Assembly (NCBI GenBank): GCA_903876795.1
Contig: CAIRBK010000024.1
Span: 117,162 to 181,161 of the forward strand
Direction of reading: 5' to 3'
Length of the DNA stretch: 64,000 nt
DNA from: an uncultured Verrucomicrobiota bacterium
GTDB lineage: Bacteria > Verrucomicrobiota > Verrucomicrobiia > Opitutales > Opitutaceae
Under the pieces are notes generated by a model. It did not search any database and was not told where the DNA came from. It saw only the letters and a list, made by a program, of their open reading frames with translations. Position 1 is the stretch's first letter; each line of letters starts with the position of its first letter. The position numbers were made by a program, and so were the translations under genes. Positions 1 through 64,000 of the stretch are shown here, in pieces.

Positions 1-2
1 CG

Positions 3-1079
3 GCGGGTCGCGCCGAACGCGGGGGCGAACTGGAGGTCACCGGCGAGGCGTTTGAACTGCGGGCGGCGCTGGTCTGGGACGCCGGAACCGGGACCTTGCG
101 CTGGCGCATCACCCGGGGACGAATCGGGCTGGGCTCCTGGGTGGCGGCCTTGGCGGGTCGCCCGGAGTGGTCCGCGCAGTTGGCGGGCCTGTCGGCGGAA
201 GGAGACCTGGTGGTCCGAGGCGAGGGGACCTGGGCCGGCGGAGAACCGACGGGCCGGCTGGACGTCGAGTGGCGCGAAGGCGCGCTCCGCCACGCCGGCC
301 AAGGCTGGTCGTTGGAAGGGGTCAATCTCCGAGCGGGTGGCGACGTGCGCGGCTGGCTGGCCGGCAACGTGCCGGGCTCGCTGTCCGTGGGCACGATCAC
401 GACGACGCGCTTCGGGGCGCGCAAGCTCTCGGTGGACGCGGCGTTGGCGGGTTTCGGCCGGCTGGAGATCAAGGCCGCGCGGGTGGAGATCGCCGGTGGC
501 GAGGTCGAGGCGGAGCCCTTTTTCGTGAGGCTGGCCGAGCCGGTGGTGGACACGACGCTGACGATGCGTCGGGTGGGGTTGCAGGACTTGGTGGTGTTTG
601 TGCCGACCGCGCTGGCCGAGGCGCGCGGTCGCATCGACGGGACACTGCGGCTTGAGTGGAGCCGGGCCGAGGGCCTGAAGGTGGGCGCGGGCGAGCTTAA
701 ATTGGAAAAGAGCGAGCCGACCGTCATCAAGCTGGTGTCCTCCCCGGGTTTTCTCACGCGGAGCGTGCCGGCGCGCTTCGTTCTGGCGCCGCGGTGGTTC
801 GGACCGTTCAAGCGGTGGTTTTCCCCGGCGAATCCCGGCTACCGCACGTTGAGCGAGATCGAGACCGGCCGGCTGGCCCTGCGCGTCGAATCGCTGGAGG
901 CGAGGCTTTCCCCGGATGGCGACGCGCGGGGCCGGTCCGCCACGGTGGTCGTGCGAGCCCGGCCCGAGCTGGCGGGCGGAGCGGTGGGAGAGATCATTTT
1001 CGAGGTCAATGTCTCCGGTCCGCTCGCGTCGGTGCTCCGCGCGGGTCTGCAACGGGACTTCTCATTGCAGGCCAAGTGA
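3..1079 (+). CDS. ydbH: YdbH-like AsmA/TamB-family intermembrane protein, C-terminal part (5' end outside window)
   Basis: Frame is open to the window edge upstream of the listed ORF at 96; followed by YnbE-like lipoprotein and YdbL/DUF1318 genes as in the ydbH-ynbE-ydbL operon. Confidence 0.7.
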   Translation, partial: AGRAERGGELEVTGEAFELRAALVWDAGTGTLRWRITRGRIGLGSWVAALAGRPEWSAQLAGLSAEGDLVVRGEGTWAGGEPTGRLDVEWREGALRHAGQGWSLEGVNLRAGGDVRGWLAGNVPGSLSVGTITTTRFGARKLSVDAALAGFGRLEIKAARVEIAGGEVEAEPFFVRLAEPVVDTTLTMRRVGLQDLVVFVPTALAEARGRIDGTLRLEWSRAEGLKVGAGELKLEKSEPTVIKLVSSPGFLTRSVPARFVLAPRWFGPFKRWFSPANPGYRTLSEIETGRLALRVESLEARLSPDGDARGRSATVVVRARPELAGGAVGEIIFEVNVSGPLASVLRAGLQRDFSLQAK

Positions 1080-1140
1080 GCGGTCGCCCGGAGCGGGAAA
1101 CTTTCGTTGCCAGGGCGGGTCGGATTAGTGACCGTCCAAT

Positions 1141-1317
1141 ATGCTTCGTCGCATCCTTCCGCTTGTTTGCACGGCCCTCTTGTCGGGCTGCCTGCATGTT
1201 AAACTCGATCCGATCCAGGTTCACGCGACCGTTGATGTGAACGTGAAGGTGGACCGCGCGCTCGACGATTTCTTCGGCGACATCGACAGGAAGTCAGCGA
1301 CCCTCAAAACCCCGTGA
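1141..1317 (+). CDS. ynbE: YnbE-like small lipoprotein (58 aa: MLRRILPLVCTALLSGCLHVKLDPIQVHATVDVNVKVDRALDDFFGDIDRKSATLKTP); below ORF-track cutoff
   Basis: Lipobox LLSGC, YnbE-like VKVDRALDDFFGDID segment, position between ydbH and ydbL. Confidence 0.8.
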   Translation: MLRRILPLVCTALLSGCLHVKLDPIQVHATVDVNVKVDRALDDFFGDIDRKSATLKTP

Positions 1318-1694
1318 CCGCCCCCATGAAAACCTTTTCCCATCGCGTCCTCTTCTGCCTCGCGCTCGCCCTCGGCGCGGCTTCGGCGGTTTCGGCCCAG
1401 GACCTCGACGCCGTGCGCTCCCGCATGGAAAAACGCATCGAGACCATCGACGCCTTGAAAAAGCAGGGTGTGGCGGGCGAGAACAACCGCGGTTTCCTCG
1501 AAGTGCGCGCGGGCGACGACAAGGGCGCGGTCGCGGCCGAGAACGCCGACCGGACCTTGGTCTACGCCGCCATCGCGGTTAGAACCGGCAGTTCGCCCGA
1601 AGCGGTCGGCAAGGCCCGCGCCCGGCAGATCGCCAACGCCAGCGCGCCCGGCGTGTGGGTGCAGAACGAAAAAGGGGAATGGTTCAAAAAATGA
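1314..1694 (+). CDS. ydbL: YdbL family (DUF1318) protein with signal peptide; start 1314 (GTG) or 1326 (ATG)
   Basis: SAQDLDAVRSRMEKRIETIDALKKQGVAGENNRGFLEVR resembles DUF1318; operon context. Confidence 0.8.
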   Translation: MTAPMKTFSHRVLFCLALALGAASAVSAQDLDAVRSRMEKRIETIDALKKQGVAGENNRGFLEVRAGDDKGAVAAENADRTLVYAAIAVRTGSSPEAVGKARARQIANASAPGVWVQNEKGEWFKK

Positions 1695-2230
1695 ACCTCC
1701 AGGAACGTCTCGCCAGGCATCTCGGGAAAAAGCCCGACACCGCCGGCGCGCTCTTTGTAGCCGCCAACGCCACCGTGGTCGGCGACGTCGTCCTCGGCCG
1801 CGACAGCAGCGTCTTCTACGGCGCGGTGCTGCGGGCCGACATCAACCGCATCGAGGTGGGCGAGGGGAGCAATCTGCAGGACAACGTGATCGTGCACCTC
1901 TCCGACGACGCCGGCGTGCGCATCGGCAACCACGTGACGGTCGGCCACGGCGCGATCGTCCACGCCTGCACGATCGACGATGGCTGCCTGATCGGCATGG
2001 GGGCGACCATCCTCGATCACGCGCACATCGGCGCGGAGAGCCTCGTGGGGGCCAACTCCCTCGTGCCCCAGGGCTTCACCTGCCCGCCCGGTTCGCTGGT
2101 GGTGGGCTCGCCCGCCAGGATTGTGCGGGAGCTCTCGCCCGAGCAGCGCGGCTCCGGGCGCAAGCTCTCCGCCAAATACACCGAAGTCGCCAAGGCCCAC
2201 GCGCTCCTGCAAGCCGCCGGCCCGGCCTGA
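1691..2230 (+). CDS. Gamma carbonic anhydrase family (left-handed beta-helix hexapeptide) protein
   Basis: LGRDSSVFYGAVLRADIN..IGNHVTVGHGAIVHACTIDDGCLIGMGATILDHA hexapeptide motifs; ATG at 1691 overlaps upstream stop. Confidence 0.9.
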   Translation: MNLQERLARHLGKKPDTAGALFVAANATVVGDVVLGRDSSVFYGAVLRADINRIEVGEGSNLQDNVIVHLSDDAGVRIGNHVTVGHGAIVHACTIDDGCLIGMGATILDHAHIGAESLVGANSLVPQGFTCPPGSLVVGSPARIVRELSPEQRGSGRKLSAKYTEVAKAHALLQAAGPA

Positions 2231-2240
2231 AGGCGCCCGG

Positions 2241-2738
2241 TCAGCCCGCCTCGACGGGTTCCAGTGTGAGAAAGGTGTAGCGCCAGCGGGCGTCACTGCT
2301 CTCGCGACGGCAGACTTCGCGGGTGAAGCGTGACCGCCAGTCGGGGAAAAACGTGTCCCCGCCCTCGATCACGGCATGGACGAGCGTCAGGTGCAGGCGG
2401 TCGCCGATGGCCAGGCCTTCCTCGTAAACGCGCTGGCCGCCGCACAGGTAGATCTCGCCCCGCAGGGTTTGGGCGACGGCCACCGCGTCGCGCAGGCTCG
2501 CGGCGGCCCGCACGTGCGGTGGTAGTTTCTCGGGGTCCTGGGTGATCACCACGACGTCGCGGCCCTGCCCGCAGCTCGGCCACTCTCCGAAGGAGCGCGA
2601 GCCCATGACCACGGTGTGGCCGCGGGTTTTTTCCAAAAAGAAACGGGTGTCTTCCGGGATCGACCACGGCAGGCCGCCGTTGCGGCCGATGACGCGGTTT
2701 TCGGAACAGGCGACGATGAGGTTGACGGGCTTGGACAT
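2241..2738 (-). CDS. folA: Dihydrofolate reductase
   Basis: MSKPVNLIVACSENRVIGRNGGLPWSIPEDTRFFLEKT..GRDVVVITQDP..IYLCGGQRVYEEGL; internal Met gives the better start. Confidence 0.93.
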   Translation of the reverse strand: MSKPVNLIVACSENRVIGRNGGLPWSIPEDTRFFLEKTRGHTVVMGSRSFGEWPSCGQGRDVVVITQDPEKLPPHVRAAASLRDAVAVAQTLRGEIYLCGGQRVYEEGLAIGDRLHLTLVHAVIEGGDTFFPDWRSRFTREVCRRESSDARWRYTFLTLEPVEAG

Positions 2739-2838
2739 GGGGATTTGCGGGAGTGAAGCCGGTCGCGGCGGGAGTCGCACGTCTGTTTTCTGACTTTAGT
2801 CGGCGGTGTTCCGCGCCGATGCTGTCCGGCGCCACCCC

Positions 2839-4509
2839 ATGTTGTCCTGCCGCAACCTCACCGTCCGCCCCCGCGCCGGCGCGACCCCTTTGATTCACGG
2901 CGCCACCGCGCATTTCCCCGCCGGCGGCCTGCATGCGCTCATCGGTCCCTCGGGCTGCGGCAAGACCACGTTGCTCAAGGGCATGCTCGACATCCTGCCC
3001 TCCGAGGGCGAGGTGGCGCTGCGCGGCCGCGTGCCGGTGTCGCGGGAGGAGTTGTTGCGCGAGGTGGCGTTCGCCCCGCAATTCAGCATCGCCCACGGGA
3101 AACTCACCGTGGCCGAGGCGGTGGACTGCGCGTTGCGCCTGTATCAACGCATCGACGACGCGACCCTTTCCTCACGCAAGACCGAGCTGCTGGAGGTGGT
3201 CGGTCTCGCCGAGAGGGCCGGCACGGCGGTCGAGAAACTCAGCGGCGGCCAGTTGCGCCGGCTCGGCCTCGCGCTGGAACTCACCACCGACCCGGCGTGC
3301 CTGTTGTGCGACGAGGTGACCAGCGGGCTGGACCCGCGATCGGAAGACCAGATCCTCGCCGTGCTGCGCGCCCTGGCCGGGCGTCGCGGCAAGACCGTGG
3401 TGTGTGTGATTCACAATCTGGCCAAGCTGGCGCAGTTCGACACCGTCACCGTGGTGTTCGAGGGCGCGGTGGTCTGGCAGGGAACGCTTGCGGCCATGCT
3501 GGAGCATTTTGAAATCGCCGACGCGCTGGAGCTCTACGACCGCCTGAGCGCCCGGCCGCCGGCGCACTGGCGGCGGCTATGGGAAGCGGTCGTGGTCGCA
3601 GCGCCCGCCCCGGTGCCGGTCTTCGAGCCGCAGCCCGCAGCCATGCCCGTCGGCCGTCCCTCGGCCGTGTCGCAACTGGCGACCCTGCTCGGCCGGCGCT
3701 GGCGGCTGCTCCTGAGGGATCGCGGTTACCTGTGGCTCACGCTGGCCATCACCTTCGGTTTCCCCTGCCTGGTGGTGATCTTCGCCCTGGGCGGGTTGCC
3801 CCAGCTCAAGGGGCTGGCGCTGGAGACGACCGGAGGATTTTTGGAGACGCTGCAGGCGCGCGCGTCCTACCGGCAGGCGGCGGCGGAGACGGCCACGCTC
3901 GTCTCGGGGTTGATTGTTTTCCAGGTGATCCTGCTGTGCCTGATGGGCAGCAACAACGGCGCGCGGGAGATCGCCGGAGAGCGCGCGCTTTACGAGAAGG
4001 AGCGCATGTCGGGGCTGAGGCCCTCGGCCTACGCGTGGTCCAAGCTCATCCACACCGCGCTGCTGGGGGCGGCGCAGGGGGTGTGGATGATGGTTTTTGT
4101 GAAGCTGCTGTGCGCATTCCCCGGAGGCTGGGGGGCGCAGCTGGCGGTGCTGGCGGCCACGGGCGCCTCGATGAGCGTGGTGTGCCTGGGATTGTCGGCG
4201 GTGCTCGCGTCGCCGGACAAGGCGTCGTTGCTCTCGATCTACCTGGTGGGTTTCCAACTGCCGTTGTCGGGCGTGGTGCTGGCTCTGCCGGCGGCGCTCG
4301 TCTGGGCGGTGCGGCCGTTCATAGCGACATATTGGGGCTGGGCCGGTTATCTCATGGCGATGACCGATTCGCGTTTTTACGACGCGGTGGTGATGCTCGA
4401 CAAGGGGTGGCTGGCCTCGCCCGCCGCGGCGGTCGCGGTGCTGGCGGCGCACCTGATGGCGGGAGCCGTCCTCGTGTTTTGGGGTTGCCAGAAAAAGTGC
4501 TGGCCGTGA
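2839..4509 (+). CDS. ABC-2 type (ABCG-like) transporter, fused ATPase and permease
   Basis: Walker A GPSGCGKTT, signature LSGGQLRR, Walker B CLLCDEVTSGLDP, C-terminal multi-TM ABC-2 permease. Confidence 0.9.
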   Translation: MLSCRNLTVRPRAGATPLIHGATAHFPAGGLHALIGPSGCGKTTLLKGMLDILPSEGEVALRGRVPVSREELLREVAFAPQFSIAHGKLTVAEAVDCALRLYQRIDDATLSSRKTELLEVVGLAERAGTAVEKLSGGQLRRLGLALELTTDPACLLCDEVTSGLDPRSEDQILAVLRALAGRRGKTVVCVIHNLAKLAQFDTVTVVFEGAVVWQGTLAAMLEHFEIADALELYDRLSARPPAHWRRLWEAVVVAAPAPVPVFEPQPAAMPVGRPSAVSQLATLLGRRWRLLLRDRGYLWLTLAITFGFPCLVVIFALGGLPQLKGLALETTGGFLETLQARASYRQAAAETATLVSGLIVFQVILLCLMGSNNGAREIAGERALYEKERMSGLRPSAYAWSKLIHTALLGAAQGVWMMVFVKLLCAFPGGWGAQLAVLAATGASMSVVCLGLSAVLASPDKASLLSIYLVGFQLPLSGVVLALPAALVWAVRPFIATYWGWAGYLMAMTDSRFYDAVVMLDKGWLASPAAAVAVLAAHLMAGAVLVFWGCQKKCWP

Positions 4510-4526
4510 GCTTTTCTTCCACCCCT

Positions 4527-4892
4527 ATGCTGCCCCGGCTTTTGCGCTGTGCGTTCCGTCTGCCCCTGATTGCGGCGCTCGGGCTGTCCTTCTGGCTGGC
4601 GGCGGGTTGCGGGCGTTCCGGCGAGCCGTTCCCCGTGCGGTCGTTTATGGCGGCACCCGACAATCTCCAAGGCAACCGCTACCAGCTCGAAGCCGAGATC
4701 GACGCCCAGCTCAACTGGCGCGAGGGCGTAGGCCGGCTGGTCGCCGTGCGGGCTTTGCGCGAAGACGTGCGCCTGCCGGTCTTCATCGCCGATTCCCTGA
4801 AGGCCAACCTGCTCGTCGCACAGCGCTACCGGTTCGAGATCAGCGTGCGCAAGGGCGGTCTGCTCTACGTCGAATCCCTTCGTAAACTCTGA
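4527..4892 (+). CDS. Hypothetical secreted protein/lipoprotein
   Basis: MLPRLLRCAFRLPLIAALGLSFWLAAGCGRSGE signal/lipobox; ORF in frame 3 with better internal ATG. Confidence 0.65.
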   Translation: MLPRLLRCAFRLPLIAALGLSFWLAAGCGRSGEPFPVRSFMAAPDNLQGNRYQLEAEIDAQLNWREGVGRLVAVRALREDVRLPVFIADSLKANLLVAQRYRFEISVRKGGLLYVESLRKL

Positions 4893-4894
4893 CC

Positions 4895-6946
4895 ATGCGC
4901 CGCCCTCCGATACCCCTGCTGCTGCTGCTCGCCGGAGCCTCGCTGGCCCAGGCGCAGACGTCCCCGGCCGCAGCCGTCGCCGCCGACAAGGCCGTCGCCA
5001 ACCGCACCGATTCCAAGCCAGCCGCCACCGAGTCGCTGACCCGCGCCGTCAACATCAACAGCCTGGAGAGCGGCACGCTGCTCCAGGTCATCAACCAGGC
5101 CTTCAACACCAACTCCGACTCGATCAACCCCGAGAACGGCACGATGAACTGGAAGGGGCACTCCTACGACCTCGGCCAGTTCCGCGTCTTCCGCGGTCGC
5201 TTCGAGCGCTACCTCTCACTTCCGGCCACCCGTGACCAGGACCTCTACACGGCCACGCTCGACGAGATATTCAAGCTCCTCTCGACCCGCACCGCCAACG
5301 GCAGCCAGGACGGCGTCGTCGAGGCCTGGAAACTCCTCTACCGCGCCGCCGAGTTCGACGCCGACGGCGGCAACAGCCTCGGCGTGGCCAACCAGATATT
5401 CAACGCCTGGCGCATCCGCGACGAGAAGGCCGCCTTCAACGTCACCCAAACCGAGCTCCAGCGCATCCGCCGCCAGCAGAGCGCCGGCGTGGTCTACGGC
5501 GGCGATGTCATGGCGACCGAGACCGGGAGCACCGTCGCCGACGCGGTCTCCAGCGCCGCCCTGATCGGCGGTCTGGGTGGCGGCACCTCCGGTTCCGGCG
5601 CCGCCGCCGGTGCCAACAACGGAGGCACCCAGACCGGGTCCCGCCCCTCCGCCGCCGGCGGCCAGACCCGCCAGCAGTTGGGCGGCGCTCTCACCACCGG
5701 GCCCGCCGGCCAGCTTTTCCGCGCCCGCGAACTCGCCGAGACCGAGGCCAAGATCAAGGCTCTCGAGGCCGCCGGCATGCTCTCCGTGACCCAGGCCAAG
5801 ATTCAGTTCCAGAGCCAGATCATGAGCCTGTTTCTCCAGCGCCGCTTCCAGCACGCGCTGATCGCCTCCAGCTTCTACCGCTACATCTTCAAGGGCTCCC
5901 ACCAAAACCTCGAGGTCGGCAAAAAGGAGTTGTCCTCCTTCCTGCCCGGCACCGATCTCGCGCTCACCGTCGAGACCATCGAGTTCCTCTGCCGCGAGGC
6001 CATCAACGACGTCAACGGCGGCATGGCGGCCGTGCGCGCCAACTACGACGACAACCGCAAGATCGCCGCCATTGAGCGCCTGCAGGAAACCTTCTTCCTC
6101 GGCGAATATCTCCCGGCCGTCACCCAGTTCGAGCCTTCGCGCAAAGACTCCCTGTTCACTCTTTATCGGAAGGTCGACGAGGCCCGCAAACTCGCCGACC
6201 TGCGGGATTACGACGCCGTCATCGTGCTTACCGAGGAGATCGCCGCCCTCACCGGTGATTTCCGCACGCCCGAGGTCACCGCCGCCGTGCGCTCGGCCCA
6301 GCGCATGAGCACCCTCGCGCTCAACGCCGCCCAGCAGTCCGCCGCCGCCGGCGACTACAACAAGGCCCAGGAATTCGTCGAGAAGGCCGCCCAGCTCTGG
6401 CCGCTCAATCCCGCGATCAAGAACTACACCGAGAACATGGCCTCCCAGGCCGACCTCGGCACCCAGGCCGCCGTCTTCTTCGACGACGCGATCAAGCGCG
6501 ACGACTTCCGCCGCATCTACGAACGCCGGGCCGAGCTCGCCGTGGCCTTCCTCAACGACGCGGTGCGCGGTCCCCAGCTCAGGGCCGTCATCGACCGCAT
6601 GGCCCGCGTCGAGATCTACCTCGCGCAGACCGATGAGCTGCTCGCCCAGAACAACGCCTACTCCGCCTGGGAGGCCCTCGCCGCCGCCGCGAGCTTCGCC
6701 CCCAACGACGTGGTTCTGAACCAGCGCATGGCCCGGCTCGCGCCCCGCGTGGCCGAGTTCGTCGGCCGGCTCGACCAGGCCAAACGCCACGAGGCCGAGG
6801 GGCGCCTCGCCGCCAGTCTCACCCAGTATCTCGCCGCCCAGGACCTGCACCCCGCCAGCCAGCTCGCCCGCACCGGGCTGGCCCGTGTCGGCGAGGCCAT
6901 CATGACCCGGTTCGCCGCCGAGACTACCCCCGCCTCCGACAAATAA
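4895..6946 (+). CDS. Large secreted TPR-like/helical repeat protein of unknown function
   Basis: Signal peptide MRRPPIPLLLLLAGASLAQAQ, Gly/Ala-rich linker, helical-repeat-like C-terminus. Confidence 0.7.
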   Translation: MRRPPIPLLLLLAGASLAQAQTSPAAAVAADKAVANRTDSKPAATESLTRAVNINSLESGTLLQVINQAFNTNSDSINPENGTMNWKGHSYDLGQFRVFRGRFERYLSLPATRDQDLYTATLDEIFKLLSTRTANGSQDGVVEAWKLLYRAAEFDADGGNSLGVANQIFNAWRIRDEKAAFNVTQTELQRIRRQQSAGVVYGGDVMATETGSTVADAVSSAALIGGLGGGTSGSGAAAGANNGGTQTGSRPSAAGGQTRQQLGGALTTGPAGQLFRARELAETEAKIKALEAAGMLSVTQAKIQFQSQIMSLFLQRRFQHALIASSFYRYIFKGSHQNLEVGKKELSSFLPGTDLALTVETIEFLCREAINDVNGGMAAVRANYDDNRKIAAIERLQETFFLGEYLPAVTQFEPSRKDSLFTLYRKVDEARKLADLRDYDAVIVLTEEIAALTGDFRTPEVTAAVRSAQRMSTLALNAAQQSAAAGDYNKAQEFVEKAAQLWPLNPAIKNYTENMASQADLGTQAAVFFDDAIKRDDFRRIYERRAELAVAFLNDAVRGPQLRAVIDRMARVEIYLAQTDELLAQNNAYSAWEALAAAASFAPNDVVLNQRMARLAPRVAEFVGRLDQAKRHEAEGRLAASLTQYLAAQDLHPASQLARTGLARVGEAIMTRFAAETTPASDK

Positions 6947-7090
6947 CGCCCCCGCTTCCCTGGGTTATTTGCCCGGGTGGATGTCTCTTGAAAAAACTCT
7001 CATAGTTTGGTGCCGGCCCGGTTACATGCTTGGTTTCCCGGCGTCACTTCAACCTAACTACCCCGCTTCATTTCCAACCCCTCCCCCAAC

Positions 7091-7630
7091 ATGATCAAAA
7101 TTGATACCCCTGACCTGGCCGCCTACGTCAAATCGCAGCGTGGCGGACCCCTGCTTACGATTATCGACGAAGTGCGCGACCTGGTCTTCATCAAGGATAC
7201 GGAGGGCCGATTCCTCTACAGCAACCGCGCCCACCTGGCCCACCTTGGGCGCACCGAAGCCGATATTCTGGGCAAAAACGACTTCGACCTTTTTCCCGCC
7301 CACCTGGCGGCCGCCTTCTATTCCGCCGAGACCCATCTCTTCGAGACCCAGCAGCCCGTCATCCGCATGCAGGAATCGGTCGATGCCCAGGGACAGAAAT
7401 TTTTTGCCACCGCCATCAAGATCCTCATCTGCGACAAGCACGACAACGCCCTCGGCTTGATCGGCAGCGTACACCGCATCGCCATTGAGGACTCCCACGA
7501 TATGGAGCAGTCCAAGGCCCACATCCTCTCCATACTGCGCCAACAGCCCGGCATCACTCACAGCCAGCTCAAGGCCTTCGAGGCGACACTCCCCTCCGTC
7601 CTCGCCGGATCGGGCGAGGGCCGCAGCTGA
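7091..7630 (+). CDS. Stand-alone PAS domain protein
   Basis: IIDEVRDLVFIKDTEGRFLYSNRAHLAHLGRTEADILGKNDFDLFPAHLAA typical PAS; no kinase or effector domain. Confidence 0.85.
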   Translation: MIKIDTPDLAAYVKSQRGGPLLTIIDEVRDLVFIKDTEGRFLYSNRAHLAHLGRTEADILGKNDFDLFPAHLAAAFYSAETHLFETQQPVIRMQESVDAQGQKFFATAIKILICDKHDNALGLIGSVHRIAIEDSHDMEQSKAHILSILRQQPGITHSQLKAFEATLPSVLAGSGEGRS

Positions 7631-7732
7631 GCGTTTTTCGAGGCTGCGATGCCTCCCGCCTCTGACGCATACCAAGCGCGGCGTCACCGACACGCTTGCG
7701 GTTGAGTGCGCGGGGCGGCAGCCGCAACCGGG

Positions 7733-7753
7733 AAGCCCCCCTGCGGGGGGCTT
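7733..7753. terminator. GC-rich hairpin between convergent genes (AAGCCCCCC-TGC-GGGGGGCTT)
   Basis: Perfect 9-bp stem, 3-nt loop; no strong U tract. Confidence 0.45.
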
Positions 7754-7805
7754 GGAAAGAACGTTCCCGTGGCTCCCTTCCGTCTTTCCGGGACGCAATC
7801 CCGTC

Positions 7806-8324
7806 TCAAGCCTTGGCCGGGACGATGCGGATGCTCTCCACCTCGACGCGGTCGATCGGGTTGCTCTTCTCGCCGCCGCCGCCGTGGGTGGTGGGCACGG
7901 TGGCGATCTTTTCCAATACGTCCGCACCGGCGACCAGCTGGCCGAAGGCGGTGTATTGCTTGTCGAGGAAGCGGGCGTCGCCGTGGCAGATGAAGAACTG
8001 GCAGCCGGCGGAGTCGGGGCTGGCGGCGCGGGCCATGGAAAGGACGCCGCGCACATGGGGCTTGGCGTTGAACTCGGCCTTGATCTTGTAGCCCGGGTCA
8101 CCGGTGCCGGGGACGCCGCGGGCGCCCTTCTTGGTGTTGGGGCAGCCGCCCTGGATCATGAAGCCCTTGATGATGCGGTGAAACGCGGTGCCGTCGTAGA
8201 ACTTGTCGTTGGCGAGTTTCTTGAAGTTTTCGACGGTCTTGGGAGCGACGTCGGTGTAGAAGGCGACGGTCATTTCGCCGTAGGCGGTCTTGATGATGGC
8301 TTGTTCGGTGGCGGTGTTGCTCAT
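7806..8324 (-). CDS. Peptidyl-prolyl cis-trans isomerase (cyclophilin)
   Basis: TVENFKKLANDKFYDGTAFHRIIKGFMIQGG..GCQFFICHGDARFLDKQYTAFGQLV; start at MSNTATEQ. Confidence 0.93.
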   Translation of the reverse strand: MSNTATEQAIIKTAYGEMTVAFYTDVAPKTVENFKKLANDKFYDGTAFHRIIKGFMIQGGCPNTKKGARGVPGTGDPGYKIKAEFNAKPHVRGVLSMARAASPDSAGCQFFICHGDARFLDKQYTAFGQLVAGADVLEKIATVPTTHGGGGEKSNPIDRVEVESIRIVPAKA

Positions 8325-8395
8325 GGGAGAAAAGCACCAGCAAGCCGCCGGGCGGAGGGGCGCGCAAGCCGGGAATCGGCCGAGTGCGCGCGGGC

Positions 8396-9091
8396 CTAGT
8401 CCACCAACCGGTAGCCGATGCCGGACTCGGTTTTGAAGTAACGCGGCTGGTTTGGGTCGGGCTCCAGTTTCTGGCGCAGGTGCGTCATGTAAACGCGCAG
8501 GTAGTGCGTCTGCTCCTCGGCGTTCGGCCCCCAGAGGTCGCGGAGAATCTGACGGTGCGTGAGGACTTTCCCGCGATGGGCGACCAGCAGGCGGAGGAAG
8601 GCGTATTCCTTGGCGGAGAGCTTCACGTCGGCGCCATCCTTGGTCACGGTGCGGCGGGTGAGGTCTATCTCCACGGGGCCGAATTTCACGATGCTCACCT
8701 CGTCGGCCGGATGCGCGCGGCGGATGAGCACGCGCAGGCGGGCGAGGAGTTCGCCGCTGCCGAACGGTTTGGTGAGGTAATCGTCGGCTCCAGCGTCGAG
8801 CGCGGCGATTTTCTGGGCCTCCTCGCCGAGCACGGAAAGCACGAGAACGGGGACCTGGCTCCATTCGCGCAGGCGGCGAAGAACGTCGAGGCCGGAGAGA
8901 TCGGGCAGGCCGAGATCAAGGATGATGGCGTCGGGGCGTTTGAGCGCGGCCTCGTTCAGACCAAGCCGCCCGGTGTCGGTCTCGCGCACGGAATGGCCGG
9001 CGGCTTCTAGAGTGATGCGCAGCAGGCGCCGGATCTGCACCTCGTCGTCGATGACGAGGATGTCGGCGGGAACGGTGGTGGTGGCGGGCAC
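8396..9091 (-). CDS. kdpE: Kdp operon response regulator KdpE
   Basis: OmpR-type receiver plus winged helix, ends HYLRVYMTHLRQKLEPDPNQPRYFKTESGIGYRL; adjacent to kdpD. Confidence 0.93.
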   Translation of the reverse strand: MPATTTVPADILVIDDEVQIRRLLRITLEAAGHSVRETDTGRLGLNEAALKRPDAIILDLGLPDLSGLDVLRRLREWSQVPVLVLSVLGEEAQKIAALDAGADDYLTKPFGSGELLARLRVLIRRAHPADEVSIVKFGPVEIDLTRRTVTKDGADVKLSAKEYAFLRLLVAHRGKVLTHRQILRDLWGPNAEEQTHYLRVYMTHLRQKLEPDPNQPRYFKTESGIGYRLVD

Positions 9092-9105
9092 GGGAATTTA
9101 AGGGG

Positions 9106-9125
9106 GACGGACCTCCAGGTCCGTC
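9106..9125. repeat. REP palindrome (GACGGACCT-CC-AGGTCCGTC)
   Basis: Perfect 9-bp inverted repeat upstream of kdpE start, downstream of RAYT. Confidence 0.85.
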
Positions 9126-9164
9126 GGGATGGTGTGCGGGTTGGGCGGGTTAAAAATTTTAACG

Positions 9165-9186
9165 GGACGGACCGGGAGGTCCGTCC
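9165..9186. repeat. REP palindrome (GGACGGACC-GGGA-GGTCCGTCC)
   Basis: Perfect 9-bp inverted repeat 4 bp beyond RAYT stop codon. Confidence 0.9.
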
Positions 9187-9190
9187 TCCT

Positions 9191-9814
9191 TTAGTAAACG
9201 GTTGTGCCAACGTGGAGACGATAGGAGTCGGGGGCGAGCCGGGCCTTTTCGGGGTTGCGACGTATATACCGGCGGCAGCGATGAAGGTGGGCGTCGTCAC
9301 GGATCAGACGATCCCAGTACCCTTCCTGCCAGAGCGGTCCGGTCGCGGCGCGGTGTTCGTTGATTTTGCGGGCGGAGAAACTTTTCCACGATTTCACCAC
9401 GGCGGGCAGCGGGTGTCCGGCGACGAGGCGGATGAGCGCGTGAACGTGGTTGGGCATGATGACAAAGCTGTCCAGTGCGTAGCGTTGTGCGTCGAAGTGG
9501 CGAAGCGTGGTCTCGATCTCGGCGGAGTGGGCCGGTTCGCGGAGCACACAAGACCCGTGGCCGGCGTCGAGCCAGCCGTCGATGCGGTCGGTGAATGTGC
9601 TGCGGTAGGCGAGCTCGGTCGCGGCGTCCCAGGGCGGCGGGTGGGAGGCGAGCCAGGCGGTGCGCTCGTTTTGCCAGGATGCCCAAAGGGGCGCCGGGAG
9701 GGAGTCGGCGAGTCGCCAGGTGAGGAAAACCAAGACGCCCGGTTGCTGCCAGTGCGGCAGGTGGCGGGTGTGGATCGTGATCGGCTCGTAGGGGTTGAAG
9801 AACGGCCCGTCCAT
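9191..9814 (-). CDS. REP-associated tyrosine transposase (RAYT, Y1_Tnp/IS200-like)
   Basis: LPHWQQPGVLVFLTWRLADSLP..FVIMPNHVHALIRL (HUH motif as HVH)..VVKSWKSFSARKINEH..LWQEGYWDRLIRD..YIRRNPEKARL; flanked by REP palindromes. Confidence 0.95.
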   Translation of the reverse strand: MDGPFFNPYEPITIHTRHLPHWQQPGVLVFLTWRLADSLPAPLWASWQNERTAWLASHPPPWDAATELAYRSTFTDRIDGWLDAGHGSCVLREPAHSAEIETTLRHFDAQRYALDSFVIMPNHVHALIRLVAGHPLPAVVKSWKSFSARKINEHRAATGPLWQEGYWDRLIRDDAHLHRCRRYIRRNPEKARLAPDSYRLHVGTTVY

Positions 9815-9837
9815 GGATGCGGTGGTTTTTAAAGGAG

Positions 9838-9857
9838 AACGGAACTCCGGGTCCGTT
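9838..9857. repeat. Degenerate REP (AACGGA-ACTCCGGG-TCCGTT)
   Basis: Variant of the same palindrome on the 5' side of the RAYT. Confidence 0.7.
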
Positions 9858-9887
9858 GGCTGGGTGAATTGCCACGGTGCAGCAGGA

Positions 9888-9907
9888 GACGGACCGGGAG
9901 GTCCGTC
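9888..9907. repeat. REP palindrome (GACGGACC-GGGA-GGTCCGTC)
   Basis: Perfect inverted repeat just downstream of kdpD stop. Confidence 0.88.
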
Positions 9908-9919
9908 CTCCGGCGATCA

Positions 9920-12604
9920 TTACTCCGCGGGGACGCCGCCGTGGGGGGTATGCGGCAGGTAAACGGTAAACACGGCGCCGCCGCCGGGGTTTTCGCCGGC
10001 GATGATCTCGCCGCCTTGCGCGGTGACAAAGCCGCGGATGATCGAGAGGCCCAGTCCGAGGCCGCCGGAGCGGGCGGCGTCGCCGCGCTGGAATTTCTGG
10101 AAAAGGGTCGCGCGTATCGCGGGCGGGAGGCCCGGACCGCGGTCGGCGACGGTGAAGAACACGCGCGGTTTCCCGCTGCCGGTCTCGACGCCGCAGGTGA
10201 GGAAGACCGGCGTGCCGTCGGGGGTGTGGAGCGCGGCGTTCAGGAGCAGGTTGGCGATGACTTGCTCCATGAGCGCGGCGTCGGCGCGGAAGAGAGGCAT
10301 GTCGTCGGGCACGCTGGTTTCGAGCGGGTGGGCGGCGAGCGAGTCGCGCACACCGTCGAGGGCGGCGTTGAGCAGATCGCGGGCGTCGCACCAGTCGAGA
10401 CGCGGGCGGAGGGAGCCGGTTTCAAGACGCGTCTGGTCGAGGAGATTGCCGACCAGGCGGTTGAGGCGGCGGGTGGCGGTGCCGATCTCGGCGGCGAGTC
10501 GGTCGCGGGTGGCGGGATCGGCTTGGGTGAAGGTCTCCGCTGCGGCGGTGAGAACGGCGAGCGGGGTGCGCAGCTCGTGGGAGACACCGTCGAGCAGGGC
10601 GCGGTGGAGCTTGTCGGACTCGGCGAGCAGTTTCTCGCGTTCGCCGGCGGCCTGGAGCTGGTCGCGCTCGACGATCAGGGCGAGCTGGGCGGCGAAGCTT
10701 TCGGCGAGTTCGCGCTGGGCGAGAGTGAGCAGCGTGTCGTCGGCCAGGCGCATCACGAGCACTCCGTGCACGGTGTCGTCGCGGACGAGCGGCAGGTGCA
10801 GGGCTTCGGAGGACGGCAGGGTGTCGGTGAAGCGGCCGGCGGGTTTGCGGTTGCGCCAAGTCCAGGCGGCGACGGCGCGTTCTTTGTCGCCTAGGGTGAA
10901 GGAGCCTGCGAAGTGAGGGGACAGGGCGTCTTCGGAGTCGCCGAGCAGGAGGGCGGTCTTGGTGTTGAACAACGTGTCGGCCTGCCGGAGGGCGGCGAAG
11001 ACGGCGTCGTCGAGCGAGCGGGCGGAACCGAGCGCCTGGGTGAGGTGGAACAGGGCGGTGGCGCGCGCCTCGCGAAGGCGTTCGTGGCGGGCCTGGGCGC
11101 GCACTCGGGCGGTGAGTTGGCCGGCGACGAGGGCGACGATGAAGTAGGTCGCGAACATCATGCCGTCCTCGAACTTCGAGATGCTGAAGCTGAGGAGCGG
11201 CGGGATGAAGAGAAAATTCCAGGTGAGCGCGCTGAGCACTCCGGCGGCGAGCACGGGCCAGCGACCGACGCGCAGGCTGAGCACGATCACGGCCAGCAGG
11301 TAGAGCAGGCCGACGGCGAGGTAGCCGGTGTGGGGCACGAAAAACCAGCCGGCGAGCGTGAGCACGAAGAGGACGACCGACACGGCGGCGTATTCGCGGC
11401 CGGGCGACGCGAAGGCGATTTCCCAATCGATGCGCAGGCCGGGTTTGTCGGCGAGACGCTCGGCCGGGACGACGTAGATGTCGATGGGGCCGCTGGCGCG
11501 GAGCAGTCGGTCAACCAGGCTGCCGCCGCGCAGCCAGTCGAGCCAGCGGGCGCCGCGGGATTTGCCGACGACGATCTGCGTGGCGTTGTTTTGCAGGGCG
11601 ACGCGCACGAGGGCGGCGACGATGTTTTCGTCGTGGGTGACGACGATTTCGGCGCCGAGTTCGCGGGCGAGGGCGAGGTTTTTTTCGCGGCGGCGCCGGT
11701 CACCCGGGGGGAGCGCCCGCGAGGATTCGACGCTCACGGCGATCCACGCCGCGCCCTGGGCGGCGGCCATGCGGCGGGTCCAGCGGACGAGCTGGGTGGA
11801 CGACGGGCTGGGGCCTACGGCGACGAGGAGACGTTCGCCGGAACGCCAGACGGTTTTTAGCGGCGAGGTGGCGCGGAGTTCGCGCAGGCGTTTGTCCACG
11901 CGTTCGGCGACGAAACGCAGGGCCAGCTCGCGCAGGGCGGTGAGGTGGGTGTCCTTGAAAAAACCCTCGGCTGCGGCGGCGCGGGTGCGGTCGGCGAGGT
12001 AGACCTTGCCTTCTTTCAGCCGCTCGCGAAGCGCCTCGGGCGTGATGTCGATGAGCTCGATCTGGTCGGCGAGCTCGAAGACGGAGTCGGGCACGGTTTC
12101 GTGAATGGTGGCTCCGGTAATCTGGCGGTCGGCGTCGGCGCGGGACTCGATGTGCTGGACGTTGAGCGTGGTGAAGACGTCGATGCCGGCGTCGAGCAGC
12201 TCGACGACGTCCTGGTAGCGCTTGGGGTGGCGGGAGCCCTCGGCGTTGGTGTGGGCGAATTCGTCCACGAGGACGAGGCGAGGGCGGGGCTGGCGGGCGA
12301 GGATGCCTTCGAGGTCCATCTCGCCGACGAGAATCCCGCGGTAGGAGACCATGCGGCGAGGGAACACGGGGAGGCCGGCGAGGAGCGCCTCGGTCTCGGC
12401 GCGGCCGTGGGTTTCGACGAGGCCGACGAGGAGATCGGTGCCGTCCAGTTGTTCCTGCCGGGCGGCGCGGAGCATGGCGTAGGTCTTGCCCACGCCGGGG
12501 CACATGCCGAAGAAGATTTTCAGGCGACCGCGACGGGCGCGCTGCTCGTCGCGTTGGAGCGAGGCGAGCAGGGCGTCGGGATCGGGACGCGAGGTGACGG
12601 ACAT
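9920..12604 (-). CDS. kdpD: Sensor histidine kinase KdpD
   Basis: KdpD N-terminal P-loop GVGKTYAML, VDEFAHTNAEGSRHPKRYQDV, USP-like domain, DUF4118 TM region, HisKA/HATPase. Confidence 0.96.
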   Translation of the reverse strand: MSVTSRPDPDALLASLQRDEQRARRGRLKIFFGMCPGVGKTYAMLRAARQEQLDGTDLLVGLVETHGRAETEALLAGLPVFPRRMVSYRGILVGEMDLEGILARQPRPRLVLVDEFAHTNAEGSRHPKRYQDVVELLDAGIDVFTTLNVQHIESRADADRQITGATIHETVPDSVFELADQIELIDITPEALRERLKEGKVYLADRTRAAAAEGFFKDTHLTALRELALRFVAERVDKRLRELRATSPLKTVWRSGERLLVAVGPSPSSTQLVRWTRRMAAAQGAAWIAVSVESSRALPPGDRRRREKNLALARELGAEIVVTHDENIVAALVRVALQNNATQIVVGKSRGARWLDWLRGGSLVDRLLRASGPIDIYVVPAERLADKPGLRIDWEIAFASPGREYAAVSVVLFVLTLAGWFFVPHTGYLAVGLLYLLAVIVLSLRVGRWPVLAAGVLSALTWNFLFIPPLLSFSISKFEDGMMFATYFIVALVAGQLTARVRAQARHERLREARATALFHLTQALGSARSLDDAVFAALRQADTLFNTKTALLLGDSEDALSPHFAGSFTLGDKERAVAAWTWRNRKPAGRFTDTLPSSEALHLPLVRDDTVHGVLVMRLADDTLLTLAQRELAESFAAQLALIVERDQLQAAGEREKLLAESDKLHRALLDGVSHELRTPLAVLTAAAETFTQADPATRDRLAAEIGTATRRLNRLVGNLLDQTRLETGSLRPRLDWCDARDLLNAALDGVRDSLAAHPLETSVPDDMPLFRADAALMEQVIANLLLNAALHTPDGTPVFLTCGVETGSGKPRVFFTVADRGPGLPPAIRATLFQKFQRGDAARSGGLGLGLSIIRGFVTAQGGEIIAGENPGGGAVFTVYLPHTPHGGVPAE

Positions 12605-12609
12605 GAGGC

Positions 12610-13194
12610 TTACTTTATCCCGTCGAGAGCGCGGTTCAGCAAGAGCACGTTGACGCCCGGCTCGCCGAGGATGCCGAGGTCCTGCGGGTCGGTGTGCGCG
12701 GCGATGAGTTGGGTGACGGTGGCGAGCGGGAGGTGGCGGACGCGGGCGATGCGGGGAGCCTGGAGCGTGGCGTTGGCGAGGCTGATGTGCGGGTCGAGTC
12801 CGCTGGCGGAAGCGGTGACGGCGTCGGCGGGGATGGGGGCGTCGGGTGCGAGATGGTTGGCGGCGCGGTAGGCGGCGACGGCGGCTTTGATGGAGTCGGC
12901 GAGTTTTTGACTGGTGGGGCCGAGGTTGGTGCCCGAGGAAGCGGCGGCGTCGTAGCCGGAACCGGCGGCGGAGGGGCGGGAAGCGAAGTAACGGTCGGAC
13001 CTGAATGCCTGGCCGAGGAGCACCGAGCCGCGCACGGTGCCGTCGGCGTCGGTGACGAGGGAGCCGTTGGCCCGGGAGGGGAAGAGGGTGTGGGCACCGG
13101 CCCAGACGGCGAGCGGGTAGACGCCGCAGAGGAGCAACGCGAAGAGGAGCGTGAGGACAACAGCGGTGCGGAGTTCGGAGAGGACAGTTTGCAT
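12610..13194 (-). CDS. kdpC: Potassium-transporting ATPase subunit C
   Basis: LCGVYPLAVW..GSVLLGQAFRSDRYFASRPSAAG..LDPHISLANATLQAPRIA. Confidence 0.95.
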   Translation of the reverse strand: MQTVLSELRTAVVLTLLFALLLCGVYPLAVWAGAHTLFPSRANGSLVTDADGTVRGSVLLGQAFRSDRYFASRPSAAGSGYDAAASSGTNLGPTSQKLADSIKAAVAAYRAANHLAPDAPIPADAVTASASGLDPHISLANATLQAPRIARVRHLPLATVTQLIAAHTDPQDLGILGEPGVNVLLLNRALDGIK

Positions 13195-13253
13195 GGTGGA
13201 GGGTGGTGTAGAGGGGCAGGGACCTCGGGGGTTTGGGGTGGGTGATTGGAGAG

Positions 13254-13275
13254 GGACGGACCGGGAGGTCCGTCC
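13254..13275. repeat. REP palindrome in kdpB-kdpC intergenic gap
   Basis: GGACGGACC-GGGA-GGTCCGTCC, identical to copy at 9165-9186. Confidence 0.9.
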
Positions 13276-13279
13276 TCCG

Positions 13280-15424
13280 TCAGACGAGGTGGAGGGCGTT
13301 GATGAGGACGTCGATGAGCTTGATGCCGGCGAAGGGGACGAGGATGCCGCCGAGGCCGTAAATGAGCAGGTTACGCAGCAGCATCGCGGAGGCGCCGATG
13401 GGGCGGTAGGCGACGCCTTTGAGCGCGAGCGGGATGAGGGCGATGATGACGAGGGCGTTGAAGATGACCGCGCTGAGAATCGCGCTGAAGGGCGAGCCCA
13501 GGTGCATGATGTTGAGCGGGGCGATGGCGGGGAAGGCGCCGACGAGCATCGCGGGGATGATCGCGAAGTATTTGGCGATGTCGTTGGCGATGGAAAACGT
13601 GGTGAGCGCGCCGCGGGTGATAAGCAGCTGTTTGCCGATGGCGACGATGTCGAGGAGCTTGGTGGGGTTGCTGTCGAGATCGACCATGTTGCCGGCCTCC
13701 TTGGCGGCCTGGGTGCCGGTGTTCATGGCGACGCCGACATCGGCCTGGGCGAGGGCGGGGGCGTCGTTGGTGCCGTCGCCGGTCATGGCGACGAGGTGGC
13801 CGAGGGCTTGTTCGTCGCGGATGCGTTGCAGCTTCATCTCGGGGGTGGCCTGGGCGAGGAAGTCGTCCACGCCGGCCTCGGCGGCGATGGCGGCGGCGGT
13901 GAGGGGATTGTCGCCGGTAATCATCACGGTGCGGATGCCCATGGCGCGGAGCTGGGCGAAACGCTCCTTGATGCCGCCCTTCACTACGTCCTTGAGGAAG
14001 ATGACACCGAGGGCGGCGGCGGTGCCGTTGACAGCTTCGGCAACGACAAGAGGCGTGCCGCCCTGGCGGGAAATGGACTCGACGGCGGCGTTGATGGCGG
14101 CGGGGCAGGTGCCGCCGAGGGACTCGACCCAGGCCTGGATGTTGGCGGAGGCGCCCTTGCGGATTTGGCGGGATACGGACTGCGCGGAAGAGGACGGATT
14201 TCCGGGTCCGCCTGACGGGAGGGGAACGGGTCGGGAGGTCCGTTCTCCGGCGGAGGCGGCGGGAGTGGACGCGGCTGACTCGAGCAGGTCCACGCCGCTC
14301 ATGCGGGTCTGGGCGGAGAAGGGAACGAAGGTGGCGTGCGGGGCGGCGAGGACGCGGCCGCGCAGGCCGAATTTTTCTTTGGCGAGGACGACGATGCTGC
14401 GGCCCTCGGGGGTTTCGTCGGCGAGGGAGGAGAGTTGCGCGGCGTCGGCGAGCCGCTCGGGGGTGACACCGGGGGCGGGGACGAACTCGGCGGCTTGGCG
14501 GTTGCCGAGCGTGATGGTGCCGGTCTTGTCGAGGAGCAGCACGTCGATGTCGCCGGCGGCCTCGACGGAACGGCCGGAGACGGCGAGGACGTTGCCCTGC
14601 AGCAGGCGGTCCATGCCGGAGATACCGATGGCGCTGAGGAGTCCGCCGATCGTCGTGGGGATGAGGCAGACGAGCAGGGCGATGAGCGTGGTGACGGAGA
14701 ACGCGACGCCCGCGTATTGGCCGAAGGGTTTCAGGGCCAGGATGACGAGCAGGAAGATAAACGTGAGCGCGGAGAGCAGGATGGTGAGGGCGATCTCGTT
14801 GGGTGTTTTCTGTCGGGAGGCGCCCTCGACCAAGCTGATCATGTGGTCGAGAAAACCCTCGCCTGGATTGGCGGTGACGCGGATGAGGAGCGTGTCGGAG
14901 AGGAGCGCGGTGCCGCCGGTGACGGCGCTGCGGTCGCCGCCGGCCTCGCGGATGACGGGCGCGGATTCGCCGGTGATGGCGGATTCGTCCACCGAGGCGG
15001 CGCCCTCGATGACCTCGCCGTCGCCGGGGATGAGTTCGCCGGCCTTGACGAAGACGAGATCGCCCTTGGCGAGGAGGGCGGCGTCGATGGATTCGAGGGA
15101 GCCGTCCTTTTGGCGGCGGTGGGCGACGAGCTGTTTGCGCGAGGCGCGGAGGGTCCGGGCCTGGGCTTTGCCGCGACCCTCGGCGACCGACTCGGCGAAG
15201 TTGGAGAAGACGACGGTAAAGAGCAGCCAGAGTGCGATCTGCAGGACGTAGCCGAACGGATCGTTGGAGGTGAAGAGCTGCTGGAACGAAAGGAACGCGC
15301 CCAGCAGCGTGATGAACATCACGGGGTTCCTAAGCTGGGTGCGCGGATCGAGTTTTTTTAGAGAATCAAGGGAGGCCTGGCGCAGGATGGCGGGATCGAA
15401 AAAGGAGGCGGCTTTGGTGCTCAT
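13280..15424 (-). CDS. kdpB: Potassium-transporting ATPase ATP-binding subunit B, carrying an in-frame REP-derived insertion
   Basis: P-type ATPase [46 protein letters not shown]; start at MSTKAASF. Confidence 0.96.
14192..14245. repeat. Pair of REP palindromes (BIME-like) inside kdpB coding sequence
   Basis: GGACGGATTTCCGGGTCCGCC (14192-14212) and GAACGGGTCGGGAGGTCCGTTC (14224-14245), diverged copies of the REPs flanking the RAYT. Confidence 0.8.
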
Positions 15425-15443
15425 GGGAGAGGGCGTGGATTTG

Positions 15444-17171
15444 TCAGAACAGGATGCCGGCATTCATCAGGAAGTGTTCGACGACCGGGCCCATCGCCAG
15501 GGCGGGCAGGAAGGTGAGCGCGCCGACGAGGACGACGGTGCCGACGAGTAGGAGGACGAAGGCGGGCCCCTCGGTCTTGAAGGTGCCGGCGCTGGCGGGG
15601 ACGAGCCGTTTGCCGGCGAAATTGCCGGCGAGGGCGAGGATGGGGACAATCATCAGGAAACGACCGACGAGCATCGCGATGCCCAGGGTGACGTTCCAAT
15701 GCGGGTCGCCGTTGGCGGGATTGGCGGTGAGGCCGGCGAAGGCGCTGCCGTTGTTGCCCACCGCCGAACTGTAGGCGTAGAGGATCTCGCTGAAGCCGTG
15801 CGGGCCGGCGTCGTTGAGTGCGTCCGTGCCCCACCGGGCCACGCTGGCCCAGGCGGTGAAGCCGAGGGTGGTCGCGGCGAGCACCATGAGGGCGAGCATG
15901 ACGAGTTTGACGTCGCCGGCCTCGATTTTTTTGCCGGCGTATTCGGGAGTGCGGCCGACCATGAGGCCGGCGATGAACACGGCGAGGATCACGAAGACCA
16001 ACATGCCGTAGAGGCCGGAACCCACCCCGCCGAAGATGACTTCGCCGGTCTGGAAATTGAAGAGCAGGACGAGTCCGCCGAGCGGCGTGAACGAGTCGTG
16101 CATGGCGTTTACCGCGCCGCAGGAGGCGTCGGTGGTGATGGTGGCGAAGAGGGCGGAGTTGAAGACGCCGAAACGGACCTCCTTGCCCTCCAGGTTGCCG
16201 TCCTCGGCGGCGACGCCGAGGGACTGGTGGATGGGATTGCCGGCGGCCTCGGCCTTCCAGGCGACCAGCGCGCCGGCGATGAACAGCACGGCCATCGCGC
16301 TCCAGACGGCCCAGCCGTGGCGCTGGTTTTTGACCATGCGGCCGAGCCACCAGGTCAGCGCGCTCGGGATCGCGAAGATCGAGAGCATCTGGAGGAAGTT
16401 GGAGAGCGGCGTGGGGTTCTCGAACGGATGGGCGGCGTTGGCGTTGAAGAAGCCGCCGCCGTTGGTGCCGAGCATCTTGATGGCGACCTGGGAGGCCGCA
16501 GGTCCTTGGGCGATGGTCTGCGCGGCGCCCTCGAGGGTGCGGGCGACGGTGTAGGGCGAGAAGTTTTGCACGATGCCCTGCGAGACGAGGAAGAGCGCGA
16601 AGACCAGCGAGAGCGGCGCGAGCAGGTAGTAGGTGACGCGCACGGCATCGACCCAGAAGTTGCCCACGGTCAGGGTGGATTGACGGGCGAGGCCGCGCAC
16701 GAGGGCGGCGGCGACGGCGATGCCGGCGGCGGCCGAGGTGAAGTTGTGGAGAGTCAGCGCGACCATCTGCGAGAAATACGACAACGTCGATTCGCCGCCG
16801 TAACTCTGCCAGTTGGTGTTGGTGGTGAAACTGGCGGCGGTGTTGAACGCCAGGTGAGACGAGAGACCGGCGAAGCCCTGGGGGTTGAGCGGCAGGCGGT
16901 CCTGGTGGCGCAGGATGAAATAGGTGAAGAACAGGCCGATCGAGCTGAAGACCAGCAATGACCCGGTGTAGGCCAGCCAGCCCTGTTCCTTCGAGGGATC
17001 GATGCCGATGAGGCGATAGGTGACGCGTTCGACGGGCTTGACGAGCCGGTCGAGGAACGTGCGTCCGCCGGCGTCGAACACACGCACGAGGTGGAGCCCG
17101 AGCGGTTTGGTGACGAGGAGGAGCGCGGCGAGGTAGAGCGCGAACTGGAACCAGGCGTTGGCGTTGTTCAT
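15444..17171 (-). CDS. kdpA: Potassium-transporting ATPase subunit A
   Basis: [55 protein letters not shown]: KdpA selectivity-filter regions. Confidence 0.96.
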
Positions 17172-17180
17172 GAACGTTGA

Positions 17181-17193
17181 CGGGACGGACCGG
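17181..17193. repeat. Truncated REP half-site (CGGGACGGACCGG) between kdpF and kdpA
   Basis: Matches the left arm of the REP consensus; no right arm. Confidence 0.45.
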
Positions 17194-17277
17194 TTAGAAG
17201 TTCTCGGGGCGCACGACGGCGACGACGAGGTAGGCGAGGCAGGCGACGGCGAGCAGGCCGATGAGAATGTTTTCCAT
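17194..17277 (-). CDS. kdpF: Potassium-transporting ATPase subunit F (27 aa: MENILIGLLAVACLAYLVVAVVRPENF); missing from ORF track
   Basis: Single TM peptide ending in the characteristic RPE(N/K)F, directly upstream of kdpA. Confidence 0.9.
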   Translation of the reverse strand: MENILIGLLAVACLAYLVVAVVRPENF

Positions 17278-17377
17278 GGATAAAGCCGGGAGGATGTTAG
17301 GGTGTGTCTGGGAGATGACTCTGCCCGTCGCCAAGGTCCTGATGGGGAAGCGAGAAATCGCGCTGGGCTGACCCGAT

Positions 17378-17482
17378 TTATTTCAGAAACGCACCCCGAC
17401 GAATTTTTTCACAGAAAATGGCGTCGGCAGTGGAGATGGCGAAGAACCCGGACGGGAGTTCGATAAAGATGACGTTATTCAT
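17378..17482 (-). CDS. Putative 34-aa ORF (MNNVIFIELPSGFFAISTADAIFCEKIRRGAFLK) upstream of kdpF
   Basis: ATG-to-TAA ORF in the kdp leader region; no homology check possible. Confidence 0.35.
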   Translation of the reverse strand: MNNVIFIELPSGFFAISTADAIFCEKIRRGAFLK

Positions 17483-17622
17483 GCGCCGACCATCTTAGCC
17501 GTCGAGGGCGCGGAGGCCTAATAAACAGACGGTCTTCGGACATTAAAAAAACGTTAACGCGGCGGGTCGTCGGAGTTTTGGAGGTTGGCCTTCCGCCGTT
17601 TGGGATTTCAGTGGGGGGATAG

Positions 17623-18768
17623 ATGCCTTACTTCGACCACAACGCCACCACGCCGCTTGCGGCGGTCGCCCGCGAAGTCTGGTTGCGCGCGCAGGACGAG
17701 GCCTGGCAGAACCCGTCGAGTCCCCACCGCGCCGCCGCGCAGGTCAAGATACGCCTCGACGCGGCTAGGGAAAAATTCGCGATTCTTCTCGGCGACGACG
17801 CCGGGCGCTATGTCTTCACTTCGGGCGCGACCGAGGCGGCCAATCTGGTGCTGGCCTGGTGGGCCCGGACGTTGCCGGCCGATGCGCTCATCGCGGTCAA
17901 CCCCACCGAGCACCCTTGCGTGCTCGAACCGGCGCGGGCGTTTTTCGGGGACCGCATCCGCTGGCTCGCCCTCGATTCCACCGGCGTGTTGGATGTCGCC
18001 GCCCTGAAAAAGTGTCACCTAATAGGTGACACCAAGGATCGGGTCGCGGCGGTGGTGGTGATGGCGGCCAACAACGAAACCGGCGTGCTCCAGCCGTGGG
18101 CGGAGATCGCGGCGGCGTGCCGCGAGGCGGGCGCGGCCTGCCTGTGCGACGCGTCGCAGTGGCTCGGGAAACTCCCGGCGGGGGGGATCGGCGGCGACGG
18201 GTTTGTGATCGCTTCGGCCCACAAGTTCGGCGGCCCGAAGGGCGTCGGTCTGCTCAAGCTCGCGCCGCAGTCCGAGGGCTTGCGAGGGCAGCTCGGGGGC
18301 GGGCAGGAGCACGGGCACCGCGGGGGCACCGAGGATTTTCCGGGCATCGCGGCGATGGGCGCGGCGCTGGCCGACGCGGAGCAGAAGAAGGTCTTTCTGG
18401 AGACGGAGCGGCTGGGCTGGCGCGAGGAGTTTGAGCGCGCGGTCGGGCTCGCCGTGCCGGGGGTGCGCGTGGTGGCGGCCGGGGCGGACCGGCTGTGGAA
18501 CACGGTGGCGTTGCTCATGCCATTCGCCGAGAACACCCGCTGGGTGGCGAGGCTCGACAAGCGAGGCTTCCAGGTCTCGACCGGCTCGGCCTGCGCGACG
18601 GGCAAGGCCGGACCGTCGCGTGTGCTCGCCGCGCTCGGGTTCGATGCCGCGGAGGCGAAGCGCGTGGTGCGGGTGAGCGCGGGCTGGGAGACGACCGCCG
18701 CAGACTGGCGGGCGCTGGCGGCGGCGATGGCCGAGGTCGCGGCGGAGGTGCGGCCGGGATCCGCGTGA
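17623..18768 (+). CDS. Cysteine desulfurase (NifS/IscS-like, aminotransferase class V)
   Basis: YFDHNATTPL, VMAANNETGVLQPW, ASAHKFGGPKGVGLL, VSTGSACATGK. Confidence 0.94.
   Translation: MPYFDHNATTPLAAVAREVWLRAQDEAWQNPSSPHRAAAQVKIRLDAAREKFAILLGDDAGRYVFTSGATEAANLVLAWWARTLPADALIAVNPTEHPCVLEPARAFFGDRIRWLALDSTGVLDVAALKKCHLIGDTKDRVAAVVVMAANNETGVLQPWAEIAAACREAGAACLCDASQWLGKLPAGGIGGDGFVIASAHKFGGPKGVGLLKLAPQSEGLRGQLGGGQEHGHRGGTEDFPGIAAMGAALADAEQKKVFLETERLGWREEFERAVGLAVPGVRVVAAGADRLWNTVALLMPFAENTRWVARLDKRGFQVSTGSACATGKAGPSRVLAALGFDAAEAKRVVRVSAGWETTAADWRALAAAMAEVAAEVRPGSA
18012..18032. repeat. Perfect palindrome GTGTCACCT-AAT-AGGTGACAC inside the cysteine desulfurase gene
   Basis: 9-bp perfect arms with 3-nt loop, translated in frame as CHLIGDT. 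Confidence 0.75.
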
Positions 18769-18815
18769 GGTTTGTTTTGCGTCCGCAGGGCGGGCGGATT
18801 GCGTGAAACACCTTC

Positions 18816-19895
18816 ATGCGCCTTCGCCGGATCACGCTGCAGCACTTCCGCAACATCCCCTTCGCCGACCTGGCGTTCGAGGGGCGGCAGCAGTTTTTCG
18901 TGGGCGACAACGGCCAGGGCAAAACCAACCTGCTGGAGGCGGCCGGCTTTGTGAGCGCGCTTCGCTCGTTTCGCACGGCGGACACGCGGGTGTTGATCGC
19001 CCACGGGCAGTCCGAGGCGGCGCTGGCCTGCGAGTTTGAGCACGAGACGTTCGGCGCGACAAGGCTGGTCATCAAGCTGCGCCCCGGCGGCAAGGAAGTG
19101 TGGTGCGACGGGGAGAAGGTGACGCGGTTGGGCGACTACCTCGGGCGGTTCCCGACCGTGGTGTTTTCGTCCCAGGACCAGCAGTTGGTGCGCGGCGCGC
19201 CGGGGCTGCGACGGCGCTGGCTGGACTTCACGCTGGCGGCGATGGACGCGGCCTACCTGCGGGCGTTGCAGGCCTACCATCAGGCGCTCGCCGGGCGCAA
19301 CGCCCTGCTCAAGCGCGGCGCGGACGGGGGCGAACTGGGGGCGTTTGAAAAACCGCTGGCCGCGGCCGCCGCCGAGCTCCAGGCCAAACGCGCGTCGGGC
19401 GTGGCCGAGCTGGCGGAGCATGTGGCCCGGGCCTACGCGCGGATCGCCGACGGGGCGGAGCCGGCCGGGTTGAAACACGCGCCGGACATCACCGCCGAGA
19501 ACGCTCATGCCTGGCTCGGGGTGTTCGAGCGCGGGCGGGCGCGCGACCAGCAGTTTCGCACCACGGTGGCCGGGCCGCACCGGGATGATTTTCACTTCGT
19601 CCTCAACGAGCGGCCGGCGCGCGATTTCGGATCGGAGGGGCAGCAACGCAGCCTGGTGCTGGCGCTGCGGCTCGCGCAGGTCGGGTTTTTCCGCGCGCGC
19701 GCGCGGGTGGAGCCGCTGTTGCTGGCCGACGACGTGCTCGGCGAACTCGACCCGGAGCGGCGCCGGAGATTCTGGGCCACGCTGGGCGAGGAGCGCCAGG
19801 TGATCGCCACCGGCACGAGCCTGCCCGACGCGGAGCTGGGTGCGTGGGAGGTGTTCCGCGCGGCGGGCGGGACGTTTAAAAAGGAGTCCGCGTGA
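18816..19895 (+). CDS. recF: DNA replication and repair protein RecF
   Basis: [71 protein letters not shown]. Confidence 0.93.
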
Positions 19896-20629
19896 ATTTG
19901 GAGCCGTGGCAACTGGCGCTGGCTTTTCTGGGCGCGCTGCTGGTGGGCGTGTCCAAGACCGGCGTGGCGGGGCTGGGGATGCTCTTCGTGGTGATTTTTG
20001 CCAACGTGATCCCGGCGAGGGAGTCGAGCGGGTTGGTGCTGCCGCTGTTGATCTTCGGCGACGCGGTGGCGGTGGTGTCGTACAAGGCGCACGCCAGGTG
20101 GCCGCATGTGTGGCGGCTGCTGCCCTGGACGGCTGCGGGCGTGGTTCTCGGATATGTCGCGCTGGGGCGCATCGACGACCGGCAGGCGCGGGTGCTGATC
20201 GGCGCGATTATCCTGGTCATGGTGGCGGTGCAGGTGTGGCGGCGCCGGCGGTCGCGGCCCGGCGAGGTCGAGGCGGCGTCCGCGTGGTTGGCCCCGACGA
20301 TCGGCGTGCTCGCGGGTTTCACGACGCTGGTGGCCAACGCGGCGGGTCCGCTGATGGCGGTTTACCTGCTGGCGATGCGCCTGCCCAAGATGGAGTACAT
20401 GGGCACGGCGGCGGTGTTTTTCCTGCTGCTCAATCTCTTCAAGGTGCCGTTCATGGCGGACCTGGGTCTGATCACGACGGACAGCCTCGGGTTCAACCTG
20501 CTGCTGGCCCCGGCGGTGCTGCTCGGGGCGATGATCGGGCGCAGGCTGCTGCCGTTGATCAACCAGCGGCTGTTTGAAAACCTCGCGCTGGGCCTGAGCG
20601 CGGCGGCGGGGGTGCGGTTGTTGTTTTGA
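19892..20629 (+). CDS. Sulfite exporter TauE/SafE family protein
   Basis: Multi-[59 protein letters not shown]. Confidence 0.9.
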
Positions 20630-20680
20630 GGTTTCAAACCGCGGGAAAGGGAACGATCAAGAGGAACGACAACGATCACC

Positions 20681-21292
20681 ATGGCGCGCATGAACGTGAG
20701 GCAGATGTGGGCGGCGAAGCTGGCGGGCGGGGCGGTGCCCGCGCCGAAGGCCGGACCGGCGCGCGCCCCGGGAGCGGGGGCGCAGGCGGTGTTTTCCCTG
20801 CAACGGGCTCCGTACTCCGGCGCGGTGCTGGGGATCGACCCGTCGTTGCGCGGGACGGGCCTGGCGTTGATCGAGTTTTCCCCCGCGCGGCAGCCGGTGC
20901 TGCTGCGCTGCCGCACGTTGAAGATCCCGGCGGGCCGCCCGATGTCGTATGCGCTCGGCGAGATCCACCGGGCGGTGGCGACGTTTCTGGGGGATTTCAA
21001 AGTGCGGCACGTGGCGCTGGAGCAGACGATCTACGTGCAGAACTTCCAGACGGCGCAGATCCTCGGGGCGGCGCGAGGGGCGGCGATCTCGGCGGCGGCG
21101 CTGGCGGGGTTGGAGATTTTTGAATACGCGCCGCTGCGGGTGAAGCAGGCGGTGACGGGCGCCGGCCGGGCGAGCAAGGAGCAGATGGCCCGCACCGTGA
21201 TGTCTATCCTGGGACACGGCGCGGTGCTGGCCAGCGACGAGGCCGACGCCGCCGGCGTGGCGCTGTGCCACGCGTTCACATGGAGGGAGTGA
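20681..21292 (+). CDS. ruvC: Crossover junction endodeoxyribonuclease RuvC
   Basis: LGIDPSLRGTGLALIE..ALEQTIYVQNFQTAQILGAARGAAI..EYAPLRVKQAVTGAGRASKEQMARTV..DEADAAGVALCHA; N-terminal extension. Confidence 0.92.
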   Translation: MARMNVRQMWAAKLAGGAVPAPKAGPARAPGAGAQAVFSLQRAPYSGAVLGIDPSLRGTGLALIEFSPARQPVLLRCRTLKIPAGRPMSYALGEIHRAVATFLGDFKVRHVALEQTIYVQNFQTAQILGAARGAAISAAALAGLEIFEYAPLRVKQAVTGAGRASKEQMARTVMSILGHGAVLASDEADAAGVALCHAFTWRE

Positions 21293-21301
21293 CGGGGCGG
21301 C

Positions 21302-23953
<2,652 letters not shown>

Positions 23954-24024
23954 GCTACCTCACCGACGATGGCTCGTTTTGGAGAGATTGCACGGATGGA
24001 TTTGCGTCGGATCGCAAGGAGGTC

Positions 24025-25110
24025 TCAGACCATCGGTGCCAAGGTCTGGGCGCGCTGGCCGGCCTGGACCGAGACCGGTGAACGACCGCCAAGCCAGGCG
24101 CGCACGCGGCCGGCGAGGAAATCAATGTAGGGGGCTTGATCGTTGAGGCAGGGGATATGCTGGAACCACTCGCCGCCGGCGTGGAGGAACTCCTCCTGGC
24201 CCTCGCCGGCGATTTCTTCGAGGGTCTCCAGGCAGTCGGCCACGAAGGCGGGCGTCATCACGAGCAGGCGTTTCTTGCCCTCCTTGGGCAGGCGCTGCAG
24301 TTCGAAGTCGGTGTAGGGGGAGAGCCACGGCTCGCCGGCGAGGCGCGACTGGAACGACACGGTGTGTTTCTCGGACGGTATGCCGGCGCGTTTGACGAAG
24401 GCCTGGGTGGTTTTGATGACCTGGGCCTTGTAACAGGTGGCGTGGGCGGGGCTGCATGTGTTGCAGCAATCGTTGACCAGCGTGCAGTGGGCCTTGGACG
24501 AGTCGCCCTTGCGGAGGTGGCGTTCGGGGATGCCGTGGTAGCTCACCAGCAGCATGTCGTGGGGTTGCGCCAGGTAGGGCGCGGAAACCTGGTAGAGGGC
24601 CTCGATGTAGTCGGCGTCCTCGTAGAAAGGCTGGACGGTGTCTACGCGCGGAGGCCGGGGAAGTCGGGCGGCCTCCTCGTGGACTTTAACGACCACGGTC
24701 TCCCACGACGACATGGCGTAGTGCGGGTATTGGGGGAAGAGCAGGATTTCGGCGACACCGTCGGCGGCCATCTGCGCGAGCACGGACTGGATCGAGGGCT
24801 GGTCGTAGCGCATGGCCAGGTAAACGGGTGCCTCGGCGCCAAGCTCGTCGGCGAGTTTTTGGCGGACCTTCTTCGAGGTGACGACCAGAGGGGAGCCCTC
24901 GGCGGTCCAGATCTCCTGGTAGGCCTTGGCGGACTTGGGGGCGCGGGTGGGCGTGATGACGACGTTGACGAGGAGCTTGGCGAGCCAGCGGGGTTGGATG
25001 TCGATCACGCGTTCGTCTCCCAGGAACTCGCGCAGGTAGCGGCGGACGTGGGGAACGGCCGTGGATTCGGGAGAGCCTAGGTTTACGAGGAGGACTGCGC
25101 GCTTGGGCAT
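24025..25110 (-). CDS. hemH: Ferrochelatase
   Basis: AVLLVNLGSPESTAVPHVRRYLREFLGDERVIDI; LVSYHGIPERHL; FVADCLETLEEI; internal Cys-rich segment. Confidence 0.93.
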   Translation of the reverse strand: MPKRAVLLVNLGSPESTAVPHVRRYLREFLGDERVIDIQPRWLAKLLVNVVITPTRAPKSAKAYQEIWTAEGSPLVVTSKKVRQKLADELGAEAPVYLAMRYDQPSIQSVLAQMAADGVAEILLFPQYPHYAMSSWETVVVKVHEEAARLPRPPRVDTVQPFYEDADYIEALYQVSAPYLAQPHDMLLVSYHGIPERHLRKGDSSKAHCTLVNDCCNTCSPAHATCYKAQVIKTTQAFVKRAGIPSEKHTVSFQSRLAGEPWLSPYTDFELQRLPKEGKKRLLVMTPAFVADCLETLEEIAGEGQEEFLHAGGEWFQHIPCLNDQAPYIDFLAGRVRAWLGGRSPVSVQAGQRAQTLAPMV

Positions 25111-25347
25111 GTTTAAGAGCCCTGATTGGTCGCACGTTTCGCCCCCGTGTCAAACGGACGCTTGATTCGCTGGGCCCAAGCCCTGGGCGGCGCCGGCGGC
25201 CGGCTATGGGGATAACTGCCCAGTCGGGCGGTTCAAACGCCGTTACCGACTAAGGGGTTCTACGCATATGCCGCCGGCCGGTGCTCGGGTATAACAATGC
25301 GCCGCCGATTCAGCCGGCCATCCCGGGCATTCAAGCCGAGGGAAGCC

Positions 25348-25773
25348 ATGCGAACCCGGTACTATCCCATGACTCCTTTTGTGACCGCGTATGCTTCGCG
25401 TGATATCGTCTCGTTTATCGACGACATGCTCCGCCTCGGGCGGACCGAAACCGGGTGTCCCGTCACCGTTCGCAAAATCGATCGGGTGCCGGTCGTTCCC
25501 GGAAAGCCGCTCGGGGTGGTCGTGACCGCAGGACCAAAGGGCAGCGGCACGATCCATCTGAACTGGGAGACCGCCGATGGCGCGTTGGGCTATCGCATCT
25601 GGTGCCAGTTTCCCAGCACCGCGCCGTGGTGGGATCCCGTGGGCCGGGTAGTCGGGTGCAGCGCGACCCTGTCCGGGCTTACGGCCGAGACGCTGCTGAA
25701 GTTTCGGATCACGGCGGCCAACGGGGATGGCGAAAGCCTGGCCAGCGAGATCGTCGAGATCGTCGTGCCTTGA
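25348..25773 (+). CDS. Small fibronectin type III-like domain protein, function unknown
   Basis: GKPLGVVVTAGPKGSGTIHLNWETADGALGYRIWCQF..LSGLTAETLLKFRITAANGDGES FN3 pattern; RBS GAGGGAAG before ATG 25348. Confidence 0.65.
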   Translation: MRTRYYPMTPFVTAYASRDIVSFIDDMLRLGRTETGCPVTVRKIDRVPVVPGKPLGVVVTAGPKGSGTIHLNWETADGALGYRIWCQFPSTAPWWDPVGRVVGCSATLSGLTAETLLKFRITAANGDGESLASEIVEIVVP

Positions 25774-26131
25774 GGCGCCATTACCCGGCGGGTAACTCGG
25801 AGACGGTAAACCCTCCGTATTGCCTGGTGGGCCGTCGCCACCGGGCCTCGTCAGAACGGCCTCAGGGTCACGCGCTTTGATTTTCAGGTAAGATTGAAAC
25901 CCATTCCGAAATCGCGGCTTCGGGACTCCTGATCGTCCCTCTGCCGAGCGGCTTCGGGACATACGTTGACGGCAATTCCTCGGGGGCCGTGGAGGAACAT
26001 CCTGCGTGTGACAAGGCGACCACCATCCGTGTGATTACGTTGATTTGGGGATGAGGCGAAGCCCGCTCACGCGCTGACGAGTGCGGAGATTGTGACGATT
26101 CGGCGAAATGCGGGATGGCGCTTGATTTATT

Positions 26132-26162
26132 GATTAGGGTGCTAACCATTAGCCGCCTAATC
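26132..26162. promoter_or_regulatory. 31-bp dyad GATTAGG-GT-GCTAA-CCA-TTAGC-CG-CCTAATC, candidate MarR operator
   Basis: Two nested perfect inverted-repeat arms (7+5 bp) ending 25 bp before marR ATG. Confidence 0.65.
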
Positions 26163-26187
26163 GATTTCCTTCGCCACGACCAAGCCC

Positions 26188-26730
26188 ATGCAACGCCTCG
26201 TCCTCAAAGACCTCCCTCGCTACAAGTGCCTGGTGGCGGCGTCCAAGCAGTTCCCCGATCTCGATCCTTCGGCGTGCGAGGCGTTCATGCACCTTACCCG
26301 GGCGGGAGACGAAGTGTGGCGGGTGATGAGCGGCCATTTCTCGAGTCACGACATCACCCAGGGGCGGTTTCTCGTGATGATGCTGCTCTTGGAGACAAAG
26401 GGCACGGACTGCCTGCGCCCCAGCTCGCCGGCCGAGTTGGCCGACCTCGCCTCGGTTTCCCGGGCGACCATCACCGGCTTGCTCGACACGCTGGAGCGGG
26501 ATGGTTTCGTGCGCCGCGTGCCCGATCCCGAGGACCGTCGTCACATGGGCGTGCACCTCACGGCCGCGGGGGAGGCTTTCATGCATGCGCTGCTCCCCGA
26601 GCATTTCCAGCTGATCAACGACCTCATGGGCAACCTCAACGTCAAGGAGCGCAAGACGCTCGTGCGCCTGCTCAACAAGATCGTCGAGCGTGCCTCCCCC
26701 GGCGTACCCCGGCCGGCCTCGCGCGGCTGA
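26188..26730 (+). CDS. MarR family transcriptional regulator
   Basis: PAELADLASVSRATITGLLDTLERDGFVRRVPDPEDRRHMGVHLTAAGEAF. Confidence 0.93.
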   Translation: MQRLVLKDLPRYKCLVAASKQFPDLDPSACEAFMHLTRAGDEVWRVMSGHFSSHDITQGRFLVMMLLLETKGTDCLRPSSPAELADLASVSRATITGLLDTLERDGFVRRVPDPEDRRHMGVHLTAAGEAFMHALLPEHFQLINDLMGNLNVKERKTLVRLLNKIVERASPGVPRPASRG

Positions 26731-26765
26731 GACGCTTCTCTTTTTCCAACTTCACTTCACCGTTT

Positions 26766-27896
26766 ATGATCAAAAAAATCCTCATCACCGTATTCGGGCT
26801 CCTGCTCGTGCTGGGCGCGCTGGGCGGAATCAAAGCCCTCCAGATCGGCACCCTGATCGCCGCCGACAAATCCATGACTCCCCCGCCGGAAGCCGTCACC
26901 ACCGCCGAGGTGCGGGCCGACTCCTGGGAATCCACGTTTAACGCCGTGGGCTCCTTCGCCGCCGTGCAGGGCGTCACCCTCGGCGCCGAGGTGGCCGGCA
27001 CGGTCAGTCGGATCGACTTCGAGTCGGGTGCCGACGTAACGGCTGGCGCCGTGCTGGTGGAGTTGGATACCTCCGTCGAGCAGGCCGAGTTGCGGGCGGC
27101 CGAGGCCACCGCCGACCTCGCGTTGCTGAACCTCCAGCGCGCGCGCGAACTGCGCGAGAAGAACACCAATTCCCAGGCCGATCTCGACGGCGCGGAGGCC
27201 CAGTCCAAGCAGGCCGCCGCCCAGGTGGAAACCATCCGCGCGACCATCGCCAAGAAGCGCATCACCGCGCCGTTCGCCGGCCGGACGGGCATCCGCCAGG
27301 TCAACCTGGGGCAGTTCCTCGCGGTGGGCGCGCCGGTCGTCTCGTTGCAGTCGCTCGACCCCATCTTTGTTAATCTTTCCCTTCCTCAGCAGCGCCTAGG
27401 CCGGATTTCCGTGGGCCTGGAGGCGAGGGTGACCACCGACGCCCATGAAGGACGCGTCTTCTCCGGCAAGGTCACCGCGATCAATCCCGACCTCGACGCC
27501 GCCACCCGCAGCGTAAAGTTCCAGGTCACCTTGCCCAACGCCGAGGGCCTGCTGCGCCCGGGCATGTTTGGCGGCGTCTCCGTCGTGCTGCCCGAAAAGA
27601 CCGAGTCCCTGGTCATCCCCGTGACCGCCGTACTCTACGCGCCCTACGGTGACACCGTCTTCGTCGTCGAGGATCGCAAGAACGAGACCTCCGGCGAGGT
27701 CAGCAAGGTGGTGCGCCAGCAGTTCGTCCGCCTCGGTGCGGTGCGCGGCGACTTCGTGGCCGTGGTCTCCGGCCTCAAGGCCGGCGAGGTCGTCGTAAGC
27801 TCCGGCGTGTTCAAGCTGCGCAACAACGCCGAGGTCTCCATCCACAACGAGCTCGCGCCCGACGCCCGCCTCGAACCCAAGCCCTCCGACTCCTGA
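26766..27896 (+). CDS. RND efflux periplasmic adaptor (membrane fusion) subunit
   Basis: ATGATCAAAAAAATC start; GAEVAGTVSRIDFESGADVTAGAVLVELDTS..RITAPFAGRTGIRQVNLGQFL. Confidence 0.93.
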   Translation: MIKKILITVFGLLLVLGALGGIKALQIGTLIAADKSMTPPPEAVTTAEVRADSWESTFNAVGSFAAVQGVTLGAEVAGTVSRIDFESGADVTAGAVLVELDTSVEQAELRAAEATADLALLNLQRARELREKNTNSQADLDGAEAQSKQAAAQVETIRATIAKKRITAPFAGRTGIRQVNLGQFLAVGAPVVSLQSLDPIFVNLSLPQQRLGRISVGLEARVTTDAHEGRVFSGKVTAINPDLDAATRSVKFQVTLPNAEGLLRPGMFGGVSVVLPEKTESLVIPVTAVLYAPYGDTVFVVEDRKNETSGEVSKVVRQQFVRLGAVRGDFVAVVSGLKAGEVVVSSGVFKLRNNAEVSIHNELAPDARLEPKPSDS

Positions 27897-27932
27897 TCGC
27901 CCGTCACCGTCCTTTCCCGGACGGCTCCCGCC

Positions 27933-30900
27933 ATGAAATCTTTCACCGACATCTTCATCCGCCGGCCCGTGCTCGCGATCGTGGTCAACCTCGTGATCAT
28001 CATCGCCGGCCTTCAGGCCTACAACTCGCTCAACGTGCGCCAATACCCGCGCAGCGAGAACGCCTCGGTCACCGTCACCACCGCCTACGTCGGCGCCAGC
28101 GCCGAACTCGTGCGCGGCTTCATCACCACGCCCCTCGAACGCGCCATCGCCGAGTCCGACGGCATCGAGTATCTCCAGTCCACCAGCACCCAGGGCGTCT
28201 CCACCATCACCGCCCGTCTCAAGCTCAATTACGAAGCCAACAAGGCTCTCGCCGAGATCAGCACCAAGGTGAACAAGGTGCGCGGCGACCTCCCGCCCGA
28301 GGCCGAGCTGCCGGTGATCAACGTGGTCTCGGCCGACAGCCAGTTCGCCGCAGCCTACCTCAATTTCAAGTCCGACATCCTCGAGCAAAACGAGATCACC
28401 GACTACCTCACCCGCGTGGTGCAGCCGCGTCTCACCGCCGTGCCCGGCGTGCAACGCGCCGAGGTGCTCGGCGCCCGCACCTTCGCGATGCGTGTCTGGC
28501 TCAAGCCCGAGCGCATGGCCGCCCTCAACATCAGCCCCGCCCAGGTGCGCGCCGCCTTGGCCGCCAACAACTACCTCGCCGCCGTCGGCCGCACCAAGGG
28601 TTCCCTGATCCAGGTCAACCTCACGGCCAACACCGACCTCAAGTCTGTCGATGAGTTCAAGCAGCTCGTTGTCCTCGAATCCGGCGGCGCCATCATCCGC
28701 CTCCAGGACATCGCCGACGTGGTGCTCGGAGCCGAGGACTACGACACCGAGGTGCGTTTCTCCGGCCAGACCGCCGTGTTCATGGGCATCTTCGTGCTCC
28801 CCAATGCCAACTCGATCGACGTCATCAAGCGCATCCGGGCCGAGATGGCCGAGATCGCCAAGGACCTCCCCACCGGCCTGGAGACCCGCGTCGCCTACGA
28901 TTCCACCGAATACATCAACGACGCCATCAAGGACGTGGTGAAAACCCTCGTCGAGACGCTCTTGATCGTGGTCGTGGTGATCTTCCTCTTTCTCGGCTCC
29001 TTCCGTTCCGTGCTGGTGCCGGTGGTGGCGATCCCCGTTTCGCTCATCGGCGCGGTTTTCCTTATGCAGGCCTTCGGGTTCACCATCAACCTGCTCACCC
29101 TCCTGGCCATCGTGCTGGCGGTCGGTCTCGTGGTGGACGACGCCATCGTGGTGGTGGAGAACGTCGAGCGCCACATCGGCGAGGGCAAGTCTCCCTTCGA
29201 CGCCGCGCTCCTCGGGGCCCGCGAACTGGTCGGCCCGGTCATCGCCATGACCATCACCCTCGCCGCCGTTTATGCCCCGATCGGTCTCCAGGGCGGCCTC
29301 ACCGGCGCGCTGTTCCGCGAGTTCGCGTTTACCCTGGCAGGTGCCGTGACCATCTCCGGCGTGGTCGCGCTGACACTCTCACCGATGATGTCGGCCAAGC
29401 TGCTCAAAGCCGGCGCCGAGCATCAGGGCCTGCCCGCCAAGATCAACGCAGGCTTCGAGCGCCTCAAGGCCGGCTACGCCCGCATCCTCGACGGCTCGCT
29501 GGCCAACCGCCGCTACGTCTACGCCGTGTGGATTTTCGTGAGCTTGCTCGCGCTGCCCATGTTCAAGCTGTCTCCCACCGAACTCGCCCCCGCCGAGGAC
29601 CAAGGCGTGATCTTCGGCATCATGAACACGGCGGCCAACAACACCCTCGACCAGACCAGTCGTTACGCCGACGCCGCCGGCAAGGTCTTCCGCAGCCTGC
29701 CCGAGGCGGATTTCACCTTCCAGATCACCAATCCCGACTCCGGCTTCGGCGGCCTTGTGACCAAGCCCTGGGGCGAGCGCCAGCGCACGGTTTTCCAGAT
29801 GATCCCCGAAGTGCAGGGCAAGCTCGACGCTCTGCCCGGCATCCAGATGTTTGCCGTGACCCCGCCCGCGCTGCCCGGCGGCGGCCAGTTTCCGGTCGAG
29901 TTCTTCATCGCCTCCACCGCGCCGAGCGAGCAGGTGCTCTCTTTCGCCCAGGAGCTCCAGAAGCGGGCCATGATGAGCGGCAAGTTTGCCTTCCCGCCCA
30001 TCATCGACGTGAAGATCGACCAGCCCCAGACCGAGATCGTGATCGACCGCGAAAAGGTGGCCGACCTCGGGCTCAACCTCCGCGAGGTCGGCGCCGACGT
30101 AGGCGCGGCCGTGGGCGGCAACTTCGTCAACCGCTTCAACATCGACGGACGCAGCTACAAGGTCATCCCGCAGATCAAGCGGGCCGACCGCCTGAACGCC
30201 GACCAGCTCAAGGATATCTATGTGACCGGGCCTGGCGGCTCGCTCATACCGTTGAGCACCGTCGCGACGCTCAAAAACAGCACCGTGCCGCGCTCGCTCA
30301 ACCGCTTCCAGCAGCTCAACGCCGTCTCGCTCTCGGGCGTGTGCATCGTCCCGCTCGACGAGGCCCTGCGCTTCCTCGAAGACGAGGCCGCCAAGATCCT
30401 GCCCAAGGGCTACGTGATCGACTACACCGGCGAGTCGCGCCAGCTCCGCACCGAGGGCAACAAGTTCCTCCCCGCGCTCGGCCTGGCCTTTGTGCTCATC
30501 TTCCTGGTGCTCGCCGCCCAGTTTAACTCGTTCCGCGATCCGGTCGTCATCCTTTTCGGCTCCGTGCCGCTGGCCATGTTCGGCGCGCTCATCTTTACCT
30601 TTCTGAAGATGCCCAACCCCAACCTCATCTTCTGGACCGACGGGTGGACGACCACCATGAACATCTACGCCCAGGTGGGCCTGGTGACGCTCGTGGGTCT
30701 CGTGGCCAAGAACGGCATCCTCATCGTCGAGTTCGCCAACAAGCTCCAGGAGGAAGGCCACTCCAAGATCGACGCCGTGCGGGAGGCCGCCCTCACCCGC
30801 CTCCGGCCGATCCTGATGACGTCCGTCGCCACCGTCGTCGGCCACTTCCCGCTCACGCTGGTGAGCGGCGCCGGCGCCGCCGCGCGCAATTCCATCGGTC

Positions 30901-31043
30901 TGGTCCTGGTCGGCGGCATGACCATCGGCACGATTTTCACTTTGTTCGTCGTGCCTTCCCTGTATGTGCTCATCGCCAAGGACCACCAGGCCGCCCGCGC
31001 CCGTCGCACCTCCCCTGAGGCTGAAGCCGTGACGGTCCGATAA
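27933..31043 (+). CDS. RND multidrug efflux permease (AcrB/HAE1 family)
   Basis: MKSFTDIFIRRPVLAIVVNLVIIIAGLQAYNSL..ARTFAMRVWLKPERMAAL..LVVDDAIVVVENVERHI. Confidence 0.96.
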   Translation: MKSFTDIFIRRPVLAIVVNLVIIIAGLQAYNSLNVRQYPRSENASVTVTTAYVGASAELVRGFITTPLERAIAESDGIEYLQSTSTQGVSTITARLKLNYEANKALAEISTKVNKVRGDLPPEAELPVINVVSADSQFAAAYLNFKSDILEQNEITDYLTRVVQPRLTAVPGVQRAEVLGARTFAMRVWLKPERMAALNISPAQVRAALAANNYLAAVGRTKGSLIQVNLTANTDLKSVDEFKQLVVLESGGAIIRLQDIADVVLGAEDYDTEVRFSGQTAVFMGIFVLPNANSIDVIKRIRAEMAEIAKDLPTGLETRVAYDSTEYINDAIKDVVKTLVETLLIVVVVIFLFLGSFRSVLVPVVAIPVSLIGAVFLMQAFGFTINLLTLLAIVLAVGLVVDDAIVVVENVERHIGEGKSPFDAALLGARELVGPVIAMTITLAAVYAPIGLQGGLTGALFREFAFTLAGAVTISGVVALTLSPMMSAKLLKAGAEHQGLPAKINAGFERLKAGYARILDGSLANRRYVYAVWIFVSLLALPMFKLSPTELAPAEDQGVIFGIMNTAANNTLDQTSRYADAAGKVFRSLPEADFTFQITNPDSGFGGLVTKPWGERQRTVFQMIPEVQGKLDALPGIQMFAVTPPALPGGGQFPVEFFIASTAPSEQVLSFAQELQKRAMMSGKFAFPPIIDVKIDQPQTEIVIDREKVADLGLNLREVGADVGAAVGGNFVNRFNIDGRSYKVIPQIKRADRLNADQLKDIYVTGPGGSLIPLSTVATLKNSTVPRSLNRFQQLNAVSLSGVCIVPLDEALRFLEDEAAKILPKGYVIDYTGESRQLRTEGNKFLPALGLAFVLIFLVLAAQFNSFRDPVVILFGSVPLAMFGALIFTFLKMPNPNLIFWTDGWTTTMNIYAQVGLVTLVGLVAKNGILIVEFANKLQEEGHSKIDAVREAALTRLRPILMTSVATVVGHFPLTLVSGAGAAARNSIGLVLVGGMTIGTIFTLFVVPSLYVLIAKDHQAARARRTSPEAEAVTVR

Positions 31044-31065
31044 TCCCTTCATCCACGCCCTTCCC

Positions 31066-32430
31066 ATGAAATCGCCAACCGCCCTTGTGTGCGCCGCCGC
31101 CGTTCTGCTGGCGGCTTCTCCGGAGCTGACCGCCGCGCCCGCCGCCCCCGGGTCCGTCGCCGCGTCCGCCCCCGATGTGCCCGATCGCATCGACCTGCGC
31201 ATCGCCATCAACTACGCGCTTGAGCACAACTACTCCATTCAGCAGGCCCGCGAGCGCATCCAGGAGCAGGAAGGCCTCATCGTGGAGGTGAAGGCCCGCG
31301 CCATCCCGCGCGTTTCCCTCGACAGTTCCTATGGCAAAAAGGACGACTCGCTGGTCCAGGGCAGCGGCAGCGACCAGGACTGGAGCATCGTGCTGCAGGC
31401 CCGCCAGGCCCTCTATGCCGGTGGCGGCATCAGCGCCGCGCTCGACGCCCAGAAAACCGCCCGGGAGGCCGCTCTGCTCGCCCTGAAGGCCGCGATCAAC
31501 AACGCCCTCCTGGATGTGCGCACCCGCTACTACGACGTGCTGCTCGCCCGCGATCAGATAGCCGTGCAGGAGCAGAACGTGCAGCTCCTCCGCCAGCAGT
31601 TGCAGAACGCGCGCAACCGCTTCGAGGCCGGCACCGTTTCCAACTTCGAGGTGCTGCGCGCCGAGGTCGAACTCGCCAACGCCCAGCCCGAACTCATCAA
31701 GGCCCGCAACCGCCAGCGCACGTCGATCGACCAGTTGCGCCAGGCCATCGGCTACACCAACACGACGCCGGAAAACCTCCGCAAGACCCCCGAGTTTGTC
31801 GGCACGTTGGAGTTTGAGCCGGTGACTTATGATCTGGCCAAGGCCCTGGAGTCCGCCCGGGTCAACCGCCCCGACCTCGCCCGTCTGGAAAGCCTGGCCC
31901 GCGCCCGCGAGGCCGGCGTGCGCGTGGAGCAGGCCGGCTACCGGCCAACCCTCGACGCGGTCGGCGGCTACCAGGTGGTAAAGAGTTCCGGCTCCGACCG
32001 CTTCAAGGATTCGCTGGATGGCTGGACGGTCGGCGTGCAGTCGAGCTGGGCGATTTTCGACGGGCGCGCCACCGCCGGCAAGGTGGCCCAGGCGCGCTCC
32101 CTGCTGCGCCAGGCCCGGCTGGGCGTGCGGGAGCAGGAGCTCGCGGTCGAGGTCGAGGTGCGCACCGCGCTCTCGTCGTTGCAGGAGGCCGGCGAGCTGG
32201 CCGAGGCCGCCCGGAAGGTTGTGCAGCAGGCCGAGGAGTCGCTGCGGCTGGCCGAGGCCCGCTACGCCGCCGGCAGCGCGACCCAGCTCGACGTGTTGCA
32301 GGCCCGCGTGGCGCTCACCCAGTCGCGCACCAACCAGCTGGAGGCCAACTACCGCTACAACGTGGCGCTGGCCGCCGTGCGCCGCGCCCTTGGCGAGCCC
32401 GACGCCTACGCCGCCGCAGCGGTCAAGTAA
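31066..32430 (+). CDS. TolC family outer membrane efflux protein
   Basis: Duplicated TolC helices; DLRIAINYALEHNYSIQQARERIQEQEG; follows MFP-RND genes. Confidence 0.92.
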   Translation: MKSPTALVCAAAVLLAASPELTAAPAAPGSVAASAPDVPDRIDLRIAINYALEHNYSIQQARERIQEQEGLIVEVKARAIPRVSLDSSYGKKDDSLVQGSGSDQDWSIVLQARQALYAGGGISAALDAQKTAREAALLALKAAINNALLDVRTRYYDVLLARDQIAVQEQNVQLLRQQLQNARNRFEAGTVSNFEVLRAEVELANAQPELIKARNRQRTSIDQLRQAIGYTNTTPENLRKTPEFVGTLEFEPVTYDLAKALESARVNRPDLARLESLARAREAGVRVEQAGYRPTLDAVGGYQVVKSSGSDRFKDSLDGWTVGVQSSWAIFDGRATAGKVAQARSLLRQARLGVREQELAVEVEVRTALSSLQEAGELAEAARKVVQQAEESLRLAEARYAAGSATQLDVLQARVALTQSRTNQLEANYRYNVALAAVRRALGEPDAYAAAAVK

Positions 32431-32491
32431 ACCCTCGCCCCGGCTTGCGTTCTCGCGACCGCCGGGCGCAGGCTTGGGGTGATTTTTCCCC

Positions 32492-35365
32492 ATGAAACCT
32501 CTCCGCATTGTCCTCATCGGCCTGGCATCCCTCGTTTTGCTGGCGGCGCTCGCCGTCGCCCTTGCCTTCACCTCGGGCGTGCAAACCTGGGCCGCACGCA
32601 CCTTCGCCCCGGCCACGCCTGAACTCACGGTCGCCGTGGGCAAGGTCCATGCCGGCCTGAATGTCACTCGCATCGAAAACCTGCGAGTGGTCCGGCCCGG
32701 CTTGGTGTTGACCGCCCCGGCCGCCGAGGTCGCCGTGAGCGTGATCGACGCCGCCGCCGGCAAGGTCACCGTCAAGCGTCTCGTCGCCAAGGGCTGGACG
32801 CTTGAGCTCACCCCGGTCCCCGCCGCACCCGCCGTCACGCCCAAGCCGGAAGCGGCCGCCCGGACCGCGTTCAACGGTCTTTTTAACCAGCTCCGCCTCC
32901 CGGTAGATCTGGCCGTGGACCAGGTCGATCTCGCCGGAGAGATCGTCCTGCCCGAGGGGCGCACCACGCTCGCGATCACCGGCGGCGGCCTGGCGTCAGG
33001 TCGGGAGGGTTCGTTTGCGATCACCGTCGATTTCAAGGGTGCGTCCACGCTCGCCGTGCGCGGCGATGCGACCGCCCGGATGGACACTCCGCGCAGCTTC
33101 GACCGCTTCGGCCTCGTGTTCGCCGCCGAGGCGAGCGGCCCGCAGGCGCCGTCCGGCGCGAAGATCGGCCTCGCGCTTTCGGCCGGCGTCGAGGCGCAGG
33201 GCGAGGCTTATGCCGCCACGGTGCGCTCCGGCGCCCGCGAACTCCTGCGCGCCGAGGTCAAACTGCCCGCCGGCGCCGCTCCGCTGGCCGGCTCGTGGAC
33301 TCTCGAAGCGACGACCGCCGACGCGGCCGCCTTTGCGATGGGCAAGCCCCTCCCGGAGTTTGAGGCGAAGGGGCGGGGAACCTTTTCCGCCGACCGCACG
33401 TTCGCCGATCTGGCGGCGGCCGGTTCGCTCTCTGTGTTTCTCGACAAGCTCGGGGCCGTGCGTCCCGAGTTCGCCGCTCTCGGGAGGCTGTCGGTCGGGA
33501 CCGGCTTTGATGTTGCCGTCAAAGGCACGTCGATGCGCCTCAACCGCCTCGACGTGCGGGTGGACGGAACCGCTCCCGTGGCGCAGATCAAGGCGTTGCA
33601 GCCGGTCGAGTTCAATCCTTCCACGGGAGCGCTTACGGCGACCGATCCGGCCTCCGACGTCCTGCGCTTCTCCATCGAGGGACTGCCCCTCGCCTGGGCG
33701 GGTCCCTTCCTTGGTGATCTCGCGGTGACCGGAGGCGACGTGCGCGGGGCCTTCACCGTCGCGGCTCGCGACGGCGGCTTGAGTGTGCGCCCGGCGTTAC
33801 CCGTCACGTTCTCCAAACTCTCGGTCGCGCAGGCGGGTCGCCCGCTGCTGCAAGGACTCGATGTGGCGCTGACGGCCGCCGCCGATTACTCGCCGAAGGG
33901 CTGGTCGGCCGAGATCACCGATCTCTCCGTCGCGGGAGCGACCGGCCCTCTGCTCAAGTTGAATGCCAAGGCCGCCCAGGCCGCCGGCGAAAAACAACCG
34001 CTCGCCGCGTCCGGAGCCTACGAAGTCAGCCTTCCCGCCGTGCTCGCCCAGCCGGTCGCCGCCGGTTCGGCCGCTTTGTCCCGCGGAGTCGCCCGCGGGG
34101 AGTTCACGGCCTCGGCGGCCGCCGCCACCACCGCGACGCTTACCTTGCAACTCGCCGACCTCATGGCCGCCGGCGCCGTGCGCCTGCCCGCCGTGGCCTT
34201 GCAGGCGCGGGCCGACATCGATGCGGGCGGGCGGATCAACTCCCGGTTGCCTTTCGTGGTAACCCGGGACGGCCGCCGATCCGATCTCACCCTGGGCGCG
34301 GCCGTCAGCCGGACCGGCGACGTGCGGCGCGTCAGCGTGCGAATCGAGGCCGATACACTCCACATCGGCGATCTCGCGGCCTTCGCCGCGCTTGCGCCCC
34401 GGCCCGCCGCCCCGGCCGCCCCGGCGCCGGTCGCCGCAACCGCATCCAAGGCGCCGGTGGCGCCCCTCTGGGCGGGTGTCGACGGCGACCTTTCCATCGC
34501 CATCAAGACCCTGGTTTATTCCCCGGAGCTGCAGGTGAAGGACATCGGCGGCTTTATAAAGCTCACGCCGGCCGCGCTCACCTTCGACCGGCTGCGCGCC
34601 GTCCTGAGCAGCGGAGGTGTTTTCAACGCCGGAGGCGGGTTGCGTTTCGAGCAGGGCCGCCCCCAGCCCTACGCGCTTGAGGCCGAAGTGGCGTTGACCG
34701 GTGTCGAGACTGCGCCGTTGCTGCGCGCCCTGTCGCCGGGCAAGCCTTCGCCCATCGAGGGCAAGTTCGACGTCGCGACCAAGCTCTCCGGGCGCGCCGA
34801 CGATCCCTCGGCGTTTCGTGACACGATCATCGGTGACATCGCCGTCACCAGCCAGGGCGGCACCGTGCGGGCCCTGGATGTGCGCACCAGCGCCAACGTG
34901 GACAACGCGGCCAAGGTCGCGGCCGTCGCCGGTCTCTTCGGCGCGTTGACCGGCAACGACACCGTGGTGAAGCAATCGGACAAGGTGCGCGCCGCCGCCG
35001 ATGTGACCAAGCAGTTGACCACGTTGCGATACGACCGGCTCAGCGTGGTGCTGGGCCGCGATGAGAAAAACAACCTCGCGATCAAGGACCTCACGCTGGC
35101 CTCGCCCGGACTGCTGCTGACCGGCGCCGGGCGCATCACTCACACGGTTGATCTACCCCTGTGGCGGCAGCCGCTTTTTCTCAGCCTGAAGCTGGGCGCC
35201 CGCGATCAACTGGCGGCGAGCCTGCGCTCCCTCGGACTGCTCTCCGCGGGCACCGATTCCGAGGGCTTCGCCTACCTTCTGGAAGACGTGGTGCTCGACG
35301 GAACGTTGCAACAGATCGGAACCTCCCGGCTGCAGAAGCTCCTCGACCGGGCTCTGGTGAACTGA
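32492..35365 (+). CDS. AsmA family protein
   Basis: N-terminal TM, long beta-rich low-complexity body, C-terminal AsmA-like LLRALSPGKPSPIEGKFDVATKLSGRADD. Confidence 0.75.
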   Translation: MKPLRIVLIGLASLVLLAALAVALAFTSGVQTWAARTFAPATPELTVAVGKVHAGLNVTRIENLRVVRPGLVLTAPAAEVAVSVIDAAAGKVTVKRLVAKGWTLELTPVPAAPAVTPKPEAAARTAFNGLFNQLRLPVDLAVDQVDLAGEIVLPEGRTTLAITGGGLASGREGSFAITVDFKGASTLAVRGDATARMDTPRSFDRFGLVFAAEASGPQAPSGAKIGLALSAGVEAQGEAYAATVRSGARELLRAEVKLPAGAAPLAGSWTLEATTADAAAFAMGKPLPEFEAKGRGTFSADRTFADLAAAGSLSVFLDKLGAVRPEFAALGRLSVGTGFDVAVKGTSMRLNRLDVRVDGTAPVAQIKALQPVEFNPSTGALTATDPASDVLRFSIEGLPLAWAGPFLGDLAVTGGDVRGAFTVAARDGGLSVRPALPVTFSKLSVAQAGRPLLQGLDVALTAAADYSPKGWSAEITDLSVAGATGPLLKLNAKAAQAAGEKQPLAASGAYEVSLPAVLAQPVAAGSAALSRGVARGEFTASAAAATTATLTLQLADLMAAGAVRLPAVALQARADIDAGGRINSRLPFVVTRDGRRSDLTLGAAVSRTGDVRRVSVRIEADTLHIGDLAAFAALAPRPAAPAAPAPVAATASKAPVAPLWAGVDGDLSIAIKTLVYSPELQVKDIGGFIKLTPAALTFDRLRAVLSSGGVFNAGGGLRFEQGRPQPYALEAEVALTGVETAPLLRALSPGKPSPIEGKFDVATKLSGRADDPSAFRDTIIGDIAVTSQGGTVRALDVRTSANVDNAAKVAAVAGLFGALTGNDTVVKQSDKVRAAADVTKQLTTLRYDRLSVVLGRDEKNNLAIKDLTLASPGLLLTGAGRITHTVDLPLWRQPLFLSLKLGARDQLAASLRSLGLLSAGTDSEGFAYLLEDVVLDGTLQQIGTSRLQKLLDRALVN

Positions 35366-35380
35366 CCGTTGCGCGGGCCT

Positions 35381-37372
35381 TCAGGGCCGCGTTGCGGGGG
35401 CCGGGGTTGGCGCGCCGGCGGTGCCGAACAAGGGCAGCAGGCCGGCGGGTTTGGCATGCTGTTTCTCCTGCCACTTCTTAAGCATCGCGGCGGCCACGGG
35501 CACCGCGTAGCGGCCGCCGGCGGTCTCTTCGCCGGGCGTGTCGCCCTCGACCACCACGGCGATGGCCACGCGCGGGTTTTCCACCGGTGCGAAGCAGATG
35601 AACCAGGCGAAGTTGATGACGCCCTTGGGGGTCTGTTTCTGGGCCGTGCCGGTCTTGCCCGCGATACGCAGTCCGGGGATTTTCATGAACGCCGACTGGA
35701 GCACCTTGGCGGTGCCGGTCTGGGTGCAGGCCTCCATGCCGGCGACCAGCGCCGCGTATTGGGCCGCCGTCAACCCGCTGCGCGGGGTGTGTTTTTCGGG
35801 GCGGTTCTCCTCGTGCAAAATCGTGGGCACGGTGGTGAGTTCGTCGCGGGCCACGGACGCGGTGAAGGTCGCCATCTGCAAAGGCGTCACCAGCAGGTCG
35901 CCCTGCCCGATGGAGAGGTTGGCGGTGTCGCCGGGGAACCAGCGCTCGTTGCGCCGCTCGCGTTTCCAGTCCGCGTCGGGCACGAGGGTGCCGCGCGTCT
36001 CGGAAATCTCGATACCGGTGGGCCGGCCGAAGCCGTGGCGGCGGGCTTCGGACGCGAGATTTTCGATGCCCATGTCGAGGCCCTGTTTGTAGAAAAAGAC
36101 GTTGCAGCTCTTCTCGATGGCGGTGGCCAGGTTGATGTCGCCGTGCGCGTGGCCGTCGTGGCAGGGGAATTTGCGGCCGCCGACCTGGTAAAAGCCCTGG
36201 CAATTGACGGTGACGTCGGGGTCGATCGTGGCCGCGCGCAGGCCGGCGATGGCGGTGAGAATCTTGAAGGCGGAGCCCGGCGGGTAGAGGCCGTGGGTGG
36301 CACGGTTGAGCCAGGCGCCGCGCTCGGTGATGTCGCGGGCGTCGTCGTGGCCGAGGCGGGGCACGAATTTCAACAGGTCGTAGTCGGGTTTGCTGGCGAG
36401 GACGAGCACCTCGCCGGTGCGCACGTCGATGGCGGCGGCTGCCCCCGCCAGCTCGGTGTCGGCCATGGCCTTCTCGGCGGCCTCCTGGAGATCGGCGTCG
36501 AGCGAAGTGCGGAGGTTGCGGCCGTGCACCGGCTGGCGCCGGGATAGCGGCGGGTTGACGCGGAAGCCGGCGGGATCGACCCGGAATATCGCGCCTCCCG
36601 TCTCGCCCTGGAGCAGCGGGTCGAAGCGCGCCTCCAGGCCCTCGCGGCCGATGGTGCCCTTCATCTTGAACGTCGTGAGCTCGGCGCCGGGGAAATCCTC
36701 CGAGGCCTCGATGGCGTCGTTGGCCGTCACGTAGCCGAGCGTGTGGGCGGCGATGGAGCCTCGCGGATAGTCGCGGATGCTGGAGGCGTAGACCTGCAGC
36801 GGAGAGGTGACGGGCAGTTGCTCCACGAGGCGGGAGTATTCGGCCGGTTCCAGGTCGTCCATCAGCAGGTAGGGGAGGAGGAGTCGCTGGCGGAAGTGTT
36901 TGTCGAGCTCCTCGGCGTCGAGTTTCACGTCGCGGCGCAGGGCGTGGTTGACCTGGTCGAGGTAACGCTGGACGACGGTGAAGCGGGCGATGCGCTCCAT
37001 CTGCGCGTTGGTCGGCAGGTCCTTGTCGCCGCTCTCGCGATAGGCCTTGCGGATGCGGATGTATTGCGCGCGAAACTCGGTGCGAAGCTCGCCCAGGTAG
37101 AGGGTGACGGCGAAGCGTGGACGGTTGGCCACCAAGGGGCGTCCGTCGCGGTCATAGATGTTGCCGCGCGGCCCCGGCACGAGGATGCGGCGCTGGTTCT
37201 GTTTGCGCTCGCTCTCGTGGAAGGCGTCGGTGCGGATCAACTGCTGGTAGGCGAGACCGCCGGTCAGGATGAGCAGCAGGACGGCGATGAAGAGATGGAA
37301 GACAACGACACGCGGGTTGTAGCCCTTGTGGGTCTCGACGAGGCCGCCGCGGTCTTGGACGGTTGCGGGCAT
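35381..37372 (-). CDS. mrdA: Penicillin-binding protein 2
   Basis: RGNIYDRDGRPLVANRPRFAVTLY; PGSAFKILTAIAGL (SxxK); KTGTAQK; adjacent to mreD. Confidence 0.94.
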   Translation of the reverse strand: MPATVQDRGGLVETHKGYNPRVVVFHLFIAVLLLILTGGLAYQQLIRTDAFHESERKQNQRRILVPGPRGNIYDRDGRPLVANRPRFAVTLYLGELRTEFRAQYIRIRKAYRESGDKDLPTNAQMERIARFTVVQRYLDQVNHALRRDVKLDAEELDKHFRQRLLLPYLLMDDLEPAEYSRLVEQLPVTSPLQVYASSIRDYPRGSIAAHTLGYVTANDAIEASEDFPGAELTTFKMKGTIGREGLEARFDPLLQGETGGAIFRVDPAGFRVNPPLSRRQPVHGRNLRTSLDADLQEAAEKAMADTELAGAAAAIDVRTGEVLVLASKPDYDLLKFVPRLGHDDARDITERGAWLNRATHGLYPPGSAFKILTAIAGLRAATIDPDVTVNCQGFYQVGGRKFPCHDGHAHGDINLATAIEKSCNVFFYKQGLDMGIENLASEARRHGFGRPTGIEISETRGTLVPDADWKRERRNERWFPGDTANLSIGQGDLLVTPLQMATFTASVARDELTTVPTILHEENRPEKHTPRSGLTAAQYAALVAGMEACTQTGTAKVLQSAFMKIPGLRIAGKTGTAQKQTPKGVINFAWFICFAPVENPRVAIAVVVEGDTPGEETAGGRYAVPVAAAMLKKWQEKQHAKPAGLLPLFGTAGAPTPAPATRP

Positions 37373-37375
37373 GGC

Positions 37376-37900
37376 TCAGGTAAGGCGCCGCGGGAAATCG
37401 CGCGTGTTGGCCCCGCCCAGTTCAAGCATGCGCTGCTGAACGGCGAAAAACCAAGGGGCCAGCAAGGCAAGCAGCAACTGTGAAACCAACAGGTCGGCGA
37501 AGCCGCGGGTCCAGAACCCGGCTGGCGCGACCGCCGGATCGATCCGCAGAAAACCCATCGCCAGGAAGAGCCCGAGGTTGGTTATCAGGGCCACGACCAC
37601 CCCGACGACGGTCTCTTCCCGGGGGGCTCGGGCGCGGATGGTGAAGACGAAAGCGTGGGCCGCGAGAAAGAGGAAACCCTGCGTGCCGAAAGGAACCGGC
37701 GCACCGGCGTCGAGCAGGAGTCCGGCGATAAACGAAACGGCCGCGCCGGCACCGTAGCCCAGCCGCAGGCCCGCGAACGCCACGAAGAGCCCGCCGCACC
37801 AGGCGTGCAGTTGCCACGCGCCAAGGTGGTGGTTGATCTGCCCCAGGATCAGGGCGAGCAGCAACGAGGCTGCGGTTAGCACGAGGACTGGGCGCTTCAT
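37376..37900 (-). CDS. mreD: Rod shape-determining protein MreD-like
   Basis: Small polytopic membrane protein between mreC and PBP2. Confidence 0.8.
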   Translation of the reverse strand: MKRPVLVLTAASLLLALILGQINHHLGAWQLHAWCGGLFVAFAGLRLGYGAGAAVSFIAGLLLDAGAPVPFGTQGFLFLAAHAFVFTIRARAPREETVVGVVVALITNLGLFLAMGFLRIDPAVAPAGFWTRGFADLLVSQLLLALLAPWFFAVQQRMLELGGANTRDFPRRLT

Positions 37901-37904
37901 GGGA

Positions 37905-38744
37905 TCAACGTGCCTCCGGCTCGATCTCGGGCACCAGCACGGTGACCTCGTTGAGGTCCGCCAGGGCGGGATCAAGCCTGACGTCGCCCGACTTGAACAG
38001 GCCGTCGGTGCTCGGCTCGACGCGGGTCATGTAGCCGATGGTGAGATTGGGCGGGAAGACTCCGCCCAACCCCGAGGTGACCAGCCGTCGCGGCGTGCCG
38101 GTGGAGACGAACACATCGAGAGGCACATATTCCACGGTGCCGAAGGCGGGCCCGAAGGCCGGGTTGACTCCGCCCTGGTAGCTGATGGGCCGGGTGTCGC
38201 CCTCGGCGGCGGCCGCGATGCGCACACCCGGATTGCTGATCAGATCGATGATCGCGGTGTAGGCCCGGACTTCGCGCACCCGGCCGACGACGCCCCCGGA
38301 GTAGATCACCGGCGAGCCCTCGGTGATCCCGTGGTTGCGCCCCTTGCGGATGACCAGTTGCTGCCACCAGGACGAGAAGTCGCGCCGCACCACGCGGGCG
38401 GGTTCGGCCCGGTAGCCGGCGGGGGCGGGCAGCTTGAGTATGCTTTCCAGCCGCTCGATCTCGTTGCGCAGGGCGGCATCCCGCTGGAGGCGCACCTCGT
38501 AGGCCGCGTTGAGCCTGGCCAAGTCGCGGCCCGCCTCGATCAATTCCTCCTTGGAGCGGGTCTTGAGCGCCCAGAAATCCTGCACGTCGCGGACGTAGGA
38601 CGCGGCCGTCTCCACGGGGGCCTGCAACTCGAAAAATGTCGCCCGGGTCATGCGCTTGAGCGCGGTCGGGACCAGCAACCAGGCGATCAGCGCGAGGCCT
38701 AGCGTGACAAACGGTTTGGCCTGGTCGAAGCGCTGGGGGAACAC
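37905..38744 (-). CDS. mreC: Rod shape-determining protein MreC
   Basis: RDAALRNEIERLESIL..ARVVRRDFSSWWQQLVIRKGRNHGITEGSPVIYSGGVVGRVREV. Confidence 0.93.
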   Translation of the reverse strand: MFPQRFDQAKPFVTLGLALIAWLLVPTALKRMTRATFFELQAPVETAASYVRDVQDFWALKTRSKEELIEAGRDLARLNAAYEVRLQRDAALRNEIERLESILKLPAPAGYRAEPARVVRRDFSSWWQQLVIRKGRNHGITEGSPVIYSGGVVGRVREVRAYTAIIDLISNPGVRIAAAAEGDTRPISYQGGVNPAFGPAFGTVEYVPLDVFVSTGTPRRLVTSGLGGVFPPNLTIGYMTRVEPSTDGLFKSGDVRLDPALADLNEVTVLVPEIEPEAR

Positions 38745-38832
38745 GGCGGAGGTGATGACGAGTTACGATTGGGCCCGGTGCGGGCGAGGGGCGGTTCAAA
38801 TCGTAAGGCGCAAACCGGCCGGTTGTAACCCG

Positions 38833-39888
<1,056 letters not shown>

Positions 39889-39948
39889 CTACAAACGAGC
39901 GAAGCACGGGGGTGTCAAAGAGGAAAAAGCCCGTCCGTGTTGAGGCAT

Positions 39949-39977
39949 AAAAAAACGCACCCCGGGGAAGGTGCGTT
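39949..39977 (-). terminator. Rho-independent terminator downstream of tatA
   Basis: Minus strand AACGCACC-TTCCCCGG-GGTGCGTT followed by T tract. Confidence 0.75.
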
Positions 39978-40006
39978 CGTTGCGTCGAGGGCGGGGGAGC
40001 CGGGGC

Positions 40007-40246
40007 TCAGTTGGAGCCGTGGGTCTTGGCCTCCTCGGGCTTGGCGACGGGCTTTTTCTCGGCGGTGTCCCCGCCTTCTTCGTCGGTGCTGGCCTTTTTG
40101 AATTCCTTGACCGATTTGCCCAGCCCCTTGGCGAGCTCGGGGAGTTTCTTGGCGCCGAAAAGCAGCACGACGATGGCGAAAATGAGGAGGAGTTCCGGTC
40201 CGCCTAAACCAAAAACGGCGAGGATGGGTGAGGAGAGAGTGCTCAT
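40007..40246 (-). CDS. tatA: Sec-independent protein translocase TatA/E
   Basis: [40 protein letters not shown]. Confidence 0.95.
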
Positions 40247-40302
40247 GAAGTTGTTCGGGAGTGTTGGCCCGCACAGGTGCCTAGGCAAGGTGGAAAGCGG
40301 AA

Positions 40303-40683
40303 TCAGCGCGCGGTCCCAGGCAGAACGACCTCGTCGCCGGTTTCGGGCCGGCCTTCCAGCAGGCGGGTGCCGAGCACGCGGCCGCGCAGGTAGGGCGAGG
40401 CAAGAAGGCGGGCGGTCGGTTCAAGGTCGTCGCGGCGGGCGATCAGCGTGCGCCCGCTTAAAGCGGACGAGAAAGTCGCGTAGGGGGCCAGTTGGACGAT
40501 CACGGAGGCGGTCCCGGCATCCACAGCGATGACGCGACCCACCACCTGGGAAGGGGCGGGGTTGGTCGCGGACGGACCTGCCTCGGCCGGGCCGGGGTTT
40601 CCGGCGGACGACGGTCGCGCTCCACGAGTGGCGCAGCCCGCCAGGGCGAGCGTGCAAAACACGAGGAGCAACGCCCGTCCCAT
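40303..40683 (-). CDS. Small lipoprotein, unknown function
   Basis: [24 protein letters not shown] lipobox; [19 protein letters not shown]. Confidence 0.7.
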
Positions 40684-40692
40684 GGCGAAGGC

Positions 40693-42495
<1,803 letters not shown>

Positions 42496-42518
42496 GGTAT
42501 CGGAAATCGTGAAAATGA

Positions 42519-44390
42519 TTAAGCTGCGGGCAGCCTCAAGGGCGCACGCAGCTGTCGCTTAAAATCGAGGAGTTCTTTGAATAGAGAATTTGCGTCAACG
42601 TTACTGTCCGTAGAGGTGTTGGCTAGAGCAAGTTCTATTTGGCGCAAGCGGGGTTCGAGGGCGCGGGCCTGGACGAGGCGGAGGCCCTCGTTGACAACCT
42701 TAACGGGGTCATCGATTTGGGGAGTTTCAAAGAGGAGGGATGCGACCAGCGTGCGTTCATCGGGGGTTTCGAGTAAATCATCGAGGTGGTCGCGGCCCGG
42801 CCACGCATCTTGTTCGAATTCGGCGAGGAAGCGGTTGAGGAGCACGCCGGCGGGATGGCTCAGGTCGATCCATTCGTGCGGCAGGGTGCGGCTAAGCGGG
42901 TTGCCCAAGTGTTCGAAATGGAGCACCAAAATGAGCAGGTGGTGTTCGGGCGTGTCCTTGGTGGCGATTTTGGGAGGGGGGGCTGGCGTCGGCTCGGCGG
43001 AGGTGGGCGCGGGAGGGCGCGCGGATTGCTGGCGTTCCAAACGGTCGCGTTGGCGGCCGAAGTCCGTTTGCAGGGCGGCCAGCGGGAGGCGCAGGAGCGG
43101 GGCCGCCTCGGCGATAAACTGGGAGCGGGCGACCTCGGATTCGGCGTTGAGGATGAGGGCGTGCAGTTCGGCGGCGGTGCGGGCTTTTTGCTCGGGAGTG
43201 GCGGTTTCGGGCGAGGGCAGGAGGGCGCGACAGGCGAAGGCCATGGCGGAGAGGGAGCGAGTGCGCACCTCGTCGTAGCCGGCGAGGCCTTTTTCCAGGA
43301 AGAGCAGGTCGGGGTCGATTTTGGTGTCGGTCGCGCCGCCGAGGAAGCGGACTTCCAGACCGGCTTTGAGTGCCATCGGGAGGAAGCGCAGCGCGGCTTT
43401 TTGACCGGCGCTGTCGCCGTCGAAGAAACATTCGACCTGCGTGTGGTAGCGGCGGAGGAGGATGAGTTGTCCCTCGGTGATCGAAGTGCCTTGGGGGGCG
43501 ATGGCGGTTTTGAGACCGACGCTCCAGCTGCGGAGGGAGTCGAGCTGGCCCTCGACGAGGACGAAGGGTTTGCCTTCGCCGACATGGCTGCGGGCACGGT
43601 CGAGATTAAAGAGCAGGTTGCTCTTGCTGAAGATGGGCGTCTCGGGGGAGTTGACGTATTTGGCTTCGCGGGCGGGATCGTCTTGCGGGGTGAGGTCGGT
43701 CTGGCGCGCGGTGAAGGCGACGACGCGGCCTTGGTGATCGCGTATGGGGATCATCAAGCGACCGCGAAAACGGGGCTTGAGGGAGCCGAGGCCGAGGAGC
43801 GCGCCGTCGCGCACAAAAAACAGGCCGCACTGGCGAAGGGCGTCCTCGGAATGCTTTTTGCGCAGCAGGGCGGCGGCAAGCGAGGTGTCGGCGGGGTCGG
43901 CGGCGCCGATTTTAAACTCTTCGGCGAGTTCGGGGGAGAAGCGGCGTTTGTCGGTCCAGTAGGCGCGCATCCAGTCGCCGGTGGGGGAGTCGGATTTGAA
44001 GACCTGGTGAAAGTGTTCGGCGGCGGTTTCGTGGATGTCGAAGATTTCCTGACGCAGCGAGCGCTCCTCGCGGCTGGGGCCGCCGGAGCCCTCCTCGTAC
44101 TCGATGGGGATGCCGAAGCGCTTGCCGAGCGTCTCGATGGCTTCGGTGAAGTTGAGCTGTTCGGTTTCGCGGACGAAGGTGATGACGTCGCCGGCCTTGC
44201 CGCAGCCGAAGCATTTGTAGAAACCTTTGTCGGGATCGACGTGAAAGGAGGGGGATTTCTCGTTGTGGAAAGGGCAGAGACCCTTGAAGCGGGCTCCGGC
44301 CTTGCGCAGGGTGGCGACCCGGCCGACTACATCGACGATGTTCACGCGCAGCTTCACGTCGCGGAGGCAGGTGGGTTTGATGACGGGCAT
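42519..44390 (-). CDS. dnaG: DNA primase
   Basis: Zinc finger [45 protein letters not shown]. Confidence 0.95.
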
Positions 44391-44512
44391 GGAGCGGTGC
44401 AGAGAGCGAAGAACAAAGCGACGAAGTTTGCACTTTTACCCCCTCGCGGGGTCTGTCAAGAACTGCGGACTGCAAGACTCGCGTCGTTGTCTGCGGCCAC
44501 GTCCGTTCATTT

Positions 44513-45568
44513 ATGCTTAATCTGCGTATCACTCATTTTGCCCTGATTTTTTCCTTGGTGGCGTCCCTGACCGGCCCGCGTGCAGCCGGTGCGGCCGCAG
44601 AGGGGCGTCCGCGGACGCCCGAGCCTGTGGTGTGGGAGGCGGCGTTGGGCGATTTTTCCGACCCCGTTTACGCCGCCCGCGTCGAGCAATTGATTTCCCG
44701 GTTCGAGGGGGCGCTGGGGCAGAAACTGGCGCCGGGGGAAAAGGGCCGCGTTGGATTGAAGATTTACGCGGATTCAGGTCCGGGGCTGGCTACGCCGCTG
44801 GGGCTTACCAAGGCGGTGATCGCGGCCCTGGAGCGTCGCGGGTATGCCAAGGGGAAGATTTTCCTCGTCGGCCTGAACCAGCAGCGGCTGCGGTTCACCG
44901 GTTATCTGCCGTCGTTGGTCACGGGCAAATCGGCTTTCGACGGGCACCCGGTCTATGTGTTGGAGTCGGGTCGCTATTTCGATCCGGTTTGGTTTTACGA
45001 CAGTCCGTTGCCCTCGCGATTCGATCCCATTTTGGTGCAAAAAAGCGTCGAGGCGTTCGACGCCGAGACCTCGCTGGAGGACGACCGCAAGAGTTTCCTG
45101 GCGACGCCGTTGTTTGTGGACGCGGATTTTTGGATCAACCTGCCCGTTTACACCGACCATCCCGTGCTCGGGGTGAACGGCGCGCTGGTCAACGCCACGT
45201 TGTGGAACGCGTCCAACACGGCGCGATTTTTTCGCAGTCCGGCCAGCGCGCCGGCGGCGGTGGCCGAGATGAGTGCCATCCCAGAGTTGCGCGGCACCTG
45301 GATGTTCACCCTGGCGAGTTTGGAGCGTTATCAGTTCATCGGCGGGCCTTGGTTCAACTCGCTGTATACGATCTCGGAGCCGCGTTTGTGGCTGAGCGCG
45401 GATCCGGTGTTGCTCGATTCTCTCATGCTGGAGCGTATCAACCGCTATCGACTCCGGAACGGGTTTAATGCCGTGCCGGACGAGATTCGCACCTTGGAAT
45501 TCGCCTCGATCCTCGGAGTGGGGTCGCGAAAGGCGGAGCAAGCCCGGTTCGTCAAGGTCGGCGACTGA
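44513..45568 (+). CDS. DUF362-like secreted protein
   Basis: Signal peptide; RVGLKIYADSGPGLATPLGLTKAVIAALERRGYAKGKIFLVG, FWINLPVYTDHPVLGVNGALVNATL resembles DUF362. Confidence 0.65.
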   Translation: MLNLRITHFALIFSLVASLTGPRAAGAAAEGRPRTPEPVVWEAALGDFSDPVYAARVEQLISRFEGALGQKLAPGEKGRVGLKIYADSGPGLATPLGLTKAVIAALERRGYAKGKIFLVGLNQQRLRFTGYLPSLVTGKSAFDGHPVYVLESGRYFDPVWFYDSPLPSRFDPILVQKSVEAFDAETSLEDDRKSFLATPLFVDADFWINLPVYTDHPVLGVNGALVNATLWNASNTARFFRSPASAPAAVAEMSAIPELRGTWMFTLASLERYQFIGGPWFNSLYTISEPRLWLSADPVLLDSLMLERINRYRLRNGFNAVPDEIRTLEFASILGVGSRKAEQARFVKVGD

Positions 45569-45647
45569 TGGGAGTTTTTGGCCCAATCCGACGTAAAATC
45601 CCCTTGTCTCGTCCGGCGTCCTGCTTCCTTTTCTTTTTCCTGATCCT

Positions 45648-46022
45648 ATGTCCGCCGCGTATCTGCCGCTTCTTATTCAATTAATCCTCGCCGCCGGCCT
45701 GGCCGTGGTGATCGTCGGCGTGAGCCACCTGCTCGGCGAGCGCCGCAAGAAAAAGACGGCCATCACCGACACGGCCTACGAGTGCGGCGTGAAGGCCGAC
45801 GGTCTCGTGCATACGCGGTTTTCGGTGAAGTTTTACGTCACCGCCATGCTCTTCATCCTCTTTGATATCGAGGTGGTTTTCCTGATTCCGTGGGCTTTCA
45901 TCTACCGCGATTTCCTCGCCAACAATCTTTCCATTCTCGGTCCCATTCTCTTTTTCCTCGGCGTGCTTGTTCTCGGTCTTTTCTACGAGGTCAAAAAGGG
46001 CGCGCTCGAGTGGGAGAAGTGA
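45648..46022 (+). CDS. nuoA: NADH-quinone oxidoreductase subunit A (NuoA/NdhC)
   Basis: YECGVKADGLVHTRFSVKFYVTAMLFILFDIEVVFLIPWAF is diagnostic for subunit A. Confidence 0.95.
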   Translation: MSAAYLPLLIQLILAAGLAVVIVGVSHLLGERRKKKTAITDTAYECGVKADGLVHTRFSVKFYVTAMLFILFDIEVVFLIPWAFIYRDFLANNLSILGPILFFLGVLVLGLFYEVKKGALEWEK

Positions 46023-46058
46023 TCGCGGATCAACCGGCCTGAGAGCGCCGACACCCCG

Positions 46059-47417
46059 GTGAAACTCGACAAGATCATCGCCCGAGGACGGATCGTTGAT
46101 CTGCACAGCACCGACATGCGCGGGGCGCTCGGCGAGCTCCTCGCGGTTTCGGCCAGCAAGTTCCCCGACCTGAAGCAGGACGCCCTCTTGCGCGGCTTGA
46201 TGCAGCGCGAGAGCACGATGACCACCTATCTGGGCGCCGGGGTCGCCCTGCCCCATGTGCGCGTGAAGATGGGGCGACGCTACATCCTTGCGATCGGACG
46301 CAGCCGCGAGGGTATCCGCAACGAAAACACGGTCGGCGAGGAAAAGATACACCTTATCTTCATGTTGCTGGCCGACGAGAAGGCCCGCGACTACCTGCAG
46401 TTGCTCGCTTCGATCGCCCGGCTGTTGAAGGACGAGGATCTGGTGCGGGAGCTGCGTCAGGCCGCGACCACCGACGACGTGTTCGACCGGCTGCTGGCCG
46501 GGTTCGGCGGCATCATCGCGAAGCCGGTCCAGGCTCAGCAAAACCGTATCAACCGCCTGATGATCCGCGAGGCCGACCGCGTGGCCAAAGGAGCGGGCTG
46601 CGGCGCCATCATGGTCTTCGGCGACGCGTTTGTCGGAGGCATCGAGCCGGGCGCCTGGTTTCCCAAGAGCAAAACCATCCTGGTGACGCGCAACCTGGTC
46701 GAGATGGAGGAGGGCGACGGCAATTTTGCGGGCGTCATCCAGGTGCGCTCCTACTCGCAGCGCCGGCTGGCGCAGCTGCGCAGCGCGATGTTTGTGGCGC
46801 TTACACGCGGGATGATCTCGTTCAGCGACCGGGTGTGCTGCGTGGGTGGCATCGCCGGCAGCAACCAGTTCGACACGGTCGTGATCGTGGATGTGGAGCG
46901 GGAGTTTCAGACGCTGCTGACCGGCCATGCCGATCTGATGCCGGACGATGTGAAGCCCGAGGTGCTCGAGCGCGTGATCGCGATCGCGACCGAGCTCGCG
47001 GTCGAGGGGCGCGAGGGCAAGCCCGTCGGTTGTCTTTTCGTGGTTGGCGACGCCTCCCGGGTCGAGCGACTGGTCAAGCCGCTCGTCCTAAACCCTTTTT
47101 ACGGTTACAAAGAAGAGGATCGCAACATCCTCAGCCCTTTCATGGACGAGACGGTCAAGGAGTTCTCCTCCATCGATGGAGCGTTCATCATCCGGGGCGA
47201 TGGCGTGGTTTCCTCGGCAGGCAGCCTGATCCAGGCGGCCGATGTCGATCATACGCTGCCGAGCGGTTTGGGCAGCCGTCATGCGGCCGCAGCGGCGATT
47301 TCGGTGGCCACGGAATGCATCTCGATCGTCGTTTCGTCGAGCACGGGACAAGTGACGCTGTTCCGGCGCGGAGTGATGTTGCCGCTGACCGAACGGAAAC
47401 TCAGCGCCGGAGGCTGA
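46059..47417 (+). CDS. PTS EIIA (PtsN-like) domain / middle domain / DisA_N diadenylate cyclase domain fusion protein
   Basis: EIIA phospho-His motif TYLGAGVALPHVR; C-terminal DAC motifs SIDGAFIIRGDGVVSSAGSLIQA and LPSGLGSRHAAAAAISVATECISIVVSSSTGQVTLFRRG; GTG start. Confidence 0.85.
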   Translation: MKLDKIIARGRIVDLHSTDMRGALGELLAVSASKFPDLKQDALLRGLMQRESTMTTYLGAGVALPHVRVKMGRRYILAIGRSREGIRNENTVGEEKIHLIFMLLADEKARDYLQLLASIARLLKDEDLVRELRQAATTDDVFDRLLAGFGGIIAKPVQAQQNRINRLMIREADRVAKGAGCGAIMVFGDAFVGGIEPGAWFPKSKTILVTRNLVEMEEGDGNFAGVIQVRSYSQRRLAQLRSAMFVALTRGMISFSDRVCCVGGIAGSNQFDTVVIVDVEREFQTLLTGHADLMPDDVKPEVLERVIAIATELAVEGREGKPVGCLFVVGDASRVERLVKPLVLNPFYGYKEEDRNILSPFMDETVKEFSSIDGAFIIRGDGVVSSAGSLIQAADVDHTLPSGLGSRHAAAAAISVATECISIVVSSSTGQVTLFRRGVMLPLTERKLSAGG

Positions 47418-47510
47418 GGCCGGCGCGAGAGTCCGTTCTTGGGCCGATAACTTTGGGGTTGCACCGAAGGGGTTGGCGGTTTTGCTCCGACCCTTCACCT
47501 ATTTAACATC

Positions 47511-47678
47511 ATGGCCCAAGAAGTCGTCACCCTGGAATGCACCGAAGCCCGCAAAGAGGGCAAACCCGTCTCCCGTTACCTCACCAAGCGTAACAAAAAG
47601 ACCGTCACCGAGCGTATCGAGAAGAAGAAGTATAATCCTCATCTCAAGCGTCATACGCTCCACAAGGAGATCAAGTAA
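47511..47678 (+). CDS. rpmG: 50S ribosomal protein L33
   Basis: [55 protein letters not shown]; 55 aa, below track cutoff on this frame. Confidence 0.95.
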
Positions 47679-47704
47679 GCATCCCACGGGGATATAAAAT
47701 CAAA

Positions 47705-47734
47705 AAACCGGTCTTTTGATAGACCGGTTTTTTT
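47705..47734 (+). terminator. Rho-independent terminator of rpmG
   Basis: AAACCGGTCT-TTTGAT-AGACCGGTTTTTTT perfect 10-bp stem plus T tract. Confidence 0.92.
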
Positions 47735-47800
47735 ATGCCCGCCTCAGTGCTTGAGGTCGGCTTTGAGCGGAGCTCGGATGTCTCGGCGTGGAATCGGGAA

Positions 47801-48106
47801 TCAGGTTGAAGTGGATTTTTCCTTAGACCCACCGTTCTGCTTTTGACTGGAAATCGGGAGGGGGTGTTGGGTGCCGTTGGCGGAGGAAGATTGGGACCGG
47901 CGGGCGCTGCGCCAGCTTTCGCGGTGCTTGCGAATCCAATCGAGGAGTGCGCGTTCGAAGCCTATGTCGTGACCGAGTCGCTCCGACTCGAGCCACTTGT
48001 GTCGGAGAATCTCCTCACGCTCCGCCAAAAACTCTTGATAGAGACTGGATTGCTTCACGAAATCCCGGGAAGAATGATCGTTTTCTTTCGGGTTGGAAGG
48101 GTGCAT
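47801..48106 (-). CDS. Small conserved-looking cytosolic protein, unknown function
   Basis: YQEFLAEREEILRHKWLESERLGHDIGFERALLDWIRKHRESWRSARR; start at MHPSNPKEN. Confidence 0.6.
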   Translation of the reverse strand: MHPSNPKENDHSSRDFVKQSSLYQEFLAEREEILRHKWLESERLGHDIGFERALLDWIRKHRESWRSARRSQSSSANGTQHPLPISSQKQNGGSKEKSTST

Positions 48107-48351
48107 GGCGACCACGGCGGTTGTGCAATCAGGCTGCTTGGAGCGCTGCTTCCTTCAACATCGGACAAGCGATGTCCCCCTGAAGCTCAAAATGAGGTTG
48201 TGCGACAGGAAAACAACGTGAGGGAAACAAGGAGCAAATTTCCGTGTTCTTGGGTGAAGTCATGTCACAGACGAACATAGATTTTGCGAGGCAAGGCTGT
48301 CAATGGCGGCAACGGGTCCGGGCTATTTGACGGTTGATTGAAAGACCGGGC

Positions 48352-49428
48352 TTATGACGGCTGTGGCTTCCGGGAGAGTTGAAGCAGGAGTTGGTCACCG
48401 ATCTCGCGGAAGATCTTGGCGGCAGTGCTTTCCGGGGTGTCGATCACGATGGGTTTGCCGGCGTCGCCGCCCGCGCGGATTTCGGGGACGAGCGGGACCT
48501 GGCCAAGCAGGACGGTGCCGAGGGAATCGGCCGTTTTTTGTCCGCCGCCTTCACCGAAGATGGAGTGACGCCGACCGCTTGGATCGAGGAAGTAGCTCAT
48601 GTTCTCGGCGACGCCGAGCAGGGGCACGTTGACTTTTTGGAACATGAGCCCGCCCTTGCGGGCGACGTTGGTCGCGGCGGGCTGGGGGGTCGTGACCAGC
48701 ACGGCGCCGTCTAGCGGCAGTGTCTGCACCAGCGATAGCTGGGCGTCGCCCGTGCCTGGGGGCAGGTCAACTAGGAGGATGTCGAGCTCGCCCCATTTTA
48801 CGTTTTGGACGAATTGCTGGATGGTCTTCATGATCATCGGGCCGCGCCAGACCACGGGCGTGTTGTCGTCCACCAGGAAGCCCATGCTCATGACCTTAAC
48901 GCCGTGTTTCTCCATGGGGATGAGGTTGTCGCCTTCGACGGCGGGGCGGCCTTCAATACCGATCATCAAGGGCACGGAGGGGCCGTAGATGTCGCAATCC
49001 ATCAGACCCACGCGGCCGGGGCGGCCTTGTGCGGTGAGCAACTGCGCGAGGGCGCAGGCGAGATTGACGGCGAACGTGCTCTTGCCCACCCCGCCTTTGC
49101 CGGAGGCGATGGCGACGGCGTATTTGATGGTCTTGGGTGCGCCGGTGTTGCCGCCGAGATTGCCGCCCGGGGCCGAGGCCGAGCGGGCCGGGGCGACCGC
49201 GATGTCGATGATGGTGGCATTGACTCCGGCGAGGGCGCGAAGGCATTTGTCGACCTCCTGCTTGAGGTGCAGGGGGATCTTCGGGTCTGAGGTGGTCAGG
49301 GCGAGCGAGACTTTGGCGGTGCCGTCCACCAAGGCGGCGGAGCGGACTAGGCCGAACGACACGATGTCGCGGCTGAAGCCCGGATACTTGACTTGCTTGA
49401 GAGCGGCCTTGATGTCTTCGGAGGTCAC
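48352..49428 (-). CDS. Mrp/NBP35 family Fe-S cluster carrier ATPase
   Basis: AVASGKGGVGKSTFAVNLACAL..GLMDCDIYGPSVPLM..DILLVDLPPGTGDAQLSLVQ. Confidence 0.94.
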   Translation of the reverse strand: MTSEDIKAALKQVKYPGFSRDIVSFGLVRSAALVDGTAKVSLALTTSDPKIPLHLKQEVDKCLRALAGVNATIIDIAVAPARSASAPGGNLGGNTGAPKTIKYAVAIASGKGGVGKSTFAVNLACALAQLLTAQGRPGRVGLMDCDIYGPSVPLMIGIEGRPAVEGDNLIPMEKHGVKVMSMGFLVDDNTPVVWRGPMIMKTIQQFVQNVKWGELDILLVDLPPGTGDAQLSLVQTLPLDGAVLVTTPQPAATNVARKGGLMFQKVNVPLLGVAENMSYFLDPSGRRHSIFGEGGGQKTADSLGTVLLGQVPLVPEIRAGGDAGKPIVIDTPESTAAKIFREIGDQLLLQLSRKPQPS

Positions 49429-49539
49429 GAGTGGTGGAGAAAAGTGGGAACGACGCAGGTTTTACGTTGTTAAGGCGGGAGGGGGTGTAAATAGAAATGC
49501 CCTGCCCCTTTGGCAACTATCACCTCCCATTTCCTCCTC

Positions 49540-50733
49540 ATGAATTCCCTCCTGCGGACCCTCCTTGCCCTCGCGGTGCTCGCACCCTCGGCGGCTTTCG
49601 CCCAAAAGGCGCGCGATCTCGGCGACGTGATCATTTCGGCCGATCTCAAAACCATGGCGGTGAGCGTTTCGGGTTCCACGCCCGAGCTGGGCAGTCTCGC
49701 CAATCAGGCCTTCAAGGCGCATGGACGCTATCGCCTTGTCGCCAGCGGCGGCAGTTTCGAGATCAAGTTCTCGGCGGTCGCGGCCAACCAAGTCCAGGTC
49801 ACCGTGACCAGGGCCGGGGCGGTGGTTTTGAACCAGGTGGCCCAAGGCACCAGCGCCCGCAACGCGTTCTTTCGCGCGGCCGACGCGGCCGTCAAAGCCA
49901 CGAGCGGCCTCAAGGGTTTCTTCGCCTCGCGGCTTGCGTTCATCAGCGATTTTTCAGGCAAGCCCGAGGTCTTCACCAGCGACCTGTTTTTCGGCGAGGT
50001 GCGCCAGATCACCAAGGACAACGCGCAGGCGATCACGCCCCGCTGGTCCCCGGACGGCGGCAAGATCCTCTACACCAGTTTCTACAAGTCGGGTTTCCCC
50101 GACATTTTCCTGCTCGATCTGGGCAGCTTCCAGCGCACGACTTTTGTGAGCTTCAAGGGCACCAACAGCGGCGCCCGTTTCAGCCCTAACGGCTCGCAGG
50201 TCGCCATGGTGCTTTCCGGCGAGGGCAACCCCGAGATCTATGTGAGCAACGCGCAGGGTCGCGGCGTTATGCGGCGAACCCGCACGTCCTCGGTGGAGGC
50301 CTCCCCGGCCTGGTCACCCGATGGGTCGCGCCTGATATTCACTTCCGACGCCGCCGGTGGTCCGCAGCTCTACATCATGCCGGCGGGCGGCGGCACCATG
50401 CAGCGGGTTTCGACCAATCTGAGCGGCTATTGCGCCGAACCCGACTGGAGCGCCGGCGATCCCAACAAAATCGCCTTCACCGCCCGCGTGGGTAGCAGTT
50501 ACCAGATCGCCGTTTACGATCTGGCCAAGCGCTCTCCGGCCGTGGTGGTCTCCAAGGCCGCGATGGACGCGGTCGAACCCTCCTGGCTGGCCGACGGCCG
50601 CCACTTGGTATACACCGCGCGCTCCCCCAACGCGCGGAGTATCTGGTTGCTCGATACCGAGACCGGCAAGAGCACCCGGCTGAGTTCCACGCAGCTCCGG
50701 CAGGCTTCGCAGGCCAGCGTCTGGTTGCGGTAG
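49540..50733 (+). CDS. TolB-like beta-propeller (PD40) protein
   Basis: Signal peptide; RWSPDGGKILYTSFYKSGFPDIFLLDL, ARFSPNGSQVAMVLSGEGNPEIYV, PAWSPDGSRLIFTSDAAGGPQLYIM. Confidence 0.88.
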   Translation: MNSLLRTLLALAVLAPSAAFAQKARDLGDVIISADLKTMAVSVSGSTPELGSLANQAFKAHGRYRLVASGGSFEIKFSAVAANQVQVTVTRAGAVVLNQVAQGTSARNAFFRAADAAVKATSGLKGFFASRLAFISDFSGKPEVFTSDLFFGEVRQITKDNAQAITPRWSPDGGKILYTSFYKSGFPDIFLLDLGSFQRTTFVSFKGTNSGARFSPNGSQVAMVLSGEGNPEIYVSNAQGRGVMRRTRTSSVEASPAWSPDGSRLIFTSDAAGGPQLYIMPAGGGTMQRVSTNLSGYCAEPDWSAGDPNKIAFTARVGSSYQIAVYDLAKRSPAVVVSKAAMDAVEPSWLADGRHLVYTARSPNARSIWLLDTETGKSTRLSSTQLRQASQASVWLR

Positions 50734-50764
50734 GGTTTCCGGCCCCGCCGCCTTGGCGGGCACG

Positions 50765-50798
50765 AAAAAGCCGCCCCGGGAACCCGGGGCGGCTTTTT
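50765..50798. terminator. Bidirectional rho-independent terminator between tolB-like gene and sod
   Basis: AAAAAGCCGCCCCGGG-AA-CCCGGGGCGGCTTTTT, perfect 16-bp arms. Confidence 0.93.
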
Positions 50799-50822
50799 CG
50801 TTTGGGAGGAAGCGGGTGGCGT

Positions 50823-51455
<633 letters not shown>

Positions 51456-51596
51456 GATATTGAGGCGGGTTGGGTGGTTTCTGAAAAGGGTGGCAAACTG
51501 GTCGCGACGGACGGGTGCGTCAACACCCCAGGGCGATTTTCACGCCGGGAAATCGCGTCGGTTTCCGGTCGTTGCCGCAGGGGCGCGGAGTTGAAA

Positions 51597-52601
51597 TCAG
51601 GTCGAAAACGGAGGGGAGCTTCGTTCGACGGGCCTGATGACCCGAGGTTTTTCCTCGGCCTGCTGCTCCATGAAGCGGATGAGGCGGTCGTTGAACGTTT
51701 TGGCGGGATCGTGGCCGATTTTTTTCAAGGCCTGTACGAGTGCGGCCACCTCGACCAAGCGGGCGATGTCCCGGCCGGGCCGCACATAGAGCTCCACATG
51801 GGCAACGCTCATGCCGAGGATCTCGTAGCGGTTTTCCTCGAGTCCGGTGCGTTCCTCGATGGCTTCCGGGGTCCACTCCCGAAGGGAGACGACCATGTCG
51901 ATGCGTTGCTCCACGCGGACGCTCTTCACGCCGAACATTTCGGCGATGTTGATGATGCCGATGCCGCGGCACTCCATGTAGCCGCGGTTGAGGGGTCGGC
52001 TGGAGGCGATCAGGTCGCGCTCGTCGAGCAGTTTGATCACGGTGAGGTCGTCGGCGACCAGGGAGTGGCCGCGCTCGATAAGGGCGAGGGCGCACTCGCT
52101 TTTGCCCACCCCGGAATCGCCGCGAAGCATCACGCCGACGCCTTTGACGTCGAGGGTGGTGGCGTGCTCGGTGCAGGACGGAGCGAACTCGTTGTCGATG
52201 CAGAGGGTCGCCAGGTTTACCCAGTGCATGGTGATCATCGGTGTGCGGAAGATCGGCAGTTTGCGCTCCCGGGATATCTGCTCCATCGCCGCAGTGGGGT
52301 GGAAATTGCGAGTGAGTACGAGGCAGGGGACGTTGCGGTCCACCATTTCATTGATGATGAGGATCTGCGTCTCGTGGGAGAGCGTCTTGAAATAAGTCAT
52401 CTCGGCGGCCCCGAGGACCTGGATGCGTTTGTTGGCGAAATATTTGAAGAAGCCCGTGAGGGCCAGCGCGGGGCGGTTGATGGAGCCCTCTTTGATGAGG
52501 CGGTGGACGCCGTCGGCGCCGGAGATCAACTCCAGCTTGAGTTTCTCGCGGTAGGTTTCCTCAAAGTGGGCGACGGTGATTCCGTGAATGGCTTTTGGCA
52601 T
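51597..52601 (-). CDS. hprK: HPr kinase/phosphorylase
   Basis: GVGVMLRGDSGVGKSECALALIERGHSLVADDLTVI; MECRGIGIINIAEMFG. Confidence 0.95.
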   Translation of the reverse strand: MPKAIHGITVAHFEETYREKLKLELISGADGVHRLIKEGSINRPALALTGFFKYFANKRIQVLGAAEMTYFKTLSHETQILIINEMVDRNVPCLVLTRNFHPTAAMEQISRERKLPIFRTPMITMHWVNLATLCIDNEFAPSCTEHATTLDVKGVGVMLRGDSGVGKSECALALIERGHSLVADDLTVIKLLDERDLIASSRPLNRGYMECRGIGIINIAEMFGVKSVRVEQRIDMVVSLREWTPEAIEERTGLEENRYEILGMSVAHVELYVRPGRDIARLVEVAALVQALKKIGHDPAKTFNDRLIRFMEQQAEEKPRVIRPVERSSPPFST

Positions 52602-52660
52602 GGGAGCGAAGGGAGGAAAGAGTTCGGTCCGGCCTGCGGAGGGCTGGAGGAATGCGCTGG

Positions 52661-53433
<773 letters not shown>

Positions 53434-53437
<4 letters not shown>

Positions 53438-54012
53438 TTGGCTTGGGCCGGCAGCGGTGAGGGGGGCTGCGCGGGTTTGTTTTTGTCGAAGCCGAGGTCT
53501 TTGAGGGGCGGGAAGGTGCCGCGGATGTTGTCGCCGAAGATGCGTCGTTCGCCGCGCAGCAGCACGATGCGGTCGCCGGTGGCGACGTAGCCGCCGGAGG
53601 CGTCGGTCACCACGGGTTTTTCGGTGAGGACCAGCCGGTCCTCGCCGGGGAATACCTCGGCGCGACCGCAGGTGACCTCGCGGTCTCCCTGGATGATGCG
53701 GACGTTGCCCGTGGCCACGAGGCTCTTGAATTTTTCCAAGGGGCCGAGGGTCTCTTTTTTGTCACCCTTGGTGTCGAGGCGGATGGCGGTCACTTCGAGC
53801 TTGTCGCAGGTGATGCGGAGGTTGTTGCCCGTGACGACGACGTTCTTTTGGAAGACGGAGCGGGTCTCGGTGTCGGTGCTCCACATCTCCATCTGGGTGC
53901 TTTCGATGACGGTGGGCACGAGCGCGGCGGGCCGGGTATCGGCCGCTCGGGAGAAGGGTGCCGCCGCCAATGCGCACAGCAGAGCCGAAAGAGGGAGAAG
54001 GGAGCGGTTCAT
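53434..54012 (-). CDS. LptA/OstA-like periplasmic protein
   Basis: Signal peptide; EMWSTDTETRSVFQKNVVVTGNNLRITCDKLEV..VATGNVRIIQGDREVTCGRAEVFPGEDRLVLTEKPVV. Confidence 0.85.
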
Positions 54013-54458
54013 TTGATGAGGTCTTTAAGCTCGTCCTGGAAAGTGACGCGGGCGTTCTTGCCGATCAAAACTCTTTTCTCGGGGTGGATGTAGGACCACT
54101 GCTCGCCGGTGACCTCCAAGTCGATGCGGATGAGGCGCACCTTGCCGGTGCCGCTGGCGATTTGTTTGTCGGTTTGGAAGCTGGCTTCGGGGGCGATGAG
54201 CAAGGTGTCGAAGGCGCCGGTGCCGTCTTTGGTGAACAGGGTGAACTGCATGTCGGAAACATCGACCCGCGTGGGGGAGACGAAGATGGCCTCGGTGGCG
54301 CGCAGGAAGGCGGATCTTTTGCCTTCTTTGTCAAAGGCGGGCAGGCGGAAATCCTTGATGGGGGCGCTGGGTTTGACCCTGGGCGCGGACGGCTCGGCGG
54401 CGAAGGCCGGCGCGGCGATGCCCAGCAAAACCAGGATGATGTGGACGGGAAGGTTCAC
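54009..54458 (-). CDS. LptC-like protein
   Basis: Signal peptide; beta-rich; operon position between lptA and kdsC. Confidence 0.6.
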   Translation of the reverse strand: MNLPVHIILVLLGIAAPAFAAEPSAPRVKPSAPIKDFRLPAFDKEGKRSAFLRATEAIFVSPTRVDVSDMQFTLFTKDGTGAFDTLLIAPEASFQTDKQIASGTGKVRLIRIDLEVTGEQWSYIHPEKRVLIGKNARVTFQDELKDLIK

Positions 54459-54967
54459 TCGTGTGGGCTCTGACCGCGCGCCGCGAGGATATGTTCACAC
54501 ACTTCGCGCACGGCGCCTTGGCCGGCGCGCCGACGGGTGACGTAGTCGGCGGCGGCGAAGGTCGCGGGCATGGCGTCGGGCACGCTCACGCCGATGCCGG
54601 CCCAGCGAATGGCGGCGGTGTCGATGTGGTCGTCGCCCATGTAAACGATCTGGTCGGCGGCCAGGTTGAGCGTGGCGGCGAGTTCCTTGAGGGCGGTGAT
54701 CTTGTCGGTGCGGCCCTGGACCACATGGGGGATTTTAAGTTCTTCGGCCCGCAGGGAGGTGGCACCCGAGGCGCGACCGCTGATCCAGGCGGTGACGACC
54801 CCGTGTTTGGCAAGTTGCACGAGACCCATGCCATCAATGACGGAGAAGCGTTTGCTTTCGGTGCCGTCGGAGTGGATCTCGATGGTGCCGTCGGTGAGGA
54901 CGCCGTCGACGTCCATTGCAAAGAGTCGGATTGCGGCCCAGCGGGCGGGGGCGATGAGGGCTTTCAT
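54455..54967 (-). CDS. kdsC: KdsC-type 3-deoxy-D-manno-octulosonate-8-phosphate phosphatase (HAD)
   Basis: RLFAMDVDGVLTDGTIEIHSDGTESKRFSVIDGMGL..VYMGDDHIDTAAIRWAGIGVSVPDA. Confidence 0.9.
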   Translation of the reverse strand: MKALIAPARWAAIRLFAMDVDGVLTDGTIEIHSDGTESKRFSVIDGMGLVQLAKHGVVTAWISGRASGATSLRAEELKIPHVVQGRTDKITALKELAATLNLAADQIVYMGDDHIDTAAIRWAGIGVSVPDAMPATFAAADYVTRRRAGQGAVREVCEHILAARGQSPHE

Positions 54968-55114
54968 GGCGGGGTTCTCAATAGGGTGCGACGAGCGGGA
55001 GAACGAGAAGGATCAGGGCCCGTTTGGCAAATAATCGCCCGCGCGGCCCCGGCGCGGCAGCGCTTCTCGCCGGCAGGGGAAGGCGGCGGAAGCACGGTCG
55101 CGGTGATGGCCGGA

Positions 55115-56494
55115 TCAGATCGCGTGGATTGCGCTCTTGCTGACGGCCAGGGCGGCCTCCTTGACGGCCTCGGACATGGTCGGGTGGGCGTGGATCGTGC
55201 GGGCGAGGTCTTCGGCGCTGCCTCCGTATTCCATGTGAGTCACGATTTCGCTGATGAGCTCGCCGGCGTTGCGGCCGAGGATTTGGGCGCCGAGGATTTT
55301 GTCGGTCTTGGCGTCGGCGATGATTTTGACATAGCCGTCGCCGGCGTCGTTGGCCAAGGCGCGGGCGTTGGCGGCGAAGTTGAATTTGCCGACGTTGACC
55401 GCGAGGCCCTTGGCCTTGGCGGCGTCTTCGCCAATACCGACCGAGGCAACCTCGGGCTCGGTGTAGATGATCGCGGGCATGAGGTCCCAGTTGATGTGCC
55501 CGTGTTTGCCGGCGATCCATTCGGCGACGGCGACGCCGTCCTCCTCGGCCTTGTGCGCGAGCATGGGGCCGTCGATCACGTCGCCGATGGCCCAAACGCC
55601 GGCGGCGGTGGTCTTGAGGTGGGCGTCCACCTTGATGCGCTTTTTGTCGGTCAACTCGACGCCGGCGGCGGCGAGGTTGAGATTGTCGGCGTAGGGACGG
55701 CGACCGACGGCGACGAGCACCTTGTCGGCGGGGAATTCGAGGACCTTGCCGTCACGTTCGGCGGTGAGGATGCCCTTGGCGAAGCCGGTGACCTTGGCGC
55801 CGCACTCGATTTTGAGGCCCTGTTTTTGGAGGATGCGGGTGAAGTTGCGGACGATGTCGTCGTCGTTGGCGGCTGCGATCTTGGGGAGAAATTCGACGAT
55901 GGTGACCTCGGCGCCGAGGCGGGCCCAGACGGAGCCAAGTTCGAGGCCGATGGCTCCGCCACCAACGACCACGAGTTTCTTCGGGACCTCGGTGAGCGTG
56001 AGCGCCTCGGTGCTGGAGATGACGGTCTCGCCGTCGAACTTCATGAATGGCAGTTCGACGGGGGCCGAGCCGGTGGCGATGACGATGTTTTTGGCGGTGA
56101 GGGACTGGTCGCCGACTTTGATCGTCGAGGCGTTTTCGAAGGAGGCTTCGCCGGTGAAGACGGTGACCTTGCGGGCCTTGGCGAGGAGGGCTACGCCGCC
56201 GGTCATCTTGGCGACGATGCCGTCCTTTTTCTTGAGCATCGCGGGGATGTCGATGGAGACGCCGTCGATTTTGATGCCGTGTTCGGCGGCGTGTTTTTGC
56301 GCGAAGACGAAGTGTTCGGAGGAGGCGAGGAGGGCCTTGCTGGGGATGCAGCCGACGTTGAGGCAGGTGCCGCCGAGCGCGGGGCGTTTGTCGATGAGGG
56401 CGACCTTGAGGCCGAGCTGGGCGGCGCGGAAGGCGCACACATAGCCGCCGGGGCCGGCGCCGATGACGATGAGGTCGAAGGATTGAGAGGACAT
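55115..56494 (-). CDS. lpdA: Dihydrolipoyl dehydrogenase
   Basis: FDLIVIGAGPGGYVCAFRAAQLGLKVALIDKRPALGGTCLNVGCIPSKALL. Confidence 0.96.
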   Translation of the reverse strand: MSSQSFDLIVIGAGPGGYVCAFRAAQLGLKVALIDKRPALGGTCLNVGCIPSKALLASSEHFVFAQKHAAEHGIKIDGVSIDIPAMLKKKDGIVAKMTGGVALLAKARKVTVFTGEASFENASTIKVGDQSLTAKNIVIATGSAPVELPFMKFDGETVISSTEALTLTEVPKKLVVVGGGAIGLELGSVWARLGAEVTIVEFLPKIAAANDDDIVRNFTRILQKQGLKIECGAKVTGFAKGILTAERDGKVLEFPADKVLVAVGRRPYADNLNLAAAGVELTDKKRIKVDAHLKTTAAGVWAIGDVIDGPMLAHKAEEDGVAVAEWIAGKHGHINWDLMPAIIYTEPEVASVGIGEDAAKAKGLAVNVGKFNFAANARALANDAGDGYVKIIADAKTDKILGAQILGRNAGELISEIVTHMEYGGSAEDLARTIHAHPTMSEAVKEAALAVSKSAIHAI

Positions 56495-56610
56495 GGGAAA
56501 CGGATCTGACTATTCCACAGAGGGCAGGATAGATGGCACAGAGGTCACGGAGGAAGGATTGGCAGCACAGTGCTCCCCGTGTCTGCTCTTGTGCCCTCCG
56601 GGTAACTTTT

Positions 56611-57828
56611 TTAAACGCTGAGCAACAGGCGGGTGGGGTCTTCGATGGCCTGTTTTACCTTCACGAGGAAGGTGACGGCTTCTTTGCCGTCCACCAGGCG
56701 GTGGTCGTAACTGAGCGCGAGATACATCATCGGGCGGATGACGACCTGGCCGTTGACCGCCATCGGGCGCTCGTTGATCGCGTGCAAGCCGAGGATGGCG
56801 CTCTGGGGGGCGTTGATGATCGGGGTGGAGAGCATCGAGCCGAAGATGCCGCCGTTGGTGATGGTGAAGCAGCCGCCCTCGAAGTCGGGGAGGGTGAGCT
56901 TGCCGTCGCGGGCCTTCTTGGCGACCTCGGCGATGGCCTTCTCGATGCCGGCCATGTCGAGCTTGTCGCAGTCGCGCACCACGGGAACGACCAGGCCCTT
57001 CTCGGTGGAGACGGCCATGCTGACATCGTAGTAGTGGTTTTGCACGATCTCGTCGCCGTCGATCTGCGCGTTGACGCCGGGGACCTCCTTGAGGGCGTGG
57101 ACGACGGCCTTGGTGAAGAAACTCATGAAGCCGAGCTTCACGCCGTTCTTCTTGACGAAGTCGTCCTGGTATTTGGCGCGGAGAGCCATGACGGCGGACA
57201 TGTCCACCTCGTTGAACGTGGTGAGCATGGCGGCCTCGTGCTGGGCCGAGACTAGGCGCTTGGCGATGGTCTGGCGCAGCTTGGTCATCTTGACGCGGGT
57301 GCGCTTGCCGGCGGGGGAGGGGGAGATGACCGGGGCGGTGGACGGGAGCGCGGCGGCGGGCGCGGTGGCGACTGCGGCGGAAACGGAGGTGGCGGCGGGG
57401 GCGGAGGCCGCCGCGAGCACGTCGCCCTTGGTGACGCGCCCGGCCTTGCCGGTGCCCTCGATCTTGGAAACATCGACACCGGTCTCGGCGGCGACGCGAC
57501 GCACGGCGGGGGATTGGGCGGTCTCGGCGGGTTTGGCGGCGACGGCGGGCGCGGGAGCTGTCGGAGCGGAGCCGGCGGCGGGGGCGGAGGCTTCGGAGTC
57601 GATCACGGCGACGATCTCGCCGATTTTGACCTCGGTGCCGGGCTGGACCTTGAAGGTGATTTTGCCGGCGGAATCGGCCAGGCCCTCGGAGGTGATCTTG
57701 TCGGTTTCGAGTTCGAAGAGGGGCTGGTCTTTTTTGACGATGGAGCCGTCGGCGACGTGCCACTTGGCGAGCACGCCGGAGCTGATGGATTCGCCGAGGG
57801 GCGGGATTTTGACTTCGATGAGAGGCAT
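56611..57828 (-). CDS. sucB: 2-oxoglutarate dehydrogenase E2 (dihydrolipoyllysine succinyltransferase)
   Basis: Lipoyl domain [11 protein letters not shown]; catalytic [19 protein letters not shown]; adjacent to sucA. Confidence 0.95.
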
Positions 57829-57885
57829 GGAGGGAGAGGTGGATGGCCGGCGCCCGACGGGCACGGGATGAGGTTGAGTGACGGG

Positions 57886-60630
<2,745 letters not shown>

Positions 60631-60822
60631 GGACGATGGACGACGGGGTTGACCGGAAGGCTAATACTGGCGCTGGCGGGTTTGATAACGTGCGTTTATA
60701 AAGAAAATCACTTAAGAGCGTGCGTGATGTGGGTCTTTAACTCAAGTGTCATCCCTAGGTTCGCCGACCGCAGGGCTGACTTGTAATTTTTCTAACTGCC
60801 GGGAATGTCGGCTTAATTAGTT

Positions 60823-61092
60823 TTGATGATTCACATGGAAACACAGATCAAAGCCTCCCTTATCGCGCTCTTAGAAGCGATTAAGGCCTCTAATGGAAAG
60901 ATCATCAGCGAGGAGATGGATCGCCTGGATGATTTGCTGAACCGGGGAAGAGCCACACTGCATCCTCAACTTGTTCATTTCCTTGAGCGTAGAAGCTACG
61001 CCAAGGCGGTGATGTTTTTGGGCGGGCAGACCGATATTCCGGTGGGTGTCTGCGGTGGCCGGGCTGGTCGCGCCGGAGGCGACGATCTTTGA
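60823..61092 (+). CDS. Small hypothetical protein
   Basis: METQIKASLIALLEAIKASNGKIISEEMDRLDDLLNRGRATLHPQLVHFLERRSYAKAVMFLGG; helical; upstream of eIF1-like gene. Confidence 0.6.
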   Translation: MMIHMETQIKASLIALLEAIKASNGKIISEEMDRLDDLLNRGRATLHPQLVHFLERRSYAKAVMFLGGQTDIPVGVCGGRAGRAGGDDL

Positions 61093-61133
61093 ATCTAATA
61101 TAAACCGCCGTGACGGGGCGATCGATTTATACC

Positions 61134-61517
61134 ATGAGCAAAGATAAAATCCCGACCAATGGGGGCCGTGATCTGGGGCAGAATCCTTTTGGCGCGCTGG
61201 GGGGCTTGAGCCTTCCGAACGGCCCGAAGGTGGACGCGGTGCCATCCCCGGCGAAGGAACCGCCGGTGAAGAATCGGGGGCGTGTGGATGTGTTGCGCAC
61301 GACGGCGGGGCGCGGCGGAAAGACGGTCACTGTGGCCAAGAATTTCGTCGGTATCGGTGTGCCGGAGAAGGAGGCGTTATGCAAAAAGATGCGTTCGGCG
61401 GCCGGTTGCGGCGGGACGGTCAAGGACGGCGCCATCGAGATTCAAGGCGACCAGCGGGAGGTGGTGGCGCGGGTGCTCTCCGAGGCGGGTTTCCGGCCGG
61501 TGATGGCGGGCGGATGA
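61134..61517 (+). CDS. SUI1/eIF1-like translation factor (YciH family)
   Basis: VDVLRTTAGRGGKTVTVAKNFVGIGVPEKEALCKKMRSAAGCGGTVKDGAIEIQGDQREVVARVLSEAGFRP. Confidence 0.93.
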   Translation: MSKDKIPTNGGRDLGQNPFGALGGLSLPNGPKVDAVPSPAKEPPVKNRGRVDVLRTTAGRGGKTVTVAKNFVGIGVPEKEALCKKMRSAAGCGGTVKDGAIEIQGDQREVVARVLSEAGFRPVMAGG

Positions 61518-61624
61518 GGTGGAACGCCGGCGGTGAGGACTGAAAAGCAGGAGCCTGCTTGCGGGCGATCGGGAACGATGAACGCGGGCGGGAGCGGGTT
61601 ATCGCGAGCCAGCTCGCTCCTGCC

Positions 61625-62503
61625 TCAAGCAGCGAGACCGGCCGCCAGGGCCAGGGCGCTCTTGGCGCGGTTGAGGATGTAGAGGTGGTAGCCGGGTGCG
61701 CCGCGGGCGAGCAGGTCGCGGATCTGGGTGAGCGCCCAGTCGATGCCGATGATCTCGACCACGTCGGGGTTGACCTCCGCGACTTCGAGGCGGCGGGCGA
61801 GCGGTGCCGGAAGCACGGAGCCGGAGAGCGTGGCGATGCGCTGGATTTGTTTCACCGAGAGCACCGGCATCAGACCCGGAACGATGGGCACGGTGATGCC
61901 GGCGGCGCGGCATTTATCCACGAAACGGTGGTAGATGGTGTTGTCGAAAAACAGCTGCGTGGTCACGAACCCGGCTCCGGCGTCCACCTTGCGCTTGAGG
62001 TTGTCGAGATCGGCGTCGAGGGATGCCGCCTCGGGGTGCTTTTCCGGGTAGCCGCCGACTCCGAGGCAGAAATCGGGATGGCGGGCCTTGAGCAACGCCA
62101 CCAGTTCGCTCGCGTAACGCAGTCCGTCGGGCGCGGGGGTGAACGTCGTCACGCCCTTGGGCGGGTCGCCGCGCAGCGTCATGATGTTGCGAAAACCGCC
62201 TTCGTGAATCTGGTCGGCCAGCGCGGCGAGCTCGGCACGGCTGTGACCCACGCAGGTGAGGTGCGGCATCACGGTGAAACCCAATTCATCCTTGAGCAGC
62301 CTGCTGACCTGCGCGGTGCGCTCGCGGGTGGTGCCGCCGGCGCCATAGGTGACCGAAACAAAGTCCCACGGAATCGCCTTCAACGCGGTGGCCGTCTGCC
62401 GCAGTGCCTCCACGCCCGCTTCGTCCTTGGGCGGAAAAAACTCCAGAGAACGCAGGGGACGATTTTCGGCGAACAGGGCGGAAATGGGGCGATCAGTATT
62501 CAT
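61625..62503 (-). CDS. metF: 5,10-methylenetetrahydrofolate reductase
   Basis: SLEFFPPKDEAG..DFVSVTYGAGGTTRERT..NIMTLRGDPPKG..GFVTTQLFFDN. Confidence 0.95.
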   Translation of the reverse strand: MNTDRPISALFAENRPLRSLEFFPPKDEAGVEALRQTATALKAIPWDFVSVTYGAGGTTRERTAQVSRLLKDELGFTVMPHLTCVGHSRAELAALADQIHEGGFRNIMTLRGDPPKGVTTFTPAPDGLRYASELVALLKARHPDFCLGVGGYPEKHPEAASLDADLDNLKRKVDAGAGFVTTQLFFDNTIYHRFVDKCRAAGITVPIVPGLMPVLSVKQIQRIATLSGSVLPAPLARRLEVAEVNPDVVEIIGIDWALTQIRDLLARGAPGYHLYILNRAKSALALAAGLAA

Positions 62504-62663
62504 AACGCATCAACGTATGCGTATTCGTAGATATGTTTGCAAGATGTAAGTTTGACCGTGGTTACGGCTTAGGCCTAGCGGGGTATCGCGTCGATGATGA
62601 CCAAATAATTGCGTTCCCCGGGATGAGGCGTTGAGGAAACGGTGTTGTTTTTGGTGGCGGCAC

Positions 62664-63359
62664 TCAACGGGTGGCGAGGTAGCGTTTGGCGAGTTCGTCC
62701 GGGCTCATGGATGCGGCGTGGAAGCGATCGGTGAGGAGGCCGTCGCGGAGGATGCCGATCTCGTCGCAGTCGAGGGAAAGGTGCCAGAGATCGTGGGTGG
62801 TGAGGAGGATGGAGGCGCCGGCGGCGGCGAGAGTGCGGAGGAGGCGGGCGAGGTCTTGGACGGCGGCGGGGTCGAGGCCGGTGGTGGGTTCGTCGAGGAG
62901 GAAGACGCGGGCGTTTTTGGCGAGGGCGAGGGCAAGGGCGACGCGTTGGCGCATGCCTTTGGAGTAGGTGTGGATGCGGCGGGCGCGGGCCTCGGGGGCG
63001 AGGCCGACGCGGTCGAGGAGGGAGTCGGTCTGGGCGGAGGTGAGTTGGCGGCCGCCGAGGGCGGAGAAGTAGGCGAGGTTTTCGGCGCCGGACAGTTCCG
63101 GGTAGAGGGCGACGTTTTCGGGGAGGTAGGCGGTGAGGTCGCGGGTGCGGGAGGTGTGGGCGGCGGGGTCTTGGTCGTGGACGCGGACGGTGCCGGTGTC
63201 GGGGCGGAGGAAGCCGAGGATGAGGTTTAGGGTGGTGGTTTTGCCGGCTCCGTTGGGTCCGAGCAGGCCGAAGATGCGGCCGGGGGGGACATCGAGTTGG
63301 AGACCGCGGAGGATGGGGCGTTGGCCGCGTTGGAGGTGGACGTTGTGGAGGGAGATCAT
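62664..63359 (-). CDS. ABC transporter ATP-binding protein
   Basis: GLLGPNGAGKTTTLNLILGFL; YSKGMRQRVALALALAKNARVFLLDEPTTGLDPAAV. Confidence 0.93.
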   Translation of the reverse strand: MISLHNVHLQRGQRPILRGLQLDVPPGRIFGLLGPNGAGKTTTLNLILGFLRPDTGTVRVHDQDPAAHTSRTRDLTAYLPENVALYPELSGAENLAYFSALGGRQLTSAQTDSLLDRVGLAPEARARRIHTYSKGMRQRVALALALAKNARVFLLDEPTTGLDPAAVQDLARLLRTLAAAGASILLTTHDLWHLSLDCDEIGILRDGLLTDRFHAASMSPDELAKRYLATR

Positions 63360-64000
63360 GCGAAGAGGGGGAGGCGTTTGGCGGCGATCCAGGCGAGCAG
63401 GGCGAGGAGGGCGGCGAGGAGGAGTGGCGGGGCGGCTGAAGTGGCGGGCGGCGGGGCGGGCGGGGTGGCGTCGAAGCGGGGAAAGCCGGCGTAGTCGGCG
63501 GGTTGGAGGGTGGCCTCCTCGGGGCCGAAAAGGAGCGGGTAGAAAAAGTGGCGGAGTTGCGCGTGAAAGGCGCGGACGCGGTCCAGGTAGTCGAGGTGGG
63601 CGTCGAGGTCGGTGCCGGCTCGGGAGGCGAGGAGGATTTGGGCGTAGGCGGGCGGGATCAGCCAGGAGACCCGCCGGAGGGTCGTGTGGCGGGCGCGGAG
63701 TTGTTCGCGGTAGCGGCGGGATTCGGGGGCGACGGATTCATCGCCGACCTGGTGCATGGCGTAATACCAGCGCCAGGCGAAGCGACCGGTGACGGGCGGG
63801 GCGTCGTTCCACTCGGGGTGGGTGGCGTGGAAGCGGGAGAAGGTGGCCTCCTTGGGCCGATCCCAGCCGGAGTGGATTTCCTGGCGTTGGGCGACGGTGA
63901 GTTGGAGACCTTCGGGCGCGGGGTAGGCGGTGGCGATGGCGAGGTTTAGCAAGGCGGGGGCGAGGATGACCAAGGTGACCCAGGAGGCCAGGGCGACGGA
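63356..64000 (-). CDS. ABC-2/DUF3526-like permease, C-terminal part (5' end outside window)
   Basis: Frame open through the window edge; QEIHSGWDRPKEATFSRFHATHPEW..YYAMHQVGDESVAPESRRYREQL..SWLIPPAYAQILL; partner of upstream-coupled ATPase. Confidence 0.75.
   Translation of the reverse strand, partial: SVALASWVTLVILAPALLNLAIATAYPAPEGLQLTVAQRQEIHSGWDRPKEATFSRFHATHPEWNDAPPVTGRFAWRWYYAMHQVGDESVAPESRRYREQLRARHTTLRRVSWLIPPAYAQILLASRAGTDLDAHLDYLDRVRAFHAQLRHFFYPLLFGPEEATLQPADYAGFPRFDATPPAPPPATSAAPPLLLAALLALLAWIAAKRLPLFA

Follow-up and report, generated by a model that had tools for sequence, protein, structure and literature searches.

A PtsN-like EIIA domain fused to a DacZ-type diadenylate cyclase, the probable sole c-di-AMP synthase of an Opitutaceae bacterium and a candidate target of PTS phosphorylation

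After analyzing a window of 64,000 nucleotides from an uncultured Opitutaceae bacterium together with the genome that carries it, we found that the only diadenylate cyclase (DAC) of this organism is fused to a PtsN-like EIIA domain. Sequence analysis established the domains of the protein, its intact catalytic and phospho-acceptor sites, the genes of the PTS relay and its status as the sole DAC. Based on these data, our favored explanation, held with moderate confidence, is that PTS phosphorylation of a conserved histidine, His66, tunes the production of c-di-AMP by this single enzyme. The features on which the analysis draws are as follows.

45648..46022, + strand: nuoA, complex I subunit A (PF00507, 1.2e-29), 36 bp 5′ of the cyclase gene and on the same strand
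46059..47417, + strand: eiia-dacZ (DacD-class) gene, encoding a 452-aa EIIA-DacZ_P-DAC protein, GTG start
46059..46502, + strand: EIIA(Ntr)-type domain, approximately residues 1-148 (PF00359, 6e-22), PtsN fold, His66 codon at 46254-46256
46542..46913, + strand: DacZ_P domain (PK_C-like), residues 162-285 (PF21755, 4.8e-22), with a pyruvate kinase match of the family profile
46998..47375, + strand: DAC catalytic domain, residues 314-439 (PF02457, 1.1e-20), with invariant motifs and DisA/CdaA fold matches
47702..47733, no strand assigned: terminator-like inverted repeat 3′ of eiia-dacZ, 13-pair stem and T tail, a consensus match only
51597..52601, − strand: hprK, HPr(Ser) kinase/phosphorylase (TIGR00679, 6.8e-98, and PF07475, both over cut-off), an input of the PTS relay

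The start point of the window's GTG is occupied by a start codon in 78 of 80 relatives (72 ATG and 6 GTG). The sequence-only reading of this DNA had placed a type-2 EIIA domain with the motif GVALPHVR at the N-terminus and a DAC domain with DGA and GxRH motifs at the C-terminus, and Pfam searches bore out both. PTS_EIIA_2 was matched at residues 40-145 (78.6 bits against a cut-off of 27) with His66 intact within GVALPHVR, and the DAC domain was matched at 73.8 bits, also against a cut-off of 27, with its catalytic residues present (DGA at 373-375; GLGSRH at 403-408, containing GxRH at 405-408). The proposed affinity to DacZ enzymes with a PK_C-like middle domain was likewise confirmed by the match to DacZ_P (78.4 bits, over cut-off), by a partial match to the archaeal DacZ profile NF041371 and, when the family profile was compared with the PDB, by the alignment of residues 164-267 with a pyruvate kinase chain (3eoe_A, E 0.0056). 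The PK_C profile itself, which the same reading had named for a search, gave only a marginal match (10.9 bits against a cut-off of 28, E 0.5).

Structure prediction, another check proposed at the outset, returned one EIIA-Ntr-like domain and one DAC fold. The AlphaFold2 model was built with 75 relatives and had a mean pLDDT of 72 and a pTM of 0.44, values at which the single domains are usable and their mutual placement is unreliable; an earlier model from 19 similar sequences (pLDDT 55) was set aside. In Foldseek searches of the PDB, the top matches were PtsN/EIIA-Ntr structures (TM by target 0.82-0.86, rmsd 2.0-2.3), followed by DisA and CdaA for the DAC fold. Comparison of the family profile with the PDB similarly retrieved PtsN structures (1e-16) and diadenylate cyclases (3e-12).

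The fusion is very probably an active cyclase. D373, G374, G405, R407, H408, S426 and S428 were invariant in 50 of 50 diverse homologues. A pseudo-enzyme with an inactive DAC domain might be suspected from the motif of the window protein, which reads RHA rather than RHR, and from the DAC scores in the order, which lie below those of CdaA. However, DGA and GxRH never vary, a haloarchaeal DacZ (L138) also departs from RHR with RHH at this position, and H. volcanii DacZ has cyclase activity that depends on Mn (PMC6741144). Additionally, a dead enzyme would have to be the sole DAC in 56 of the 59 genomes of the order that carry a DacZ_P protein. We regard an inactive domain as scarcely credible.

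The genome (3.57 Mb in 103 contigs, 98% complete, with gene content taken from family searches) encodes a single DAC, the fusion, and two type-2 EIIA proteins, namely the fusion and a stand-alone PtsN (L002). EI and HPr phosphorylate EIIA histidines, and one copy of each is encoded here; catalytic histidine motifs are present in both, and HPr carries the motifs GIHARPAA and NGKS. No PTS permease was found in the genome in a family search with PF02378 for the EIIC component, and neither EIIB nor EIIC genes lie near eiia-dacZ. With EIIC judged by PF02378 only, the PTS of this genome looks like a regulatory system with few outputs, of which the fusion cyclase would be one. PF00359 is also the family of the fructose and mannitol EIIA domains, and the domain could in principle be an ordinary permease EIIA for sugar transport that carries the cyclase as a passenger. 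The missing PF02378-type EIIC, the absence of EIIB and EIIC genes nearby and the best structural and PDB matches, which are to PtsN and not to transport EIIAs, make this highly improbable. A 7TMR-HDED (PgpH-type) phosphodiesterase is also encoded in the genome. The ydaO c-di-AMP riboswitch (RF00379), sought as a downstream target, had no match in the genome, and an Rfam search gave no match within the window.

His66 is likely to be phosphorylated. The residue is kept in 81 of 81 close proteins and in 42 of 46 diverse EIIA-bearing homologues (91%), compared with a mean identity to the window protein of 54% across the EIIA domain in the same 46. For His66 and the pocket residues R50, E51, P65 and R68, conservation in the diverse homologues is 91-98%, which greatly exceeds the mean of the domain. 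Many EIIA domains contain a second histidine; Y112 occupies its position in the window protein, and the genome's own PtsN also has a tyrosine there.

Four proteins lack His66. Three of them (L041, L051 and L055) belong to one genus (g27) and the other is L049, and they stand at two separate positions in the tree, which suggests about two independent losses. EIIA is degenerate in the genus of L041, whose match to the domain (23.9 bits) falls under the Pfam cut-off. The four proteins retain all DAC motifs and would be natural PTS-blind variants. We considered that the loss of His66 might track the loss of the PTS, but all four genomes still have EI and HPr, which ruled this out. Because His66 was lost while EI, HPr and the DAC motifs persisted, phospho-control would not be needed in every lineage.

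These data bear on two further explanations. The cyclase may be active with EIIA serving mainly as a docking module, such that phosphorylation alters the binding of partners (K+ transporters, HPr or PtsN targets) instead of cyclase activity, and c-di-AMP synthesis is thereby localized. PtsN does work mostly by protein binding, for example to YcgO (PMC11808508), and His66 can be lost with the rest of the protein retained. Nevertheless, the conservation of His66 and its pocket so far above the domain mean, and the placement of EIIA beside the cyclase in cis, argue against docking as the main function, and we consider it an unlikely alternative. Alternatively, the cyclase may be constitutive and EIIA vestigial, with any signal entering through DacZ_P, for example as a glycolytic metabolite. 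The degenerate EIIA of one genus fits this view, as do DacZ_P-DAC proteins without EIIA in the phylum (L037 and L042, and less surely L038 and L045, which lie at contig ends) and the binding of fructose-1,6-bisphosphate by the PK_C fold of pyruvate kinase (PMC6741144). However, all other lineages show strong conservation of the EIIA active site and the losses are limited to two lineages, so a vestigial EIIA appears quite improbable.

Returning to the explanation that we favor, control through phosphorylated His66, we propose a putative mechanism. As the organism's only diadenylate cyclase, of the DacZ type and DacD class, the fusion would dimerize to convert ATP into c-di-AMP, and its PtsN-like EIIA domain would serve as the input module. 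Phosphate would pass from PEP to EI, then to HPr and finally to His66, and HprK could damp this relay by converting HPr to HPr(Ser-P). Depending on whether His66 carries phosphate, the rate of the cyclase would change via the DacZ_P domain, the dimer interface or both, a form of control that we consider reasonably likely. The c-di-AMP produced, which would be removed by the PgpH-type phosphodiesterase, would signal the carbon and energy state of the cell, with K+ and osmotic control as the probable target. Elsewhere, K+ and osmotic balance are under c-di-AMP control (PMC7900238), PtsN acts on K+ transport (PMC11808508, PMC9239096, PMC3665714), and it is the unphosphorylated PtsN that acts on the K+/H+ antiporter YcgO (PMC11808508). 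Because PtsN binds its targets unphosphorylated, we lean slightly toward the unphosphorylated form as the one that would restrain the enzyme. With the fusion as the single cyclase of this bacterium and of almost its whole order, these bacteria probably set c-di-AMP by carbon and energy status.

The distribution of the fusion suggests how it came to be the sole cyclase. A DAC was found in 372 of 388 genomes of the phylum, nearly always in one copy, and DacZ_P in 67, all 67 of which have EI and HPr. Within the window's order, 59 of 63 sampled genomes have a DacZ_P protein and 56 of these 59 have no other DAC; in G224 and G311 a second DAC scores more strongly than the fusion, and in G173 a second DacZ_P-DAC protein of 300 aa (L042) accompanies it. 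This second copy is the only order locus examined that lacks the EIIA domain. The four order genomes without DacZ_P (G102, G299, G385 and G146) have no DAC at all, and three of them are also without the PgpH-type phosphodiesterase. Beyond the order, the typical DAC gives a much higher score, the three loci tested were all CdaA over cut-off, and the eight carriers of DacZ_P have two DACs each. In the tree, the fusions of this order fall on one branch (support 90/99); the phylogenetic tests are not independent of shared descent. The simplest reading of these patterns is that CdaA gave way to the fusion at the root of the order.

The 7TMR-HDED phosphodiesterase tends to accompany the fusion. Among 48 chosen genomes, it was present in 34 of 38 carriers compared with 1 of 10 non-carriers (nominal Fisher p 4e-6), and within the order in 32 of 34 carriers compared with 1 of 4 non-carriers. 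The sample was picked by hand from related genomes, and the six non-carriers that lie outside the order possess a different DAC but no 7TMR-HDED; therefore, the co-occurrence is support and not proof.

The gene neighborhood is conserved on the upstream side. The 36-bp gap between nuoA and the cyclase gene contains no terminator-like site, and nuoA lies upstream of the cyclase in all 77 Opitutaceae-like loci that could be tested. The pair also recurs across most of the remaining families in the order, including those in which cyclase identity drops to 37-42%; upstream of the cyclases L049 and L050, no nuoA match was found. No other nuo gene adjoins nuoA in the stretch examined, so that it stands alone at the locus. 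Upstream of nuoA, a 351-aa ORF (44513-45568, + strand) is conserved in Opitutaceae-like genomes and gave no Pfam or NCBIfam match. On the − strand, hprK follows a kdsC-lptC-lptA-lptB-like block (51597-54967 in all), whose names, except for that of the ABC ATPase, were assigned by eye. The corresponding lpt block of Proteobacteria includes ptsN. An anti-phage context was rejected, as PADLOC gave no match and the neighbors are housekeeping genes.

On a larger scale, we would give roughly even chances to the view that the whole order swapped the usual membrane CdaA for a soluble cyclase under the direct control of a transport-free PTS, in which PEP/HprK status sets c-di-AMP in cis, and that two lineages have since lost the phospho-switch. 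If this is true, PtsN and c-di-AMP, which both regulate K+ homeostasis elsewhere, have been merged in one polypeptide (PMC11808508, PMC3665714, PMC9239096, PMC7900238). The control of diadenylate cyclases is largely unknown, and PMC6741144 went only as far as suggesting that the N-terminal PK_C-like fold of DacZ is regulatory. The input domain of the fusion belongs to a well-understood type of phospho-acceptor whose donor chain is known, which makes the signal that reaches a c-di-AMP enzyme directly testable with EI, HPr and PEP. The sole copy, the conserved His66 and the natural lineages without it provide a ready-made comparison.

The DacD class of cyclases presumably carries a PTS IIA domain, and Galperin is said to have defined, in 2023, the sensor domains of the DacZ superfamily. 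A tree legend in PMC6741144 (2019) lists a class DacD, a name that follows Corrigan and Gruendling 2013, with five representatives, all Verrucomicrobiota and mostly Opitutia: Lacunisphaera limnophila, Puniceicoccaceae, Coraliomargarita, Opitutae bacterium and Verrucomicrobia bacterium. In the available part of that paper, DacD is named in the tree without a stated domain architecture or assay. Lacunisphaera and Coraliomargarita are taxonomically Opitutia, and the relatives of the window protein belong to the same Opitutaceae/Opitutia lineage. Nearly all genomes of the window's order have the fusion as their only DAC, so DacD is very likely, in practice, the EIIA-DacZ_P-DAC fusion; this assignment draws on lineage and sole-DAC status. 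The sequence-only reading had described the protein as unlike the characterized cyclase classes, which is correct for the biochemically studied enzymes; however, DacD already appears in PMC6741144 and DacZ_P is already in Pfam. The implied novelty was thus overstated; the class is known but apparently unassayed. What this analysis adds is the evidence that points to a replacement of CdaA, the setting within a PTS, the lineages that lost His66 and the conserved nuoA-dacD pair.

Compared with known systems, the window protein shares domains with several families. It groups with the diadenylate cyclases by the PF02457 match with DGA and GxRH, and with the EIIA domains by the PF00359 match, the PtsN fold and the (L/I)PH histidine. 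NCBIfam-level matches fell below the cut-offs for archaeal DacZ (NF041371, 118 bits against 430, 3.9e-34), for PtsN (TIGR01419, 48.5 against 138.7, denoting a PtsN-like domain and not a PtsN protein) and for CdaA (TIGR00159, 34.5 against 188.8, in the DAC region only); therefore, domains are shared, but the protein is no equivalog of DacZ, PtsN or CdaA. The DisA equivalog was also matched below cut-off and in the DAC part only (PRK13482, 21.5 bits against 201). A search of plasmids gave no site that spans most of the protein, and the matches listed were to separate DacZ or EIIA proteins.

The euryarchaeal DacZ/CdaZ enzymes (H. volcanii DacZ and M. jannaschii CdaZ) resemble the window protein in placing the same kind of C-terminal DAC domain behind a PK_C-like domain and in following GxRH with a residue other than R. 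In contrast, they are approximately 270 aa long and have no EIIA domain, and the DacZ_P profile found no match in archaeal control genomes. EIIA-Ntr/PtsN shares the fold, the phospho-histidine motif, the likely role of terminal acceptor in the EI-HPr relay and the setting of a genome without PF02378-type EIIC, whereas the window protein is fused to an enzyme and exists alongside a separate PtsN. Like the fusion, CdaA is the sole housekeeping DAC, in its case in the majority of the phylum's other genomes, as indicated by the score range and by the three loci that pass the CdaA cut-off. However, CdaA is membrane-bound, whereas the fusion has no membrane helices and takes the place of CdaA throughout the order.
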